A stretch of DNA of 64,000 nucleotides from Mitsuaria sp. GD03876 (GTDB lineage: Bacteria > Pseudomonadota > Gammaproteobacteria > Burkholderiales > Burkholderiaceae_C): assembly GCF_029840635.1 (NCBI RefSeq), contig NZ_JAOCCU010000034.1, forward strand, positions 1 through 64,000. The letters are read 5' to 3'. Below, piece after piece: positions 1-64,000 of the stretch. The notes beneath the pieces are model-generated. The model was not told the origin of the DNA, did no database searches, and saw only the letters and a list, made by a program, of their open reading frames with translations. Numbering within the stretch: the first letter of the stretch is position 1; each line of letters opens with the position of its first letter. A program made the position numbers and the translations under genes.

Positions 1-353
1 TGGCCGACCGCGAAGCCGTGCCCGCGCTCGGCCAGCCAGCGCATCACGCCGTCCGCCGCCGCGAGCCCGAAGGCGCTGCCGCCGGTCAGCAGCAGCGCGT
101 GCACCTGCTGCACGGTGTTCTCGGGCCGCAGCAGCTCGGTGTCGCGCGTGCCGGGCGCGGCGCCGCGCACGTCGACGCCCGCGACGGCGCCGGCCTCGCA
201 CAGCACCACGCTGCAGCCGGTGGGCACCGACGGATGGGTGAAGTGGCCCAGCTTCAGCCCGGCAACGTCGCACAGGCTGCCGGCATCGGGCGGGGCGGGC
301 GGGGCGGGCGTATCGGTCGAGACGGACCCGCCCGCGCCTTCGAGCTCGCTCAA
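1..353 (-). CDS. P1-family (DmpA/S58-type) peptidase, N-terminal part
   Basis: The minus strand encodes the first ~117 residues of a P1-family peptidase; the rest lies beyond the window. Visible features are a conserved opening (DVAGLKLGHFTHP, then TGCSVVL), the VDVRGAAPGTRDTELL block and LLLTGGSAFGLAAADGV, all typical of the DmpA/BapA aminopeptidase fold. This N-terminal nucleophile family self-cleaves, and its catalytic Ser would be further downstream, outside the window. No ATG or GTG exists early in the frame. The likely start is a TTG whose TTGA overlaps the stop of the DUF3617 gene, suggesting translational coupling. It is the last visible gene of the acyl-CoA dehydrogenase operon. The family call is firm; the start is less so. 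Confidence 0.8.
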   Translation of the reverse strand, partial: MSELEGAGGSVSTDTPAPPAPPDAGSLCDVAGLKLGHFTHPSVPTGCSVVLCEAGAVAGVDVRGAAPGTRDTELLRPENTVQQVHALLLTGGSAFGLAAADGVMRWLAERGHGFAVG

Positions 354-916
354 GGCTTGACGCCCGGGGTGGGGGGCTGGCCCTGCGGCTTCAGGCTGCC
401 GCAGTCCGCGCCCAGGTAGCGCGCCTCGCCGGTGGAACGGATCGTCTCCGTCTTGCCGTCGCGTTGCGAGCGGATCTCCGACTTGGTCAGGTAATGGTCC
501 GCGCCGAGGAAGGTGATCTCGTTCGTCCCTTCCGAGGCCGGATTGGTGCAGCGGAAGTTCACCAGCATCTTGTCGCCGGTGCGCTTGCTGTCGTGCTCGC
601 ACTTGCCGTCGGTGCGGGGCATCGCGGCGCGGTCGGCCTGTTCCTTGGTGACGCAGGATTTCAGCGTCAGCTCGCCGCCCTGGAAGTTCATGCTGACGCC
701 GTTCTTCGACATCATCGACTCCAGCTGCTTGCGCTGCTCGGGCGGCAGCGCCGCCATCTGCTTCTGCATCTGCTCCATCTGCGCCTGGCGCTGAGGATCG
801 AGCTGCGGCTTCTGCTTGATCTCCCACAGCCCGGGCTTGAAGTCCTGGGCCGAGGCGGTCATCGCGCCGGCCGCGAGCAGCAGGCCGGCGATCAGGGAGG
901 AGGGCGCGAGCGACAT
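350..916 (-). CDS. DUF3617-type secreted protein
   Basis: This 188-aa protein has an N-terminal signal peptide (hydrophobic core LIAGLLLAAGAMTASA, cleavage near AQD). The mature part opens with FKPGLWEIKQKP, the hallmark of DUF3617 proteins, and has a Gln/Met-rich segment (QRQAQMEQMQKQMAALP) around residues 40-60. Paired cysteines near SCVTKEQ, GKCEHD, FRCTN and ADCGS suggest disulfides in the periplasm. The function of the family is unknown. The ATG at 916 directly precedes the signal peptide. It sits 47 bp downstream of the small acyl-CoA dehydrogenase and overlaps the peptidase start by 4 nt, so it is probably co-transcribed with both. Confidence 0.8.
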   Translation of the reverse strand: MSLAPSSLIAGLLLAAGAMTASAQDFKPGLWEIKQKPQLDPQRQAQMEQMQKQMAALPPEQRKQLESMMSKNGVSMNFQGGELTLKSCVTKEQADRAAMPRTDGKCEHDSKRTGDKMLVNFRCTNPASEGTNEITFLGADHYLTKSEIRSQRDGKTETIRSTGEARYLGADCGSLKPQGQPPTPGVKP

Positions 917-963
917 GGCGGTCTCCCTCGCCGCGAAGGCGGCGAGACCCGCGCAGTTTAGGT

Positions 964-2085
964 TCAGGCGAAGACGCCGGCCGTGTCCTGCATCCGGGCG
1001 GCCACTTCGCCGAGGTGATGCAGCGAATCGCCGTACTGCATCTCCATGACGGTCAGCCGCTTGAAGTAGTGGCTGCCGACATACTCGTCGGTCACGCCGA
1101 TGCCGCCATGCAGCTGCGTGCACTGCTGGCCGACGAAGCGCATCGCCTGCCCGAGCTGCACCTTGGCCTGAGACAGCGCGCGGCGGCGCGCGTCGGCCGG
1201 CTCGCCGAGCTTGAGCGTGGCGAAGTAGCTCATCGAGCGCGCCAGCTCCAGCTGCATCTTGATGTCGGCCATGCGGTGGCGCAGCGCCTGGAAGCTGGCG
1301 ATGGCGACGCCGAACTGCTTGCGCGTGTTCAGGTATTCCGCCGTCAGCGCGACGAAGCGGTCCATCGCGCCGACCGCCTCGGCCGCCTGCGCGGCGATGG
1401 CGATGTCGACCGCGTGTTCCAGCACCGCCAGGCCGCGGTCCGGGCCGACCAGCAGCGTGGCCGGCGTGTCCTGAAGCGTCAGTTCGGCGGCGCGCGAGCC
1501 GTCGTGCAGCGCGTAGCCGCGCAGCGCCACGCCGGCCGCGTCCTTGGCCACGAGGTACAGCGCGATGCCGGCATCGGCGGCGCCGGCGCGGGCCGGCACG
1601 ATGAAGGCGTCGGCCGCGTCGCCGGCGGGCACGACGCTCTTGAGGCCGCTCAGCCGGTGGTCGGCGGTGGCCAGCGTGTCGCAGACGTCGAGCCGGTAAC
1701 GCGCCCGGCGCTCCTGGTGCGCGAGCACCACCAGCGCCTCGCCGCCGGCGATGCGCGGCAGCCAGTCGGCCTGCGCGTCGTCGCCGGACTGCGCCAGCAC
1801 CGCCGGCGCGACCAGGCCGCCCTGCGCGTAGGGCTCCATCACCAGGCCGCGGCCCAGCTCCTCCATGACGACCATCGCCTCGACCGGGCCGAAGCCCAGG
1901 CCGCCGTGCGCCTCGGGCACCGCCAGCGCGGTCAGGCCCAGGCCGGCCAGGCCGTTCCACACGTCGCGCGAGAAGCCGCCCGCCTTCACGATGGCGCGGC
2001 GCTGCTCGAAGCCGTAGTCCTTGTCGACGTAGCGCCGCACGGCGTCACGCAGCGAGTTCTGGTCGTCGGTGAAATCGAAATCCAT
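964..2085 (-). CDS. Acyl-CoA dehydrogenase, PimD-like small subunit
   Basis: This 373-aa protein of the acyl-CoA dehydrogenase superfamily would oxidise an acyl-CoA to the 2-enoyl-CoA using FAD. The N-terminal helical domain (MDFDFTDDQNSLRDAVRRYV) and LTALAVPEAHGGLGFG are typical. The C-terminal domain includes LEHAVDIAIAAQAAEAVGAM and the HGGIGVTDEYVGSHYFKR segment. Together with the gene immediately upstream it resembles the paired small and large pimeloyl-CoA dehydrogenase subunits (PimD/PimC) of Rhodopseudomonas and many Burkholderiales. No Glu is visible at the canonical MCAD-type catalytic position, as is common in small-subunit partners. The true substrate cannot be read from sequence. 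The 15-bp gap to the large subunit supports one operon. Confidence 0.85.
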   Translation of the reverse strand: MDFDFTDDQNSLRDAVRRYVDKDYGFEQRRAIVKAGGFSRDVWNGLAGLGLTALAVPEAHGGLGFGPVEAMVVMEELGRGLVMEPYAQGGLVAPAVLAQSGDDAQADWLPRIAGGEALVVLAHQERRARYRLDVCDTLATADHRLSGLKSVVPAGDAADAFIVPARAGAADAGIALYLVAKDAAGVALRGYALHDGSRAAELTLQDTPATLLVGPDRGLAVLEHAVDIAIAAQAAEAVGAMDRFVALTAEYLNTRKQFGVAIASFQALRHRMADIKMQLELARSMSYFATLKLGEPADARRRALSQAKVQLGQAMRFVGQQCTQLHGGIGVTDEYVGSHYFKRLTVMEMQYGDSLHHLGEVAARMQDTAGVFA

Positions 2086-2100
2086 GTCGTGTCTCCTGCC

Positions 2101-3279
2101 TCAGCCCAGAACCGTTTGCGCGACGATGTTGCGCTGCACTTCGTTGGAGCCGCCGTAGATCGTCGTCTTGCGGTAGTTGAAGTAGTGGCTGGCCAGCGGC
2201 GCGCAGTGGGCCGCGCCGACCTGGTCGCCCTGCCAGCCGGCCTCCATCGCTTCCTGGATGAAGGGCGTCGCGTAGGGGCCGGCGGCCAGCATCATCAGCT
2301 CGGAGTAGCGCTGCTGGATCTCGCTGCCGCGGATCTTGAGCAGGCCCGCCACGTCCAGCGACTGCTTGCCGCTGCTCTCGGCCGACAGCACGCGCAGCAC
2401 CATCATCTCCAGCGCGACGATGTCGATCTCCAGCAGCGCGACCTGGTCGCGGAAGCGGGCGTCCTCGTAGACGCCCTCGGCCTTGGCGATGCGCTTGAGC
2501 CGCTCCAGCTCGCGCTTGGCGCGGTTGACGTCGGCGATGTTGGTGCGCTCGTGCGCGAGCAGGTACTTGGCGTAGGTCCAGCCCTTGTTCTCCTCGCCCA
2601 CCAGGTTCGCGACCGGCACCTCGACGTTGTCGAAGAACACCTCGTTCACCTCGTGCTCGCCGTCCAGCATGATGATCGGCCGCACGGTCACGCCCGGTGA
2701 CTTCATGTCGATCAGCAGGAAGGAGATGCCGGCCTGCGGCTTGACGCTCGCGTCGGTGCGCACCAGGCAGAAGATCCAGTCGCCGTACTGGCCCAGCGTG
2801 GTCCAGGTCTTCTGGCCGTTGACGATGTAGACGTCGCCGCGCTTCTCGGCGCGGGTCTTGACCGAGGCCAGGTCCGAGCCCGAGCCCGGTTCGCTGTAGC
2901 CCTGGCTCCACCAGACGTCGCCGCTCATGATGCCGGGCAGGTGCCGCTCCTGCTGCTCGCGCGAGCCGAAGGCCATGATCACCGGCGCCACCATCACCGG
3001 GCCGAACGGCACCACGCGCGGCGCGCCGGCCAGGGCGCATTCCTCTTCGAACAGGTGGCGCTGCACGGCGTTCCAGCCCGGGCCGCCGAACTGCTTGGGC
3101 CAGGCCCAGCCGTGCCAGCCCTGCTTGCCCAGGATGCGGGCCCAGCGCTGCAGATCGTCCTTGTTCAGGCGCAGCGCGTTGTGCACCTTGTGGCTGATGT
3201 CCTTCGGAAGGTGCTCGGCCACCCACTGGCGGATCTCGGCCCGGAAGGCCTGTTCCTCAGGCGTGAAATTCAAGTCCAT
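2101..3279 (-). CDS. Acyl-CoA dehydrogenase, PimC-like large subunit
   Basis: A 392-aa acyl-CoA dehydrogenase. Domain signatures run in the usual order: N-terminal helices (NFTPEEQAFRAEIRQWV), HGWAWPKQFGGPGWN, the FAD/substrate beta domain with WWSQGYSEPGSGSDLASV, GQKTWTT, and a C-terminal domain ending IYGGSNEVQRNIVAQ. It matches the large subunit of the pimeloyl-CoA dehydrogenase-like pair and is the first gene of the minus-strand operon. At the MCAD Glu376-equivalent position (YEGT in MCAD) the sequence reads YGGS, so a catalytic base would have to come from elsewhere, as in isovaleryl-CoA dehydrogenase. Its promoter must lie in the 208-bp divergent gap shared with the isoaspartyl peptidase gene. 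Confidence 0.87.
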   Translation of the reverse strand: MDLNFTPEEQAFRAEIRQWVAEHLPKDISHKVHNALRLNKDDLQRWARILGKQGWHGWAWPKQFGGPGWNAVQRHLFEEECALAGAPRVVPFGPVMVAPVIMAFGSREQQERHLPGIMSGDVWWSQGYSEPGSGSDLASVKTRAEKRGDVYIVNGQKTWTTLGQYGDWIFCLVRTDASVKPQAGISFLLIDMKSPGVTVRPIIMLDGEHEVNEVFFDNVEVPVANLVGEENKGWTYAKYLLAHERTNIADVNRAKRELERLKRIAKAEGVYEDARFRDQVALLEIDIVALEMMVLRVLSAESSGKQSLDVAGLLKIRGSEIQQRYSELMMLAAGPYATPFIQEAMEAGWQGDQVGAAHCAPLASHYFNYRKTTIYGGSNEVQRNIVAQTVLG

Positions 3280-3487
3280 GTCTTGTCTCCAAATCTCGCT
3301 CTGACATCTCGCTCGGGTCGGCGGGTCGCGTCGGCCAGGGCGGACGCCCGGACCGGACTGCGTCGGTTTTTAGCACGAGCGTTCGCTTTTTCCGTGTCCC
3401 GACCGGGACAAGCCCAGGGGCATGGCGCCGGGGGAGGGAGAATGCGCGCCTTGCGCCAATGCCCGGGCCGACGCCCGGCCCCCGACC

Positions 3488-4507
3488 ATGACCGCCTTCG
3501 CCCCGACCGACGCGCCGCGTGCCGTGCTCGCCCTTCACGGCGGGGCCGGCACCATCCGCCGAGACCGCCTGTCCGCCGAGCGCGAAGCCCGCTACCGCGC
3601 CGCGCTGGCGGCGATCCTGGCCGACGGCGAGCGGCAACTCGCGCGCGGCGACGCGGCGCTGGACGTGGCGATCGAGGCGGTGCGCCGGCTGGAGGAGGAA
3701 GAACTCTTCAATGCCGGCAAGGGCGCGGTCTACACCGCCGACGAGCGCCATGAGCTCGACGCCAGCGTGATGGACGGCCGCGATCGCGCGGCTGGCGCGG
3801 TGGCCGGCGTGACGCGGGTGCGCAACCCGGTGCTGGCGGCGCGGGCGGTCATGACACACAGCGGCCATGTGATGCTGATCGGGCCGGCGGCCGACGCGTT
3901 CGCGTTCGAGCAGGGGCTGGAGCGGGTCGAGCCGGGCTGGTTCGGCACGCCGCAGCGGCTGCTGCAGTTGAAGACGGCGCGGGCGCAGGCGCTCGGCCAG
4001 GTGCTGGACCACGACGGCCAGCGGGTCGCGGAGGCCGCGCAGGCCGAGGACGCCGCGACAGCCTCGGGACCGATCGACGAGCGGGACAAGTTCGGCACGG
4101 TGGGGGCGGTCGTGCGCGACCTCGCCGGTCACCTGGCGGCGGCGACCTCGACCGGCGGCATGACGAACAAGCGGCCGGGGCGGGTGGGCGACTCGCCGAT
4201 CCCGGGCGCGGGCTGCTTTGCCGACGACCGCAGCGTGGCGGTCTCGTGCACCGGCACCGGCGAGGCCTTCATCCGCGCCTCGGCCGCGCACGAGGTCGGC
4301 GCGCTGATGCGCATCGGCGGCCTGGGGCTGGACGCGGCCTGCGCGCGGGTGGTGTTCGACGAGCTGCCGATGGTCGGCGGCGACGGCGGCCTGATCGCGG
4401 TGGACCGGGCCGGCAACGTCTGGCTCGGCTTCAACACCGAGGGCATGTACCGCGGCTGGGTCGCGGCCGGCGGCGCGCCGGTCGTGGGCATCTACCGCGA
4501 CGCCTGA
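3488..4507 (+). CDS. iaaA: Isoaspartyl peptidase/plant-type L-asparaginase (Ntn hydrolase)
   Basis: This 339-aa Ntn hydrolase cleaves isoaspartyl dipeptides and L-asparagine, with roles in peptide repair and salvage. Seen are the N-terminal AVLALHGGAGTI, the NAGKGAVYTADERHELDASVMDG region, and the autoproteolysis site KFGTVGAV with Thr204 as the new N-terminal nucleophile of the beta chain. Beta-chain motifs STGGMTNKRPGRVGDSP and SCTGTGEAFIR follow. The ATG at 3488 gives the usual family length (E. coli IaaA is 321 aa); an upstream in-frame ATG at 3422 would add 22 low-complexity residues. Its TGA stop lies inside the first unit of a 10-bp tandem repeat. No transport genes for glutathione peptides, as beside E. 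coli iaaA, are present here. Confidence 0.92.
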   Translation: MTAFAPTDAPRAVLALHGGAGTIRRDRLSAEREARYRAALAAILADGERQLARGDAALDVAIEAVRRLEEEELFNAGKGAVYTADERHELDASVMDGRDRAAGAVAGVTRVRNPVLAARAVMTHSGHVMLIGPAADAFAFEQGLERVEPGWFGTPQRLLQLKTARAQALGQVLDHDGQRVAEAAQAEDAATASGPIDERDKFGTVGAVVRDLAGHLAAATSTGGMTNKRPGRVGDSPIPGAGCFADDRSVAVSCTGTGEAFIRASAAHEVGALMRIGGLGLDAACARVVFDELPMVGGDGGLIAVDRAGNVWLGFNTEGMYRGWVAAGGAPVVGIYRDA

Positions 4508-4600
4508 ATCCGTCCGAAGCCGCCTGAATCGTCCTGAATCCGCCTGAATCCGCCTGAATCCGCCTGAACCGGCCTGAACCAGCCTGACGCCGCTTGAACA
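4501..4600. repeat. Ten-unit 10-bp tandem repeat between iaaA and a DMT transporter gene
   Basis: Ten consecutive decamers fit the pattern NNCCTGAANC. Units 1 and 3 are identical (CGCCTGAATC), as are units 5 and 6, while units 2, 4 and 7-10 carry 1-4 changes. The iaaA stop codon is the TGA of unit 1, and the array ends 4 bp before the next ATG. Each unit contains TGA, so the three frames of the array are closed at intervals on the plus strand. The 10-bp period is close to one turn of the helix. Confidence 0.9.
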
Positions 4601-4604
4601 CCCG

Positions 4605-5513
4605 ATGAACCACCGTGCCGCCGTCCTCGTGATGCTGTTCGCGACGCTGCTGTGGAGCAGCGCCGGCGCGGTATCGCGCCACCTGGACTCGGCGCGCGGC
4701 TTCGAGGTGACCTTCTGGCGCAGCGCCTTCAACGCGTTGGCGCTGACCGCGCTGCTGCCGCTGCTGCGCGGCCGCGACTACTGGCGCCGGGCGCTGCCGC
4801 GGATGCGGCATTCGCCGTCGGTGCTGGGCTCGGGCCTGTGCTGGGGCGTCATGTACACCGCCTTCATGCTGGCGCTGACGATGACCGGCGTGGCCAACGT
4901 GCTGGTGACGATGGCGCTGGGGCCGCTGCTGACGGCGCTGTTCGCGCGGGTGTTCCTGCGCCAGCGGCTGGCGGCGCGGACCTGGGTCGCGATCTGGCTG
5001 GCCAGCGCCGGCATCGCCTGGATGTTCGCGAGCGAGATGCGCGCGGGCGCGGGCGCCTGGCTCGGCATGGGCGTGGCGCTGGCGGTGCCGGTCGCGGCGG
5101 CCAGCAACTGGACGCTGCTGCAGGCGCGCGCCGGCGACGGCGAGACCGACCTGCTGCCCGCCGTGTGGCTGGGCGCGCTGCTGTCGGCGGCGGCGACGCT
5201 GCCGCTGGCCTGGCCGTTCGCCGCGTCGGCACGGGACCTGGCGCTGCTGGCGGGGCTGGGCGTGTTCCAGCTGGCGGTCCCCTGCCTGATGGTGGTGGGG
5301 GTGACGCGGGTGCTGCCGGCGGCCGAGGTCGCGCTGCTGGGCCTGATGGAAGTGCTGCTGGGCGTGCTGTGGGCCTGGCTGCTGGCGGACGAGGCGCCGT
5401 CGCCGGCGGCCTTGCTCGGCGGTGTTATGGTGCTGGCCGCGTTGATTGGCAATGAGCTGCTGGGCGCCTGGCGCCGCCCGGGCGCTCCTACGAGTGGAGA
5501 GATGTCGCTGTGA
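4605..5513 (+). CDS. EamA/DMT-family transporter
   Basis: A 302-aa integral membrane protein with about ten hydrophobic segments in two EamA-type repeats, for example VMLFATLLWSSAGAVSRHL at the N-terminus and VALLGLMEVLLGVLWAWLL near the C-terminus. DMT permeases usually export or exchange amino acids or metabolites; the substrate cannot be told from sequence. The gene ends in ATGTCGCTGTGA. This leaves the TGA overlapping the GTG start of the next gene (GTGA), so it is co-translated with the 3-hydroxyisobutyryl-CoA hydrolase. The start ATG follows directly after the decamer array; no strong ribosome-binding site is visible there. Confidence 0.85.
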   Translation: MNHRAAVLVMLFATLLWSSAGAVSRHLDSARGFEVTFWRSAFNALALTALLPLLRGRDYWRRALPRMRHSPSVLGSGLCWGVMYTAFMLALTMTGVANVLVTMALGPLLTALFARVFLRQRLAARTWVAIWLASAGIAWMFASEMRAGAGAWLGMGVALAVPVAAASNWTLLQARAGDGETDLLPAVWLGALLSAAATLPLAWPFAASARDLALLAGLGVFQLAVPCLMVVGVTRVLPAAEVALLGLMEVLLGVLWAWLLADEAPSPAALLGGVMVLAALIGNELLGAWRRPGAPTSGEMSL

Positions 5514-6616
5514 TTCCGTCGCTGCAATCCGAAGGGCTGGTGTTGGCCGAGGTCAACGGCTGCCTCGGCCTGATCACCCTGAACCGGCCCCAGGCGCTGA
5601 ATGCGCTGTCGCTGGCCATGATCCGCGACATGACCGCGCTGCTGAGCGCCTGGCGGGACGATCCCCGCATCCAGGCGGTGGCCGTGCTGGGCGCGGGGCG
5701 CGAGGGCAAGCCCGCGGCCTTCTGCGCCGGGGGCGACATCCGCTTCTTCCACCAGGCGGCGCTGGCCGGCGACGCCGCGCTGGACGCGTTCTTCACCGAG
5801 GAATACGCGCTCAACCACCTGATCCACCAGTTCCCCAAGCCCTACATCGCGCTGATGGACGGCGTCGTGATGGGCGGCGGCATGGGCATCAGCCAGGGCG
5901 CCAAGCTGCGGGTGCTGACCGAGCACTCCAAGCTGGCGATGCCGGAGACCAACATCGGGCTGTTCCCGGACGTCGGCGGCGGCTTCTTCCTGTCGCGCTG
6001 CCCGGGCCACAGCGGCGAATGGCTGGCGCTGACCGGCCAGGTCATCGGCGCGGGCGACGCGATCGAGCTTGGCCTGGGCGACGTGTTCGTGCGCAGCGCC
6101 GAGCTGCCGGCGATCGTCGCCGGGCTCAAGACCGGCGTGCAGGACAGCGCCGAACACGTCGTCGCGACGGTGATGGAGCGCGTCGACCTGGCGCCGCCGG
6201 CCGAGCACTGGAACGCGCGCGCGCTGATCAACAAGCATTTCTCCGCCGGCTCGGTGCCGGCGCTGTTCGCGTCGCTGGCCGAGGACACCGATCCCTGGGC
6301 CCGGCGCACGCTGGAGACGCTGCGCCAGCGCTCGCCGCTGATGATGGCCGTCACGCTGGAGCAGATCCGGCGCGCCCGCGGCCTGGGCCTGGCCGACGAC
6401 CTGCGCATGGAGCGCGACCTGGTCCACCACTGCTTCCACCTGCGCCCCGGCGCGGCCAGCGAGACGGTCGAGGGCGTGCGCGCGCTGGCCGTCGACAAGG
6501 ACCATGCGCCGAAGTGGAACCCCGCGCGCGTCGAGGACGTGACGCGCGCCGATGTCGAGGCCTTCTTCCGCAGCCCGTGGACGGCGGCGACGCATCCGCT
6601 GCGCGCGCTCGACTGA
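5510..6616 (+). CDS. 3-hydroxyisobutyryl-CoA hydrolase family (enoyl-CoA hydratase/isomerase fold)
   Basis: This 368-aa crotonase-fold protein most resembles 3-hydroxyisobutyryl-CoA hydrolase of valine degradation. Motifs seen are ITLNRPQALNAL, AFCAGGDIRFF for the oxyanion region, IALMDGVVMGGGMGIS, and the diagnostic MPETNIGLFPDVGGGFFLSR. The long C-terminal extension (to about residue 368, against ~260 for simple hydratases) also fits HIBCH. The start is a GTG overlapping the preceding stop, with GGAGAG about 8 nt upstream. The C-terminus has HPLRALD, similar to the HP-type tail of the family. An enoyl-CoA hydratase role is less likely but not excluded. Confidence 0.85.
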   Translation: MIPSLQSEGLVLAEVNGCLGLITLNRPQALNALSLAMIRDMTALLSAWRDDPRIQAVAVLGAGREGKPAAFCAGGDIRFFHQAALAGDAALDAFFTEEYALNHLIHQFPKPYIALMDGVVMGGGMGISQGAKLRVLTEHSKLAMPETNIGLFPDVGGGFFLSRCPGHSGEWLALTGQVIGAGDAIELGLGDVFVRSAELPAIVAGLKTGVQDSAEHVVATVMERVDLAPPAEHWNARALINKHFSAGSVPALFASLAEDTDPWARRTLETLRQRSPLMMAVTLEQIRRARGLGLADDLRMERDLVHHCFHLRPGAASETVEGVRALAVDKDHAPKWNPARVEDVTRADVEAFFRSPWTAATHPLRALD

Positions 6617-6713
6617 GCGCGGCGCGCACGCGCTGTCCCTACGCCAGGTGACGTACAGACCCTGAGCGCGCGCTTTCAGAGAATCTTCACGACGGCTCCC
6701 TAGAGTCGCGCGG

Positions 6714-6738
6714 CGCCGCACCGGGTGTGCGGCGTTTT
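6714..6738 (+). terminator. Rho-independent terminator after the HIBCH-like gene
   Basis: CGCCGCAC pairs with GTGCGGCG around a 5-nt loop, followed by TTTT. It lies 97 bp after the hydrolase stop and 30 bp before the TonB receptor start, so it could also act as a leader hairpin for the receptor. Confidence 0.65.
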
Positions 6739-6767
6739 CTCTTGTTCTCTTGCGAAGCGAGCGACGG

Positions 6768-8924
6768 ATGACGATCAGGCGAGGGCCGCGGCCCGTGACG
6801 GGCATGGTGCGCTGCTGCGCGTTGGCGGCGATCCTGGCGGGCCCGGCCTGTGCCCAGGAAATCGGGAACACCGGATCGGATCGAGGCGCCGCGGCAGACC
6901 CGCCATCGACGCCGCCGACGCGGATCGCCAAGGCGGAGCCGGTCGCGCTCGAACGCGTCGAGCTCAGCGGCCGGCATTACGACAACGGCATCGGCACCTC
7001 GGACGCGGCCTCGCAGGGCGCGGTGCGCGCGGAGCTGCTCAAGAGCCGGCCCGCGCTGCGCCCCGGCGAGGTGCTCGAGTTCGTGCCCGGCCTGATCGTC
7101 ACGCAGCACAGCGGCGACGGGAAGGCCAACCAGTACTTCCTGCGCGGCTTCAACCTGGACCATGGCACCGACTTCGCCACGACGGTGATGGGCCTGCCGG
7201 TGAACATGCCCAGCCATGCGCATGGGCAGGGCTACTCGGACCTGAACTTCCTGATGCCCGAGCTGGTCGAGCGCATCGACTACCGCAAGGGGCCGTACTT
7301 CGCGCGCAACGGCGACTTCGCCGCGGCGGGCTCGGCGGACATCGGCTACGTCCGCCGGCTGGACGAGCCCTTCGTCGCGCTGACGCTGGGCGAGGGCCGC
7401 TACCGGCGCGCGCTGGCGGCGGGCTCGGCCGAGGTCGGCGACGGGATGTCGCTGCTGGCGGCCGTCGAGGGCATGCGCAACGACGGCCCCTGGACGACGC
7501 CCGAGGACCTCGATCGCCGCAACCTGGTGCTCGGCCTGTCCGGCGGGCGCGGCGGCGACAAGTGGCGGGTGGCGCTGATGGACTACCGCGCGGACTGGAC
7601 CTCGACCGACCAGGTGCCGCAGCGGCTGATCGACGCCGGCACCCACGAGGGCCGGCCGTTCGGCCGCTTCGACGCGATCGATCCCACCGACGGCGGTCGC
7701 ACGCGTCGCGGCAGCCTGTCCGGCGAATGGCAGCGCGACACCGAGGGATCGAGCACGCGGATCGCCGCGTACGCGATGGCCTACAAGCTGTCGCTGTACT
7801 CGAACTTCACCTATGCGATGGAGCGGCCGGAGGCCGGCGACCAGTTCTCGCAGCAGGACGATCGCAAGGTCTACGGCCTGAGCGGCAGCCACGCGGTGGA
7901 CCACGCGCTCGGCGGGCTGCCGGCGCGCAGCGAGTTCGGCTTCCAGGTCAGGCAGGACCGGGCGCGCGTCGGGCTGTTCAAGACGGTGGGCCGCGTCGTC
8001 GTCGATCCGGCGAATGACACGACCCGCGACGACGACGTGCGCGAGACGCTGTCCGGCGTCTATGGCCAGACGAGCGTGGAGCTGGCGCCGTGGGCGCGGA
8101 CGGTGCTCGGCGTGCGCGCGGACCAGGGGCGCTTCCGCGTGGATCACCGGGCGGGGGAGGGCGAGTCGGGCCGCGTGCGCGACAGCCTGGTGTCGCCGAA
8201 GTTCTCGCTGGTGCTGGGACCGTGGGCGCGCACGGAGTTCTTCGTCAACGCCGGCCGCGGTTTCCACAGCAACGACGCGCGCGGCGTGACGGCGGCGGTC
8301 GATCCGGCGCCGGGCCTGGTGAAGGCCAAGGGCTATGAGCTGGGCTTGCGCGGCGAGTGGCTGCCGGGGCTGCAGACCTCGCTGGCGCTGTGGAAGCTGG
8401 ACTTCGATTCGGAGCTGGTCTACGTCGGCGATGCCGGCGCGACCGAGGCCAACCGGCCGAGCAGGCGGCGCGGCATCGAATGGAACAACCGCTACGTGCC
8501 GCTGCCGTGGCTGCTGATCGACGCGGACTTCGCCTGGACGCATGCGCGCTTCTCGGATGCGGATCCGGTGGGGAACCGCATTCCGAATGCGGTCGACAAG
8601 GTCGCGTCGATGGGCGTGACGGTGCGCGAGCTGGGGCCGTGGTCGGCGAGCCTGCAGTGGCGCTACCTCGGCAGCGGCGCGCTGGTCGAGGACAACAGCG
8701 TGCGCTCGCATGCGTCGCTGACGACCAACCTGCGCGTGAGCCGGCGCTTCGGCGCGAAGACGGAGCTGACGCTGGATGTCTTCAATCTCATGGACCGCAA
8801 GGTCAACGACATCGAGTACCTCTACGAATCGCAGCTGCGCGGCGAGGACGCGCCGGTCGCCGACCGCCACGTCCATCCGGCCGAACCGCGCACGGTCCGC
8901 GTGACGCTGCGGCGGAGCTTCTGA
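6768..8924 (+). CDS. TonB-dependent outer-membrane receptor
   Basis: An outer-membrane beta-barrel receptor of 718 aa. A signal peptide (core VRCCALAAILAGPACA, cleavage near AQE) precedes a plug domain with RPGEVLEFVPGLIVTQHSG, QYFLRGFNLDHGTDFA, and PVNMPSHAHGQGYSDLNF. The barrel ends with a terminal Phe (VRVTLRRSF), the usual Bam-recognition signal. The plug sequence belongs to a widespread TonB-receptor group of unknown ligand; no siderophore genes flank it. I chose the ATG at 6768 because it sits right before the signal peptide; a TTG at 6750 would add six residues. No Fur box is seen upstream, unlike the second receptor. The HEPN cassette follows about 170 bp downstream. Confidence 0.9.
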   Translation: MTIRRGPRPVTGMVRCCALAAILAGPACAQEIGNTGSDRGAAADPPSTPPTRIAKAEPVALERVELSGRHYDNGIGTSDAASQGAVRAELLKSRPALRPGEVLEFVPGLIVTQHSGDGKANQYFLRGFNLDHGTDFATTVMGLPVNMPSHAHGQGYSDLNFLMPELVERIDYRKGPYFARNGDFAAAGSADIGYVRRLDEPFVALTLGEGRYRRALAAGSAEVGDGMSLLAAVEGMRNDGPWTTPEDLDRRNLVLGLSGGRGGDKWRVALMDYRADWTSTDQVPQRLIDAGTHEGRPFGRFDAIDPTDGGRTRRGSLSGEWQRDTEGSSTRIAAYAMAYKLSLYSNFTYAMERPEAGDQFSQQDDRKVYGLSGSHAVDHALGGLPARSEFGFQVRQDRARVGLFKTVGRVVVDPANDTTRDDDVRETLSGVYGQTSVELAPWARTVLGVRADQGRFRVDHRAGEGESGRVRDSLVSPKFSLVLGPWARTEFFVNAGRGFHSNDARGVTAAVDPAPGLVKAKGYELGLRGEWLPGLQTSLALWKLDFDSELVYVGDAGATEANRPSRRRGIEWNNRYVPLPWLLIDADFAWTHARFSDADPVGNRIPNAVDKVASMGVTVRELGPWSASLQWRYLGSGALVEDNSVRSHASLTTNLRVSRRFGAKTELTLDVFNLMDRKVNDIEYLYESQLRGEDAPVADRHVHPAEPRTVRVTLRRSF

Positions 8925-8943
8925 CGCTCGGCTGACTCAACAG

Positions 8944-9096
8944 CCTTCATCAGTCGACGCAGGGGGACTGACCTACTCGGATCAGCGTCCCCCAACGGAA
9001 CGCTCTTCGGAGGGAATCGACAAACGCCCCTTCGCTTCGACACTGCGGGCCTTCGGGTCGTGGGCTCGATGACGTGCAGTTGAGAAGGAGCGTGTG
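8944..9096 (+). promoter_or_regulatory. Structured leader of HEPN cassette copy 1
   Basis: A 153-bp non-coding leader similar to 19198-19341. Hairpin 1 (8962-8993) pairs GGGGGAC with GTCCCCC, extended by TGA/TCA, around a loop with CCTACTCG. Hairpin 2 follows with CTC-TTCG-GAG, a UUCG tetraloop. Identical blocks shared with copy 2 include CCTTCATC, GGGAATCGACAA, TTCGACACTGCG and GTGTGATG. The start of the gene is preceded by AAGGAG. Whether it is a 5' UTR, a promoter region or a separate small RNA cannot be told from sequence alone. Confidence 0.6.
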
Positions 9097-9681
9097 ATGG
9101 CGTTTGTCGAGAAGGAACTGGCGTGGCGGGCCGCGCCGAGGACCGAGGAGCTGGTTGTGCCCGAGGCGGCACGGTCGCTGGATGACGTTGGCGACGAGCG
9201 AATGCCGGGGTTGACGTCGCTGATGCGTGTGCTGCGCGAACCCGAGACGCTGTTTGGTGAATCTTCCGAGCGTAAGCCCGAGCCATGCAGGCGATTCCAG
9301 GATTGGGGTGATGCGCCAGTGCGGATGCAGTGGTGTCTCGCGTACTGGGATGCACGCTGCGCAGACGTGTTGCTTCACATGAAGTTGGGCGCGGATGTGC
9401 TGCGAGACCATGGGGTGAAGATTTGCCGAGGCGACGTGAATGTGACCTTCCTCGAGCATGAAGACCTGTCCCCGAGTGTCTTCATCGAACTGAGCATCGA
9501 CGCCACGTCGGAAGAGGCTGCGAGGCTGACACGCGTCCTGGATCGCCGCGCCATCGCCTTGGAGGTCCCTTGTGATGGCTTCACCTTCTGCTTCATGGAT
9601 GGTGAGGGCGGCGATGACGAAGATCCACCGCCAGCCTGTGTGTCGTTGCGCGACGCTCCAAGTGAGGAGACGAGCGAATGA
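9097..9681 (+). CDS. Unknown protein, first gene of HEPN cassette copy 1
   Basis: A 194-aa acidic protein of no family I recognise. It is a diverged paralogue of the protein at 19342-19908. Shared landmarks are VLREPETLFGESSER (residues ~45-60), ADVLRDHGVKICRG (~100-113), then a segment with IDAT...A..LT and a closing GFTFCF before an acidic tail (GEGGDDEDPPP). There is no signal peptide or membrane segment, so it is probably cytosolic. Its stop overlaps the next ATG (ATGA), so the two proteins are probably made together. By analogy with toxin-antitoxin operons it could be the regulator or antitoxin of the downstream HEPN-like protein; this is inference only. Its GC looks lower than that of flanking genes, suggesting transfer. 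Confidence 0.75.
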   Translation: MAFVEKELAWRAAPRTEELVVPEAARSLDDVGDERMPGLTSLMRVLREPETLFGESSERKPEPCRRFQDWGDAPVRMQWCLAYWDARCADVLLHMKLGADVLRDHGVKICRGDVNVTFLEHEDLSPSVFIELSIDATSEEAARLTRVLDRRAIALEVPCDGFTFCFMDGEGGDDEDPPPACVSLRDAPSEETSE

Positions 9682-10064
9682 CCATCAGGCCAGAGGACCT
9701 CCAGGCACTCGCCGAGCAGCAATCAAAGGTGATTGGCGAGTCGTGGCAACGATCAGCTGTATCCCGGGCCTACTACGCGAGCTATCACCGCTGTTTGTTG
9801 TGGGAATCCAATCTGACGACGGCAGTACCGCCGCGTCGTCGCAAGGGCAGTGAGCATCAGCAATTGCTCAATCGACTAAAAGATCCGAATCCGGCTTGCA
9901 CGGAAGTGGAGAAGCGGCAGTCGACCGAACTTCATCGGCTCCTGTCGCTGCAGCGAGCACGACGCGTGAAGGCGGACTATGAGTTGGGCCAGGACGTGAG
10001 CCGCAAGGAGATGAAGCGCCAGCTTTCGGACGCCAGGGAACTGTTCCGCGAATGCGGCGATTGA
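9678..10064 (+). CDS. HEPN-like small protein, cassette copy 1
   Basis: A 128-aa predicted helical protein. The stretch SRAYYASYHRC (residues ~27-37) and RRVKADYELG (~95-104) resemble the two signature helices of HEPN/UPF0332 proteins (commonly SRAYYA.FH and R..ADY). Many HEPN proteins are ribonucleases or toxins using an Rx4-6H motif. Here a His occurs in RAYYASYH, but the usual late-helix position reads R-VKAD-Y, so catalytic competence is uncertain. Translation is coupled to the preceding gene by ATGA overlap. Its paralogue is at 19889-20287, alike across the full length but clearly diverged. The HEPN assignment rests on motif recognition only. Confidence 0.7.
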   Translation: MTIRPEDLQALAEQQSKVIGESWQRSAVSRAYYASYHRCLLWESNLTTAVPPRRRKGSEHQQLLNRLKDPNPACTEVEKRQSTELHRLLSLQRARRVKADYELGQDVSRKEMKRQLSDARELFRECGD

Positions 10065-10068
10065 GCCA

Positions 10069-10100
10069 GTCAATGCGCCTCCCGGCGCATTGACTCTTCT
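10069..10100. terminator. Hairpin between convergent genes
   Basis: GTCAATGCGCC pairs perfectly with GGCGCATTGAC (11 bp, loop TCCC), followed on the plus strand by TCTTCT. It lies between the HEPN-like gene and the convergent PEP-CTERM gene and can serve both strands, though the T-tract is weak. Confidence 0.65.
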
Positions 10101-10108
10101 GCCAGCAG

Positions 10109-10759
10109 TTACTGCGCCCGCTTGCGGCGCGCCACGAAGCCGACGGCCGCCAGGCCGGCCAGCATCAGCGCCACGCTGTGCGGCTCCGGCACCGCCGAGA
10201 TCGCGATGTTGTCGATCGCCGCGTTCATGTCGCCGCTGAACTTCAGCGAATGCGCCACGCCGTTGAAGCTCACCGACGCCAGGTCGAAGTGGCAGAACGC
10301 CGTGTCCGAGCACCCCGCCTGCGCGTTGCCGGCCAGCGAGAACGTGCCCAGGATCGAGCCCGTGCCGTTCAGCCCGCTGTAGATCGTCACCGCGCCCGCC
10401 AGCGCGCTGGCCGACGAATAGAACATCGACACCTCGCCGGTGAAGCCCTTGGCCACGTTCATGAAGCCGGTCTCGGCGAAGTTGAACGCCACGCCGCCCA
10501 TCGTCGGGGCGTTGCTGAAGTAGGGGCCGAGCTCGTCGTTGGCCAGGCCCAGGACCGAGCCGCTGAACGACACGCCCAGGTTGGCGCCGCTGGCGCCGTT
10601 GCCGTCGGTGCCGCCGTTGTAGTAGTCGAGCACCGACGCGAAGCTGGTCGGGCCGTCGAAATCGATCCAGGTGTTGGCCGCATGCGCCGGGGCGGCGTTC
10701 AGCGCCAGCGCCGTCAGCGCGGACAGGGACAGCAGGACGGAGGAAGCAGCACGCTTCAT
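10109..10759 (-). CDS. PEP-CTERM sorting-domain protein
   Basis: A 216-aa exported protein. A signal peptide (SSVLLSLSALTALALNAAPAHA) is followed by a Gly/Ser/Asn-rich mature domain and a C-terminal PEP-CTERM tag: VPEPHSVALM, a short hydrophobic stretch (AGLAAVGFVA) and basic RRKRAQ. Such tags are cut by an exosortase (EpsH/XrtA type) at the inner membrane; no exosortase gene is in this window. The mature part carries one CSDTAFC cysteine pair and no catalytic motif. Its role may be in exopolysaccharide or biofilm matrix, by family analogy. The ATG at 10759 is preceded by GGGAGA. It is divergent from the PHP-like gene across 250 bp in which I see no clear promoter. Confidence 0.87.
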   Translation of the reverse strand: MKRAASSVLLSLSALTALALNAAPAHAANTWIDFDGPTSFASVLDYYNGGTDGNGASGANLGVSFSGSVLGLANDELGPYFSNAPTMGGVAFNFAETGFMNVAKGFTGEVSMFYSSASALAGAVTIYSGLNGTGSILGTFSLAGNAQAGCSDTAFCHFDLASVSFNGVAHSLKFSGDMNAAIDNIAISAVPEPHSVALMLAGLAAVGFVARRKRAQ

Positions 10760-11009
10760 GGAGATTCTCCCGGTGGGGGTCAGGGGTTGAGTGCGACAGG
10801 GGTCGTCGAGACAGGACCGCGGGCAGTCTCGAATCCGCGCAAGGCAGTTGCGTGACGGATGTCTCGCTTCACGGGTTTCCCGCGTCCCTGGTTTCAGGGG
10901 ACGCCGCCGGCGCCATTGCCACGGCGCTGTCACGGCTCGGTCAAGGCCGGTTTCTACGCTGCGCGTGACTTTTTCCTCACCCGGTCCTCGAAGAAACCTG
11001 GAGTCCACC

Positions 11010-13265
11010 ATGCGCTTCCCCTTCGCCCGTCGCGACGTCGCCCTGGCCGCGCTCGCCGCCCTCGGTTCCGCCTCGCTGTCGATCGCCCCGGCGACGGTCG
11101 CCGCCGCCGGCAAGACCCCCGGCCGCTACGTCAGCGGCGACTTCCACAACCACACCACCTGCTCCGACGGCTCGATCTCGATGCAGAAGCTGGTGAAGAA
11201 GGCCACCGACAAGCAGGACACCCCCTGGGGCCTGGACTGGTTCGTGCAAGCCGGCCACGGCGGCAACGGCAACCGCAACTGCACGCTGGTGGAGGACGCC
11301 TCGCTGTCCACGCCCTCGTACCCCTACGTCGCCGGCCAGGGCCCGACGACGACCTGGTCGGCCAGCATCGGCGCGGCCAACCTCAAGGGCGACGGCGGCG
11401 GTGTCGGCGGCAACGGCAACATGTGGCGCTGGCAGTCGATCCAGGAGTACCAGTACCCGGTGCTCGAGTACCTGGCCGTGGCCAAGAACCAGCCGCTGTT
11501 CATCGGCATGGAATCGGTGGTGGCCGGCCATGAGCACACCTCGATGTCGATCGTGACCGGCCAGATGCCGGCGGCCATCGACACCACGACGCTCCCGGCC
11601 AGCGGCAGCTTCTCCGCGCTGGGCAACGCCAACGCGCTGGCGCAGTGGTCCTACTGCTTCGACCGCGGCGACACCGACCGCAGCCGCGGCAACGTGACCG
11701 GCTCCAACACCGGCAACAACTGGAACTGCGCCGTCCCGGGCAGCAACAGCGAAGCCGACGTCAGCTGGAACACGACCGCGCAGAAGCTGCTGCCCGCCGG
11801 CGGCGCCGGCACCGGCACGCGCGGCCACCTCAAGACGGTCGAGGCGCTGAAGTGGATGGCGCAGTTCCATGGCAACGCCAGCTACTACGTGCCGGCCCAC
11901 CTGGAGCGCGCCGGCCCGTTCTACGCCGACGGCAACCAGGGCTTCAACGTCGAGCACCTGCGCAACTTCAACAACGCCGCGCCGGCGATCGCCTTCGGCT
12001 TCGAATCGCAGCCGGGCCACGGCGCGTCGAGCAACCGCGGCGAGTACCAGGTCAACCGCAACACCTTCGGCTCGGAGAAGGTCGACTCGGTCGGCGGCAC
12101 CACCTTCGGCGGCACCGGCGTGTACGCGGGCGTCGTCGGCGGCGTGTGGGACGCGCTGCTCGGCGAGGGCCGCAACTTCTGGTTCTTCGCCAGCTCCGAC
12201 TGGCACAACCGCGGCAGCTTCGGTCCGGACGACCGCCGCTCGACGCAGGACTTCTATCCCGGCGAATACCAGCGCACCTACGTGATGGTGCGCAACGGCA
12301 GCGACAAGCTGCGCCCGCAGACCATCGTCAACGGGCTGCGCTCGGGCAATGCCTGGTCGACCACCGGCCAGCTGATCGACCGCCTGGCGCTGGTGGCCTG
12401 CGTGTCCTACCCGGGCCAGCCGGGCGCGCGCACGAACGCCGCGGTCGAGCAGATCGCGCTGAACGCCGCCACCGGCAACACCGACACCGACCTCGTCGGC
12501 TGCGCCACGATGGGCGAGAAGCTGGTCGTGCGTCCGGGCGCGGAGATCGTCGTCGCGGTCGCGGTGCGCGACCCGGCGGGCACGAACTACTCGCCGTACA
12601 GCTTCCCGAACCCGTCGCTGAAGCAGGTCAACGTCGAGCAGCCGATCAACCAGCCGGTGCTGGACCACATCGACCTGATCCGCGGCCTGGTCAGCGGCTA
12701 CCGCGCGCCGGGCTCGGCCGACTACGCCGGCGAATGGCCGCGCAATACCAACTGGCTGCGCACCGACGGCACCACCACCGGGCTGGCCAACGTGCCGGCG
12801 GCGGCGAAGAACACGACGGCGGCGGTGATCCGCACCTTCAACGGCGCGGGCGGCTCGCCGTGGGTGAAGGTCAACTCGGGCGTGGACAACACCCAGTTCC
12901 TGAAGATGAGCTATCGGATCCCGGCGGTGACAGCCTCGCAGTACGTGCGCCTGCGCGGCACCAACCTGCCGGTGTCGGTGCCGTTCGAGACCGACGGCAG
13001 CGGCAACCCGATGGCCGACCTGTTCACCAACGCCAACGACACGTCCAAGCTGCGCATTCCCTGCACGACGGTGGGGACCAACGTGCCGGCCAATGGCACG
13101 ACCTATACCGGCGCGACGATCGACGGCTGCCCCAACCACCTGCCCACCGTCGGCGGCGTGAAGTACGTGGCCTACGACGTCGCCGCCTGGTCGGACCTCT
13201 GGTTCTACAGCAACCCCGTCTACATCGAGGTCGCCGGCTCAACTCAAGTCGCCGGTGTGAAGTAA
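11010..13265 (+). CDS. Secreted PHP-superfamily (DUF3604-like) protein
   Basis: A 751-aa exported protein with a signal peptide (ALAALAALGSASLSIAPATVAA). The mature start GDFHNHTTCSDGS carries the HxH metal motif of PHP-domain phosphoesterases. Later metal-ligand candidates are GMESVVAGHEH and FFASSDWHNRG, which resemble the layout of DUF3604 proteins. The reaction is unknown; a metal-dependent hydrolase in the periplasm is the reasonable guess. The ATG at 11010 has GGAG upstream; an in-frame extension to 10791 lacks any signal peptide logic. The last codons and stop (GTG AAG TAA) are formed by the edge of a large palindromic repeat. It precedes the PPIase-HupE operon, and I recall similar neighbourhoods (DUF3604, PPIase, HupE) in other proteobacteria. 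Confidence 0.8.
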   Translation: MRFPFARRDVALAALAALGSASLSIAPATVAAAGKTPGRYVSGDFHNHTTCSDGSISMQKLVKKATDKQDTPWGLDWFVQAGHGGNGNRNCTLVEDASLSTPSYPYVAGQGPTTTWSASIGAANLKGDGGGVGGNGNMWRWQSIQEYQYPVLEYLAVAKNQPLFIGMESVVAGHEHTSMSIVTGQMPAAIDTTTLPASGSFSALGNANALAQWSYCFDRGDTDRSRGNVTGSNTGNNWNCAVPGSNSEADVSWNTTAQKLLPAGGAGTGTRGHLKTVEALKWMAQFHGNASYYVPAHLERAGPFYADGNQGFNVEHLRNFNNAAPAIAFGFESQPGHGASSNRGEYQVNRNTFGSEKVDSVGGTTFGGTGVYAGVVGGVWDALLGEGRNFWFFASSDWHNRGSFGPDDRRSTQDFYPGEYQRTYVMVRNGSDKLRPQTIVNGLRSGNAWSTTGQLIDRLALVACVSYPGQPGARTNAAVEQIALNAATGNTDTDLVGCATMGEKLVVRPGAEIVVAVAVRDPAGTNYSPYSFPNPSLKQVNVEQPINQPVLDHIDLIRGLVSGYRAPGSADYAGEWPRNTNWLRTDGTTTGLANVPAAAKNTTAAVIRTFNGAGGSPWVKVNSGVDNTQFLKMSYRIPAVTASQYVRLRGTNLPVSVPFETDGSGNPMADLFTNANDTSKLRIPCTTVGTNVPANGTTYTGATIDGCPNHLPTVGGVKYVAYDVAAWSDLWFYSNPVYIEVAGSTQVAGVK

Positions 13266-13383
13266 CCGTCGCAGCCCCGCTTCGGGCGCCGCGCGTCGTT
13301 GCAAATCCTCGCCATAGCTGGGCTATGGCTCCGGTTTGCGCCTAGCGCCGCATCCCGAATCGGGGCCGCGCCGGTCACTTCAC
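13257..13383. repeat. 127-bp imperfect palindromic element
   Basis: The whole segment folds on itself. The outer arms are GTGAAGT and ACTTCAC. The middle arms are GCCCCGCTTCGGG and CCCGAATCGGGGC. The inner arms are GCAAATCCTCGCCATAGC and GCTATGGCTCCGGTTTGC around a short centre. It starts inside the last three codons of the PHP-like gene. The size and layout suggest a REP/MITE-like non-autonomous element; no second copy was seen in the window. Confidence 0.75.
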
Positions 13384-13390
13384 CTTTCTC

Positions 13391-13416
13391 GCGCCGCACG
13401 ATCTTTCGTGCGGCGC
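13391..13416 (+). terminator. Hairpin upstream of the PPIase operon
   Basis: GCGCCGCACGA pairs perfectly with TCGTGCGGCGC (11 bp, loop TCTT), followed by ATGTTCGTTTCTT. It probably terminates the PHP-like transcript, 30 bp before the PPIase ATG. Confidence 0.6.
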
Positions 13417-13445
13417 ATGTTCGTTTCTTGATCTCCCGTTTTGCC

Positions 13446-14420
13446 ATGTCGACGACGATGCCCTCCGCACCCGAAGCGCGCACCCCCGCCGGCGCCTCTA
13501 AGTCCCCGTCCGCGAAACGCGGCTGGCCCGCGTGGACGCGTGAACCATTGCTGCACTTCCTGCTGCTCGGCGGCGTGCTGTTCGGGCTCGATCACGTGCT
13601 CGCCAGCCGCGCGGACGACCCGCTGCTGATCGTCGTCGGCCCGGAAGTCGACGCCGAGGCCGCGCAGGTGTTCGCCGCCTCGCGTGGCCGCGCGCCCGAT
13701 GCCAAGGAACTCGCCGCGCTGCGCCAGGTGTGGCTCGACAACGAGGTGCTCTACCGCGAAGGCCTCGCGCTGCAGCTCGACAAAGGCGACGTCGCGATCC
13801 GCGAACGCGTGATCTTCAAGTCGCTCAGCATGATCGACGCGGGCGTGAAACTCCCGCCCGCCGACGACGCTCACCTTCGCGGCTGGTTCGAGTCGCACCG
13901 CGACAAGTACGACGACCCCGCGCGCTTCGACTTCGAGGAGGCCGTGCTGCCCGGCGATGCCGACGAGGCCGCGCTACGTGCCTTCGCCGCGAAGCTCAAC
14001 GGAGCGAGCAGCGGTACCGTTTCTGGCGGCGGCGCCACCGCCACCACCACCCCGCCCGCCGACACCGGCGCGGGCCTGCGCGTCTTCAAGGGCCGGCCGC
14101 ACGCGAACCTGGTGCAGAGCTACGGCGCGGAGTTCGCCAAGTCGCTGGAAGGCTCGACCCTCGGCGAGTGGCGCGTGTTCCGCACCGTCGAAGGCGGCAA
14201 CCCGGCCTGGCGCGCGATGCGGCTGGTCGCGACGACGCCGGCCAAGCCGGGCGACTTCAACGTGCTGCGCGGCGTCGTGCTGCAGGACTGGACCGACGCG
14301 ACCTCGTCGGAGCAGCGCAGCGCGGCGGTGCAGGCGCTGAGCCGCAAGTACCACATCCGCCGCGACGGCACGGCCGCCGCCGCGCTGTCGACCCCGGCCG
14401 TCAAGGACGAGACGAAATGA
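13446..14420 (+). CDS. Membrane-anchored peptidyl-prolyl isomerase-like protein
   Basis: This 324-aa protein has a cytosolic Pro/Ala/Ser-rich start, one membrane anchor (LLHFLLLGGVLFGLDHVLA, residues ~37-55) and an exported domain. The latter resembles SurA/PpiC-type chaperones: RQVWLDNEVLYREGLALQL and VIFKSLSMIDAGVKLPP match the N-terminal helical region of that group. A parvulin active site is not obvious, so it may be a chaperone rather than an active isomerase. A Ser/Gly/Thr linker (SSGTVSGGGATATTTPP) interrupts the C-terminal domain. The ATG at 13446 is chosen since the longer frame runs back through the palindromic element. It overlaps the HupE-like gene by 4 nt (ATGA). Confidence 0.7.
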   Translation: MSTTMPSAPEARTPAGASKSPSAKRGWPAWTREPLLHFLLLGGVLFGLDHVLASRADDPLLIVVGPEVDAEAAQVFAASRGRAPDAKELAALRQVWLDNEVLYREGLALQLDKGDVAIRERVIFKSLSMIDAGVKLPPADDAHLRGWFESHRDKYDDPARFDFEEAVLPGDADEAALRAFAAKLNGASSGTVSGGGATATTTPPADTGAGLRVFKGRPHANLVQSYGAEFAKSLEGSTLGEWRVFRTVEGGNPAWRAMRLVATTPAKPGDFNVLRGVVLQDWTDATSSEQRSAAVQALSRKYHIRRDGTAAAALSTPAVKDETK

Positions 14421-15490
14421 GCGCGGGCGGCATGGCAGCCGGCGGACTCCGTCCGGTTCGACGCGGCGTGCTTCGATTCAGCGTGTCGCCGCTGTGGCGG
14501 CTGTGGCGGCTGTGGCGACTGTGGCGCCTGTGGCGCCTGTGGCTGCTGGCCCTGCTGGCCGCGTCAGCCGCGCTGTGGAGCGGCTCCGCCTCGGCGCACG
14601 AGATGAGCATGGCCGAGATGCAGGTTCGCGAGACCTCGCCCGGCGAGTACCTCTGGCAATGGACCGCCAGCGAGAAGCGCGCCGCCGACGAGGTGCTGTC
14701 GCCGCAATGGCCGACGGGCTGCACCGCCGACGGTCCCAACCTGCATTGCGGCAAGGCCGGCCTGAGCGGCGCGCTGACGATGGAGGGCGTGGGCAAGCAG
14801 TACTCGGCCGCCGTGGTGAAGGTGTTCTGGATGGACGGCCAGGCCAGCGTCTACACGCTGACCGCCGGCCAGCCGACGGTGCAGCTGTTCGGCTCGGCCG
14901 AGGACCGCCGCGGCATGGGCGAGATCGCGCGCGCCTACACGCTGCTGGGCGTGGAGCACATCCTGGCGGGCATCGACCACCTGATGTTCGTGATCGGCCT
15001 GCTGTTCCTGGTGGGCTTCCGCCGCCAGCTGCTGTGGACCATCACCGCGTTCACGGCGGCGCACAGCCTGACGCTGGGCATGAGCGCGCTGGGCTGGCTG
15101 CAGCTGCGGCCGCCGCCGGTGGAGGCGACGATCGCGCTGTCCATCGTGCTGGTCGCGTGCGAGGCGCTGAAGACCTCCACGGGGCCGGTGACGCTGGCCC
15201 GGCGCTGGCCGGCGCTGGTGGCCTTCCTGTTCGGGCTGGTGCACGGGCTGGGCTTCGCCGGCGCGCTACGCGAGATCGGCCTGCCCGAACACCACCTGCT
15301 GGTGGCGCTGCTGACCTTCAACGTCGGTGTCGAGATCGGCCAGCTGATGACGGTGGCGGCCTGCTGGGCGCTGTGGCGGGTGTCGCACCGCTGGGCCTGG
15401 ACGGCGCGGCTGCGCACGGTGCTGCTGTACCTGATCGGCTCGGCGGCGGCCTACTGGTCGTGGCTGCGCATCGCGGCGATCGCGGGCTGA
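14417..15490 (+). CDS. HupE/UreJ-family membrane protein
   Basis: A 357-aa protein with a signal/anchor, a ~150-residue exported domain starting HEMSMAEMQV, and a C-terminal membrane domain of about six helices. The membrane part carries GVEHILAGIDHLMFVIGLLF and FGLVHGLGFAGAL, His-rich motifs typical of the HupE/UreJ group, which has been linked to nickel or other metal transport. The substrate is unknown here; no hydrogenase or urease genes are nearby. The N-terminus has six 9-bp units giving repeated Leu-Trp-Arg, an odd basic-aromatic leader. The start overlaps the PPIase stop, and the next gene begins within 22 bp, so this is one operon. Confidence 0.85.
   Translation: MSAGGMAAGGLRPVRRGVLRFSVSPLWRLWRLWRLWRLWRLWLLALLAASAALWSGSASAHEMSMAEMQVRETSPGEYLWQWTASEKRAADEVLSPQWPTGCTADGPNLHCGKAGLSGALTMEGVGKQYSAAVVKVFWMDGQASVYTLTAGQPTVQLFGSAEDRRGMGEIARAYTLLGVEHILAGIDHLMFVIGLLFLVGFRRQLLWTITAFTAAHSLTLGMSALGWLQLRPPPVEATIALSIVLVACEALKTSTGPVTLARRWPALVAFLFGLVHGLGFAGALREIGLPEHHLLVALLTFNVGVEIGQLMTVAACWALWRVSHRWAWTARLRTVLLYLIGSAAAYWSWLRIAAIAG
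14492..14545 (+). repeat. In-frame 9-bp tandem repeat (Leu-Trp-Arg) in the HupE-like gene
   Basis: Six 9-bp units of the form CTGTGGCGN (the last CTGTGGCTG) encode repeating Leu-Trp-Arg just before the hydrophobic signal core. Copy-number change would lengthen or shorten the leader without a frameshift. Confidence 0.9.
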
Positions 15491-15511
15491 GACGTGGATG
15501 AGCAACGGACG

Positions 15512-16138
15512 ATGAAACCGGAAGTCTTCAGCCTGTTCCCCACGCCGGTGATGCGCGTGCCCGGCGCGTTGCCGCCGGCGCTGGTCGCCGGCTTGGTCGC
15601 GCACTTCAGCGCCGAGGCGGTGCAGGACAACAACAGCTCGGCGAAGCTCGTGCACACGCGCATGCTCAGGCCGGGCGACAGCCCGCTGCTGGTCGACGTC
15701 GCGGCGCTGCTGGCCGGACCGCTGTCGGAGTTCGGCGCGCTGCTCTTCGGCGAACGCATGGGCTGGGCGGTCAAGGAGATGTGGGTCAACGTGATGGCCC
15801 ACGGCGGCCATCAGTCGATGCACAACCATGCCAACAGCTTCGCCTCGGGCGTGGTGTACCTGACCGGCACCGACGAGTCGGCGCGCACGGTGTTCATGAA
15901 GTCGCCCGGCGGGACCGACTTCAGCTTCAAGAACGACCACCCCGGCATGGTGGCCGGGCCGTTCAACGCCGAGAAATGGATCAGCCCGGCGCCGTCGCCC
16001 GGCGACCTGGTGCTGTTCCCCAGCTACCTGATGCATGCGGTGCCGCCCAACGACGGCGGCCAGCGGATCAGCCTGGCGTTCAACGCGATCCCGTTGCGCC
16101 TGGATTCCTGGGGCTACACGATCGGGTTCAGCGGATGA
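15512..16138 (+). CDS. Putative 2OG-Fe(II) oxygenase (TIGR02466-like)
   Basis: A 208-aa protein resembling the TIGR02466/2OG-Fe(II) oxygenase family. It opens VFSLFPTPVMRV, has WVNVMAHGGHQSMHNHANSFASGVVYL with the HxH/His ligands expected of the jelly-roll core, and LVLFPSYLMHAVPPN followed by RISLAFN, carrying the second His and an Arg for 2-oxoglutarate. It would hydroxylate an unknown substrate in the cytosol. The start is uncertain: ATG 15512 is used, but GTG 15494 would add six residues and sits 4 nt after the HupE-like stop. The stop overlaps the next ATG by 4 nt. Its presence in an operon with a spermidine-synthase-like protein may hint at polyamine-related chemistry, which is speculation. 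Confidence 0.78.
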   Translation: MKPEVFSLFPTPVMRVPGALPPALVAGLVAHFSAEAVQDNNSSAKLVHTRMLRPGDSPLLVDVAALLAGPLSEFGALLFGERMGWAVKEMWVNVMAHGGHQSMHNHANSFASGVVYLTGTDESARTVFMKSPGGTDFSFKNDHPGMVAGPFNAEKWISPAPSPGDLVLFPSYLMHAVPPNDGGQRISLAFNAIPLRLDSWGYTIGFSG

Positions 16139-19100
16139 GCGTGTCCATCGAGCCCGCCGGTCTCCCGGCCGACCCGGCCGACCCGGTCGGCCCGGTCGGC
16201 CCGGTCGGTCCGGTTGGCCCGGTTGGCCCGGTTGGCGGAACAGCCAGGCCGGATGCGCGAGCGCGACGATTCGCGCTCGCGCTGATGGGGCTGTCGGGGT
16301 TCGCCGGGCTCGGCTACCAGATGGTGTGGACCCAGCAATGCGCGCTTTGGCTCGGCTTCGAAGCCGCCGCCGTCCTGGCGGTCGTGACCGCGTTCTTCGG
16401 CGGACTGGCCCTCGGTGCCCTGGCCTTCGGCGCGCGGATCGAGCGCTCGCGACAGTCTCGGCGCTGGTACCTCGCGTGCGAAGCCTTCATCGGGCTGTGG
16501 GGCCTCGCGCTGATCGCGCTGATGCAGCCCGCCGGGGCGGCGGTCCAGCAGTGGATCGGCGCCGAACCGACCCCCCTGTGGCAATGGGCCATCACCTTCG
16601 GCGCCAGCTTCCTGCTGCTGTTGCCCGCCACCGCCGCCATGGGCGCCACCCTGCCGGCGATCGAGCGGATCGTCGAGTCCGCTTCCGCACCCATCGCGTC
16701 CGCCTCGGAGTCCACCGCGCTCGAGCGGCGCTCCATCGCGGGGCTCTACGCCGCCAACACGCTCGGCGCCGTCCTCGGCGTCCTGCTCGTGACCTTCTGG
16801 CTGGTGCCCGCGTTCGGGCTGTCAATGTCCGCCGGCGTCTGCGTGCTCCTCAACGCGCTCTGCGTGGTCGGAGCGTGGGTCGGCTTTTCCGGAGGGCAGG
16901 GGAAGGGCGCGACCGCCCACCTGCCAGCGTCGAGCGCGGCCCATCACAGGGCATGGGGGCGCCCGTCCGGGACCCCCAAGCCCTGTTCCGGTCCCGGAGA
17001 CAACCCTCGCGCAAGCGCGCCCGCGGGGGAGGCGGGGCGCGGCGCGGGTTCCGCGGTGCTCGTCTTGCTGGCCGCCAGCGGCCTGCTCGGCATCGGCTAC
17101 GAAGTCGTCGCCGTGCGCGTGCTCAGCCAACTCAACGAGGACACCGTCTATACCTTCGCGTTGCTGCTCGCCGTGTACCTCGTCGGCACCTCGATCGGCG
17201 CGGCGGCGTACCAACGCTGGCTGCGAGCGATCGACCAGGACCGGCTCTCGATCACGCTGCCCGCGGCGCTCGCCATCACCACCCTGTCCGGACTCTGCGC
17301 GCTGTGGGGCGCACCGGCCCTGAAGTCCGGCGCGATGCGGGCGCTCGGCGACGGCTTCGCCGCGGCCCTCGGCGCCGAGTCGACCCTGGCGCTCGCCGCC
17401 TTCGGCCTCCCGACGATCGCGATGGGCGCCTGGTTCAGCCATCTCGGCGCGCAGGCCCTGCGGCAGGACCTCGGCTTCGGCCGCGCGCTCGCGGTGAACA
17501 CGCTCGGCGCCGCCGTGGCCGGGCCGCTCTTCGGCGTCCTCGTCGCCCCCTGGTGGGGACCGAAAACCGCGTTGCTGCTGATCGCCGGAGGCTACGTTCT
17601 GGCCGCTGCGACGACTGCTGCAACAACCGCTGTGACGACCGCTGTGACGACCGCTGTGACGACCGCTGTGACGACCGCTGTGACGACCGCTGCGACAACT
17701 GCTGCGACGACCGGCGCAATGACCGCCGCGACAACCACCGCAACAACCGCCGTGATGACCGGCGCGAAGGCCTGGCGCCATCCGCTGGTGGCGCTCCCGG
17801 CGGTTGCGGTGGCGTTGATGGCGGTGTTCGGCGCGCCGTTGACGTTCGTCGACCTGCCCGACGGCGCGCGGCTCGTCAGTTATGCCGAGGGCGCGATGGC
17901 CGCCGTGAGCGTGGTCGAGGACGGGCAGGGCGTCTCGCGGCTGCGGATCAACAACCGGCAGCAGGAGGGCAGCAGCACCAGCCTGTTCGTCGACGGTCGC
18001 CAGGCGCTGCTGCCGTTGCTGCTGCATCCGGCGCCACGGCGCGCGCTGTTCCTGGGGCTGGGCACCGGCGCGACGTCGGGGACCGCCGCGCAGGACCCGT
18101 CGTTGCAGGTCGATGCCGTCGAGCTGCTGCCGGAGGTGATCGACGCGTCGTCGCATTTCACGCAGTCGCTGGGGCTCGCTGGCGCGCTGCCGCGCTTCGT
18201 CGCGGCGGACGCGCGGCGCTTCGTGCGCGCGGCCGGGACGCGCTACGACGTGATCGTCTCGGACAACTTCCATCCCGCGCGCAGCGGATCCGGCGCGCTC
18301 TACACCCGCGAGCATTTCGCGGCGGTGCGCGAGCGGCTCGCGCCCGGCGGGCTGTTCTGCCAGTGGCTGCCGCTGCACCAGCTCGACCTCGACAGCCTGC
18401 GCAGCGTGACGCGGGCCTTCCTGGCCGAGTACCCGGAGGCGGTCGCGGTGCTGGCCACCAACAGCCTGGAGACGCCGGTGGTCGGACTCGTGGGGCGCCG
18501 CGATGCACCGGTGACGGCAGAGACGCTGCCTGCGGGCCGGATGCTGCCTGCGGACCGGACGCCGCCGGTGGACCGGACGTTCGCGGGAGGACGGACGCTG
18601 GCGGACTGGCAGGCGCGCGTGGGAGGAACGCCTGCGCGGCGGGATGGTCGCGGTCTGTCGGACTTCGGCATCGACGATGCCTTCGACGTGCTCGGCGGCG
18701 TGATCGCGGGATCCGCGGCGCTGGCCGGATTCGCCGGCGATTCGCCGATGAACACGGACGATCGGCCGGTGGTGGCCTATCTCGCGCCGCGACTGCTGTA
18801 CGCGCCGACGTCGACGCCCAAGGACCGGTTCTTCGAGCTGATGCATCGGCTGAGCGTCCGGCCCCGGGACCTGGGCCTGCGGTCCGCGGAGGACGAGCGA
18901 CGCCTGTCGGCGTACTGGCGCGCGCGGGACCTGTTCCTCGAGGCGGGGCGTGCCGCGAGACCCACCGCCGATCCGGCGGCGATGCTGGCGCAGGTGGAGG
19001 CGCCGCTGCTCGCGGCGCTCCGGATGAGCCCGGACTTCCGGCCGGCTTACGACCCGCTGCTGCGCATGGCGATGGCCCTGGCGCCGCGGGACCCGGCGGC

Positions 19101-19197
19101 CGCGCGGCGAGTGCTCATCGCGCTGCGCGACGCGCAGCCCGCGCGCCCCGAGGCCGGCGAGGCGCTGGCGTCGATGGGAGCGTCGACGGGGCAATGA
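16135..19197 (+). CDS. Large membrane protein with spermidine-synthase-like domain
   Basis: A 1020-aa fusion. Residues ~45-270 and ~300-520 hold two sets of hydrophobic helices like MFS-type or spermidine-synthase-associated membrane domains (FALALMGLSGFAGLGYQMVW; VLLAASGLLGIGYEVVAV). Residues ~600-850 form a methyltransferase-like spermidine synthase domain: RALFLGLGTGATSG, VDAVELLPEVID, FVAADARRFVRAAG and YDVIVSDNFHPARSGSG. The C-terminal ~150 residues are helical with no known motif. Similar proteins are annotated as fused MFS/spermidine synthase, but polyamine synthesis is unproven. Three low-complexity insertions are translated in frame: Pro-Val-Gly repeats near the N-terminus, a REP-like element (~residues 272-288) and Thr-Thr-Ala-Val repeats (~496-543). 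It is last in the operon, and its stop abuts the second HEPN leader. Confidence 0.75.
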   Translation: MSVSIEPAGLPADPADPVGPVGPVGPVGPVGPVGGTARPDARARRFALALMGLSGFAGLGYQMVWTQQCALWLGFEAAAVLAVVTAFFGGLALGALAFGARIERSRQSRRWYLACEAFIGLWGLALIALMQPAGAAVQQWIGAEPTPLWQWAITFGASFLLLLPATAAMGATLPAIERIVESASAPIASASESTALERRSIAGLYAANTLGAVLGVLLVTFWLVPAFGLSMSAGVCVLLNALCVVGAWVGFSGGQGKGATAHLPASSAAHHRAWGRPSGTPKPCSGPGDNPRASAPAGEAGRGAGSAVLVLLAASGLLGIGYEVVAVRVLSQLNEDTVYTFALLLAVYLVGTSIGAAAYQRWLRAIDQDRLSITLPAALAITTLSGLCALWGAPALKSGAMRALGDGFAAALGAESTLALAAFGLPTIAMGAWFSHLGAQALRQDLGFGRALAVNTLGAAVAGPLFGVLVAPWWGPKTALLLIAGGYVLAAATTAATTAVTTAVTTAVTTAVTTAVTTAATTAATTGAMTAATTTATTAVMTGAKAWRHPLVALPAVAVALMAVFGAPLTFVDLPDGARLVSYAEGAMAAVSVVEDGQGVSRLRINNRQQEGSSTSLFVDGRQALLPLLLHPAPRRALFLGLGTGATSGTAAQDPSLQVDAVELLPEVIDASSHFTQSLGLAGALPRFVAADARRFVRAAGTRYDVIVSDNFHPARSGSGALYTREHFAAVRERLAPGGLFCQWLPLHQLDLDSLRSVTRAFLAEYPEAVAVLATNSLETPVVGLVGRRDAPVTAETLPAGRMLPADRTPPVDRTFAGGRTLADWQARVGGTPARRDGRGLSDFGIDDAFDVLGGVIAGSAALAGFAGDSPMNTDDRPVVAYLAPRLLYAPTSTPKDRFFELMHRLSVRPRDLGLRSAEDERRLSAYWRARDLFLEAGRAARPTADPAAMLAQVEAPLLAALRMSPDFRPAYDPLLRMAMALAPRDPAAARRVLIALRDAQPARPEAGEALASMGASTGQ
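16171..16238 (+). repeat. In-frame 9-bp tandem repeat (Pro-Val-Gly)
   Basis: Units of 9 bp close to CCGGTCGGC encode Asp-Pro-Ala and then six Pro-Val-Gly repeats in the cytosolic N-terminus of the spermidine-synthase-like protein. The third bases drift from C to T along the array, as expected of an ageing array. Confidence 0.85.
16949..16995. repeat. REP-like palindrome, copy 1 (inside a gene)
   Basis: GGGCATGGGGG pairs with CCCCCAAGCCC across a short loop, followed by TTCCGG and CCC. The same core recurs at 34363-34408 in a non-coding region. Here it is read through in frame in the linker between the two membrane halves of the spermidine-synthase-like protein. Confidence 0.7.
17620..17760 (+). 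repeat. In-frame 12-bp tandem repeat (Thr-Thr-Ala-Val)
   Basis: Units near ACGACCGCTGTG are repeated, five of them almost identical, then degenerate ones. They encode Thr-Thr-Ala-Val/Ala repeats after the last membrane helix before the catalytic-like domain. The unit length keeps the frame open. Confidence 0.9.
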
Positions 19198-19341
19198 CCT
19201 TCATCGGTTTGTGCGGGGGGACCGGCCTACTCGAAGTGGTTTCCCCCATCGATTCGCCCTTCGAGGGGAATCGACAACACCGCATCTGATTCGACACTGC
19301 GTGCCTTTCCGGGTCGGGGACTCGGGGACAGGAGTGGTGTG
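19198..19341 (+). promoter_or_regulatory. Structured leader of HEPN cassette copy 2
   Basis: A 144-bp leader homologous to 8944-9096. Hairpin 1 (19215-19247) pairs GGGGG with CCCCC and CC with GG; the bases outside the GC core differ from copy 1 yet still pair, and the loop again carries CCTACTCG. A second hairpin pairs CGATT with AATCG around a CCCTTCGAGGG stem. The leader starts directly after the TGA of the upstream gene. AGGAG lies 7 nt before the ATG. Confidence 0.6.
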
Positions 19342-19908
19342 ATGACGATGAGTTTCGAAACGAAGTGCGCTGCGTCGGTGGTCGCCGACCTCTTCCAGTT
19401 GCCGCCACGGCGACGGGTCCATTTCTACGACCTGATGGCCGTGCTGCGCCAACCGGAAGCCTTGTTCGGCGAACCCTCCGAGCGGCTCGTGGACCTCGAG
19501 CCCGATCACATGCCTGTGAACTGGGACGAACTCCTCGACGTCGCTCAAGAGGCGGCGATGGACCACGGGATGACCGCGACGACGATGATGGAGATCCTCC
19601 AAGTCGCCGCTGATGTCTTGCGTGAGAGCGGCTTGCGGATATGTGCCGGCAATCCTGAGCGAGTGGACATCTATCCGGCGGAGATGGAGGAGGCCGGGTT
19701 CAGCTACGACCTCCGTCTCGACGCGACGCACCAGGTCGCGCGCGCGCTCACCGACAATTTCATCGGTCGATTGATCGACCGCGACATGTGCCGCCGAGGT
19801 TTCATGTTTTCCTTTGTCGGGGAATGGACGGAAGAGGAACTGGACGACTGGGAGCGTGCCGCCGAGGCAGCGGAGCAGGGAGGTCGTCATGGCCGTGACG
19901 AGCAATGA
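19342..19908 (+). CDS. Unknown protein, first gene of HEPN cassette copy 2
   Basis: A 188-aa protein, paralogous to 9097-9681. Shared landmarks: VLRQPEALFGEPSER (~35-49), AADVLRESGLRICAG (~92-106), LDATHQVARALT (~129-140) and GFMFSF (~153-158), then an acidic Glu/Asp-rich end. The N-terminal ~30 residues differ between copies. No catalytic motif, signal peptide or membrane segment is visible. The ATG at 19342 has a well-spaced AGGAG; GTG 19339 and ATG 19348 are alternatives. It overlaps the HEPN-like gene by 20 nt, with the downstream GGAGG inside its coding end. Whether it is an antitoxin-like partner cannot be decided from sequence. Confidence 0.75.
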   Translation: MTMSFETKCAASVVADLFQLPPRRRVHFYDLMAVLRQPEALFGEPSERLVDLEPDHMPVNWDELLDVAQEAAMDHGMTATTMMEILQVAADVLRESGLRICAGNPERVDIYPAEMEEAGFSYDLRLDATHQVARALTDNFIGRLIDRDMCRRGFMFSFVGEWTEEELDDWERAAEAAEQGGRHGRDEQ

Positions 19909-20287
19909 TCTGCTTCACCAGGCCAGGGACTTGCCGCTTGTGCCACCGGAGGTGCGGCGGCGCACGCTCGCCAGCAAGGCCTACTACGCAAGCTATCACC
20001 GCTGTCTGGATTGGGAACGGTCGCTGCCGGCACGCGGAGGTCCGAAGAAGCGGCGTGGAGGCGTTCACCAGCGCCTGATCCTCCGGCTTCAAACGCCCGA
20101 CTCGACCTGTACCGGCGATCAGGTCAGGCTCTCACGGTGGCTGGGCGACAGCCTCGACGAATTGCGCAAGCTCAGGGTCAAGGCGGACTACAAGCTGGCG
20201 GAAGACCTGAGCCGGAGGGAACTCCGCAGCCAAGTGACGCTCGCCCAGGCGCTGTTCGATTGCTGCGATGGCCGGCGCAAACCCTGA
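19889..20287 (+). CDS. HEPN-like small protein, cassette copy 2
   Basis: A 132-aa protein, paralogous to 9678-10064. SKAYYASYHRCLDWE (~28-42) and LRKLRVKADYKLAEDLSRRE (~91-110) give the two HEPN-type helices. The Arg of copy 1 before AYYASYH is Lys here, so that Arg is not strictly needed, whereas R-VKADY is kept in both. The ATG at 19889 has GGAGG upstream within the preceding gene; a longer frame from 19814 would only add residues overlapping that gene. The protein is basic and probably cytosolic. A Fur-controlled receptor gene follows 104 bp downstream and is likely transcribed separately. Confidence 0.7.
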   Translation: MAVTSNDLLHQARDLPLVPPEVRRRTLASKAYYASYHRCLDWERSLPARGGPKKRRGGVHQRLILRLQTPDSTCTGDQVRLSRWLGDSLDELRKLRVKADYKLAEDLSRRELRSQVTLAQALFDCCDGRRKP

Positions 20288-20331
20288 CCCCCTGCGCGCC
20301 GCGCCCATGCCCCTTCGCCATTCACGTTTCG

Positions 20332-20379
20332 TTCACGCGGCGTCAATCTGCGGCTACACTGTGTTGAGAATAATTCTCA
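20332..20379 (+). promoter_or_regulatory. Promoter with Fur box for the TonB receptor
   Basis: A -35 like TTCACG (20332-20337) and a -10 like TACACT (20355-20360) are 17 bp apart. The palindrome TGAGAATAATTCTCA (7-1-7, 20365-20379) lies over the expected start of transcription and matches the classic Fur site. Iron-replete Fur would block this promoter. Confidence 0.85.
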
Positions 20380-20391
20380 TCTGTTCTGTAA

Positions 20392-22683
20392 GTGTCTGAA
20401 GTCAAACAACAAAGTCCAGCCTTCCGCCAACCCCGACTGATTCCCCTCCTGCTCAGCCTGACCGGCACCGCCGCCTGGGCGGCTGACAACCCGGTCCCGC
20501 CAGCCCCCGCCGCCGCGGCATCCGCCGCACCTGCCGCCGCCGACGCCTCGGCAGTCCCCGCGGCGTCCACCACCCTCGCGCCGGTCACCGTCTACGGCAT
20601 CCGCAGCGTCGCGCCCGGCAAGACCACCATCACCCCCAACGAGATCGAACGCCAGCAGGCGCTGACCGTCCAGCAACTGCTCGACAACCTGCCGGGCGTC
20701 GACCTCAACGGCAGCTACCGCCCCGGCGGCCAGAGCCTGAACATGTGGGGCTTCGGCGATGTCGAGGACATCCGCGTGCAGCTCGACGGCGCGAACAAGG
20801 GCTTCGAGAAGTACCGCCAGGGATCGATCTTCATCGAGCCCGAACTGATCAAGCGCATCACCGTCGACAAGGGCGCCCACTCGGTCCGCTACGGCAACGG
20901 CGGCTTCGGCGGCACGGTGCTGGTCGAGAGCAAGGACGCCGAGGACCTGCTGCGCCCCGGCGAACGCCTGGGCGGCCTGGTCAAGCTCGGCTGGGCCGGC
21001 AACGACGACCAGCGCGTCCTCTCCGGCAGCGTGTTCGCCCGATCGGAAGCCGGCACGGCGCTGCCCTGGCAGGTCCTGGTCGCCGTGACCGGCCGCGACT
21101 CCGGCAACCAGCGGCGCGCCGACGGCAGCGTCTACGAGTTCTCCGCCACCCACAGCCGCTCCGCGCTCGCCAAGCTGACGCTGCAGTTGAGCGAGGCCAG
21201 CCGCCTCACCCTGTCCGACATCGAAGGCCGCAGCAAGGCCTGGGCGCCGTTCGCGGCCAAGCGCGACGAGGTGCCCGCGCCCACGCCCGCCGAGATCGCG
21301 AAGTACGGCGAACGCGAGGCGTGGCTGCGCAAGGTGCTGTGGCGCGACCAGGTCGACCGCACCCAATCGCTGCTGTGGACCTGGACGCCGGCCGCGCAAC
21401 CGCTGGTGGACCTGCAGGTGCGGCTCACGCAGTCGTCCAGCCGCCAGGACGACCAGCGCCCCGACAGCATCACCAGCGACTTCGCCGCCAGCCTCGGCAA
21501 GGAAAGCCACGCGAGCTACCGCGACCGGCAGCTCGACATCAGCAACACCGCGCGCTTCACGCTGGGCGACACGCGCCATGCGCTGGCCGCCGGCCTGCAG
21601 GCCCAGCGCCATGACCGCGACACGCTGATGTTCCTGCACACGCGCACGAAGGACCCCAGCTACAACTTCGGCTGGCTGCAGCCGTACTACATGCCCGCCG
21701 GCGAGCAGCGCACCGTCTCCGGCTGGATCGAGGACGAGATCCGCCTCGGCGCCTGGACGCTGACGCCGGGCCTGCGCCACGACGAGGTCCGCACCGCCGG
21801 CCAGCCCAACTTCGCGCCGCGCTACAACGACCCCGCCGCCGGCCATGACTACCGCCCGGTCCACCACCGCGGCTGGTCGCAGCACCTGTCCGCGCGCTGG
21901 CAGGCGACCGAGCGCACCGCGCTGTTCGCCGACGCCGGGCGCACCTGGCGCGCGCCGGTCATCGACGAGCTCTTCGAGGTCCAGTCCGCCGCCACCAGCG
22001 CGCCGGCCACCAGCCGCGACCTGCGCAAGGAACGGGTCACCGCGCTGCGCGGCGGCGTGAAGCACGAGCGCGTCGACTGGCTGGCCGGTGGCGACGCGTT
22101 CGCCGCGACGCTGACCGTGTTCCGCAACCTGGTCCACGACAACATCCACAAGCGCTTTGGCGTGTTCGTCGAACCCGGCACCGAGCGCCCGCCCAACCTG
22201 CCGTTCTATCGGAACCTGCCCGGCTACCGCAGCGACGGCGTCGAGGCCGAGTCCCACTACGAGCAGCGCCGCGGCTTCGCCAGCGTGTCGCTGGCCTGGA
22301 TGCGGGGCGAGCACCGCGGCTCGATCCGCGATCCGTGGGCGACGAAGAACCAGCCGCTGATCGACATCGGCGCGCCGAAGGCGGTCGTCGTGCTCGGCGC
22401 GAAATGGCCCTCGCTCGGCCTGGCGGCCGGCTGGCAAGGCAAGTTCGTCGCGGCGCAGCACCATGTGCCCGACGACGAGATCGTCCCGTACGCGCTGCCG
22501 TCGTCCAAGGGCTATGGCCTGCACGGGCTCTTCGCGCAATGGCAGGGCCGCGGCGCCTGGGCCGACACCCGGCTGCAGCTGGCGGTCGACAACCTGTTCA
22601 ACCGCAGCGTGCAGCCTTACCTGGCCGAGGCCGTCTACGCGCCGGGCCGCAACATCAAGCTGACCTTCAGCCAACGGCTCTGA
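20392..22683 (+). CDS. TonB-dependent receptor, probably iron-regulated
   Basis: A 763-aa outer-membrane receptor. Signal peptide core LIPLLLSLTGTAAWA, an Ala/Pro-rich spacer, then the plug domain: APVTVYGIRSVAPGK, LTVQQLLDNLPGVDLNGSYRPGG, and FIEPELIKRITVDKGAHSVRYGNGGFGGTV. The barrel fills the rest and ends KLTFSQRL. The start is GTG: an in-frame TAA lies immediately upstream and no further start exists before the plug. Shine-Dalgarno pairing is poor and the predicted 5' UTR is only ~25 nt. The Fur box predicts induction under iron limitation, so a ferric siderophore or haem ligand is likely but unproven. No periplasmic permease genes are adjacent. Confidence 0.9.
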   Translation: MSEVKQQSPAFRQPRLIPLLLSLTGTAAWAADNPVPPAPAAAASAAPAAADASAVPAASTTLAPVTVYGIRSVAPGKTTITPNEIERQQALTVQQLLDNLPGVDLNGSYRPGGQSLNMWGFGDVEDIRVQLDGANKGFEKYRQGSIFIEPELIKRITVDKGAHSVRYGNGGFGGTVLVESKDAEDLLRPGERLGGLVKLGWAGNDDQRVLSGSVFARSEAGTALPWQVLVAVTGRDSGNQRRADGSVYEFSATHSRSALAKLTLQLSEASRLTLSDIEGRSKAWAPFAAKRDEVPAPTPAEIAKYGEREAWLRKVLWRDQVDRTQSLLWTWTPAAQPLVDLQVRLTQSSSRQDDQRPDSITSDFAASLGKESHASYRDRQLDISNTARFTLGDTRHALAAGLQAQRHDRDTLMFLHTRTKDPSYNFGWLQPYYMPAGEQRTVSGWIEDEIRLGAWTLTPGLRHDEVRTAGQPNFAPRYNDPAAGHDYRPVHHRGWSQHLSARWQATERTALFADAGRTWRAPVIDELFEVQSAATSAPATSRDLRKERVTALRGGVKHERVDWLAGGDAFAATLTVFRNLVHDNIHKRFGVFVEPGTERPPNLPFYRNLPGYRSDGVEAESHYEQRRGFASVSLAWMRGEHRGSIRDPWATKNQPLIDIGAPKAVVVLGAKWPSLGLAAGWQGKFVAAQHHVPDDEIVPYALPSSKGYGLHGLFAQWQGRGAWADTRLQLAVDNLFNRSVQPYLAEAVYAPGRNIKLTFSQRL

Positions 22684-22692
22684 GTCGGCCGG

Positions 22693-22776
22693 CACGCGGC
22701 GGCCGCCGCGTGCGATCCCGCGGGACGATCGGGAGACCGTCCCGCGCGCCGTGCGGCGTCGTCGCGCCGCACGGCG
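22693..22776. terminator. Two hairpins between convergent genes
   Basis: CACGCGGCGG/CCGCCGCGTG is a perfect 20-bp palindrome (22693-22712). CGCCGTGCGGCG (22747-22758) pairs with CGCCGCACGGCG (22765-22776) over 12 bp. Neither has a T-tract, but both sit between the convergent receptor and acylase genes. Confidence 0.5.
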
Positions 22777-22782
22777 GAGGAC

Positions 22783-25332
22783 TCACTCGCTGATGGTCTT
22801 CGTCGAGTAGGCCGGATCGCTGGTGATCTCCGCCTCGGAGAACGGCATGCGCTGCCACGTCCCCGCGCTGTAGGCGCGGGTGTAGTCGCTGAAGTGCGCC
22901 GAGGCCGGATCGTCCGACAGCGAGAAGGTCAGGAAGGTCCAGGCCTCCACGCTGCCAGCCGGGAAGCGCACCACCTGCATGTAGCTGTTGGCGCTGGTCG
23001 CGGTGTCGAGCTGGTAGCCGCCCTGGTCGATGCGCGTCAGCGCGCAGGCCACCGTGTAGTAGCCCTGTCCGCCGCAGCCCCCGAACATCGGGATCTTGTC
23101 GTTGCCGCGCGTCGCGAACAGCGTCTCGCCCCGCGTGGCGTTGGCCGCGAACCCGCTGGCCTGCACGCGCAGGATCGCCGCGCCGAAGGCCTGCCGGAGC
23201 GTCGCCGTCGCCGCGGCGTTCAACACGCGCGGCGTGCCGACCGGATCGGCGGCGCTGAACGGCACCTGGAACAGCGACGCCTCCGGGATGCGCGAGGCGC
23301 GCGTCCAGAACTCGTCCCACAGGTGCGCGCCGCGCGAGGCGATCAGCCCCTTCGCGTCCCAGGCCTGCAAGGCGGCGCAGGCGTCGGCCGGATTGACGCT
23401 GCGCGCCGGGCTGAAGGTCTCGCCGGTGGCGGTGTCGCTGGTGACGTCGATCGTCGCGGCCGGCGAGCAGAACATCGTCACCACCTGGTCCCGGAACAGC
23501 TCGGCGGTCAGCGTGCGGCTGTTGAGCACCATCGCGCGCACCGTCTCGCTGGTCGCCTTGTTGCCGGCATAACCGTCGGTGCCCGCCAGCCGGCCCTGCA
23601 CCAGCAGGTGTGCCAGCCGCGAGCGGAAGGTGATCGACGCGGTGCCGGCCGGCCCCAGGATGTCGGGATAGCCGGTCAGCGGCGCGGCGGTGTTGGCCAG
23701 CCAGTAGCTGTCGTTGCTGTTGAGCACGTAGTCGTCGCGCAGCAGCCCGGGCATCCGGGACGGCCCGATCGCGCCCGGCTGCACCGAGTCCAGGTCGCTC
23801 TGCCAGTCGCAGGTGCTCTTGGAGCCGTCGAGCACCGGCGTGCGCGGCAGCGCGGCGCTGAGCGCGTTGGTCAGCGGCGTGGCGCAGTTCATCAGCTGCG
23901 AGGCCGGGACGTTGGGCACCGCGCCGATGTCGGCATACCAGGCCTGGCTGCCGCCGCGCGCCACCGCGACCGTGTTGACCCAGGGGATCGAGCTTTCCTC
24001 GCGCTGGATCCGCGCGACGTCGTCCAGCGTCGTGGCTTGCGCCCAGCGCATCCAGACGCGGAACACGCGGTGGTTGTCGGCGTTGATGTCGCGGATCGCG
24101 AACGCGGTGCTGGTGTTCCAGCCGAGCGCGGGATTCATCGCGCCCAGGTTCACCATCGGCCCGTACTGCGACTGGTAGAGCGTGCGGTTGACCGTCGTCA
24201 GGCTGCCGTCGCCCTGGCGCACCTGCACCGCGATGTTGCGGGCCGTCATCTTCACGGCCGCGCCGTCGCGCAGGTAGCTGGTCGGGTCGCCGGGCACCAG
24301 CGTCAGCTGGAACAGCCCGAAGCGGCGCGCGGTGGAGACGGTGTGGCTCCAGGCGACGTTGTCGGTGTAGCCGATCTGGATCACCGGCACCGCCAGGAAC
24401 GAGGTGCCCGAGACGTTGAGCTGGCCGGGGATGGTCAGGTGCGCCTGGTAGAAGCGGTCGGGACCGCGCCAGTACCAGTGCGGGTTGCCGAACAGCAGCG
24501 GGCTGCCGTCGCCGGTGGCCGCGGTGCCGAAGCCGATCATGTTGCTGCCCACGCCGTCATGGCCGCCGACCTGGAACTCGGGAATGCGGTCCGTGGCGAT
24601 GGCCAGCTTGAGCGGCGCCGCGACGCGCGCGCCGGTCGCGCGCCGCGCCGAGGCGACGGCCCGGTCCTTCGGCGTCGCCGCCGCGCTGGCGGGCGCCGGG
24701 GCGGTCGCGTTGGCGATCTGTACCAGGAAGTTGCTGTAGCCCGCCGCGAAGTGGGCGGCGTACATGCGCCGGAACAGGTCGGTGGCGGTGATCGGCACGA
24801 CCCAGGCCTCGTTGCGGCAGCCCGCATGGGCATTGGGTTCGGCGCCGGCCTTGAGGTCGCGGACGTAGCGGTTGTAGCCGGCAGCGAAGCCGTCGACGAG
24901 CTGCTTGAGCTGGTCCGACTGCGCCGCGATCAGCGGCTGCAGCGCCTCGTCGTTGAGCACGTGGCGGTGATAGAAGTCCGAGTCCAGGTTCTTCGGCTGC
25001 CCGATCGTGCCCTGGAAGGGAATGGTCGCGTCGGCGCCGAAGTAGCGCGAGCGCTCGCCGCGGAAGGTCAGCATCGAGTTGGCGATCGTGCACAGGTCGT
25101 CCTGCGCCTGCGCGTAGCCATACCCATAGCCCGCGCCGCCCCAGCTCGTCGCCTTGATGTGGGGCACGCCCATCGCGGTGCGGCGGATCTCCGCCGAATA
25201 GGTGGACGCCCCGGGCGGCCCGTTGCCGCCGATGGCGTCGTCGCCGCCGCATCCGGCCAGCAGCGTCGAGAGCGCCAGGCCCAGGCCCAGCGCGGCGAGC
25301 GGCTGCGCGCCGCCTCGAATCGAAAGTCGCAT
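22783..25332 (-). CDS. Penicillin acylase-family lipoprotein
   Basis: An 849-aa member of the S45 Ntn-hydrolase family (penicillin G acylase, AHL acylases such as PvdQ and QuiP). The signal ends in LSTLLAGC, a lipobox, so the protein should be lipid-anchored. Family features seen: RTAMGVPHIKATSWGGAGYGYGYAQAQDDL at the alpha-chain start, and VGSNMIGF where Ser263 would be the beta-chain N-terminal nucleophile after self-cleavage. GNPHWYW follows, then YTDNVAWSHTV. A linker of Ala/Arg-rich sequence precedes the cleavage site. The substrate (beta-lactam, acyl-homoserine lactone or other amide) cannot be read. The ATG at 25332 with GGGAG upstream is preferred over 25380. It is last in the PEP-CTERM/protease operon. 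Confidence 0.85.
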   Translation of the reverse strand: MRLSIRGGAQPLAALGLGLALSTLLAGCGGDDAIGGNGPPGASTYSAEIRRTAMGVPHIKATSWGGAGYGYGYAQAQDDLCTIANSMLTFRGERSRYFGADATIPFQGTIGQPKNLDSDFYHRHVLNDEALQPLIAAQSDQLKQLVDGFAAGYNRYVRDLKAGAEPNAHAGCRNEAWVVPITATDLFRRMYAAHFAAGYSNFLVQIANATAPAPASAAATPKDRAVASARRATGARVAAPLKLAIATDRIPEFQVGGHDGVGSNMIGFGTAATGDGSPLLFGNPHWYWRGPDRFYQAHLTIPGQLNVSGTSFLAVPVIQIGYTDNVAWSHTVSTARRFGLFQLTLVPGDPTSYLRDGAAVKMTARNIAVQVRQGDGSLTTVNRTLYQSQYGPMVNLGAMNPALGWNTSTAFAIRDINADNHRVFRVWMRWAQATTLDDVARIQREESSIPWVNTVAVARGGSQAWYADIGAVPNVPASQLMNCATPLTNALSAALPRTPVLDGSKSTCDWQSDLDSVQPGAIGPSRMPGLLRDDYVLNSNDSYWLANTAAPLTGYPDILGPAGTASITFRSRLAHLLVQGRLAGTDGYAGNKATSETVRAMVLNSRTLTAELFRDQVVTMFCSPAATIDVTSDTATGETFSPARSVNPADACAALQAWDAKGLIASRGAHLWDEFWTRASRIPEASLFQVPFSAADPVGTPRVLNAAATATLRQAFGAAILRVQASGFAANATRGETLFATRGNDKIPMFGGCGGQGYYTVACALTRIDQGGYQLDTATSANSYMQVVRFPAGSVEAWTFLTFSLSDDPASAHFSDYTRAYSAGTWQRMPFSEAEITSDPAYSTKTISE

Positions 25333-25352
25333 GTCATCTCCCTTGAACTTAT

Positions 25353-25376
25353 GGCGGCCCGGTCGCCCGGGCCGCC
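25353..25376 (-). terminator. Hairpin between protease and acylase genes
   Basis: GGCGGCCCGG pairs with CCGGGCCGCC (10 bp, 4-nt loop) in the 74-bp gap. There is no T-tract, so it may tune rather than stop transcription between the two genes. Confidence 0.4.
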
Positions 25377-25406
25377 ACAAGCATAGGGGGAAGCGGCGCG
25401 CGACGG

Positions 25407-27317
25407 TCAGGGCAGTTTGTTCAGCGCGTTGACCGCGTCGATCAGGCCGAAGCCGTCATACAGGCTCCATCCCTTGACCGCGGCCCCGCCCGAGAACGGG
25501 ATGACCCGGGCAGCCGGCGTGCCTTGCAGCAGCGACTTGACCTGCTTCGGGGTGAGCGTGCCGGGACCGCCCGCCTTGTGCAGCATCAGCGCCGCGACGC
25601 CGGCGGCATGCGGCGCGGCCGCGCTGGTGCCGAAGAAGTTGTTGAAGCCGTCGCCCTCGTAATCCGAGTTCTTGTAGAAGAAGGTCGTGTTGCCGCCGTC
25701 GGGCGCGGCGATGTCGGGCTTCTTGCGCGCCTCGGGCACGGCCAGGCGGTTGCCCGCGGCGTCGAACGCGATCGTCACCGGGCCGGGGCTGGAGAAGCTC
25801 TCGAACGCGGGAATGAACGGGCTCTGCTGCGTGGCCGGGAAGGTGTAGCGGTAGGCGGCGACGCTGTTGGCGCCGGCCGCGGCGCTGTGGCCGAAGGTCG
25901 TCGGGCTGCTGCGGACCTGGAACGGCGTGCCGCCCCAGCCCTCCAGGCTGACCAGGCGCACGCGCGAGGCGAGCTTGGTGCCGGCGCTGGTGCGGCCGAT
26001 CATGATGCGGTAGGTGCCGCTGGCGCCGCCGCTCAGGCCCACGATCTCGGTCGCGTAGTCCGCGGCGATGTTGTTGGTCGCGAAGGTGAAGACGCAGTTG
26101 CCGGCCGAGTTGATCAGGTAGAAGTTCAGGTCGGTCGTGACCTTGCCTTGGAAGAAGGGGTCGTCCCACTGCATCAGCAGCGTGGAGCCCGCGCCGTTGT
26201 AGGTCACCGAGGGCGCGAAGTTGCCGCCGCCGAAGTCCAGGAAACCGCCGGCCACGTTGGCCTTGGTGCTGCCCGACGCGGGCGAGCTGGTGCAGGTGGA
26301 CAGCGACGCCAGGTTGATGTTGCCCAGGTTGGACGGCGTGGTGGAGAAGGTCGCGACCGGCACGTCGATCGCGCCGCCGCCGCCGGCCGAGCCCTGGTTG
26401 CCCGCCGAAGAGAAGTAGGACACCGGGCGGCCCGCCAGCGTCGTGCTGGTGACCACGTCGTTGACGGCCTGCGCGATCTGGCCGTCCGAGAAGATCGGTT
26501 CGTCGAAGTAGAAGACATCGTCGACGATCACGTCGGCGCGGCAGTTCGGGTGCGTGCGCAGCGTGCGGATGTTGTCGGCGAAGGCGGCCTCGCCGGCGAA
26601 GGCGGTGGCGAAGCACTGGTCCGCGCCGGGCGCCACGTCCTGCACGATCTGCATCATCGCGCGGCCCTCGTCGGTGTTGGACGGGTCCGCGCCGATGTCG
26701 ATGACGAACTTGGGCGGGCGCAGGTCGCCGGAGGCAATGTCGTCGGCGGCGCGCACCGTGGTGAAGGACAGCGGCGACTGGTCGTAGGAATCGGACAGCA
26801 CGCCCACGGTGATGCCCGCGCCGGTCCAGCCCGCGGCATTGGCCACGTTGGCGCGCATCACCGCCGCGCCCTGCGAGGTCACCAGGCCGACGTTGCGGTG
26901 CGGACGGCGCGTGAGCTTCATCAGGTGCAGGCCGTTCACGCCGGACAGCGAGGACAGCGCGGCGGCCGGCACGTAGGCCGAGATCGCGCCGTTGGCGAAG
27001 GCGCGGTTCACGCCGGTCACCCGGGCGCCGGCCTCCTCCAGCGAGGCCTTGAACGCGTCGACGGAGGTGCCGGCCTCGAGGTAGATGTCGACCAGCACGC
27101 GGCCCTGCGCGTCGGACAGCGAGCGCACGTCGGGCTTCATCTCGTCGGCGTCGGCCGCCAGCGAGCGCAGCTGGCGCCGGTTCTGCTGGTCGACCAGGTC
27201 GGACAGCGCGGCATCCAGCCGGGCGTGCTGCGCCTGGGCGGCGCCGCAGGCGGCGAGGGCGACCAGCGCGCTCAGCACGCGCAGGCGGGGGAAGCTCTTG
27301 CGATGAGGGATCGTCAT
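25407..27317 (-). CDS. S8/S53-like serine peptidase with Glu in place of His
   Basis: A 636-aa exported peptidase. After the signal peptide (LVALAACGAAQAQ) comes a propeptide-like region of ~130 residues (VLVDIYLEAGTSVDAFKASL), then the catalytic domain. Asp176 lies in GITVGVLSDSYD, and Ser565 in NFFGTSAAAPHAAGVAALML. The usual His motif (HG-T) is replaced by DEGRAMMQIVQDVAPGAD with Glu217, as in S8/S53-like variants with a Glu-Asp-Ser set. A beta-rich insertion of ~150 residues sits before Ser. Cysteines at CFATAF, PNCRAD, STCTSS and GNCVF may form disulfides. It lies 18 bp downstream of a PEP-CTERM gene and is probably co-transcribed. It could act on matrix proteins, which is inference. Confidence 0.87.
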   Translation of the reverse strand: MTIPHRKSFPRLRVLSALVALAACGAAQAQHARLDAALSDLVDQQNRRQLRSLAADADEMKPDVRSLSDAQGRVLVDIYLEAGTSVDAFKASLEEAGARVTGVNRAFANGAISAYVPAAALSSLSGVNGLHLMKLTRRPHRNVGLVTSQGAAVMRANVANAAGWTGAGITVGVLSDSYDQSPLSFTTVRAADDIASGDLRPPKFVIDIGADPSNTDEGRAMMQIVQDVAPGADQCFATAFAGEAAFADNIRTLRTHPNCRADVIVDDVFYFDEPIFSDGQIAQAVNDVVTSTTLAGRPVSYFSSAGNQGSAGGGGAIDVPVATFSTTPSNLGNINLASLSTCTSSPASGSTKANVAGGFLDFGGGNFAPSVTYNGAGSTLLMQWDDPFFQGKVTTDLNFYLINSAGNCVFTFATNNIAADYATEIVGLSGGASGTYRIMIGRTSAGTKLASRVRLVSLEGWGGTPFQVRSSPTTFGHSAAAGANSVAAYRYTFPATQQSPFIPAFESFSSPGPVTIAFDAAGNRLAVPEARKKPDIAAPDGGNTTFFYKNSDYEGDGFNNFFGTSAAAPHAAGVAALMLHKAGGPGTLTPKQVKSLLQGTPAARVIPFSGGAAVKGWSLYDGFGLIDAVNALNKLP

Positions 27318-27335
27318 GGACAGGCTCCTGCGGGA

Positions 27336-28046
27336 TCAGGCGTTGACGGAGACGGACGGGGCGGCGCGGCGGCGGCGGATCAGGCCGGCGGCGCCGAGCG
27401 CCAGGCCGGCCAGCAGCAGGCTGCCGGGTTCGGGCACGTCGGAGGCGGCCGGGGCGGCGCTCAGCGCGCCGGTCAGCACCAGCTCGTAGTCGCCGGACTC
27501 GCTGGTCACGCTCTGCCAGCCGGTCAGCGCGCCGGCGCCGGGGTTGGCGGCGACGTTGCCGCCCTGGCCCAGCAGCGACGGGAAGATCGCGGACCCGCCG
27601 GACACCGGCGTGTAGCTGGCGCCGGTGACGGCCAGGTAGTACAGGCCGCTGACGGTCGGGATGTAGTTGCTCAGCGTGGACTGCGAACCGCCGACGTTGC
27701 CGTCGTCGTCATTGGCGATCAGGCCCTTGCCGGCGGCATCGAACAGGTACAGCACCGTGTCGAAGAAGTTGTACGGGAAACCCGACGCGGTGGTCGTGGC
27801 GGTGAAGGCGGTGCCGGCGGTCAGGTAGACGGCGAACATGTCGGCATCGGCGCCGCCGTCCAGCGTGCCCTGGATCGCGTCGACCGGACTGGACGGGCCG
27901 CCGAAGGTCACCGCGGTCAGGAGGGTCTCGCCGGCGTCGCCGCCTTCGACGTAGACCGCCACCGCCTGCGCGGACGTCGCCGCGCCCAGGGCCAGCGCCG
28001 CGATGGGCAGCCAGCGGTTCTTGAAGCTCTTGACGCTCGTGGACAT
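27336..28046 (-). CDS. PEP-CTERM protein with a PPC-like domain
   Basis: A 236-aa exported protein. Signal peptide RWLPIAALALGAATSAQA, then a beta-sandwich region with GGADADMFAVYLTAGTAFTA, DTVLYLFDAAGKGLIANDDD and YYLAVTGASY, which resembles bacterial pre-peptidase C-terminal (PPC) domains. The C-terminus has VPEPGSLLLAGLALGAAGLI followed by RRRR: a PEP-CTERM tag for exosortase processing. The ATG at 28046 has GAAGGGGAT upstream; a longer frame to 28139 lacks sense. A sigma-54-type promoter lies ~80 bp upstream, and the protease gene follows 18 bp downstream. PPC domains are often found on secreted proteases; here the two are on separate polypeptides. Confidence 0.87.
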   Translation of the reverse strand: MSTSVKSFKNRWLPIAALALGAATSAQAVAVYVEGGDAGETLLTAVTFGGPSSPVDAIQGTLDGGADADMFAVYLTAGTAFTATTTASGFPYNFFDTVLYLFDAAGKGLIANDDDGNVGGSQSTLSNYIPTVSGLYYLAVTGASYTPVSGGSAIFPSLLGQGGNVAANPGAGALTGWQSVTSESGDYELVLTGALSAAPAASDVPEPGSLLLAGLALGAAGLIRRRRAAPSVSVNA

Positions 28047-28122
28047 CGGGGATCCCCTTCGGAGGTTGTGGATACGACGCACCGCGCGACCGCGCGGGTG
28101 CGGTACGGCTCGGGAATGGGTC

Positions 28123-28138
28123 TGCATGACCCATGCCA
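28123..28138 (-). promoter_or_regulatory. Sigma-54 (-24/-12) type promoter of the PEP-CTERM operon
   Basis: On the minus strand TGGCATGGGTCATGCA has GG and GC at exactly the -24/-12 spacing of the consensus TGGCAC-N5-TTGCA, with mismatches at -21 and -15. Transcription would start about 65 nt before the ATG. PEP-CTERM genes in related bacteria are known targets of sigma-54 with the PrsK/PrsR system; those regulators are not in this window. Confidence 0.55.
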
Positions 28139-28374
28139 CGGCGTGTCCCCACGTCTAGGGGCGTGGCCGCAAAGCCCCATGGAGACTGGGTTTGCGGGGA
28201 TCGGGGGGGAGGCGTGCGATGTACGCCGCGCGCGGCGGACGCTCCGAGGGCGCCGGGGTGTAAAGGGGATCGACTCCGGGAAATCGAGGATGGCGATCGG
28301 CGCCGTGCGGACAGGGGAACGAGGGCGTGGCCGCGCCGGGATCCGGGCTGGATCGGACCTCGCCGGAGGCGGCG
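28139..28374. other. Non-coding remainder of a 328-bp gap
   Basis: The gap 28047-28374 carries the sigma-54-type site near its left end. In the remainder I see GC-rich sequence with runs such as GGGGGGGAGG but no gene with a credible start, no convincing terminator and no repeat unit. Any activator-binding sites for the sigma-54 promoter would be expected here. Confidence 0.4.
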
Positions 28375-28833
28375 TCAGTTGCGGTCCTGGCGCACCGGGA
28401 TCGAGTCGGCCGGCACGGCCGCGTCGGTGACGCGGCCGCTGGCCTTGCGGCTGGCCGGGCCCGTGCGGGGACGTGGCGCGGTCTCGGTCGCGTCGGCCGT
28501 CTCCGGCGATTCCGTTTGGACTGCCGGATTGGCGCGGTCGGTTCGCGCCGACGGATCCGTCCGATCCGTTCGGTCGGTCCGGTCGGCGGGAGGCGCCGTG
28601 TCGACGGACCGTGTCGGCGTGGGCGCGGTGGCTGGTGGCGTCGCGCCGCGCGGGGTGGCGGCCGAGGACGCGCCCAGTTGCGCCGGATCCAGTGGCGGGC
28701 CCACGGTGCCGGATTGCCGCCGGCTGGCCGGGCTCGAGGCGGTCGGCGCCTCGGGCGTCTGCGCGATCGCGGCGGCGGCCGCGGCGACGGTCATGCTCGC
28801 GGCGAGCAACGTCATCTTGCTGGAGCGCTTCAT
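28375..28833 (-). CDS. Small exported Pro/Thr/Ala-rich protein, unknown
   Basis: A 152-aa protein with a signal peptide (LLAASMTVAAAAAAIAQ) and a mature part of low complexity, rich in Pro, Thr, Ala and Arg. It includes repeated Asp-Arg-Thr (DRTDRTDRTDPSARTDR), encoded by 9-bp units near GACCGGACC. There are no Cys residues and no recognised domain. It may be a periplasmic or cell-wall-associated linker-type protein, but there is no direct evidence. The ATG at 28833 is supported by the signal peptide. Since composition alone could create such a frame, the call rests on the signal peptide and strand context. Confidence 0.55.
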   Translation of the reverse strand: MKRSSKMTLLAASMTVAAAAAAIAQTPEAPTASSPASRRQSGTVGPPLDPAQLGASSAATPRGATPPATAPTPTRSVDTAPPADRTDRTDRTDPSARTDRANPAVQTESPETADATETAPRPRTGPASRKASGRVTDAAVPADSIPVRQDRN

Positions 28834-28990
28834 GGCGGGGTCCGTCCTCGAGTGGCGGGAAGCCGGCGATGCGACAGCGAGGCGCCGGTCGTGGTTCTCG
28901 GCAATCCGTGTTCCCGAAGCCCTCGTTGGGAGGCTTCGTTGGAAGCCCTTGTTTCGAGCCCTCGGTGCCGCGCCCTGGGGAGGGCGCTCG

Positions 28991-29929
28991 CTAGCGTTGC
29001 CCGGCGCGTGTCGCGGCCTGGCGGACGAACTGCGCGTAGGCGCGGTCGGCGTCGGCCGCGTCGCGGCTGCGCACCATCATGAGCACCGTGCCGTGACGCG
29101 TGAGCGCGGTGAAGTACTCCTGCGTCTCCGGGCTCCAGACCAGGCGGATCACCTCGTCGCCGAAACGCTGGCGGCGCACCGTCTCCACCGCGCTGCCGAA
29201 GAAGCGCTGGTCCGGATCGATGCCGTCGGTGAGGGCCGTCATCGGCACTGCGGGGAGCAGGGGCGCCGCGGACATCGCTGGCGCGGAGGATGCCGCCGCC
29301 AGGGCCTCTGCCGCGGGCGTCATCGCAGCGGGTGTCACCGCTTCGAGCACCGTCGGCGCCGAGGTCTCGAGCCTCTGGCCCAGCAGCACCGGCCGACCCA
29401 CCTCGCCGGCGGCGGCCACGCGGCGGAAGCTGTCGAAGTGCTGCCAGGCGGTGGACTCGTCGGACGAGGTGAGCGTGCGTCGCACCGCGCCCTGCTGGGA
29501 CACGGTGACGTAGAACCTGCTCGGCGCCGACGCCGACGCCGACCAGGCTTCGATCGCGAGGTCGTCGACGTCGATGCGCCGCATCGGGGTCAACGACCGG
29601 GCGGCGAGGCGCCGTCGGAATTCGTCGATGTCCGCAGCCTCGGGACCGGTCGCGGGCGGCGTGGCGCTGGCGGCCGGCGCCAAGGCCGGCGATGCCGCCG
29701 GGCGCTTCGATGTCTTGCTTGACCGTGCGTTCTTCGCGGCTTTGGATGGCTTGGCCGCCTTCGAGGGCTTCGAGCCCTTCGCCGCACTTGCGGACTGCTT
29801 GGCTCGCGCGGCGGAGGCCGTCGTCGCGGCCTGCGCCGGCGGCGACGCGAGCGACGCTGCGATCAGCAGCGCGGCGGCCAGGCCAGGCAGGCGCGGAAGG
29901 CCTCGGGAAAGACGGCGGAACGGAACCAT
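28991..29929 (-). CDS. Exported protein of unknown function with Lys/Ala-rich segment
   Basis: A 312-aa protein. Signal peptide core GLAAALLIAASLASPPAQA is followed by a histone-H1-like basic stretch (AKGSKPSKAAKPSKAAKNAR, residues ~50-70) and an Ala/Pro linker. The C-terminal half looks folded: RRIDVDDLAIEAWSASASAPSRFYVTV, DESTAWQHFDSFRRVAAAG, and RFGDEVIRLVWSPETQEYFTALTRHGTVLMMV. No family is recognised. The basic segment could bind polyanions such as DNA, LPS or polysaccharide; that is inference. The ATG at 29929 is preferred because the longer frame (to 30124) runs into the dusA gene on the other strand. It diverges from dusA over 94 bp. Confidence 0.65.
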   Translation of the reverse strand: MVPFRRLSRGLPRLPGLAAALLIAASLASPPAQAATTASAARAKQSASAAKGSKPSKAAKPSKAAKNARSSKTSKRPAASPALAPAASATPPATGPEAADIDEFRRRLAARSLTPMRRIDVDDLAIEAWSASASAPSRFYVTVSQQGAVRRTLTSSDESTAWQHFDSFRRVAAAGEVGRPVLLGQRLETSAPTVLEAVTPAAMTPAAEALAAASSAPAMSAAPLLPAVPMTALTDGIDPDQRFFGSAVETVRRQRFGDEVIRLVWSPETQEYFTALTRHGTVLMMVRSRDAADADRAYAQFVRQAATRAGQR

Positions 29930-30023
29930 GAGCGGCCGGCATGGTACGACGTACGGGCCGCCACGGCGCGCGCAAGGGCGCACGGCGACGCAATTGGACA
30001 CACGCTGGGATAATCCGCGCCCT

Positions 30024-31157
30024 ATGTCCGAGAAGTTCTCTCCCTGGCGCCTGAGCGTCGCCCCGATGCTCGACTGGACGACGGCTGATTGCCGCTTCCT
30101 GCACCGCCTGCTGACCCGCCACACGCTGCTCTACACCGAGATGGTGACGACGGGCGCGATCCTGCATGGCGACCAGTCGCGCCACCTCGACTTCAACGAG
30201 CAGGAGCACCCGGTCGCGCTGCAGCTCGGCGGCTCCGAGCCGGCCGATCTCGCCGCCTGCGCGAAGCTGGCCGAGCAATGGGGCTACGACGAGGTCAACC
30301 TCAATTGCGGCTGCCCCAGCGAGCGGGTGCAGCGCGGCGCGTTCGGCGCCTGCCTGATGGCCGAGCCCGGCCTGGTCGCCGACGGCGTCAAGGCGATGCG
30401 CGACGCGGTCACGATCCCGGTCACCGTCAAGCACCGCATCGGCATCGACCGGATCGAGAGCTACGACTTCGTCCGCGACTTCGTCGGCCAGGTCGCCGAC
30501 GCGGGCTGCGAGGTCTTCATCGTCCACGCCCGCAACGCGTGGCTGCAGGGCCTGTCGCCCAAGGAGAACCGCGACATCCCGCCGCTGCGCTATGAGCTGG
30601 TGCACCGGCTCAAGCGCGAATTCCCGCACCTGACGATCGCGATCAACGGCGGCCTCAAGGCCGACGACGAGATCGCCGAGCAGCTCGAGCAGGTCGACGG
30701 CGTGATGATCGGCCGCCAGGCGTATCACGAGCCGTGGCAGATGACGCAGTGGGACCAGCGCTTCTTCGGCGAGACCACGCCTCGGGTCACGAGCCGCGAG
30801 GAGGTCGAGGACCGCTGGCTCGACTATCTGGACGCGCAGGTCGCGCTCGGCCGCCCGTGGTCGCAGGCGATGCGGCATGCGCTCGGGCTGTGGAACGGCC
30901 TGCCCGGCGCGCGCCGCTGGCGCCAGGTGTGGTCCGACCACAAGCTCAAGGCGATGGCGCCGCGCGAGGTCGCCAGGCTCGCCACCGAGGCGCGCGTGCA
31001 GGCCGCCGAGATCGCGCGCCAGCATCCCGCCTTCCAGGAGCCCGGCGGCGCGGCCGGCGCGGCCCGTGCGGCCGGCACGAACGGCGCGGGCGGTCCGGGC
31101 GAGCCGACCGGCGGGACCGGTTCGGCTGGCGCCGCGGCGGCTCCTGTCACGAACTGA
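30024..31157 (+). CDS. dusA: tRNA-dihydrouridine(20/20a) synthase DusA
   Basis: A 377-aa FMN-dependent enzyme reducing U20/U20a in the tRNA D-loop. Motifs follow DusA closely: RLSVAPMLDWTTADCRFLHR, LLYTEMVTTGAILHGD, EHPVALQLGGSEP, and the active-site segment VNLNCGCPSERVQ with Cys97 as catalytic proton donor and an additional Cys95. FGACLMAEP, VHARNAWLQGLSPKENRDIPPL and INGGLKADDEI follow. The protein has an Ala/Gly/Thr-rich C-terminal tail of ~40 residues not needed by the family. The ATG at 30024 gives the standard N-terminus. It diverges from the unknown exported protein and is followed 25 bp later by the ogt gene. Confidence 0.93.
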   Translation: MSEKFSPWRLSVAPMLDWTTADCRFLHRLLTRHTLLYTEMVTTGAILHGDQSRHLDFNEQEHPVALQLGGSEPADLAACAKLAEQWGYDEVNLNCGCPSERVQRGAFGACLMAEPGLVADGVKAMRDAVTIPVTVKHRIGIDRIESYDFVRDFVGQVADAGCEVFIVHARNAWLQGLSPKENRDIPPLRYELVHRLKREFPHLTIAINGGLKADDEIAEQLEQVDGVMIGRQAYHEPWQMTQWDQRFFGETTPRVTSREEVEDRWLDYLDAQVALGRPWSQAMRHALGLWNGLPGARRWRQVWSDHKLKAMAPREVARLATEARVQAAEIARQHPAFQEPGGAAGAARAAGTNGAGGPGEPTGGTGSAGAAAAPVTN

Positions 31158-31182
31158 CCGGATCGCGGATCAGCATCCCGCC

Positions 31183-31764
31183 ATGGCGCCGCAGGTCTTC
31201 TTCCATTGCTACCCGACCGTGCTCGGCCACTGCGGCATCGCGTGGACGGAACGGGGCATCGTCGGCTCGCAGCTGCCGGAGGAAACGCCGTCGATGACGC
31301 GCGACCGCATGTGGGTGCGCTTCCCGACGGCGCGCGAGGAAACGGACTTCGACCGCCTGCCCGACGCGGTGAAGCAGGCCTGCCTGGGCGTGCGCGCGTT
31401 GCTCGACGGCGAGACCCGCGACCTGCTGGAGGTGACGCTGGACGACAGCGCCGTCCCGGCCTTCGATCGCGAGGTGCTCGCGCTGACGCGGCGCATTCCG
31501 GTCGGCCAGACGCTGACCTACGGCGAGGTGGCCGCGAAGCTCGGCCACCCGGGCGCGGCCCGCGCCGTCGGCCGCGCGGAGGGCCACAACCCGTTCGCGC
31601 CGATCGTGCCCTGCCATCGCGTGATGGGCGCGCCGGCCGCCGGCAAGGCGGCGAACCTCACCGGCTTCTCCGCCGCGGGCGGCGTGGTCACGAAGCTCAA
31701 GATCCTCGCGATCGAGGCCCGGGCCACCGGCCAGCAGGTCGGCGAGCAGCAGGACCTGTTCTGA
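31183..31764 (+). CDS. ogt: Methylated-DNA-protein-cysteine methyltransferase
   Basis: A 193-aa suicide repair protein that moves the methyl group from O6-methylguanine to its own Cys. The C-terminal domain has FDREVLALTRRIPVGQTLTYGEVA (DNA-binding), RAVGRAEGHNPFAPIVPCHRVMG with Cys144 as acceptor and the Asn hinge (HNP) before it. The N-terminal domain is diverged: FHCYPTVLGHCGIAWTERGIVG. The tail QQVGEQQDLF is atypical. It begins 25 bp after dusA, suggesting co-transcription. Ogt-type rather than Ada-type is inferred from the absence of the Ada N-terminal domain. Confidence 0.9.
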   Translation: MAPQVFFHCYPTVLGHCGIAWTERGIVGSQLPEETPSMTRDRMWVRFPTAREETDFDRLPDAVKQACLGVRALLDGETRDLLEVTLDDSAVPAFDREVLALTRRIPVGQTLTYGEVAAKLGHPGAARAVGRAEGHNPFAPIVPCHRVMGAPAAGKAANLTGFSAAGGVVTKLKILAIEARATGQQVGEQQDLF

Positions 31765-31830
31765 ACCGCGCCGCGCGCTGCGCGGCACCGGGGGGCTCGG
31801 GCGGACAAGGCGGCAGGCGCGGCGGCCGCC

Positions 31831-32226
31831 TCACACCCACTGGTCGTTCGGACGCGTGCGCTCGTTGTGCTCCGCGCCGGTGTTGACGACGCCGCGCGGC
31901 TCGATGACCAGCAGGTGAGCCTCGCGCGCCGCGCTGGGCTTGTGCTCCACGCCCTTGGGAACGACGAACATCTCGCCCGCGCGCAGCGTGACCGCGCCGT
32001 CGCGGAAGTCCAGCCGCAACTCGCCGGCCACGACCAGGAAGGTCTCGTCCGTGTCGGCATGCGCGTGCCAGAGGAACTCGCCTTCGACCTTGGCGATCTT
32101 GAACTGGTAGTCGTTCATCTCCGCGACCACGCGCTGGGACCAGTGCTCGTGCAGCAGCGACAGCTTGTCGGCGAGGTTGATGGCGCGGTAGTCCCGCGGC
32201 GTCGCGGGCTGGGACGGGGTCGTCAT
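31831..32226 (-). CDS. Cupin-domain protein
   Basis: A 131-aa single-domain cupin. The first cupin motif WHAHADTDETFLVVAGELRL has the His-x-His-x-(3-4)-Glu metal ligands, and the second has FVVPKGVEHKPSA with the fourth ligand His. The start DYRAINLADKLSLLHEHWSQRVVAEMNDYQFKI is common in this small cupin group (often annotated as cupin-2). The substrate is unknown; sugar isomerase or dioxygenase activities are known for cupins. The gene lies downstream of an AraC-type gene on the same strand with 107 bp between them, so it could belong to the same unit or be a target of the regulator. Confidence 0.82.
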   Translation of the reverse strand: MTTPSQPATPRDYRAINLADKLSLLHEHWSQRVVAEMNDYQFKIAKVEGEFLWHAHADTDETFLVVAGELRLDFRDGAVTLRAGEMFVVPKGVEHKPSAAREAHLLVIEPRGVVNTGAEHNERTRPNDQWV

Positions 32227-32333
32227 GGTGGGTGAGGGCGCGGTCGGCCCGAATCGTTCGGAGCGCCCATCTTGGCGAGCGCCCGCCGCCCCGTCTTGAA
32301 CGATCGTGCGTCGCGGGAAGACGCCGCCAGCGT

Positions 32334-33161
32334 CTAGTGCTGCCGCGCGGGCAGCCCCGTCATGCGCAGCCAGCGCGCCGGCGTGACGCCGAAGGCCTTC
32401 GCGAACTGCCGGGTCAGGTGGCTCTGGTCCGAGAACCCGGCCTGGACCGCGCAGTCGGCCAGCGGCTGGCCGGCCAGCATCAGGCGGCGCGCCAGATCCA
32501 GCCGCCGCAGCGTCAGGTAGCGATAGGGGCTGGTGCCGAAGCTCGCGCGGAAGTCGCGGGACACGCTCCAGCGGTCGCGCCCGGCGGCCGCCGCGAGGTC
32601 GTCCAGCGTGACGGCGCCGTCGAGGCGCGCATGCAGGTAGTCCCGCGCGACGCACGCGGCGCGGTAATCGCCGCGCAGCGGTCGCGGCGACACGCCGGAG
32701 GCGAGCTGCAGCGCCGTCGCCAGCTCCAGCAGGCCGTCGTCCTGTTCCAGCGCCTCCAGCGGCGAGGCCAGCCGCGCCAGCAGCGTCCGCGTCGCGCGCG
32801 CGAGCCGCGGGTCGGTGGACACGCCGCCCGGCACGAAGGGCAGGGCGACGCCGCCCAGCATCTGCTGCAGCCGCGCCGGCGACAGGTAGAGCATCCGGTA
32901 GCGGAAGCCCTCGTCGGTGCCCGCGTGTCCGTCGTGGACCTCGTCCGGATGCAGCACCACGGTGTGCCCGGCCAGGCTGTGGCGCAGCGACGCGCGGTAG
33001 GTGAAGGACTGCACCCCCGCCAGCGTGCTGCCGATCGCGTAGGTGTCGTGGCGATGCGGGGTGTAGGCCTCGCCATGGAAGAAGGCCTCGAGCCGCTCGA
33101 GGCCGTCGTCGCCCGCGCCGTGGCGCACCCAGTCGGTGGCGGCGGCGGGGACGGCGGTCAT
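32334..33161 (-). CDS. AraC-family transcriptional regulator
   Basis: A 275-aa regulator with an N-terminal cupin-like sensing domain (LEAFFHGEAYTPHRHDTYAIG, GHTVVLHPDEVHDGHAG) and a C-terminal double helix-turn-helix. The HTH region includes VTLDDLAAAAGRDRWSVSRDFRASFGTSPYRYLTLRRLD and ADCAVQAGFSDQSHLTRQFAKAFGVTPARWLRM, typical of AraC/XylS. The ATG at 33161 is preferred over the long low-complexity extension to 33260. It begins 10 bp after the rdgC stop. The inducer is unknown; possible targets are the adjacent cupin gene or the distant Ogt/DusA genes. Such HPDEVHDG-containing regulators are often near LysE or AzlC exporters, which I do not see here. Confidence 0.88.
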   Translation of the reverse strand: MTAVPAAATDWVRHGAGDDGLERLEAFFHGEAYTPHRHDTYAIGSTLAGVQSFTYRASLRHSLAGHTVVLHPDEVHDGHAGTDEGFRYRMLYLSPARLQQMLGGVALPFVPGGVSTDPRLARATRTLLARLASPLEALEQDDGLLELATALQLASGVSPRPLRGDYRAACVARDYLHARLDGAVTLDDLAAAAGRDRWSVSRDFRASFGTSPYRYLTLRRLDLARRLMLAGQPLADCAVQAGFSDQSHLTRQFAKAFGVTPARWLRMTGLPARQH

Positions 33162-33171
33162 GGCGAGGGGC

Positions 33172-34185
33172 TCAGTCCCAGGGCGCCGCCTCGGTGGCGA
33201 GGTCCTGGTCCTTCGCGGCCGGGGCCGCGGCCGGCTTGGCGGTCGCGCCGGCCGGGGCATGCTCGGCGGCGATCTTGGCCGACTGGCCGATGAAGTCCAG
33301 CTCGCCGCCCAGGCCCTCGATCAGGTCGGGGATCAGCTGCGACAGCTCGCCGGTCGCCAGCGCGGCGTCGACGTCGAACGCCTCGTCCTTGGCCGGCTTG
33401 TCGCGGCCGTCGAACACGATGTCCAGGAACTTGATGCCCTTGATCTGCATCGTGTCGGTCAGCGTGAACGACACCCGTTCCTTCCACGTCATCGCCAGCC
33501 GCGTGGGCATCTTGCCGCTGGTCAGGTGGGCCTTGACCTCGTCGGTATCCAGGTTGTGGCGGGCGTAACGCACCGCCGCCTTCATCTCGTCGGCGGCCTT
33601 GAGCTCGCAGTCGCGGTCGACGACGAAATCCTTCGGCGGCACGCCGTCCATCAGCCACGCGGCCATGCAGGCGGCCGGCGATTCGGCGCTCTGCAGCAGG
33701 TGCAGGTTGATCGACGAATCGGCCTTGACCAGCAGCGTGATCAGCTCGTCGGCCTTGCCGATCGAGCCGGCGTCCACCATCAGGAAACCCTGCCTGGGCG
33801 AGATCCACACCCGCAGGTGCGACTGCAGCGTGAAGGCGCGGGGCAGCAGTTCCAGCGTGGCCTGGTCCTTCATGTCGCGCTGCTGCTTCTTGCCGGGACG
33901 GCGGCCGGTCTCGTTCTCGACCTGCTCGACCATCTCCTCGACGCGCTCGCGCACCACCGAACCGGGCAGCACGCGCTTTTCCATGCGCAGGCTCAGCAGC
34001 CAGTGGCCGTCGATCTCCTCGAGCAGCCGGGCGCCCGGCTCGCCGCGCGGCGGCACCCAGCCGGCCGACAGCGCCTCGGTCGCGCCGCACGGCTTGAAAC
34101 GCTCCTGCTCGAGCGCGTCCTCGAGCTTCTCGACATCGGGCTGCCAGTCGTTGGACAGGCGGTAAACGATCAGGTTCTTGAACAT
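33172..34185 (-). CDS. rdgC: Recombination-associated protein RdgC
   Basis: A 337-aa ring-shaped DNA-binding protein that modulates RecA. The start MFKNLIVYRLSNDW, the central EKRVLPGSVVRERVEEMVEQVENETGRRPGKKQQRDMKD, LWISPRQGFLMVDAG-like stretch and LGGELDFIGQ are typical of RdgC. The protein has a Pro/Ala/Lys tail (AGATAKPAAAPAAKDQD) longer than in E. coli (303 aa). The ATG is preceded at ~30 bp by a hairpin with a T-tract facing it, which would mean that either its promoter lies within that short gap or transcription reads through. The gene is probably co-transcribed with the AraC-type gene 10 bp downstream. Confidence 0.93.
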   Translation of the reverse strand: MFKNLIVYRLSNDWQPDVEKLEDALEQERFKPCGATEALSAGWVPPRGEPGARLLEEIDGHWLLSLRMEKRVLPGSVVRERVEEMVEQVENETGRRPGKKQQRDMKDQATLELLPRAFTLQSHLRVWISPRQGFLMVDAGSIGKADELITLLVKADSSINLHLLQSAESPAACMAAWLMDGVPPKDFVVDRDCELKAADEMKAAVRYARHNLDTDEVKAHLTSGKMPTRLAMTWKERVSFTLTDTMQIKGIKFLDIVFDGRDKPAKDEAFDVDAALATGELSQLIPDLIEGLGGELDFIGQSAKIAAEHAPAGATAKPAAAPAAKDQDLATEAAPWD

Positions 34186-34211
34186 AGGCGGAAGAAGACA
34201 GCGACAGCAAT

Positions 34212-34246
34212 GAAAACGGGGCCACGCGGACGACGCGGGCCCCGTT
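34212..34246 (-). terminator. Rho-independent terminator upstream of rdgC
   Basis: On the minus strand AACGGGGCC pairs with GGCCCCGTT, extended inside by CGCG pairs, and TTTTC follows. It should end the transcript of the FrnE-like gene, about 208 bp after its stop. Only ~27 bp separate it from the rdgC start. Confidence 0.7.
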
Positions 34247-34362
34247 CAAACGATGGGCGATTGTCTCAGGTCTGGCGGGGCGTCCGGACGCGGATCAACC
34301 CCCTTGCGCTTGCGCGTGGGCTCGTGACCGGACTTCGGGAGGCGGGGCGCGGGCGCTTCACG

Positions 34363-34408
34363 GGGCATGGGGGATCCCTCCTGGACCCCCAAGCCCCATT
34401 CCGGCCCC
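34363..34408. repeat. REP-like palindrome, copy 2 (non-coding)
   Basis: GGGCATGGGGGATCC pairs with GGACCCCCAAGCCC, then CATTCCGG and CCCC, as in 16949-16995. It lies in the 269-bp gap between rdgC and the FrnE-like gene. Together with copy 1 it defines a dispersed palindromic repeat in this genome. Confidence 0.7.
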
Positions 34409-34454
34409 ACAGGCACTCGCTGCCCGCGAACTCTGGCGTTCGCTGCCCGCGGGT

Positions 34455-35141
34455 TCAGGGCTGCTCGGAGGCGATCTGGCGCAGCGCCTGCTCGAAGGCC
34501 TCGGGCGGCTGGCCGCCCTGGATCAGGTACTTCTCGTTGATCACGACCGCCGGCACCGAATTGATGCCGCGCGTCATCCACAGCGACTCGGACTCGCGCA
34601 CGTCCTCGGCGTACTCGCCGCTGTCGAAGACGCGCGCCGCCTCGGCCGCGTCCAGGCCGATCTCGCGCACCGCGGCCAGCAGCGTCTCGCGCTCGCCCGG
34701 GTTCTTGCCGTTGGTGTGATACGCCGTCAGCAGCGCCAGCTTCAGGTCGCGCTGCGCCGGCGCGGACTGCAGGCCCGCCCAGTGCAGCAGCCGGTGCGCG
34801 TCGAAGGTGTTCCAGACGCGGCTGCGGGCGCCTTCGGTGAAGGTGAAGCCGACATCCGCGCCCCGCTGGCGCAGGTGGGCGCGGATCTCCTGGCGCTGCT
34901 CCGGCGTGGAGCGGTACTTGCGCGTCAGGTGCTCCTCGATGTCCTCGCCCTCGGGAACCATCTGCGGATTGAGCTCGAAAGGCTGGAAATGGATCTCGAC
35001 CGGCACGTCCGGCAGCCGGGCGAGCGCGGTCTCCAGCGACTTCAGCCCGACCGCGCACCACGGGCAGGCCACGTCGGAGACGAAATCGATGCGCAGCGGT
35101 TGCAGCGGCTGGGCGGCGGCGGAAGCGGGGGTGTCGTTCAT
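34455..35141 (-). CDS. DsbA-family oxidoreductase (FrnE-like)
   Basis: A 228-aa cytosolic thioredoxin-fold protein; no signal peptide is present. The active site is in DFVSDVACPWCAVGLKSLE with a Cys-Pro-Trp-Cys motif near residue 30, characteristic of FrnE-type proteins. The C-terminal part shows GINSVPAVVINEKYLIQGGQPPEAFEQALRQI, the cis-Pro loop and thioredoxin-fold end. FrnE proteins are linked to polyketide biosynthesis and disulfide/oxidative stress; here the role is open. The ATG at 35141 is favoured over the TTG/ATG-type extension to 35159. Upstream is the AstE-like gene on the same strand, 22 bp apart, so both are likely one unit. Confidence 0.9.
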   Translation of the reverse strand: MNDTPASAAAQPLQPLRIDFVSDVACPWCAVGLKSLETALARLPDVPVEIHFQPFELNPQMVPEGEDIEEHLTRKYRSTPEQRQEIRAHLRQRGADVGFTFTEGARSRVWNTFDAHRLLHWAGLQSAPAQRDLKLALLTAYHTNGKNPGERETLLAAVREIGLDAAEAARVFDSGEYAEDVRESESLWMTRGINSVPAVVINEKYLIQGGQPPEAFEQALRQIASEQP

Positions 35142-35163
35142 GGCCGCGACTCTAGCCACAAGC

Positions 35164-36159
35164 TCAAGTCAACACGCGGTCGCTGGGCTTTGCCAGGTAG
35201 AACCACTCGTGGCCCGGCTCGGCGTTGTTGTTGGGGAAGACGATCCGGCCGCCGAAGGGCGCCAGCACCGGCGTGCCGTCGGCCCGCGTGCCGATGCGCT
35301 CGCCCTCGGCGACCGCGTCGAAGCTGGCCCAGGTGCGCTCGAAGCGGTCGTCGACGCTCTCGCGGTCGATCACCTCGTAGAGCTGCAGCAGCTCGACCGG
35401 CCGCTTCGGATCGGCCAGTTCGACGCCCTCCGGCGCGATCATGCCCAGCAGCGCCAGCGTGCGCAGGATCGCCTTGAACGCGACCTCCGGCCCCTGTGGA
35501 TCGGCGTGCTGGCCGCATTCCAGCGTGATGCAGTAGCCGCCGGTGCTGCGCATGTACTCGGTGGTGCCGACGCCGTAATGCGGGTCCTGCTGCAGCGCCA
35601 TCCGGCGCGAGCCGTCGGCCGCCTTCTCCGCGCGGCGCTTCAGGCCGAGCGCGTAGGTCGACAGCCAGCCCTCGACGATGCGCGAGGTGCCCACCGCCAG
35701 CGCCAGCGCGGTCTCGGCGGCCTGGTGGCGGAAGGGCTCGAGCTCGCCGTCGTTGTCGCGCGGACCCATCATCGCGAAGGCCGGCCCGGGGTTGTTGAAG
35801 CTGTGCAGGTCCAGCAGCACGTCGCTGGCGGCGATCCAGGGGCACAGGCGGTTGGCGACGCGGTCCTCGAAGTCCTGCGGGATCGGATTGACGCGCAGGT
35901 TGCGGTTGAGGTTGCGCTCGCCCTCGCGGCGCTGCAGCCGGTGCGCCAGCGGATTGACGATCGGGATCATCGTCAGCGTGCCCTTGAGCAGCGTCAGCCG
36001 GCCGTCGTCCAGCATCGCCATCACGCGCCGGATGCCGTCGACACCGGCGACCTCGTTGCCGTGGACGGCGCCCGTCACCAGGAGCTTCGGACCCGGCTTC
36101 AGGCCGGCGAACTGGTGGACGCGGAGGTGGGTCGGGGGATCGGTGCGGACGTCGCTCAT
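35164..36159 (-). CDS. AstE/AspA-type zinc deacylase
   Basis: A 331-aa protein of the succinylglutamate desuccinylase/aspartoacylase family (M14-like fold). Zinc ligands are in TGAVHGNEVAGVDGI (His and Glu) and LLDLHSFNNPG (His), and the catalytic Glu is in YCITLECGQHADPQ. Family features NLNRNLRVNPIPQDFE and the C-terminal beta domain are present. Substrates of such enzymes are N-acyl amino acids. Here no arginine-succinyl pathway genes are adjacent, so AstE itself is unlikely. The start ATG at 36159 gives the family's normal N-terminus. The gene is followed by the FrnE-like gene in a probable two-gene operon. Confidence 0.87.
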   Translation of the reverse strand: MSDVRTDPPTHLRVHQFAGLKPGPKLLVTGAVHGNEVAGVDGIRRVMAMLDDGRLTLLKGTLTMIPIVNPLAHRLQRREGERNLNRNLRVNPIPQDFEDRVANRLCPWIAASDVLLDLHSFNNPGPAFAMMGPRDNDGELEPFRHQAAETALALAVGTSRIVEGWLSTYALGLKRRAEKAADGSRRMALQQDPHYGVGTTEYMRSTGGYCITLECGQHADPQGPEVAFKAILRTLALLGMIAPEGVELADPKRPVELLQLYEVIDRESVDDRFERTWASFDAVAEGERIGTRADGTPVLAPFGGRIVFPNNNAEPGHEWFYLAKPSDRVLT

Positions 36160-36344
36160 GGCGGGGCGGGGGCTCGGAAGGGAAACGCGAAGCATAGGCC
36201 CGCGCGACCCCGCGGACCGGGCGCGCGTGCGCGTCGCGCATGCCGGAATCGCCGTCGGCGATGAGCCCAGGCCATGACCTCGGGCGTGGCCGCGCGAGTG
36301 GCGAGCGGCGAGTGGCGGAAAGCCGGGCGGGCGCCGGGCGGCGT

Positions 36345-37292
36345 TCAGCCGCCGAGCAAGGCGGCCGGGTCCAGCGGCGTGTCGCAGGACCAGTGCGTGT
36401 TGGGCAGGTCGCCCGCCGGCACGCCGTCGATCCAGCGGGTCAGCCGGTACAGCGTGCCGAACGCGAAATCGGGCGGCGTCTCGCCGGGACCGGCGAGCAG
36501 CTCGCCGCCGCGGCGCACGTTGTCCGCCATCCAGGCGGGCAGGCGCAGGTGGTACGGATTGCGGGCGATCTCGCCGTGGTGGCAGGCCAGCGCGCGCACC
36601 AGCCGCGCGGTGTCGCGCTGGCCGGTCTCGACCAGCGTCGTCGGGCCGGGCTGCGTCGCCCAGAACTCCGTGTGGGCGAAGACGGTCGAGACCTTCGCGC
36701 GGGCCAGCGCCTCGCTCACCAGCAGGTGCACGCCGATGTGGGTCGGGATGCCGTCGCCGGCATGCGGCACCAGGATCAGCGCCGGCCGCTCGGCCGCCAG
36801 CAGCTCGGCCACCAGCCTGACCTGTTCCTGCCACTGCGGCGTGCGCGCGGCGGCGGCTTCGGGCTTGACCTGCTCGAAACCGTCGGCGGCCAGCAGCCGC
36901 AGGTCGAAGCCGAGCACGTCGCAGGCGGCGCCCAGCTCGGTCCAGCGCTCGGCGCGCCGGCCCTGCTTGCTGCCCAGCGTCACCGCGATGTTGGTGACCC
37001 GCCAGCCGGCTTCCTGGCGCAGCCGCAAGGGCAGCGCGCCGACGATGCATTCGTCGTCCGGATGCGGCGCGAACACCAGGACCAGCGGGGCGCGTTCGGT
37101 GGTACCGGAACCAGCCGGGTCCGCCGGGCGGGTCAACGGACTGACACCGGTACGCACGGGCTGCCGCAGCACGGCATACCAGCTCGCGATCCAGGATTCC
37201 CAGTCGGCCTGGCTGGCGGCGGGCGGCGCGAGCGGGCCGGCGGGTGTCGGAAAACTAGGCGTGGAGCCCGTGGGAGCGGCGTTCGCGGTCAT
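36345..37292 (-). CDS. PIG-L-family N-deacetylase
   Basis: A 315-aa protein of the LmbE/PIG-L zinc deacetylase family, which removes acetyl groups from N-acetylglucosaminyl compounds and mycothiol/bacillithiol precursors. The zinc site motif APHPDDECIVGALPLRL (His, Asp, Asp) is near residue 75, and LVPHAGDGIPTHIGVHLL near residue 185 gives the third His ligand. A ~65-residue Pro/Ala-rich N-terminal extension is unusual. Substrate is unknown; bacillithiol is not expected in this group of bacteria. The upstream gap (138 bp) has an AT-rich patch (37370-37395) that may hold its promoter. Confidence 0.85.
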   Translation of the reverse strand: MTANAAPTGSTPSFPTPAGPLAPPAASQADWESWIASWYAVLRQPVRTGVSPLTRPADPAGSGTTERAPLVLVFAPHPDDECIVGALPLRLRQEAGWRVTNIAVTLGSKQGRRAERWTELGAACDVLGFDLRLLAADGFEQVKPEAAAARTPQWQEQVRLVAELLAAERPALILVPHAGDGIPTHIGVHLLVSEALARAKVSTVFAHTEFWATQPGPTTLVETGQRDTARLVRALACHHGEIARNPYHLRLPAWMADNVRRGGELLAGPGETPPDFAFGTLYRLTRWIDGVPAGDLPNTHWSCDTPLDPAALLGG

Positions 37293-37430
37293 CGGCGGGG
37301 ATGTTGCGGCCCCGCTGCCAGGCAGCCGGGCGGGTTCGATCGACCCATCTTAGCGGGCGACATCCCTAAATGGTATTACATTGGTAGTAAAACTAGACGA
37401 AGACCGGTGTAATCCCGGAGGCAGACCGGT

Positions 37431-38381
37431 TCAGCGGGCGGCGCGGCCCGGCCAGGTGGCCAGCAGCACGCCGCCGAGCGCCAGCGCGTAGGCCAGGAGC
37501 TGCGTGGCGCTCATGCGTTCGCCGAGGAACAGCAGGCCGATCAGCGCGGTCGACACCGGCAGGAAGACCATGAAGACGCCGGCCTTGGCGGCGCTGACGT
37601 GCTGCAGGCCCTTCATCCAGAGCCAGACCGTGACGGTGCTGGCGGCGATCGCGTAGAAGAGCAGCAGGCCCCAGTCCTTGGGCGCGACGGCGCCGAAGTC
37701 GAAATCGATCGCCTGCCACAGGCCCAGCGGCGTGACGAGCACCAGGCCCCACAGGTTGATCAGCGCGCTGATGCGCCGCGGCGGCAGGTCGGCGGTCAGC
37801 TGCTTGCCGATGACGACATAGCTGGCCTCGCAGCACATCGCGCCGACGAGCAGCAGCGCGCCCCAGCCGGAGGTCTCGGCGCCGGCGCCGCTGTCGTGCT
37901 TGGTGAGCGCGACGATCGCGATGCCGCCGACGGCCATCGCGATGCCGGCGAGGGTGCGCGGCGCGATGCGCTCGCGCAGGAACAGCCAGCTCATCAGCGC
38001 GACCGTGGCCGGGATGCCGGCCATGATCACGCCGGCCACGACGGCGGAGCTGTGCTTCATCCCGAACAGCAGGCAGATCGAGAACAGGAAGTTGCCGAAG
38101 AAGGATTCGAGGAACAGCAGGAAGCGGGTGCGGCCGGAGAGCGGCTTCTCGGCCGGGCCGCGCCGCAGCCACGGCAGCATGAACACGGCGGCCATGCCGA
38201 AGCGCAGGAAGGCCAGCAGGAAGACCGGGAAGGCCAGGACCAGCAGCTTGGACAGCCCGACGTAGCTGCCGATCACGCTGGTGCTGGCGGCCAGGCTCAG
38301 GTAGGAGAGCCAGGGCACGTGGTGGCCGGCGTGGCCCGGATGCGCCGGGCTGGGGGAACGGTCGGTCGGGGGGCTGGACAT
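37431..38381 (-). CDS. EamA/DMT-family transporter
   Basis: A 316-aa membrane protein with about ten helices in two EamA domains; seen are FLESFFGNFLFSICLLFGM, VVAGVIMAGIPATVALMSWLFLRERI and KGLQHVSAAKAGVFMVFLPVSTALIGLLFLGERM, the latter carrying the conserved Pro/Glu-Arg end of the second domain. The N-terminal 22 residues are Pro/Ser/His-rich and cytosolic. It follows the aminotransferase gene by 47 bp on the same strand and may export its product or a related amino acid. The substrate is not deducible. Confidence 0.87.
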   Translation of the reverse strand: MSSPPTDRSPSPAHPGHAGHHVPWLSYLSLAASTSVIGSYVGLSKLLVLAFPVFLLAFLRFGMAAVFMLPWLRRGPAEKPLSGRTRFLLFLESFFGNFLFSICLLFGMKHSSAVVAGVIMAGIPATVALMSWLFLRERIAPRTLAGIAMAVGGIAIVALTKHDSGAGAETSGWGALLLVGAMCCEASYVVIGKQLTADLPPRRISALINLWGLVLVTPLGLWQAIDFDFGAVAPKDWGLLLFYAIAASTVTVWLWMKGLQHVSAAKAGVFMVFLPVSTALIGLLFLGERMSATQLLAYALALGGVLLATWPGRAAR

Positions 38382-38428
38382 GGGGCGCGATGATGCCCCA
38401 GCGATGGCGCGCTCCGTGCGATCTCTCG

Positions 38429-39739
38429 TCACTTCAGGCGCCGCAACGCCACCCGGATCGCATCGATCATCCGGTCCAGGTGTTCCCGCTCCGCGATCAG
38501 CGGTGGCGACAGCGCCAGGATGTCGCCGGTGGTGCGGATCAGCACGCCTTGCTGCCAGCAGTCGAGGAAGGTCTCGAAGGCGCGCTTGGTGGGCTCGCCG
38601 GCGCGGGGCGTCAGTTCGACGCCGCCGACCAGGCCGAGGTTGCGGACGTCGATCACGTGCGGCTCGCCGCGCAGCGAATGCAGCTGTTCCGCGAAGTAGC
38701 TTTGCAGCTCCGACGCCCGCGTCAGCAGGCCGTCCTCGGCATAGGTGTCCAGCGTCGCCAGGCCCGCCGCGCAGGCCAGCGGATGCGCCGAGTAGGTGTA
38801 GCCGTGGAAGAACTCGATCAGGTGGTCGGGTCCCGTCATGAAGGTGTCGTGCACGCGCTGCTGGGCGAAGACCGCGCCCATCGGCACGCAGCCGTTGGTC
38901 AGGCCCTTGGCGACCGTCATCAGGTCCGGCGTGACGCCGAAGGTCTGGGACGCGAACGCGTTGCCGGTGCGGCCGAAGCCGGTGATGACCTCGTCGAAGA
39001 TCAGCAGGATGCCGTGCTTGTCGCAGATCTCGCGCAGGCGTTGCAGGTAGCCCTGCGGCGGGATCAGCACGCCGGCCGAGCCCGCCACCGGTTCGACGAT
39101 CACCGCCGCGATCGTCGACGCGTCGTGCAGCGCGACCATCCGCTCGAGGTCGTCGGCCAGTTCCGCGCCATGCGCCGGCAGGCCGACGCTGAAGGCGTTG
39201 CGGGCGATGTCGTGCGTGTGCCGCAGGTGGTCGACACCGCCGAGCAGCGTGCCGAACATCTTGCGGTTGGCGACCATGCCGCCGACCGACATGCCGCCGA
39301 AGTTGACGCCGTGATAGCCGCGCTCGCGGCCGATCAGCCGCGTGCGCTGGCCCTCGCCGCGGACGCGGTGGTAGGCCAGCGCGATCTTCAGCGCGGTCTC
39401 CACCGACTCCGAGCCCGAGTTGGTGAAGAACACCTTGTTCATGCCCTCGGGCGCGATCGCCGCGAGCCGCGAGGCCAGCTCGAAGGCCTTCGGATGGCCC
39501 ATCTGGAACGGCGGCGCGAAGTCGAGTTCCGCGGCCTGCTCCTGGATCGCCTTCACGATGCGCGGCCGGTTGTGGCCGGCGTTCACGCACCACAGGCCGG
39601 CCACGCCGTCCAGGATCTGGCGGCCGTGGTCGTCGGTGAAGAACATGCCGTCGGCGCGCGTCAGCAGGCGCGGCGACTGCTTGAACTGGCGGTTGGCCGT
39701 GAACGGCATCCAGTAGGCGTCGAGGTCGGGCGTGGTCAT
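38429..39739 (-). CDS. Class III aminotransferase (omega-amino acid:pyruvate type)
   Basis: A 436-aa PLP enzyme. The N-terminus DAYWMPFTANRQFKQSPRLL and GLWCVNAGHNRP are typical of beta-alanine:pyruvate transaminases. PLP-binding motifs: FTNSGSESVETALKIALAYH, IFDEVITGFGRTGNAF and LMTVAKGLTNGCVPMG, with the Schiff-base Lys in AKG. It transfers an omega-amino group to pyruvate, possibly for beta-alanine or putrescine/taurine-like substrates. The ATG at 39739 is favoured over the longer frame that runs into the divergent promoter region. It is divergent from an Lrp/AsnC-type regulator across ~130 bp, a usual arrangement for control of amino-acid genes. Confidence 0.9.
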   Translation of the reverse strand: MTTPDLDAYWMPFTANRQFKQSPRLLTRADGMFFTDDHGRQILDGVAGLWCVNAGHNRPRIVKAIQEQAAELDFAPPFQMGHPKAFELASRLAAIAPEGMNKVFFTNSGSESVETALKIALAYHRVRGEGQRTRLIGRERGYHGVNFGGMSVGGMVANRKMFGTLLGGVDHLRHTHDIARNAFSVGLPAHGAELADDLERMVALHDASTIAAVIVEPVAGSAGVLIPPQGYLQRLREICDKHGILLIFDEVITGFGRTGNAFASQTFGVTPDLMTVAKGLTNGCVPMGAVFAQQRVHDTFMTGPDHLIEFFHGYTYSAHPLACAAGLATLDTYAEDGLLTRASELQSYFAEQLHSLRGEPHVIDVRNLGLVGGVELTPRAGEPTKRAFETFLDCWQQGVLIRTTGDILALSPPLIAEREHLDRMIDAIRVALRRLK

Positions 39740-39873
39740 GGGAACTCCGGGATGAATGGCGGCCAGTCTAGGCAAGGGGCCGCGCAATCGGTGAGCGTTC
39801 CGGAGGCGGGGAAACCCGCGATCACGCAATCCACTGCGGCGGATAGGTGGATTCTTCGAACACAATGCCGCCC

Positions 39874-40347
39874 ATGGTCAAGGAAGTGCAACTGGATGCG
39901 ATCGACCGCGCGATCCTCGCGGTCTTGCAGCGCGACGCGCGCATCTCGAATCAGGACCTCGCGCAGCAGGTCCATCTCTCGGCGTCGGCCTGCCTCAGGC
40001 GGGTCAAGCGGCTGGAGGACAGCGGCGTGATCGACCGCGTGGTCGCGCTGCTCAATCCGAAGGCGATCGGCAAGCCCGGCACCAGCTGGACCATCGTCAA
40101 CATCGAGCGGATGACGCCGGCGGCGCTGGCGGCGTTCGAGCAGGCGGTCCAGGACGCGCCGGACATCCTCGACTGCTTCTACGTCGCCGGGACCAACGAC
40201 TACCTGCTGCGCTTCGCCTATCGCGACGCCGAGGACCTCGAGCGCCTGCACACCCACGTGCTGATGCAGCTGCCGGGCGTGGCCAAGGCCAACTCGATGC
40301 TGGTGCTGCGCACGGTGAAGAAGACCAGCGCCTTCCCGCTGGACTGA
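39874..40347 (+). CDS. Lrp/AsnC-family regulator
   Basis: A 157-aa regulator: N-terminal winged helix (LDAIDRAILAVLQRDARISNQDLAQQVHLSASACLRRVKRLE) and C-terminal RAM effector domain (VQDAPDILDCFYVAGTNDYLLRFAY). Starts at 39874 (used here) and 39865 are both plausible; neither has a clear Shine-Dalgarno. Being divergent from the aminotransferase and adjacent to DMT transporters on both sides, it probably senses an amino acid and controls that gene and possibly its own. The effector cannot be determined. Confidence 0.9.
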   Translation: MVKEVQLDAIDRAILAVLQRDARISNQDLAQQVHLSASACLRRVKRLEDSGVIDRVVALLNPKAIGKPGTSWTIVNIERMTPAALAAFEQAVQDAPDILDCFYVAGTNDYLLRFAYRDAEDLERLHTHVLMQLPGVAKANSMLVLRTVKKTSAFPLD

Positions 40348-40393
40348 TCGCCCGGCGAGGGGCGATCGAGGGGAGGCGGCAGGCCGTCGGCGC

Positions 40394-41287
40394 TCAGGCC
40401 GCGCGCGGCCGCAGCACGCGCAGCATCGGCAGCAGCTGGATCAGCAGCATCGCGCCGAGGATCAGCGCGCAGCCCGCCAGGCCGGCGGCGTTGAGCCGGT
40501 CGCCCATCAGCAGGTAGCCGAAGACGGCGGCGAACAGCGTTTCCGACGACAGGATGATCGCGGCGTCCGCCGCGTGCGCGTAGCGCTGCGCCACCACCTG
40601 CGCGGTGAACGCGACGCCCACCGACAGCACGCCGGTGTAGAGGATCGGACCGGCGGCGGCCTGCAGGCCGGACCAGCTCCAGGACTCGCCCACCAGGCCC
40701 CAGGTCAGCGCCACCACGCCGCAGAACAGGAACTGCCCGCCCGCGACGGTGAACGGCGCGTTCAACCGGTCCGCCACCAGCCCGATCAGCAGCACGTGCA
40801 CGGCCCACGGCAGCGACGAGGCGATCACCCAGGCGTCGCCCAGGCCGATGCTCAGTTCATGCGCGCCCGACAGCAGGAAGGCACCGACCAGGCAGGCCAG
40901 GGCGCCGGGCCACACCGACCAGTGCGGCAGGTGGCGCAGCACGAACCAGCCCAGCAGCGGCACCAGCGGCACGTACAGCGCGGTCAGGAAACCCGCGTTG
41001 GTCACGGTCGTGTACTGGATGCCGACCTGCTGCAGCGCGGCGCCGACGGTCAGCAGCGCGCCCAGGCCCATGATCTTCAGCGCGTCGATGCCGCGCAGCG
41101 GGGGCACGTTGGGGGCGCGGCGCTCGCGCAGGATCAGCGGCAGCACCACCAGCGCGCCGATCAGGAAACGCACGCCGGTGAACATCATCGGGCCGACGCT
41201 CTCCATGCCATGGGCCTGGGCGACGAAGGCGGAGCCCCAGATCATCGCGATGAGGGTCAGCAGCAGGTTGGCTTGGATGCGGGTCAT
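40394..41287 (-). CDS. EamA/DMT-family transporter
   Basis: A 297-aa membrane protein with ten predicted helices. The opening QANLLLTLIAMIWGSAFVAQAHGMESVGPMMFTGVRFLIGALVVLPLIL and the second-domain SVGVAFTAQVVAQRYAHAADAAIILSSETLFAAVFGYLLMGDRL are typical of this subfamily (YedA/RarD-like DMT). The substrate is unknown. It converges with the Lrp-type gene (46 bp apart) and is followed on the same strand by no further gene. It is the third DMT transporter of the window, not closely similar to the other two. Confidence 0.87.
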   Translation of the reverse strand: MTRIQANLLLTLIAMIWGSAFVAQAHGMESVGPMMFTGVRFLIGALVVLPLILRERRAPNVPPLRGIDALKIMGLGALLTVGAALQQVGIQYTTVTNAGFLTALYVPLVPLLGWFVLRHLPHWSVWPGALACLVGAFLLSGAHELSIGLGDAWVIASSLPWAVHVLLIGLVADRLNAPFTVAGGQFLFCGVVALTWGLVGESWSWSGLQAAAGPILYTGVLSVGVAFTAQVVAQRYAHAADAAIILSSETLFAAVFGYLLMGDRLNAAGLAGCALILGAMLLIQLLPMLRVLRPRAA

Positions 41288-41345
41288 GGGGCGGGAGTGT
41301 GGGGCACGGCGGCGGGGGCGGCCGCTGGTCAGGGGGCGTCAGCCT

Positions 41346-42143
41346 TCATGAGCTGAGATAGGCGAGTTCTTCGGCACTGAAGCCGGCGGCGCCGCGCGCC
41401 TCGAGGTTGAACGGCGGGCGCAGCTTGGGGGCGTCGAAGCGCTCGACCAGTTCGGGATAGAGCGCGATCGGATCGAGGCCGCGCTCGCGGCACAGGTGGC
41501 GGTACCAGTGGTTGCCGATGCGCACGTGGCCGACCTCGTCGCGCAGGATCACCGCGAGGATCTCGACCGCGCGCGCGTCGCCGGCCTTGGCGAACTTGGC
41601 CTGCAGCGGCGGCGTCGCGTCCAGGCCGCGGGCTTCCAGCGTGCGCGGCACCAGCGCCATGCGCGCGAGCACGTCGCCCGCGGTGCGCATCGCCATCGTC
41701 CACAGCCCGTCGTGCGCGTCGAAGTCGCCGTAGCGGCGGTCCAGGCCGCGCAGGTGCTCGTCGAGCAGCGTGAAGTGCAGCGCTTCCTCGGACGCGACCC
41801 GCAGCCAGTCCAGGTAGTAGGCGCGCGGCATCCCGGGGAAGCGCCAGACCGCGTCCAGCGCCAGGTTGATCGCGTTGAACTCGATGTGCGCGATCGCGTG
41901 CAGCAGCGCCGCGCGGCCTTCCGGCGTGAACGGCGAGCGCGACGCCACCCGCAGCGCCGCGACCAGGCGCGGCCGCTCGGGGCGGCCGGGGGGCTCGGTG
42001 TCGGGGACGAGGACGGCGGCGGTGTCCAGCGCGGGCGAAGCGTCCGTCGCGGTGGCGTCGGCGTGCAGCGCGCGGGCCGCCTGCGCCTTGGCCTGCGGGT
42101 CCGCGATCAGAAGGACCTGCAGCGCGCGGGTTCGAAGTTCCAT
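41346..42143 (-). CDS. DUF455 ferritin-like protein
   Basis: A 265-aa protein of the DUF455 family with a ferritin-like helical bundle. Candidate di-iron ligands are in [23 protein letters not shown] (His/Glu), [15 protein letters not shown] and [21 protein letters not shown] (Glu-x-x-His pairs). The family has no assigned reaction. The start ATG is only 29 bp from the divergent ATG of the carbonic anhydrase gene, leaving no room for separate promoters. An AT-rich GATAAT-like box lies just 8-10 nt upstream of its ATG, so its transcript may be nearly leaderless. Confidence 0.85.
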
Positions 42144-42146
42144 TCG

Positions 42147-42156
42147 TAGAATTATC
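42147..42156. promoter_or_regulatory. Overlapping divergent promoter elements
   Basis: TAGAATTATC contains a plus-strand TAGAAT (-10 for the carbonic anhydrase gene) and, on the other strand, GATAAT (-10 for the DUF455 gene). The two boxes share 2 bases. No clear -35 is seen on either side, so this is tentative. Confidence 0.35.
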
Positions 42157-42172
42157 CCTTTTGGAGAAACGC

Positions 42173-42718
42173 ATGGCCGTCTATCGCCTCGGCGAGCACA
42201 CGCCGGAACTCGGCACCGGCGTCTGGGTCGCCGAGAGCGCGCAGGTCATCGGCCGCGTCACGCTCGAGGACGACGTCAGCGTCTGGTTCAACGCCGTGCT
42301 GCGCGGCGACAGCGAGCACCTCACCATCGGCGCGGGCAGCAACGTCCAGGACGGCAGCGTCCTGCACGCCGACGCCGGCTTCCCGTTGACGCTCGGGCGC
42401 CATGTCACCGTCGGCCACCAGGTGATGCTGCATGGCTGCACGGTGGGCGAGAACTCGCTGATCGGCATCGGCGCGGTCGTGCTCAACGGCGCGCGCATCG
42501 GCAGCAATTGCCTGGTGGGCGCCGGCGCGCTGGTGACCGAGGGCAAGGAATTCCCCGACGGCAGCCTGATCGTCGGCTCGCCGGCGCGGGTGGTGCGGCA
42601 GCTCACGCCGCAGCAGATCCAGGGCCTGGCGATGAGCGCCGCGCATTACGTGCGCAACGGCCAGCGGTATGCCGAGGCACTCGTCCGCGTTGACGATCCG
42701 GCGTCCGCCCCCAGATAA
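42173..42718 (+). CDS. Gamma-class carbonic anhydrase-like protein
   Basis: A 181-aa left-handed beta-helix protein with hexapeptide repeats. Metal-ligand His residues are in GSVLHADAG and [14 protein letters not shown], which fits the trimeric gamma-CA/YrdA family. [18 protein letters not shown] and [29 protein letters not shown] are typical. Many such homologues lack measurable carbonic anhydrase activity, so the label is structural. The ATG at 42173 has GGAG at 42163; the longer TTG start adds four residues. hslO begins 22 bp downstream on the same strand and may be co-transcribed. Confidence 0.9.
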
Positions 42719-42739
42719 CTCGAATTCAAAGGACTTCCC

Positions 42740-43720
42740 ATGACCACGTCGATCAAGCCGGCTCCGAGCGAGCTGCACAAATTCCTCTTCGAAGGCCTGC
42801 CGGTGCGCGGCATGTTGGTGCGCCTGGACGAGGGCTGGAAGGAGCTGCTGGGCCGCCGCAAGGAGCCGCTGACGCCGGCGGTGCGCGACCTGCTGGGCCA
42901 GATGACGGCCGCGGGCGTGCTGATGCAGGCCAACATCAAGTTCAACGGCGCGCTGGTCTTCCAGGTGATGGGCGACGGGCCGTTGAAGCTGGCGGTCACC
43001 GAGGTACAGCCCGACATGAGCTTCCGCTCCACGGCCAAGGCCCGCGAGGAAGTGCCTGACGACGCGACGCTGCAGCAGATGCTCAACCTGCATGGGCAGG
43101 GGCGCTGCGCGATCACGCTCGATCCGAAGGACCGGCTCCCGGGCCAGCAGCCCTACCAGGGCGTGGTGCCGCTGAGCGGCCCGGACGGCCGGCCGCTGGA
43201 GAAGCTCAGCGACGTGCTGCAGCACTACATGCGCCAGTCGGAGCAACTGGAGACGACGCTGGTGCTGGCGGCCAACGACCAGCTGGCCGCCGGCCTGCTG
43301 ATCCAGCGCCTGCCGATCGAGGGCGAGGGCAACCTGGGGGCGGGCGCGTCCTCGGGCGTGGAGCGCGAGGAGATGGAGGATGCGTACAACCGCATCAGCA
43401 TGCTGGCGGCGACGCTGACCGCGGAGGAGCTGCTGACGCTGGACAGCGAGACGATCCTGCGCCGGCTGTTCTGGGAGGAAACGGTGCGCCGTTTCGACCC
43501 GCAGTACCCGCGCTTCCAGTGCACCTGCTCGCGCGAGCGGGTGGGGCGCATGCTGCTGGGCCTGGGCCGCCAGGAGGTCGACGAGATCCTGGTGGAGCTG
43601 GGCGGCGTGGAGATCGGCTGCGACTTCTGCGGCAACCACTACGTCTTCGACGCGGTGGATGTCGGCGAGCTCTTCACCGACCCCCAGAACCAGGCGCCTG
43701 GCTCGCGCCAGGTCCAGTAA
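42740..43720 (+). CDS. hslO: Redox-regulated chaperone Hsp33
   Basis: A 326-aa holdase activated by oxidation. The C-terminal zinc centre is intact: QCTCSRERV (Cys-x-Cys) and GCDFCGNHYVF (Cys-x-x-Cys). The N-terminal domain has VLMQANIKFNGALVFQVMGDGPLKLAV and the linker FEG-like segments usual for the family. It acts in the cytosol under oxidative stress. Start ATG 42740 has AAAGGAC upstream. Its stop is just 6 bp from the stop of the convergent 5'-nucleotidase gene, with no room for a separate terminator, so overlapping transcripts are expected. Confidence 0.95.
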   Translation: MTTSIKPAPSELHKFLFEGLPVRGMLVRLDEGWKELLGRRKEPLTPAVRDLLGQMTAAGVLMQANIKFNGALVFQVMGDGPLKLAVTEVQPDMSFRSTAKAREEVPDDATLQQMLNLHGQGRCAITLDPKDRLPGQQPYQGVVPLSGPDGRPLEKLSDVLQHYMRQSEQLETTLVLAANDQLAAGLLIQRLPIEGEGNLGAGASSGVEREEMEDAYNRISMLAATLTAEELLTLDSETILRRLFWEETVRRFDPQYPRFQCTCSRERVGRMLLGLGRQEVDEILVELGGVEIGCDFCGNHYVFDAVDVGELFTDPQNQAPGSRQVQ

Positions 43721-43726
43721 GCGACG

Positions 43727-45487
43727 TCAGCGATCCACCCGCACCGCGCGGTCCAGCGCGGTGGGTTGCACCCGACCCGACCCGAGCGCCTTGAAGTAGG
43801 CCTCCAGCGCGTCGACGTCCACCGGCCCGGTCTGGACGAACGTCGCGTCCTTGAGCGACACGAACCCATCCCCGCCGACCTGCAGGAAGCTGTTGATCGC
43901 CACGCGCAGCGTCTGGTTGGGGGCGATGGGCTTCCCGTCGAGCGTCATGCTCCCGGGCACCACGCGCGAGCCCAGGGGCCGGCGAGCGTCCCAGCGGTAG
44001 CTGAAGCCCTGCGAGAGCTGCAGCGGCATCCATTTCGTGCCGTTGTTCTGCCACTGTTCCTCGAGCACGCGCTGCAGCAGCGTGCCGTTCATCTCGACCA
44101 CGGTGAGCATGTTGGAGAACGGCAGCGCCGCGAACAGGTCGCCGTAGGTGACGCGGTCGTCGGCGCGGTGGACGAGGCCGGTGCGCACGCCGCCGATGTT
44201 GGTGAAGGCGATCTGCGCGCCGCCTTGGGCCGGGCCGCGGGTGGCGGCCAGCATCGCGTCGGCGACGAGTTGCCCCATGGTCGTGCCGCCGCCTTCGTTG
44301 CGGTCGTCGCCGTCCTTGCTGAGCGCCTGGGCGAGGAAGCCGACGGGCCGCTCGATCAGCGGCTGGGCGACCTGCTGGTAGCTGCTGATCAGCAGCGTCT
44401 GGCGCGGGTCCTTCGCGGTCTCGGGGCGCACGACGACGTTGTCGGCGCGGGCCTCGACCATCGCGCCGGTGGCGCGGTCCAGGGTCAGGTCGATCTCGGT
44501 GACCAGCGTCCCGTACTTGTCGCCGCTGGTGACCAGCCGGCCGTCGATGCGGCAGTTGTAGGCGCGGTGGGTGTGGCCGGAGACGACCAGGCCGACGCGC
44601 TTGTCGAGCTTCTTCACGATGTCGACGATCGGGCCGGAGATGCCGGGGCAGTCGTTGATGCCGCCCACGGGCACGCCGCCTTCGTGGATCAGCACGACGA
44701 CCGCGCGCACGCCCTGGCGCTCGAGCTCGGGGATCAGGCGATTGACGGTCTCGGCCTCGTCGTCGAAGCGCAGGCCGGCGACGCCGGTCGGGCTGACCAG
44801 TTCCGGCGTGCCCTTGAGCGTCAGGCCGATGAAGCCGACCGGCACGCCGCCGAAGCGCTTGATCGCGTAGGCCGGCAGGACCGATTGGCCGGTCCGGGTG
44901 TCGATGGTGCTGGCGGCGAGGTACTGGTACTTGGCGCCCTTGAACTCGGTCGGGCCCTTGCAGCCGTCCTTCGGATGGCAGCCGCCGCGCTGCTTGCGCA
45001 GCAGTTCGTCCAGGCCCTGGTCGAACTCGTGGTTGCCGACCGCCGACAGGTCCAGCCCCATCAGGCCGAGCGACTCGATCGTCGACTCGTCATGGAACAG
45101 CGCCGACAGCAGCGGGCTGGCGCCGACCAGGTCGCCGGCGGCCACGAACACGTGGTTGGGATTCTTCGCCTTGATCTGCGCGACCACGGTCGCCAGGCGC
45201 TCGGCGCCGCCGGCGTCCAGCGTGATCGTCTTGCCGGGGTTCTGCGGGTCGGGCAGCTTGATGCCGCCGGCCGGCGGGAGCAGGTTGCCGTGGAAGTCGT
45301 TGATCGCCAGCACCTTGACGGCGACCTGGCCGGTGAGCGCCTTCGCGGGGGCGGGCGGCGCGCTGAGCACCGGCGGCATCGTCGCCTGCGGGGCCGAGGG
45401 GTTCAGCGAGCCGCAGGCGGCCAGCAGCGCCGCGCTCAGCAGCATCGACAGGGCCGCCAACGGACGGCGGACGGAAGGACGGTTCAT
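43727..45487 (-). CDS. 5'-nucleotidase/metallophosphoesterase lipoprotein
   Basis: A 586-aa exported enzyme. The signal ends LLSAALLAAC, a lipobox. The N-terminal metallophosphoesterase domain has VLAINDFHGNLLP, GDLVGASPLLSALFHDE, GNHEFDQGLDELL and VVSGHTHRAYNC (metal ligands Asp, His, Asn, His). The C-terminal 5'-nucleotidase domain has AFTNIGGVRTGL, TYGDLFAALPFSNMLTVVEMNG and FSYRWDARRPLGSRVVPGSM. It releases phosphate from nucleotides, possibly NMN or NAD in the periplasm. A KQRGGCHPKDGCKGP insert adds a cysteine pair. Downstream neighbours on the transcript's upstream side, the kinase and pnuC, fit a role in NAD-precursor salvage. Confidence 0.9.
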   Translation of the reverse strand: MNRPSVRRPLAALSMLLSAALLAACGSLNPSAPQATMPPVLSAPPAPAKALTGQVAVKVLAINDFHGNLLPPAGGIKLPDPQNPGKTITLDAGGAERLATVVAQIKAKNPNHVFVAAGDLVGASPLLSALFHDESTIESLGLMGLDLSAVGNHEFDQGLDELLRKQRGGCHPKDGCKGPTEFKGAKYQYLAASTIDTRTGQSVLPAYAIKRFGGVPVGFIGLTLKGTPELVSPTGVAGLRFDDEAETVNRLIPELERQGVRAVVVLIHEGGVPVGGINDCPGISGPIVDIVKKLDKRVGLVVSGHTHRAYNCRIDGRLVTSGDKYGTLVTEIDLTLDRATGAMVEARADNVVVRPETAKDPRQTLLISSYQQVAQPLIERPVGFLAQALSKDGDDRNEGGGTTMGQLVADAMLAATRGPAQGGAQIAFTNIGGVRTGLVHRADDRVTYGDLFAALPFSNMLTVVEMNGTLLQRVLEEQWQNNGTKWMPLQLSQGFSYRWDARRPLGSRVVPGSMTLDGKPIAPNQTLRVAINSFLQVGGDGFVSLKDATFVQTGPVDVDALEAYFKALGSGRVQPTALDRAVRVDR

Positions 45488-45592
45488 CGCAAGGGCTCCA
45501 GCAGACTCCGGGAAGCGCCGCCCGCAAATGTTTGCGGCCACGCAGGCGGCGGATTGTGCCTTGCGTGTCCGTCCGCTTCGTGAGGGTCGCGT

Positions 45593-46273
45593 TCAGCCGC
45601 GCGGCTGACGCTCAGTGGCGCGGCTGGCGTGCTCGCAGGCCGGGTCGTCGCACAGCTCGCAGAGCCACCCGCCGGCCGGTCCGGCCAGGCGCTCGTCGCG
45701 CCGCAGCAGGCGGCCGAACAGGCCGTCCTCGCGGTCGAGACGGGGGCGGAGCAGCGGGCCGAGCGCGTTCAGCGCCTGCTGGAGGCGCTCCGGCCCGGCG
45801 CCGGTGACCAGGCTGTAGCCCAGGCCGGCATCGCGCAGCGCGCGGCGCAACAGCCGGTCGGTGGGTTGCTGGGCGTGCGGGCCGTCGCGCAGGCCGTCGG
45901 CGACCCAGGGCAGGTCCAGCGCCATCAGCAGCGTCGCATCCATGCGGGCCTGGACCTGGAGCGCGAAGGGGTGGAGGCTCGTGTCGTCGAAGAGCTGTTC
46001 GCTGTAGACCGCGGTCATCAGCGGCGTCGTGTCGTGCAGCACCAGGTCGTGGTCGAGGGCGGCGATCTCGGCGCGGCGCCATTGTTCCTCGGCGATCGCG
46101 CGCTGCTCGTCGGGGCGCGGCGTGCGGCCCTCGCGGTCGCACCATTCGCGCAGGAACTCGCCGACCAGCGCGCAGCGCAGCCGCGTCTGGGACCGCAGGT
46201 GCTCGTGCAGCGCGATCGCGAGCTGGCTCTTGCCGGTGCTCTCGGCGCCGACGAGGGCGATGTGCAGCGTCAT
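45593..46273 (-). CDS. NadR-like ATPase/ribosylnicotinamide kinase
   Basis: A 226-aa AAA-type kinase similar to the C-terminal domain of NadR. Walker A is GAESTGKSQLAIAL near the N-terminus, followed by GEFLREWCDREGRTPRPDEQ, LHDTTPLMTAVYSEQLF and DLPWVADGLRD, all typical for nicotinamide riboside kinases. The NMN adenylyltransferase and repressor domains of E. coli NadR are absent. The C-terminus carries a Cys-rich tail (WLCELCDDPACEHASR) that could bind zinc and is not part of the usual family. It lies between pnuC and the 5'-nucleotidase, with 65- and 105-bp gaps, which supports phosphorylation of imported nicotinamide riboside. Confidence 0.85.
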   Translation of the reverse strand: MTLHIALVGAESTGKSQLAIALHEHLRSQTRLRCALVGEFLREWCDREGRTPRPDEQRAIAEEQWRRAEIAALDHDLVLHDTTPLMTAVYSEQLFDDTSLHPFALQVQARMDATLLMALDLPWVADGLRDGPHAQQPTDRLLRRALRDAGLGYSLVTGAGPERLQQALNALGPLLRPRLDREDGLFGRLLRRDERLAGPAGGWLCELCDDPACEHASRATERQPRG

Positions 46274-46338
46274 GGGCGGAGACGGGCGGAGGAACGGGGA
46301 GGGCGGAACGCGGCGGAACGCGGCGGCGCGCGGCGGCG

Positions 46339-47025
46339 TCAGGCGGCGATGGCGGCCGGGCGCAACTGGCGCTGCCAGGCACGCCAGCCGGCCACCGACA
46401 TCGGCACGAACACCGCGTACAGCAGCACCGTCAGCCAGTAGCCCTTGAGCGCGAACAGCGCGATGCTGACCAGGTTGACCATCACCCAGACGGGCCAGTT
46501 CTCCTGGTACTTGCGGCCGAGCAGCCATTGGCCGGTGATGCTGGCCACGGTCGGGAGGGCATCCCAATAGGGGAGCGGCGAATCGGTGCGGTGCTGCAGG
46601 AACAGCCCCAGCAGCGGCCAGGCGGCCAGCGTCACCAGCAGCGCGGTCATGCGGCCGCGCGTGTCGAGCGTGCGCACGCGCAGCGCCTGGCCGTCGGCGG
46701 TGCGGCCGCGCAGCCATTGCCACCAGCCCCACAGCGCGAGCGCCGCGAACAGCAGCTGCAGCGAGGCCTCGCCGTAGAGCTTGCCGCTCCAGAACAGCAG
46801 GAAGTACAGCAGCGAGCTGGTCAGCGCCAGCGGCCAGGCCAGCACCTGCACCCGCATGTTGCACACGACCATCCAGATCGCGAGCACGAAGGCGATCAGT
46901 TCCAGCCAGCTGATCGGGCTGCCCAGCGCGGTGAAGGCCGGCGACAGCGCCCAGGCGAGCGCGGCGTTGAAATCGTTCAGAAGGGCGGCGAGCGGCCCGG
47001 GCAAGGCATCCATCGGCGTGAGCAT
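46339..47025 (-). CDS. pnuC: Nicotinamide riboside transporter PnuC
   Basis: A 228-aa membrane protein with about seven helices. The family motifs SWLELIAFVLAIWMVVCNMR, ASLQLLFAALALWGWWQWLRG, YWDALPTVASITGQWLLGRKYQENWPVWVMVN and VLLYAVFVPMSVAGWRAW are all present, including the conserved Trp-Asn substrate positions in the ENW segment. It imports nicotinamide riboside by facilitated diffusion, trapped by phosphorylation. ATG 47025 is used; ATG 47013 is an alternative. It begins 17 bp after the ftsB stop, so it may share the upstream transcript. Confidence 0.92.
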   Translation of the reverse strand: MLTPMDALPGPLAALLNDFNAALAWALSPAFTALGSPISWLELIAFVLAIWMVVCNMRVQVLAWPLALTSSLLYFLLFWSGKLYGEASLQLLFAALALWGWWQWLRGRTADGQALRVRTLDTRGRMTALLVTLAAWPLLGLFLQHRTDSPLPYWDALPTVASITGQWLLGRKYQENWPVWVMVNLVSIALFALKGYWLTVLLYAVFVPMSVAGWRAWQRQLRPAAIAA

Positions 47026-47042
47026 GCGGGAAACGCGGAGGT

Positions 47043-47312
47043 TCAGCGGCGCAGCGGGACGAAGACCTCGTCCGGCTTGACCATGCCCAGTTCCATGCGG
47101 GCCTTTTCCTCGACCATCTCGAGGCCTTCGCGCAGGTCGAGCAACTCGGCCTGCAGCTGCGCGTTGCGCGCGCGGGCCTTCTCGTTGGCCTCGGCCTGCT
47201 GGCGCAGCTCGGCGCGCAGTTGCACGCCACGGGCCAGGCCGCCCTTGCCGGCCCAGAGCTGGCCCTGGATGGCGGCGAGGAAGGCGATGAGGACGATGGC
47301 CAGGGCTTTCAC
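47043..47312 (-). CDS. ftsB: Cell division protein FtsB
   Basis: An 89-aa divisome protein: one N-terminal membrane helix (ALAIVLIAFLAAIQGQLWAG), the conserved GKGGLARG, and a coiled coil (RAELRQQAEANEKARARNAQLQAEL). It ends near VEEKARMELGMVKPDEVFV, the usual FtsB end. FtsB joins FtsL and FtsQ in septal peptidoglycan control. The GTG at 47312 gives the standard N-terminus; TTG 47336 would add eight residues reaching into the eno terminator. Its position directly after eno is the classic proteobacterial order. Confidence 0.92.
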   Translation of the reverse strand: MKALAIVLIAFLAAIQGQLWAGKGGLARGVQLRAELRQQAEANEKARARNAQLQAELLDLREGLEMVEEKARMELGMVKPDEVFVPLRR

Positions 47313-47333
47313 AGGCCGCGAGTGTAGCCGCAA

Positions 47334-47364
47334 CAAAAAAGGGCAGGCCCGCCGGGCCCGCCCT
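47334..47364 (-). terminator. Rho-independent terminator after eno
   Basis: On the minus strand GGGCGGGCCC pairs with GGGCCTGCCC around GGC, followed by seven T. It lies between eno and ftsB; part of the transcription must read through or ftsB must have its own promoter. Confidence 0.85.
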
Positions 47365-47371
47365 CGTCGCG

Positions 47372-47397
47372 GGACTCCCCCACGAAACGGGGAGTCC
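47372..47397 (-). terminator. Second hairpin after eno
   Basis: GGACTCCCC and GGGGAGTCC pair perfectly over 9 bp, 13 bp from the eno stop. There is no T-tract; it could protect the mRNA end. Confidence 0.45.
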
Positions 47398-47409
47398 TCG
47401 CGGTGTCGG

Positions 47410-48753
<1,344 letters not shown>

Positions 48754-48792
48754 TTACCTGTGCTGAACAAGCTGCGCCGGGAATGCGGGACG

Positions 48793-48848
48793 AAAAAAAG
48801 CCATCGGGCCGCGAAGGCCCGTCGGAGCGGGCTTGCGGCGCGATGGCT
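48793..48848 (-). terminator. Rho-independent terminator after the DUF1330 gene
   Basis: On the minus strand AGCCATCG pairs with CGATGGCT, with an inner hairpin GGGCC/GGCCC, followed by seven T. It separates the DUF1330 gene from eno. Confidence 0.85.
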
Positions 48849-48879
48849 GATTCATGGGGAATCGCTGGCGCGGCCAGGA

Positions 48880-49167
48880 TCAGACGCCGTCGACGACGAC
48901 CATGCGCATGATGCCAGCGTGCTCGCGCAGCGACTTCGCATGCTGGTAGGTCTCGGAGTCGTAGAAGGCCTTGGCCGCCGCGCGGTCGGGGAACTTCAGC
49001 ACGACCAGCCGCGAGGGCGTCCAGTCGCCTTCCAGCACCTCGACCGTGCCGCCGCGGACCTGCACCTCCGCGCCGTGCTCCTGCATCGCCTTCGTGCTCC
49101 ATTCGCGGTACTTCGCCATCTGGTCGGCATCGGTCACGGTCACGTCGGCAATGATGAAGGCGGGCAT
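48880..49167 (-). CDS. DUF1330 family protein
   Basis: A 95-aa dimeric alpha-beta-barrel-like protein of the DUF1330 family (PAFIIADVTVTDADQMAKYREWSTKAM, LEGDWTPSRLVVLKFPDRAAAKAFYDSETYQ). The family has no established reaction. The SETYQHAKSLRE end is standard. It lies 48 bp downstream of pyrG on the same strand and upstream of a strong terminator. Confidence 0.9.
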   Translation of the reverse strand: MPAFIIADVTVTDADQMAKYREWSTKAMQEHGAEVQVRGGTVEVLEGDWTPSRLVVLKFPDRAAAKAFYDSETYQHAKSLREHAGIMRMVVVDGV

Positions 49168-49215
49168 GGGCGGTGTCTCGGTCGTGAAGGGCGGAGGTCC
49201 CGGTCGCGTCGCGGC

Positions 49216-51793
<2,578 letters not shown>

Positions 51794-51821
51794 GGCGGGC
51801 GATCGGTGGTGCGGCGAGGCG

Positions 51822-54419
51822 TCAGTGGCGACCCGCGGCCAGCGTCTTCAACTGATAGAGCGCCGCATGCGCCTCGCGCGGACTGAGCGCGTCGGGGTCC
51901 AGGTCGCGCAGCGCGTCCATCAGCTCGGAAGGCTCCTGGACGTGCGCGCCGGGCGCGGGCTCCGGCGGCGGCGCGAACAGGTCGATCTGGCTCTCGCCCT
52001 CGGTGGCGCGGGACTCCAGCGCCTCCAGCGCCGCGCGGGCTTGCCGCACCACCGGCGAGGGCATGCCGGCCAGGCGCGCGACCTGCACGCCGTAGCTGCG
52101 GCTCGCCGGACCGGGTTGGATCTCGTGCAGGAAGACGATGTTCTCGCCGCTCTCGACCGCCGAGACATGCATGTTGATCGCCTGCGGATGCTTGGCCGGG
52201 AACTCGGTCAGCTCGAAGTAGTGGGTCGCGAACAGCGTGAACGCGCGGCACTTGTCGTGCAGATGGGTCGCGATCGCGCCGGCCAGCGCCAGGCCGTCGA
52301 AGGTCGAGGTGCCGCGGCCGATCTCGTCCATCAGCACCAGCGACTGCTCGGTCGCACCGTGCAGGATCGCGGCGGCCTCGGTCATCTCGAGCATGAAGGT
52401 CGACTGCGCGTTCGCCAGGTCGTCCGCCGCGCCGATGCGGGTATGGATCGCGTCGATCGGGCCGAGCCGGCAGGCCGTCGCCGGGACATAGGCGCCGATG
52501 GCCGCCAGCAGCGCGATCAGTGCCACCTGCCGCATGAAGGTGCTCTTGCCGCCCATGTTCGGGCCGGTGATGACCATCAGCTTGGTGCGCGCGTCGAGCC
52601 GGCAGTCGTTGGCCATGAACTCACCCGCGCCGGTCTCGCGCAGCCGCGCCTCGACGACCGGATGACGCCCACCCTGGATGTCGATGCAGGGATGCGAGAC
52701 GAACTCCGGCCGGCACCAGTTCAGCTCGGCCGCGCGGTCGGCCAGCGCCGCCAGCACGTCCAGCGATGCCAGCGAGCGCGCCAGCCGGCCCAGCGCCTGC
52801 ATCTCCTCGGTGAGCTGGTCGACGACCAACTCGTAGAGCATCTTCTCGCGGGCCAGCGCGCGCTCGTTGGCCGACAACGCCTTGTCCTCGAAGGCCTTCA
52901 GTTCCGGCGTGATGAAGCGCTCGGCGTTCTTCAGCGTCTGGCGGCGGGTGTAGTCGGCGGGGATCTTCTCGAGGCCGCTGTTGGTCACCTCGATGTAGAA
53001 GCCATGCACCTTGTTGTACTGGACCCGCAGGTTGCCGATGCCGGTGCGTGCGCGCTCGCGTGTCTCCAGCGCGATCAGGAAATCATCGCAGTTGGTCTGC
53101 ACCGCGCGCAGGTCGTCGAGCTCCTCGTCGAAGCCCTTGGCGATGACGCCGCCTTCGCGCAACAGCGCGGACGGCTCTTCCGCGATCGCGCGGGTCAGCA
53201 GCTCGCCGATGTGGGGCGAGGCGCGCAGGCCTTCGGCCAACTGCTCCAGCAGCGGCGCGCCGCCGGGCACCGTCTGCGCGAGTTCCGGCAGGACCTGCAG
53301 CGTGCCGCGCAGGCCTGACAGCTCGCGCGGGCGGACCTGCCGCAGCGCGATGCGCGCGGCGATGCGCTCGACGTCGGAGACCTGGCGCAGCGCCTCGCGC
53401 AGCGGCTCGAAGCCGGTGGTCATCAGCTCGGCGATCGCGTCCTGCCGCTCGCGGGCGGTGGCGCGCTCGCGCTCCGGATGCAGCAGCCAGTGGCGGATCA
53501 TGCGGCTGCCCATGCCGGTGCGGCAGACGTCCAGCAGCGACAGCAGCGTCGGCGAGGTCTCGCCGCGCAGCGTCTGCGTCAGTTCCAGGTTGCGTTGGGT
53601 GGCCGGCGGCATGTCCAGCAGGTCGGTCGCGCGCAGCACCTGCAGCGACTTCACATGCGTCAGCGCGCGGTTCTGGGTCTTCTCGGCGTAGCTCAGCAGG
53701 CAGGACGCGGCCGCGTGGGCGGCCGTCAGTTCCTGGGCATTGAAGCCCTGCAGGCTGGCCACGCCGAGCTGGGTGCAGAGCTTGCGCAAGCCCAGCGGCG
53801 CGTCGAATTGCCAGACCTGGCAGTTCGTGATCGGCAGCCGCGCCGCGAGCACCGCCTGCGGATGTTTCTCGCGGTCGACCAGCACCTCCGCCGGCGACAG
53901 CCGCGACAGCCACGAGGCCAGTTCGCGTTCGCCGCACTGCGTCAGTCCGATCCGGCCTTGCGTCATCGACAGCCAGGCCAGCCCGAAGGTCTTGCCCTGC
54001 GTGGTGATGGCCAGCAGGATCGAGTCCTGCTTGTCGGCCAGCAGCTCGGATTCGGTGACGGTGCCGGGCGTGGCCACCCGCACTACCTTGCGCTCGACCG
54101 GGCCCTTGCCGGCGCCGACCTCGCCGGTCTGCTCGGCGATCGCGACGGGCTCGCCCATCTTGAGCAGCTTGGCCAGGTAGGACTCGAGCGAGTGCACCGG
54201 GATGCCGGCCATGACGACCGGCTCGCCGCCGCTCTGGCCGCGCGTGGTCAGCGTGACGTCCAGCAGCGCGTTGGCCTTGCGGGCGTCGTCGAAGAAGACC
54301 TCGTAGAAGTCTCCCATCCGATAGAACAGCAGCGTGTCCGGATGCTCCGCCTTCAAGCGGAAGTACTGCTGCATCATCGGCGTGTGCTGGCTGAAGTCGT
54401 CGGTCGCTGCGCTGGTCAT
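51822..54419 (-). CDS. mutS: DNA mismatch repair protein MutS
   Basis: An 865-aa mismatch-recognition ATPase. The N-terminal mismatch-binding motif is [11 protein letters not shown] with the Phe-x-Glu wedge. The Walker A is [20 protein letters not shown], Walker [20 protein letters not shown], and the helix-turn-helix end has [23 protein letters not shown]. The C-terminal ~50 residues contain [12 protein letters not shown], resembling a beta-clamp binding site (QxxLF). Length and order of domains are normal. The start ATG at 54419 begins [20 protein letters not shown]. Confidence 0.97.
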
Positions 54420-54579
54420 CGGAGGCGGGAAATGGACAACGCCCTCGGTCGGAGGGCGCTGTGGAGGGTGGCTGGGAAGGGAGTGTAGGGCAAGCGTCGG
54501 AGGCTCGAGATGAAGCGCATGCTAGTCCCGCCGGACCGGTCGTGGCGCAGGCCTCCCCCGCGATTCCCCCGTCGAAAGC

Positions 54580-54607
54580 ACAAGGCCCTCCGAGGGGAGG
54601 GCCTTGT
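54580..54607 (-). terminator. Terminator after suhB
   Basis: ACAAGGCCCTCC pairs with GGAGGGCCTTGT over 12 bp (loop GAGG); on the minus strand TGCTTTCG follows. It lies 57 bp after the suhB stop and separates it from mutS. Confidence 0.75.
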
Positions 54608-54663
54608 CAGGTGGCGTAAGGAACCCGCCGGTCCGCCACAGCGAACGCAGGCGGTGGCGGCGA

Positions 54664-55626
54664 TCAGCCTTCCGCGTTCTCGTCCGTCTTCTTGATGCGA
54701 ACCGGGCCGCGTTTCTTCGGCGCGTCGCCCTCGGCGGCGGCCGCCTTCTTCTTCGCGGCCGGCTTCTCGGCCGGGGTCTCGCCGGCCGCGGCGTCGGCGT
54801 CCAAGTCGTCCTGCGTGATCACGCGGGTGAACGGCGCCAGGATCTGGACCAGCGGGCCGTAGATGCGCGGCGTGCCGGCGACGATCTCGCGCTGGTGCAG
54901 GAAGTCCGGCTCGCCGGTGAAGTTGCCCACCAGGCCGCCCGCCTCCTGGATGATCAGCGAGCCCGCGGCCACGTCCCACGGGTTCAGGCCGGTCTCGAAG
55001 AAGCCGTCGTAGTGGCCGGCGGCCACGTAGCACAGGTCCAGCGCCGCGGCGCCCGGGCGGCGCACGCCGGCGACCTGGGTCATGACTTCCTCGAACATCT
55101 TGAGGTAGCGCTTGAAGTTGTCGCCGCGGCGGAACGGGAAGCCGGTGCCGATCAGCGCGTCGCTCATGCGGGTGCGCTTGCTGACGCGGATGCGCTTGTC
55201 GTTGAGGAAGGCGCCGCGGCCCTTGGTCGCGTAGAACAGGTCGTTGCGCGTCGGGTCGTACACCACCGCCTGCTGCACCACGTTGCGGTGCGCCAGCGCG
55301 ATCGACACGCAGTAGAACGGCAGGCCGTGGATGAAGTTGGTGGTGCCGTCCAGCGGGTCGATGATCCACTGGTACTCGGAGTGCCGCGCGCCGTATTCGC
55401 GGCCGGACTCTTCGGCCAGGATGCCGTGGTCGGGGTAGGCCTGCAGCAGCGTCTCGATGATCGCCTGCTCGGCGGCCTGGTCCACTTCGGTCACGAAGTC
55501 GTTGGGCGACTTGGTGTTGATCTTCAGGATGTCCAGGTCCATCGACGCGCGGTTGATGATCGCGCCGGCGGTGCGCGCCGCCTTGATGGCGACGTTGAGC
55601 ATGGGATGAAGGGCGGCTTGCGTCAT
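54664..55626 (-). CDS. suhB: Inositol-1-monophosphatase SuhB
   Basis: A 320-aa magnesium-dependent phosphatase that also acts in rRNA antitermination in E. coli. Motifs: [13 protein letters not shown], the metal site [17 protein letters not shown] and the second [17 protein letters not shown]. It is longer than E. coli SuhB (267 aa) owing to a ~50-residue Ala/Lys/Glu-rich tail ([25 protein letters not shown]), a common extension in Burkholderiales. The ATG at 55626 is used. It diverges from trmJ over 123 bp, a conserved arrangement in beta-proteobacteria. Confidence 0.95.
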
Positions 55627-55749
55627 GCGGGACGGTTCCTGTGCTGGGAAGTGGACTGGCGAAGGGAAAGAGCAAGCGCCGGACGTCGATGTCGACCAAC
55701 GTCCGGCGCGGATAATCCGATATTTTGGCACAGACTCGTGGTTTCCCCT

Positions 55750-56562
55750 ATGCCCTCGGCTGAATCCGGCCTGACCGTTCCCCCCGCGGTGTCCGATCCG
55801 ACACGTTTCGTGCTGATCGAGACCAGCCATCCCGGCAATGTCGGCTCGACCGCGCGGGCGATGAAGGTGATGGGATTCCGCGACCTGGTGCTGGTGCGGC
55901 CGCGCTTCGCCGACGTGCTCAGCCAGGAGGAAACGGTCGCGATGGCCAGCGGCGCCGCCGACATCCTGGCCCGCGCGCGGATCGTGGACCGGCTGGAGGA
56001 CGCGCTCGACGGCAGCACCTTCGTCTGCGCGACGGCGATGACGCCGCGCGACTTCGGTCCGCCGACGCGCGAGCCCCGGCCGCTGTTCGCCGAACTCGCG
56101 GCGCCGCGTCCCGCCGGGGAGGGCGCCCATCAGGTGGCCTTCCTGTTCGGCTCCGAGCGCTACGGCATGAGCAACGAGGACGTCTACCGGGCGCATGCGG
56201 TGCTGTCGATCCCGACGCACCCGGTCTACGGCTCGCTCAACCTGGCGCAGGCGGTGCAGCTCGTGGCCTACGACTGGCGCCAGGCGCTGGGCGGTTTCGC
56301 CGTCCAGGCGCGCACCGCCGATCCGAAGCTCGCCGACGCGCGGGCGGTGCAGGGGCTGCTGGCGCACCTGGAGACCAGCCTGGTGCACCTGGGCTACCTG
56401 GACCCGGCCTCGCCCAAGAAGCTGATGCCGCGCCTGAACCAGCTGTTCAACCGCGCCCAGTTGACGCAGGAGGAGGTCCACCTCCTGCGCGGCATCGCCC
56501 GGGCGATCGAGAAGACCCGCCCGGCCGAGGGCGCGCCCCCCGCGCTCGGGGGAGACGAGTGA
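55750..56562 (+). CDS. trmJ: tRNA (cytidine/uridine-2'-O-)-methyltransferase TrmJ
   Basis: A 270-aa SPOUT methyltransferase that 2'-O-methylates position 32 of tRNA. Knot motifs: [22 protein letters not shown] (motif 1), [21 protein letters not shown] (motif 2) and [23 protein letters not shown] (motif 3). The C-terminal extension ([26 protein letters not shown]) is typical of TrmJ. ATG 55750 gives a short non-conserved lead of ~18 residues. It is followed 108 bp later by cysE. Confidence 0.95.
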
Positions 56563-56670
56563 CCCGCGCGGTCCGGGCAGTAAGCCTGTGACCGGCAAGG
56601 TCGGGGCCCGCCGCTAAACTGGCCGGCCCTCAGCATCGGGCCCCTCGCGGGTCCTCATCGGGTTCCTCCC

Positions 56671-57438
56671 ATGTTCCAGCGTCTTCGCGAAGACATCGCC
56701 TGCATCCTCGAACGCGACCCCGCCGCCCGCTCGGCCTGGGAGGTGCTGACCTGTTACCCGGGTCTGCACGCGCTGGTGATGCATCGATGCGCGCACTGGT
56801 TCTGGCGGCGTGGCTTCCGGTGGCTCGGGCGATTCACCTCGCACATCGGGCGCTTCCTGACCGGCATCGAGATCCACCCCGGCGCGACCATCGGCCGGCG
56901 CGTGTTCATCGACCACGGCATGGGCATCGTCATCGGCGAGATGACCGAGATCCATGACGAGGTGACGATCTACCAGGGCGTGACCCTGGGCGGCACCTCG
57001 CTGGTCAAGGGCGCCAAGCGCCATCCGACGCTGGGACGCGGCGTGATCGTCGGCGCCAACGCCTGCATCCTCGGCGGCTTCACCGTCGGCGAGGGCGCGC
57101 GCGTGGGCTCCGGCGCGGTCGTGACCAAGCCGGTGCCGCCCGGCGCGACGGCGGTCGGCAACCCGGCCCGCATCATCGAGGCCAAGGGCGACGCCCAGCG
57201 CGAGGAGGCGGCGGCCCGGATGGGGTTCTCGGCCTACGGCGTGACGCAGGGCGACGACCCGGTCGCGCAGGCGATGAAGGGCCTGATCGACAACGCCGCC
57301 GGCCACGAGCACCAGATCGCGCTGCTGTGGCAGGCGATCGCGAAGCTGTCGGAGGAGGAGCGCAAGGACTGCGTGCCGCAAGGCGCGCAGCAGGGCGAGC
57401 ACTTCGACGCGGACGAACTGACGCGGCTGGTGAAGTGA
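56671..57438 (+). CDS. cysE: Serine O-acetyltransferase
   Basis: A 255-aa enzyme making O-acetylserine for cysteine synthesis. The N-terminal helical part ([30 protein letters not shown]) is of the short EpsC type. The left-handed beta-helix has [43 protein letters not shown] with catalytic His residues, and [23 protein letters not shown] ~60-residue C-terminal extension follows the family core. It lies downstream of trmJ and ends before a bidirectional terminator. Confidence 0.94.
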
Positions 57439-57458
57439 TCCGCTGATCCCCCAACGAA

Positions 57459-57484
57459 GAAGGGCGCCGATGGCGCCCTTCGTT
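57459..57484. terminator. Bidirectional terminator between cysE and slyD
   Basis: GAAGGGCGCC pairs with GGCGCCCTTC (10 bp, loop GAT); GTTCTT follows on the plus strand and TTCGTT on the minus strand. It serves both convergent genes. Confidence 0.85.
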
Positions 57485-57503
57485 CTTCCGGGGGAGACCC
57501 CGA

Positions 57504-58007
57504 TCAGTGGTGGTGACCGTGGTCGCCGTGGGCGTGGCCGTGGTCGATCTCTTCCTGCGTGGCGGCGCGCACGTCCTTGACCTTGACGCTGATCTTCAGG
57601 TGCTCGCCGGCCAGCGGGTGGTTGCCGTCCAGGTGCACGGTGTCGCCCTTGATCTTCACGACGGTGAAGACATGGAAACCGTCGTCGGCCGTCGGTTCCT
57701 CCTCGCCTTCGGCGGCCTGGCGGATCTGCAGCTGGCCGCCGACCTTCACGCCGGGCGGGAAGTCCTTCTTCGGGATGGTGATGAGCAGGTTCTCGTCGCG
57801 CTCGCCGAAGCCGGTCTCGGGCGTGAGCTCGATGGTCGTGGCGAAGCCCGCTTCCTGGCCTTCCAGCGCGGTCTCGATGGCCGGCAGCGTGTTGCCGTAG
57901 CCGCCGATCAACAGCGCCATCGGCTCGTCGGTCTTCTCGATGACCTGGCCGAGCTTGTTGGCGACCTTCAGTTCGACGGTGGCGACGGTGTCCTTGGTGA
58001 TTTTCAT
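57504..58007 (-). CDS. slyD: FKBP-type peptidyl-prolyl isomerase SlyD
   Basis: A 167-aa isomerase/chaperone and metal-binding protein. The FKBP core has KDTVATVELKVANKLGQVI and LLIGGYGNTLPAIETALEGQEAG, and the IF (insert-in-flap) domain has TPETGFGERDENLLITIPKKDFP. The end HGHAHGDHGHHH is His-rich, a nickel/metal-binding tail like that of E. coli SlyD, though without its cysteines. Full length. It is the last gene of the yjgA-mog-slyD row. Confidence 0.95.
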   Translation of the reverse strand: MKITKDTVATVELKVANKLGQVIEKTDEPMALLIGGYGNTLPAIETALEGQEAGFATTIELTPETGFGERDENLLITIPKKDFPPGVKVGGQLQIRQAAEGEEEPTADDGFHVFTVVKIKGDTVHLDGNHPLAGEHLKISVKVKDVRAATQEEIDHGHAHGDHGHHH

Positions 58008-58041
58008 GAGGGTGGCTTCTCGTGGAGGCGGGTGGTGGGGG

Positions 58042-58665
58042 TCAGCCCTGGCGCTTGGGGCGCTGGGCGGTCTTGGGGCGGAAGGCGGCGCAGATCGCGT
58101 CGCGCGTTTCGAGGTAGGGGCCGCCGATCAGGTCGAGGCAATACGGCACCGCGGCGAAGATGCCCTGGGCGGCGTCGTGGCCGGCCAGCGTCTCGGCGAT
58201 CGCCTTGGGCTGGCCCGGCAGGTTGACGATCAGCGCCTGGCCGCGGATCACCGCGACCTGGCGCGACAGGATCGCCGTCGGGACGAAATGCAGCGAGATC
58301 TGCCGCATCTGCTCGCCGAAGCCCGGCATCACGCGGTCGGCCACGTCCATCGTCGCCTCGGGCGTGACGTCGCGGATCGCCGGGCCGGTGCCGCCGGTGG
58401 TCAGCACCAGGTCGCAGCGGACCTCGTCGACCAGCTCGCGCAGCGTGCGGGCGATCAGCTCGCGCTCGTCGGGGATCAGGCGCGGCTGGAACTCGATCGG
58501 GTTGAACAGCGCCGCGCCCAGCCAGTCCTTCAGCGCGGGCAGGCCCTGGTCCTGGTAGACGCCGCTGGAGGCGCGGTCGCTGATCGACACGATGCCGATG
58601 CGCACCGGCTCCGGCGGCGGCAGCGCCGCGGCGCCGGCGGCCGGCGTGGCGGGGGCCTCACTCAT
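58042..58665 (-). CDS. Molybdenum cofactor protein of the MoaB/MogA family
   Basis: A 207-aa protein that adenylates molybdopterin or is a close homologue. Seen: RIGIVSISDRASSGVYQDQG, LVLTTGGTGPAIRDVTPEATMDV and AVIRGQALIVNLPGQPKAIAE, the MPT-binding motifs of MogA. Its ~200-aa length and the TGGTGPAIRDVTPEAT motif fit MogA better than MoaB. The 8-nt overlap with yjgA (stop inside the start) implies coupled translation. The 22-residue Ala/Pro N-terminal lead is not conserved in the family. Confidence 0.88.
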   Translation of the reverse strand: MSEAPATPAAGAAALPPPEPVRIGIVSISDRASSGVYQDQGLPALKDWLGAALFNPIEFQPRLIPDERELIARTLRELVDEVRCDLVLTTGGTGPAIRDVTPEATMDVADRVMPGFGEQMRQISLHFVPTAILSRQVAVIRGQALIVNLPGQPKAIAETLAGHDAAQGIFAAVPYCLDLIGGPYLETRDAICAAFRPKTAQRPKRQG

Positions 58666-59239
58666 CGTCGTCCTCGAAGGTGCTTGCCATGTCGTCGTCG
58701 GCCGGGGCGGCGCCCTTGGCGGTGAGCACATGGCCCTTGATGAACTGGAACAGCTCGCGCCAGGCGCGGCCGTTGCGCTGCTCGGGCGCCTGCGCCCGGT
58801 CCTTGCGCGCGGCGCGGATCAGGCTGCGCAGCTGCTGGACATCGACGGCGGCGAAGCTGTCGATGAAGCCCTGCAGCGCGTTGTCGTCCTCGACCAGGCG
58901 CTCGCGCCAGCGCTCGGCCTGGTGCAGCTCGAGCGAGTCCTGCGCGCGGCCCAGCTTGAATTCGGCGACGGCTTCGCGGATCGGCTCGGGATCGACCTGG
59001 CGCATCAGCTTGCCGATCAGCTGCAGGTGGCGCTTCTTGCCGCTGCGGGCGGTGCCCGCGACGATCCGCCGGCCTTCCTTGAGCGCGTCCATCAGCTGCT
59101 CGGGCAGGTTCAGCGCGGCGACGCGCTTCTCGGGCAGCGTAAGCAGCTCCGCGCCCAGGACCTGCAGCGCATCCATGTCGCGCTTGAGCTGGCTCTTGCT
59201 GGGGCGGTCGTCGTCGAAATCGTCGTGGTCGTCTTGCAT
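58658..59239 (-). CDS. yjgA: DUF615 ribosome-associated protein (YjgA/DarP)
   Basis: A 193-aa basic, helical protein of the DUF615 family, which binds late 50S ribosomal intermediates in E. coli. Motifs: KSQLKRDMDALQVLGAELLTLPE, ALKEGRRIVAGTARSGKKRHLQLIGKLMRQVD and WRERLVEDDNALQGFID. Acidic ends (DDFDDDRP; FEDDDE) flank the core. The ATG at 59239 is standard. It diverges from pmbA, as commonly seen in Burkholderiales. Confidence 0.93.
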   Translation of the reverse strand: MQDDHDDFDDDRPSKSQLKRDMDALQVLGAELLTLPEKRVAALNLPEQLMDALKEGRRIVAGTARSGKKRHLQLIGKLMRQVDPEPIREAVAEFKLGRAQDSLELHQAERWRERLVEDDNALQGFIDSFAAVDVQQLRSLIRAARKDRAQAPEQRNGRAWRELFQFIKGHVLTAKGAAPADDDMASTFEDDDE

Positions 59240-59358
59240 GGCAAAAAAGCGAGAAGCCCCGGCCGGGAGGGCGGGGGCGTGGCGCCCGTATGATAGTCGC
59301 CACCCCGTCGCGGCCTCGGATTTCCCCAGGCCGCGCTGCTTTCAAAGAGACCGCATTC

Positions 59359-60726
59359 ATGAGTCAAGCCGAGCAAGGATTCGCCTACCGCCAGGACCAG
59401 TTCCGCCAGTTGATCGAGGACGTGCTGGCCGAGGCCAAGGCCCTGGGCGCCAGCGACGCCGGCGCGGAAGTGTCCGAGGGCAGCGGCATGTCGGTGTCGG
59501 TGCGGCGCGGGCAGCTCGAGAACGTCGAGCGCAACCGCGACAAGTCGCTGGGCATCTCGGTCTACCTGGGCCAGCGCAGAGGCAACGCCAGCACCTCCGA
59601 CTTCTCGCCCAAGGCGCTGAAGGACACGGTGCGCGCCGCCTACGACATCGCCCGCTTCACCGCCGAGGACGAGTTCGCCGGCCTGCCCGACGAGCAGGAC
59701 CTGTCGCTGGACGAGGCCGCGCGGCCCGCGCTGGACCTGTTCCACCCCTGGGCGATCACCGCCGAGCAGGCCGCCGAGCTGGCGCTGCGCTGCGAGGACG
59801 CGGCGCTGAAGACGGACGCGCGCATCACCAACTCGGAAGGCGCCGCGGTGTCGGCGCAGCAGTCGCACTTCTATTCGGGCAACTCGCGCGGCTTCCGCGG
59901 CGGGTATGCCAGCTCGCGGCACTCGATCTCCGTCGCGCCGATCGCCGGCCGCGGCGCGGGCATGGAACGCGACGCCTGGTACAGCTCGATGCGCGACGCC
60001 GCCGAGCTGTCCTCCGCCGAATCCATCGGCCGCTACGCCGCCGAGCGCGCGCTGGCGCGGCTCAAGGGCCGCAAGGTCAAGACGGCCAACGTGCCGGTGC
60101 TGTTCGAGGCCCCCGTCGCGGCCGGCCTGCTCGGCGCGCTGGTGCAGGCCACCAGCGGCGGCGCGCTGTACCGTCGCGCCACCTTCCTGCTCGACAGCCT
60201 GGACCAGCAGATCCTGGCGCCCCACGTCGAGGTCGTCGAGGACCCGCACATCGTCAAGGGCAAGGGCAGCTCGCCCTTCGACGACGAAGGCGTCACGACC
60301 CGCGCCCGCACCGTCGTCGAGGCAGGCGTGCTCAAGGGCTACTTCCTGTCGACCTACTCGGCGCGCAAGCTGGGCCTGCGCACCACCGGCCATGCCGGCG
60401 GCTCGCACAACCTCACCATGCGCAGCAAGGCGACCGCGCCAGGCGACGACCTCGCCACCATGCTGCGCCGGCTCGGCACCGGACTGTTCGTCACCGAGCT
60501 GATGGGACAGGGCGTCAACTACGTCACCGGCGACTACTCGCGCGGCGCCAGCGGCTACTGGGTCGAGAACGGCGTCATCGCCTTCCCGGTCCACGAGATC
60601 ACCATCGCCGGCAACGTCAAGGAGATGTTCCAGCAGATCGTGGGCATCGGCGCCGACGCCTACACGCTGGGCAGCAAGACGGTGGGGTCGATCCTGATCG
60701 AGAACATGAGGCTGGCGGGCGCCTGA
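59359..60726 (+). CDS. pmbA: Metalloprotease-related protein PmbA/TldE
   Basis: A 455-aa partner of TldD, needed for microcin maturation and degradation of CcdA in E. coli. Motifs: ASDAGAEVSEGSGMSVSVRRGQLE, SISVAPIAGRGAGMERDAWYSSMRD, and VEAGVLKGYFLSTYSARKLGLRTTGHAGGSHNLTM, all typical. As in TldE homologues, no HExxxH is present; the catalytic subunit TldD is not in this window. The ATG at 59359 is preferred to the longer frame from 59290. A TATGAT -10-like box lies 65 bp upstream without a good -35. Confidence 0.94.
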   Translation: MSQAEQGFAYRQDQFRQLIEDVLAEAKALGASDAGAEVSEGSGMSVSVRRGQLENVERNRDKSLGISVYLGQRRGNASTSDFSPKALKDTVRAAYDIARFTAEDEFAGLPDEQDLSLDEAARPALDLFHPWAITAEQAAELALRCEDAALKTDARITNSEGAAVSAQQSHFYSGNSRGFRGGYASSRHSISVAPIAGRGAGMERDAWYSSMRDAAELSSAESIGRYAAERALARLKGRKVKTANVPVLFEAPVAAGLLGALVQATSGGALYRRATFLLDSLDQQILAPHVEVVEDPHIVKGKGSSPFDDEGVTTRARTVVEAGVLKGYFLSTYSARKLGLRTTGHAGGSHNLTMRSKATAPGDDLATMLRRLGTGLFVTELMGQGVNYVTGDYSRGASGYWVENGVIAFPVHEITIAGNVKEMFQQIVGIGADAYTLGSKTVGSILIENMRLAGA

Positions 60727-60751
60727 GGCGTCGCTCCCCGGGTCTGTCAGG

Positions 60752-60779
60752 TTGACGCCAGCCGCCCGGTGGTTAATCC
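60752..60779 (+). promoter_or_regulatory. Likely sigma-70 promoter of the TRAP binding-protein gene
   Basis: TTGACG (60752-60757) and TAATCC (60774-60779) are 16 bp apart, 50 bp before the ATG. The -35 is a five-of-six match. Confidence 0.5.
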
Positions 60780-60829
60780 TGCGTTCGCTCAAAGGGGCCC
60801 GACCCCCAACAATCGACACAGGAGACTTC

Positions 60830-61912
60830 ATGGAGCGTCGTTCGTTCGTCAAGAATGCCGGCCTGGCCGGCGTGCTGGCCGCCGGTGCGGCCCCGGCCAT
60901 CGTGCATGCGCAGGCCAACCTTCGCTGGCGCATGGCGTCGAGCTTCCCCAAGCAGCTCGACACGATCTACGGCGGCGGCGAGGTCTTCGCCAAGAAGGTC
61001 AGCGAGCTCAGCGGCGGCAAGTTCCAGATCAGCGTGCACGCGGGCGGCGAGTTGATGCCGGCGTTCGGCGTGGTCGACGGCGTGCAGAACGGCACCGTCG
61101 AGATCGCCCACACGGTGCCGTACTACTTCTTCGGCAAGGACGAGACCTTCGCCATCGGCGCCTCGATCCCGTTCGGGCTGAACTCGCGGCAGATGACGGC
61201 GTGGACCTTCCACGGCAACGGCCTGAAGCTGATGCGCGAGTTCTATCGGAACTACAACATCATCAACTTCCCCGGCGGCAACACCGGCGCGCAGATGGCG
61301 GGCTGGTACCGCAAGGAGATCAAGTCGGCGGCGGACTTCAAGGGATTGAAGTTCCGCATCGGCGGCTTCGCGGGCCGGGTGATCGAGCGCATGGGCGGCG
61401 TGCCGCAGAACCTGCCGGGCGGCGAGCTGTATTCGGCGCTGGAGAAGGGCACGATCGACGCCGCGGAATGGGTCGGGCCGTATGACGACCTGAAGCTGGG
61501 CTTCAACAAGGTCGCGCCGTACTACTACTACCCCGGCTGGTGGGAAGGCGGCCCGCAGGTCGACTTCTACATCAACACCAAGGCCTACGAGGCGCTGTCG
61601 CCCGAATACAAGGCGATCGTCGAGGCGGCGTCGGCGTACACCCATGTGGACATGCAGGCCAAGTACGACGTGGTGAACCCGCCGGCGCTCAAGCAGTTGG
61701 TGGCGGCCAAGACCAAGCTGATGCGCTTCCCGAAGGACGCGATGGACCTGGCGTTCAAGGAGTCGATGGCGCTGTACTCGGAGCTGTCGGCGAAGAACCC
61801 GAACTGGAAGAAGGTGTACGAGGATTACGCCAACTTCCGCCGCGACCAGAACCTGTGGTTCCGCTTCGCCGAAGCCGGCTTCGACGACTTCATGCAGTCG
61901 CAGCGGTTCTGA
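60830..61912 (+). CDS. TRAP transporter substrate-binding protein, TakP-like
   Basis: A 360-aa periplasmic binding protein of the DctP group. A twin-arginine-like leader (MERRSFVKNAGLAGVLAAGAAPAIVHAQ) suggests Tat export. Motifs shared with the 2-oxo-acid binder TakP of Rhodobacter: WRMASSFPKQLDTIYGGGEVF, FPGGNTGAQMAGWYRKEI, FRIGGFAGRVIERMGGVPQ and EKGTIDAAEWVGPYDDLKLGF...YYYPGWWEGGPQ. Pyruvate or another 2-oxo acid is the likely ligand. No dctQ/dctM-like membrane genes are near, so it must work with a permease encoded elsewhere. The ATG at 60830 has AGGAG; the frame back to 60752 lacks a signal. Confidence 0.92.
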   Translation: MERRSFVKNAGLAGVLAAGAAPAIVHAQANLRWRMASSFPKQLDTIYGGGEVFAKKVSELSGGKFQISVHAGGELMPAFGVVDGVQNGTVEIAHTVPYYFFGKDETFAIGASIPFGLNSRQMTAWTFHGNGLKLMREFYRNYNIINFPGGNTGAQMAGWYRKEIKSAADFKGLKFRIGGFAGRVIERMGGVPQNLPGGELYSALEKGTIDAAEWVGPYDDLKLGFNKVAPYYYYPGWWEGGPQVDFYINTKAYEALSPEYKAIVEAASAYTHVDMQAKYDVVNPPALKQLVAAKTKLMRFPKDAMDLAFKESMALYSELSAKNPNWKKVYEDYANFRRDQNLWFRFAEAGFDDFMQSQRF

Positions 61913-61940
61913 ACGGCTGAGGGCCGACAGGCCGCTTTGA

Positions 61941-61980
61941 ACGGGCCGTGCCTGGCGAGGGCACGGCCCGTTGTCTTTTT
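61941..61980 (+). terminator. Rho-independent terminator after the TRAP gene
   Basis: ACGGGCCGTGCC pairs with GGCACGGCCCGT (12 bp), followed by TGTCTTTTT. It also lies at the end of the convergent RES gene. Confidence 0.9.
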
Positions 61981-61982
61981 GG

Positions 61983-62459
61983 TCACGCCAATCGTCGGTC
62001 GTAATGCCACGCTCGCAGTTTGACGGCGACGATGTGTCTGACTGCGGGATGCGTCGGGTTGATCAACACATTCGATTCCTCGGGGACGATCACGGAAGGA
62101 ACGACGAGCAAGGGGGTGTCGTTTGCCGCCAGCCAGCCATCGCCAAGATCAAGCGAGATCCTTCCCTCCGGAATGGCGCTCCAACCCGGATTCAGGTCTT
62201 CGAGTCTGAGGACAGCCTTGAGAGCCCACACGTCATCCGGCACATCGATTCGAATCAGATACCGATTCAGCGGCAAGGCGTTGTCCTGTAGATGCACCAC
62301 GGTTTCGAGACACGACAGCGAGGCAGTGACCGAGGTGTACACGACGGCGCGACCAGGACGATTCCATCGACCACCCGTGATCTCCGCGCCTTTGCCGCCG
62401 AGGTCCTCTGCCAGGTAGTCGCGGGTATCGGTTGCGATTCGCCAGAGCTGGACCGTCAC
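61983..62459 (-). CDS. RES-domain toxin
   Basis: A 158-aa RES-family protein; such toxins degrade NAD+. The conserved Arg lies in LWRIATDTRDY, followed by GGKGAEITGGRWNRPGRAVVYTS and SLSCLETVVHL, giving the Arg-Glu-Ser set for which the family is named. The start is GTG overlapping the TGA of the antitoxin (GTGA), so translation is coupled to the antitoxin. Codon use is less GC-biased than in the core genes, and the pair sits in a lower-GC patch, consistent with transfer. It converges with the TRAP gene. Confidence 0.88.
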   Translation of the reverse strand: MTVQLWRIATDTRDYLAEDLGGKGAEITGGRWNRPGRAVVYTSVTASLSCLETVVHLQDNALPLNRYLIRIDVPDDVWALKAVLRLEDLNPGWSAIPEGRISLDLGDGWLAANDTPLLVVPSVIVPEESNVLINPTHPAVRHIVAVKLRAWHYDRRLA

Positions 62460-63001
62460 GCGTAGGCTCCGCTCTGCATCCGCGCGAGCAGGCTTGAGAT
62501 CAATTGCTGGCCTTCCGACGTGTCCATGAACTCCGCAGGCTTCCTGCCCCCGAGCGCGGGCAGGGGCGCATCCAGCCAGGTCGCAGTCCAGGCCGGCGCG
62601 TCGAAGCCGGCGGGATCTCCCGATTCGTCGACCATCGCCTGCACTTGTCCGACCAGACGAGCCATGCCGATCACTTTGGAACTCTCGTCCGGCGAGAGCA
62701 GCTTGTTTTCGCGCACCTTGCGCTCTACGGTGGCCCTCGCCAGACCCAGGGTGCCCAGCAGCTTCTCCTTGGGCATCTCCATTTGCCTGGCGATATCCTC
62801 GACGACGCAGGGATGAACGCCCTGCTTGACGATGACAACGCGCTCCATCGGCTCCGCGTAGAAGAGGATCCGGTAACTCTCGGCGCTCAGGTGCTCCTTG
62901 CATGCGAACGCGAGGATCTTCTGCGCCGGCGCGATGCGTTGGGCAGACGCCTTCGTCGACGTCTTCATTGCTTGCCGTGCCGTTGAAATTGACTTCGCCA
63001 T
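62456..63001 (-). CDS. Xre/MbcA/ParS-type antitoxin of the RES pair
   Basis: A 181-aa antitoxin: a basic N-terminus, a helix-turn-helix-like Xre part (VVEDIARQMEMPKEKLLGTLGLARATVERKVREN) and a C-terminal MbcA/ParS toxin-binding domain (MARLVGQVQAMVDESGDPAGFDAPAWTATWLDAPLPALGGRKPAEFM, ending near the toxin gene). The start ATG at 63001 has AAAGGAG upstream and is inside a palindrome. Such antitoxins block RES toxins and repress their own operon. Longer frames to 63055 are less likely because of that Shine-Dalgarno. It is followed by the toxin gene with a 4-nt overlap. Confidence 0.87.
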   Translation of the reverse strand: MAKSISTARQAMKTSTKASAQRIAPAQKILAFACKEHLSAESYRILFYAEPMERVVIVKQGVHPCVVEDIARQMEMPKEKLLGTLGLARATVERKVRENKLLSPDESSKVIGMARLVGQVQAMVDESGDPAGFDAPAWTATWLDAPLPALGGRKPAEFMDTSEGQQLISSLLARMQSGAYA

Positions 63002-63002
63002 G

Positions 63003-63040
63003 ATGCGCTCCTTTGAGCGCATAGTATTGCTCATATGAGC
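63003..63040 (-). promoter_or_regulatory. Two palindromes over the antitoxin promoter/start
   Basis: ATGCGCTC and GAGCGCAT (8 bp arms, 63003-63022) flank the Shine-Dalgarno. GCTCATATGAGC (63029-63040) is a perfect 12-bp palindrome further upstream. Both share GCTC/GAGC half sites and may be operators for the antitoxin; the first could also fold in the mRNA and hide the ribosome site. Confidence 0.55.
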
Positions 63041-63065
63041 GTTTCCGGCAGCCATGCATTTCCTT

Positions 63066-63269
63066 TCATGTGAGCCGTGCCTTCACAGGCACGGGACGGC
63101 GATCGAGGATTGGCGTGCGATCGGGCCAGAACGGCGCGACGCGCACCTCGTCGCCGGGTGGGTCGGAGGGCGGCAGTTCGCACTGCCTTTCGACAGCGCG
63201 CCATGCGATTTCCCGGGCCAGCAGATGCCCGGTGCTTGCGACTTGCTCATGCGTGACTTCAACAGACAT
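63066..63269 (-). CDS. Small protein of unknown function next to the RES pair
   Basis: A 67-aa predicted protein with GGAAG 5 nt before the ATG at 63269. It starts MSVEVTHEQVASTGHLLAR and continues as a Pro/Asp/Arg-rich segment (LPPSDPPGDEVRVAPFW). No domain is recognised and there is no signal peptide. It lies 64 bp upstream of the antitoxin on the same strand. It may be a real short gene or an artefact; the ribosome site and lack of a rival frame favour a gene. Confidence 0.4.
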   Translation of the reverse strand: MSVEVTHEQVASTGHLLAREIAWRAVERQCELPPSDPPGDEVRVAPFWPDRTPILDRRPVPVKARLT

Positions 63270-63512
63270 GTCGTCTTCCTTTCGGAGGGCAGGGAGGGTC
63301 CACCGGGAAGGCGCGACGGCACGCGTCATCGGGGTGATCGTGAAGCCGATGGCAACGGGAACAAGTAGAGGCGGCTACTGGAACCAGTGACGATGCCCGC
63401 GTTGTTCGATGGATGCGCGCTCGCACACCAATCAGAGGGCCGTCCTCAGGACGAATCGGCGATCAGCAAGACCTGGCACTGACCTTCATCGCAGCGATGC
63501 GTGGAGGTCGAT
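63270..63512. other. Non-coding gap before the RelE-type gene
   Basis: The 243-bp gap between the small minus-strand gene and the RelE-type gene has several short frames on both strands without ribosome sites. I see no repeat, terminator or recognisable promoter, apart from a more balanced base composition than in the core genes. Confidence 0.4.
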
Positions 63513-63905
63513 GTGGCCGTGTATGCAGTCAAGGTCTTCAGGCGCTGGATGCAGAAGGAAGGTCTTGCTGATCGAGACATCTGTTGTGCCGTGGTTGAGA
63601 TGTCACGCGGGTTGATCGACGCGCGTCTCGGTCGAGGGCTGTTCAAGAAGCGCATCGCCCGAAACGGTCAAGGAAAGCGTGGTGCCTATCGAACGATCGT
63701 GGCCACTCTGGAATCGGGCCACTGGTTCTTCATCTACGGTTTCGCGAAGAGCGATCAGGAAAACATCAGCTCGTTGAAAGAAGTCCATTGCCGCCTGGCG
63801 GCGAGGCAGCTTCTTTCAATGAACGCCGAACAGCGTGAAGACCAGGTCGCAATAGGAGAACTTTCCAAGGTGGAGTGCCATGCACAAGTCTCGAAACCTC
63901 TCTGA
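63513..63905 (+). CDS. RelE/HigB-type toxin
   Basis: A 130-aa protein resembling the RelE-like toxin family PF06296. Typical segments: VFRRWMQKEGLADRDICCAVVEMSRGLIDARLGRGLFKKRIARNGQGKRGAYRTIVATLES and FFIYGFAKSDQENI. The family cleaves mRNA on the ribosome or inhibits growth. GTG 63513 is used since GGAGG lies 5 nt upstream; GTG 63501 would add four residues. The C-terminus extends past the family core (SMNAEQREDQVAIGELSKVECH). A partner antitoxin would be expected downstream, where an ORF starts at 63880. No partner is seen upstream in the 63270-63512 gap. Confidence 0.8.
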   Translation: MAVYAVKVFRRWMQKEGLADRDICCAVVEMSRGLIDARLGRGLFKKRIARNGQGKRGAYRTIVATLESGHWFFIYGFAKSDQENISSLKEVHCRLAARQLLSMNAEQREDQVAIGELSKVECHAQVSKPL

Positions 63906-64000
63906 TCGAATGATGCTTCGAACCTTCTTCAATCTCTATAGGGAGGGCTGGGTAAGTCGGACGGAGTACATGGGGATGCAGCCCCACTATCGGCCGCGCG
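63880..64000 (+). CDS. Unidentified ORF, cut by the window end
   Basis: An open frame starting ATG 63880, with GGAG 4 nt upstream and 26 nt overlap with the RelE-type gene. Its 40 visible residues begin MHKSRNLSDRMMLRTFFNLY and contain REGWVSRTEYMGMQPHYR. I do not recognise it. The position suggests the antitoxin of the RelE-type toxin or another gene of the same unit, but it does not look like a typical HTH antitoxin start. Confidence 0.35.
   Translation, partial: MHKSRNLSDRMMLRTFFNLYREGWVSRTEYMGMQPHYRPR

Follow-up and report, generated by a model that had tools for sequence, protein, structure and literature searches.

The stretch of DNA analysed here, called the window below, is 64,000 nucleotides long and forms part of contig C28 in a genome of 6.36 Mb. 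It carries two units on the + strand, in each of which a leader is followed by two genes. In copy 1 the leader lies at about 8937-9096 (about 130 conserved nucleotides and then a spacer up to gene 1), gene 1 (the proposed antitoxin or partner) is an open reading frame of 194 aa at 9097-9681 that starts with ATG and has an alternative GTG start at 9094, and gene 2 (HEPN-T, the proposed toxin) runs from an ATG over 9678-10064 and encodes 128 aa, so that the genes overlap by 4 nt (ATGA). In copy 2 the leader lies at about 19191-19338 and is followed by gene 1 (ATG, 19342-19908, 188 aa) and a HEPN-T gene 2 (ATG, 19889-20287, 132 aa) with an overlap of 20 nt. The two-gene cassette with its own leader, the common gene order and the overlapping starts that a first-pass annotation of this DNA had described were all located at both sites. 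The same holds for its remark that GC is lower than in the surroundings, as GC is 58.9-65.2% in all parts and 70.1% in the window as a whole (leader, gene 1 and gene 2 have 62.1, 62.1 and 58.9% in copy 1 and 61.8, 62.4 and 65.2% in copy 2). GC of copy 1 is below that of every 1121-bp window sampled in 200-base steps, and copy 2 lies near the 4th percentile. On comparing the copies, the leaders were 75% identical over about 125 nt (E 3.5e-15, own-genome search), the gene-2 proteins 43% identical in the genome search and 41% in an alignment, and the gene-1 proteins 27% identical in an alignment. Just 3′ of gene 2 in copy 1, close to the 3′ boundary of the variable unit described below, lies an inverted repeat, AGTCAATGCGCC-TCCC-GGCGCATTGACT (10068..10095, + strand), of which 24 nt (10070-10093) are identical in the related genomes G006 and G007; it has no T-run and was not called by the terminator scan. 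A simple scan of 8800-10250, which is uninformative for a GC-rich organism, gave neither a sigma-70 promoter nor a canonical terminator.

The two proteins

Judged by its predicted model, gene 2 is a helical HEPN fold of the AF0298 "HEPN-T" kind, which bears out the earlier description of the second protein as HEPN-like. The HEPN-T of AF0298 type is described as having an alternative-histidine site in which the Arg of the motif is kept, its His is replaced and a second conserved His lies N-terminal to it (PMC3710099). In gene 2 the classical Rx4-6H is likewise absent and is replaced by R-x3-D-Y together with a distant invariant His: the Arg is kept (R96), the His is changed to Asp (D100), and a conserved His (H60) lies N-terminal of the motif, R96-x3-D100-Y101 being present in 29/29 members of the genus. 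The wider set R25/H60/R96/D100/Y101 is also found in 29/29 members, and outside the genus these residues are kept in 63, 63, 61, 61 and 61 of 63 sequences, respectively. It may be noted that the Pfam HEPN family PF05168 does not recover the protein at its gathering cut-off of 22 bits (the window copies score 12.5 and 13 bits), and just 2 of the 29 members reach E 1. The PADLOC model HEPN_IX (PDLC02923) gave a weak match in 19 of the 29 (best E 5.6e-6), which for the window gene 2 spans residues 6-41 in the N-terminal part, and gave no match for gene 1.

The first protein, for which no family could be named earlier, is still unnamed after profile searches. The AlphaFold2 model of copy 1 (pLDDT 83.3) has a C-terminal domain predicted as strand-strand-helix-strand, and this domain recurs in proteobacteria in TPR-like proteins whose genes lie just before HEPN-T genes (98.3%, E 2e-14 by hhalign of the wider set of partners with gene 1). 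Its length is usually 144-216 aa, and 245-266 aa in four cassettes (L004, L030, L037 and L045). No nucleotidyltransferase (MNT) family of Pfam was found for the window copies of gene 1 or for 20 partners at other loci, and a crude search by regular expression gave the MNT motif at 0 of 66 loci. We therefore regard the pair, as far as tested and on the predicted fold and alternative residue set, as HEPN-T and not HEPN-MNT. Also, no DNA-binding family was found for gene 1; palindromes are present in the leader. In records from planctomycetes and Kuenenia (L085, L098, L103, L114 and L115) the frame before the HEPN gene has at its end a short stretch that, by eye, looks like the C-terminal domain of gene 1; Pfam gave no match for the upstream frames of L085, L103 and L114.

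Distribution, pairing and decay

The unit had been reported as present twice. Both copies are real, but the family exceeds two, since the genome itself holds five matches to gene 2, all with E of 2.4e-15 or below (three further rows with E 0.95-7.2 were left out of this count). A gene-2 search of 16 genomes of the genus gave 37 rows, with matches in 9 genomes and up to 8 per genome. The pair of units spaced by about 10 kb occurs in the same order in G004, G006 and G007 and is therefore old; together with the 41-43% identity of gene 2 this rules out a recent duplication, in line with the earlier conclusion from the divergence of the proteins. We read 30 cassettes, 5 from the own genome and 25 from loci of the gene-2 search (7 of its 37 rows had no locus), picking by hand the start codons and, where frames competed, the frame. 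In 30 of 30 a gene-1 frame lies directly before gene 2, with a gap of -20 to +40 nt in 29 cassettes. A gene-2 profile search then gave 55 rows, of which 33 are full-length, 4 are pieces of decayed copies and 18 are weak (E 3e-6 to 7e-4, among them a remnant at G002:C45). By comparison of coordinates gene 1 is directly upstream of 33/33 full-length matches in the 16 genomes, so that the pair is conserved across genomes as the earlier proposal needed. Two small, adjacent, co-directional genes are the layout of a type II toxin-antitoxin system, in which gene 1 would be the antitoxin placed first.

At 6 places gene 1 is present but an intact gene 2 is not: gene 2 is truncated, broken or absent at G003:C19, G013:C2 and G004:C10, gene 1 reads into a gene-2 tail at G013:C6:604k, gene 2 is frameshifted at G008:C181, and a lone extra gene 1 stands at G006:C12:436851. 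The reverse, a full-length gene 2 without gene 1, was seen in 0 of 33 cases in the 16 genomes. This asymmetry of 6 against 0 fits a protector that cannot be lost first, and gene order could contribute to it. Both intact genes are lacking in two further remnants, a fusion of genes 1 and 2 (L129) and a leader with a gene-2 tail (L150). At L129 (G006:C12:436851) the lone gene 1 comes straight after a complete cassette and is followed by a second leader with the fusion. At L137 (G007:C1:723775) an open frame of 390 aa holds two gene-1 domains in tandem, with a normal leader before it and gene 2 after it.

With respect to mobility, no gene-2 match was found among phage records, and a query of IMG/VR with a single protein confirmed no relative. 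One record is a plasmid, NZ_CP011515.1 of Mitsuaria sp. 7; this is locus L043 (G007:C2; 10636-10989 on a plasmid of 262 kb). The absence of phage records and the single plasmid record indicate that, in these collections, the unit is not chiefly carried by phages. We did not obtain a clean empty site, and the downstream flank of the window was unmatched beside the gene of L163-L169 and L173-L175 that we take, from its translation, to be TonB-type. In G003, G008 and G013 the leader is directly 3′ of a gene presumed from its translation to be enoyl-CoA-hydratase-type. The leader at L156 (G008:C80:60140) stands there alone, with neither gene; what we take to be the same type of gene lies in the window one gene upstream of copy 1.

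The leader

A leader profile made from 9 seeds found the leader at 26 of the 30 cassettes, so that the unit of leader and two genes recurs in other genomes, and the four cassettes lacking it are those with the long gene 1 of 245-266 aa. A covariance model built from leader 1 and 25 other leaders gave 37 matches at E <= 0.05 in 8 of the 16 genomes (in the window, 8937-9069 with E 2.4e-30, leader 1 being part of the model, and 19191-19325 with E 4.5e-27). Among 299 genomes drawn evenly from the family and searched with stricter filters, the leader occurs in 2 genomes, which both belong to this genus (1 of the 141 genera sampled), and it is absent from the relatives outside the genus. Its conserved blocks are GGGGGA.TGaCCTaC....CCCC, CGC.cTTcggaGG and ccGA.ACTGc. 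In leader 1 a GGGGG...CCCCC stem-loop or palindrome lies at 8962..8993 (+ strand), the outer G-C pairs of which are conserved in most of 35 leaders while the inner stem is partial. In the central stem 76.8% of cells are paired over 35 leaders (4 of 500 shuffles as high) and 6 of 10 pairs are changed on both sides (19 of 500 as high), yet the covariation score of 0.092 does not exceed that of slid controls (up to 0.121); RNAalifold gave 8 pairs, one of them changed on both sides. As a whole the leader folds little better than its shuffles (mean z -0.71, 26 leaders), and the 3′ segment gives a mean z of -1.01.

Stem scoring placed a terminal hairpin upstream of the gene-1 start, TCGGGTC-GTG-GGCTCGA at 9053..9069 in leader 1 and a hairpin of 10 pairs with a GGG loop at 19306..19328 in leader 2 (L002; 0 of 200 shuffles as high), both on the + strand. 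Summed over 26 leaders its stem score is 198 against 146.5 +/- 6.5 for shuffles (maximum 162 of 200), a comparison that is overstated because the leaders are related; 7 of the 26 reach p 0.05 against their own shuffles, and leader 1 alone gives p 0.11. Overall the case for an RNA structure is weak, only the terminal hairpin standing out in the sum, and the alignments would support structure mainly for this hairpin near the start of gene 1. That the leader codes for a peptide is not supported either, as the stem-loop, read by eye, differs in length by one base between members. We think that the leader is read by a shared factor, because it is constant from one locus to the next and the proteins are not.

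Islands of divergence within conserved flanks

We compared 17 pairs of cassettes, using one genome per species. In four pairs from the same locus (L023/L025, L028/L039, L043/L033 and L035/L047) the flanks are high on both sides, with bins 78-98% identical and one exception (62% just 5′ of the leader in L035/L047). Within them the leader is 86-98% identical, the spacer between leader and gene 1 52-100%, identity falls to 45-70% in the half-gene bins of both genes, and the first 100 nt 3′ of gene 2 return to 85-92%. With 60-base bins a dip to 56-71% is also seen just 5′ of the leader in three of these pairs. In all four, only 33-48% of the amino acids that agree are also encoded by the same codon; synonymous sites thus look saturated, which disfavours positive selection in place as the sole cause of the divergence. 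On going through the other pairs, L001 with L023, L024, L025 and L026, and L033/L003, all from the same locus, have low genes and less constant leaders (49-85%); L042/L028 and L042/L039 show the divergence of the genes without a common downstream flank; L038/L002 is a mild case (genes 61-72%, upstream flank 69-76%); the flanks are weak upstream in L044/L036 and downstream in L002/L040; and L001/L002 and L001/L029 are from different loci. A counter-example is L034/L046, where the genes are 77-81% identical and no collapse is seen.

The locus on C23 was compared in three species. Between L033 and L043 the flanks are 94.0% (upstream) and 92.9% (downstream) identical and the leader 98.6%, against 57.0% for gene 1 and 54.5% nucleotide identity for the gene-2 region, while between L043 and L041 the flanks are 90.7 and 93.1% and the genes 83.1 and 81.0%. 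Two of the three species therefore have a common allele type although the flanks are about equally close, so that allele type does not track the flanks. Of 294 divergent pairs among 25 cassettes, 288 have a leader that is closer in sequence than gene 1, and 268 a leader that is closer than gene 2. Distances in gene 1 and gene 2 are correlated (Mantel r 0.81, 0 of 2000 permutations, n 25), in part because alleles cluster by locus. At several loci, though not all, the divergence of the genes goes far beyond that of flanks and leader and synonymous sites are saturated, and it thus appears that the two genes are exchanged together as one allele. The comparisons suggest that old alleles replace both genes together, with the leader and the 3′ end as a constant frame.

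Interpretation and alternatives

We consider that the unit is probably a leader-controlled bicistron in which gene 1 is a protective partner and gene 2 a HEPN-T effector, that is, a module resembling a protein toxin-antitoxin or abortive-defence system. Of the proposal made earlier, a new HEPN-based toxin-antitoxin or defence module, the HEPN-T gene with a partner just upstream stands, and its toxin-antitoxin or defence role keeps the conditional form used here. Gene 2 would act as an RNase or other HEPN effector through the alternative site of His and Arg proposed for AF0298-type HEPN-T. Gene 1, made first, would neutralise it by direct binding through the C-terminal alpha/beta domain, and the leader would be the common 5′ control region, recognised by something common to the loci. 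Selection may favour variants that are rare or of foreign origin, for instance in a conflict with phages or other mobile DNA, and such selection would keep old alleles circulating. A broader and more tentative reading, which we hold to be less likely than not, is that of a genus-wide polymorphic system of immunity type. Here the constant, genus-specific leader would drive interchangeable alleles of HEPN-T effector and cognate inhibitor; ancient alleles common to species would be swapped as linked units between the leader and the fixed 3′ end, and lineages would differ in the set of specificities that they carry at their loci, up to seven or eight in a genome. The pair ties an orphan HEPN branch, HEPN-T without the classical His, to a consistent partner family that has no name, so that the control of such HEPN proteins becomes testable. 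Also, the sharp island of divergence between conserved flanks, with its constant leader, is an unusual natural record of apparent linked allele exchange, and the loci offer many cognate and non-cognate combinations for tests of specificity.

The toxin-antitoxin or abortive-defence reading is the most likely, and a sensor-effector defence pair comes next, which we hold to be rather unlikely. In such a pair gene 1, as a sensor or adaptor, would switch on the HEPN effector on meeting a foreign molecule, and the variability would track a changing ligand. Some partners outside the genus do show TPR-like helical repeats (L086 matches TPR_14 with E 7e-4, below the cut-off of that family), both genes are variable, and the weak HEPN_IX matches given above point the same way. 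But the short form of gene 1 in the genus is without the long N-terminal part, and the persistence of gene 1 without an intact gene 2 at 6 places suits a protector better than an activator. That the leader RNA itself binds and restrains the HEPN protein, as in a type III or AbiF-like system with gene 1 as an accessory, is improbable. A toxin of AbiF type, related to HEPN, is reported in the published account to be held by an upstream RNA (PMC12373285), and the leader here precedes 26 of 30 cassettes, is more conserved than the genes and has a hairpin before gene 1. However, neither window leader holds tandem repeats such as the repeated structured RNA of type III systems has, no Rfam match was found in the window, and whole-leader folding barely beats shuffles. 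The leader is also missing from relatives outside the genus and from the four cassettes with a long gene 1, and it does not change with the proteins, as a cognate antitoxin RNA would be expected to. Slighter still is the chance that there is no toxin and that a nucleotide-binding protein of HEPN fold and its partner serve in ordinary regulation or metabolism, diverging by relaxed selection: the canonical motif for catalysis is missing, ordinary-looking genes surround the copies near the window and decayed copies exist, but the conservation of R25/H60/R96/D100/Y101 argues against relaxed selection, which in place also leaves the sharp boundaries and saturated synonymous sites unexplained, and there are up to 8 matches per genome.

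Comparison with known systems

Among the matches listed from the HEPN and toxin-antitoxin literature, titles and the opening parts of abstracts gave no published account of the unit of leader and two genes. The closest relative by fold is the HEPN-T of AF0298 (PDB 2hsb; PMC3710099), from which the present pair differs in that its partner is, as far as tested, not a nucleotidyltransferase, and gene 2 falls below the PF05168 cut-off; the parts of that account consulted make no mention of a leader or of multi-copy allelic behaviour, both seen here. HEPN-MNT modules (type VII, MntA-HepT) have an adjacent MNT gene and Rx4-6H, whereas gene 2 has R-x3-D-Y and, among the loci tested, no MNT motif or Pfam family beside it. 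HEPN proteins of the LA2681 type are described in operons with TPR proteins and are in this respect like the present ones, but they are listed with Rx4-6H kept, a comparison that is by description only (PMC3710099). In the AbiF/RCd22 system, too, the gene of a HEPN-type toxin is preceded by conserved non-coding sequence; the RNA of that system is described with two repeated motifs, and the portion of the source consulted mentions no protein antitoxin (PMC12373285), while here a protein-coding gene lies between an unrepeated leader and the HEPN gene. To PADLOC HEPN_IX the likeness is weak and confined to gene 2. Elsewhere in the window, at 14491-14548, 16164-16236 and 17603-17761, short tandem repeats with a period of 9 or 12 lie within or at the edge of long reading frames, and in a frame of 1138 aa at 15781-19197 a 12-base unit recurs about 13 times and reads as repeats of TTAV/TTAA type.
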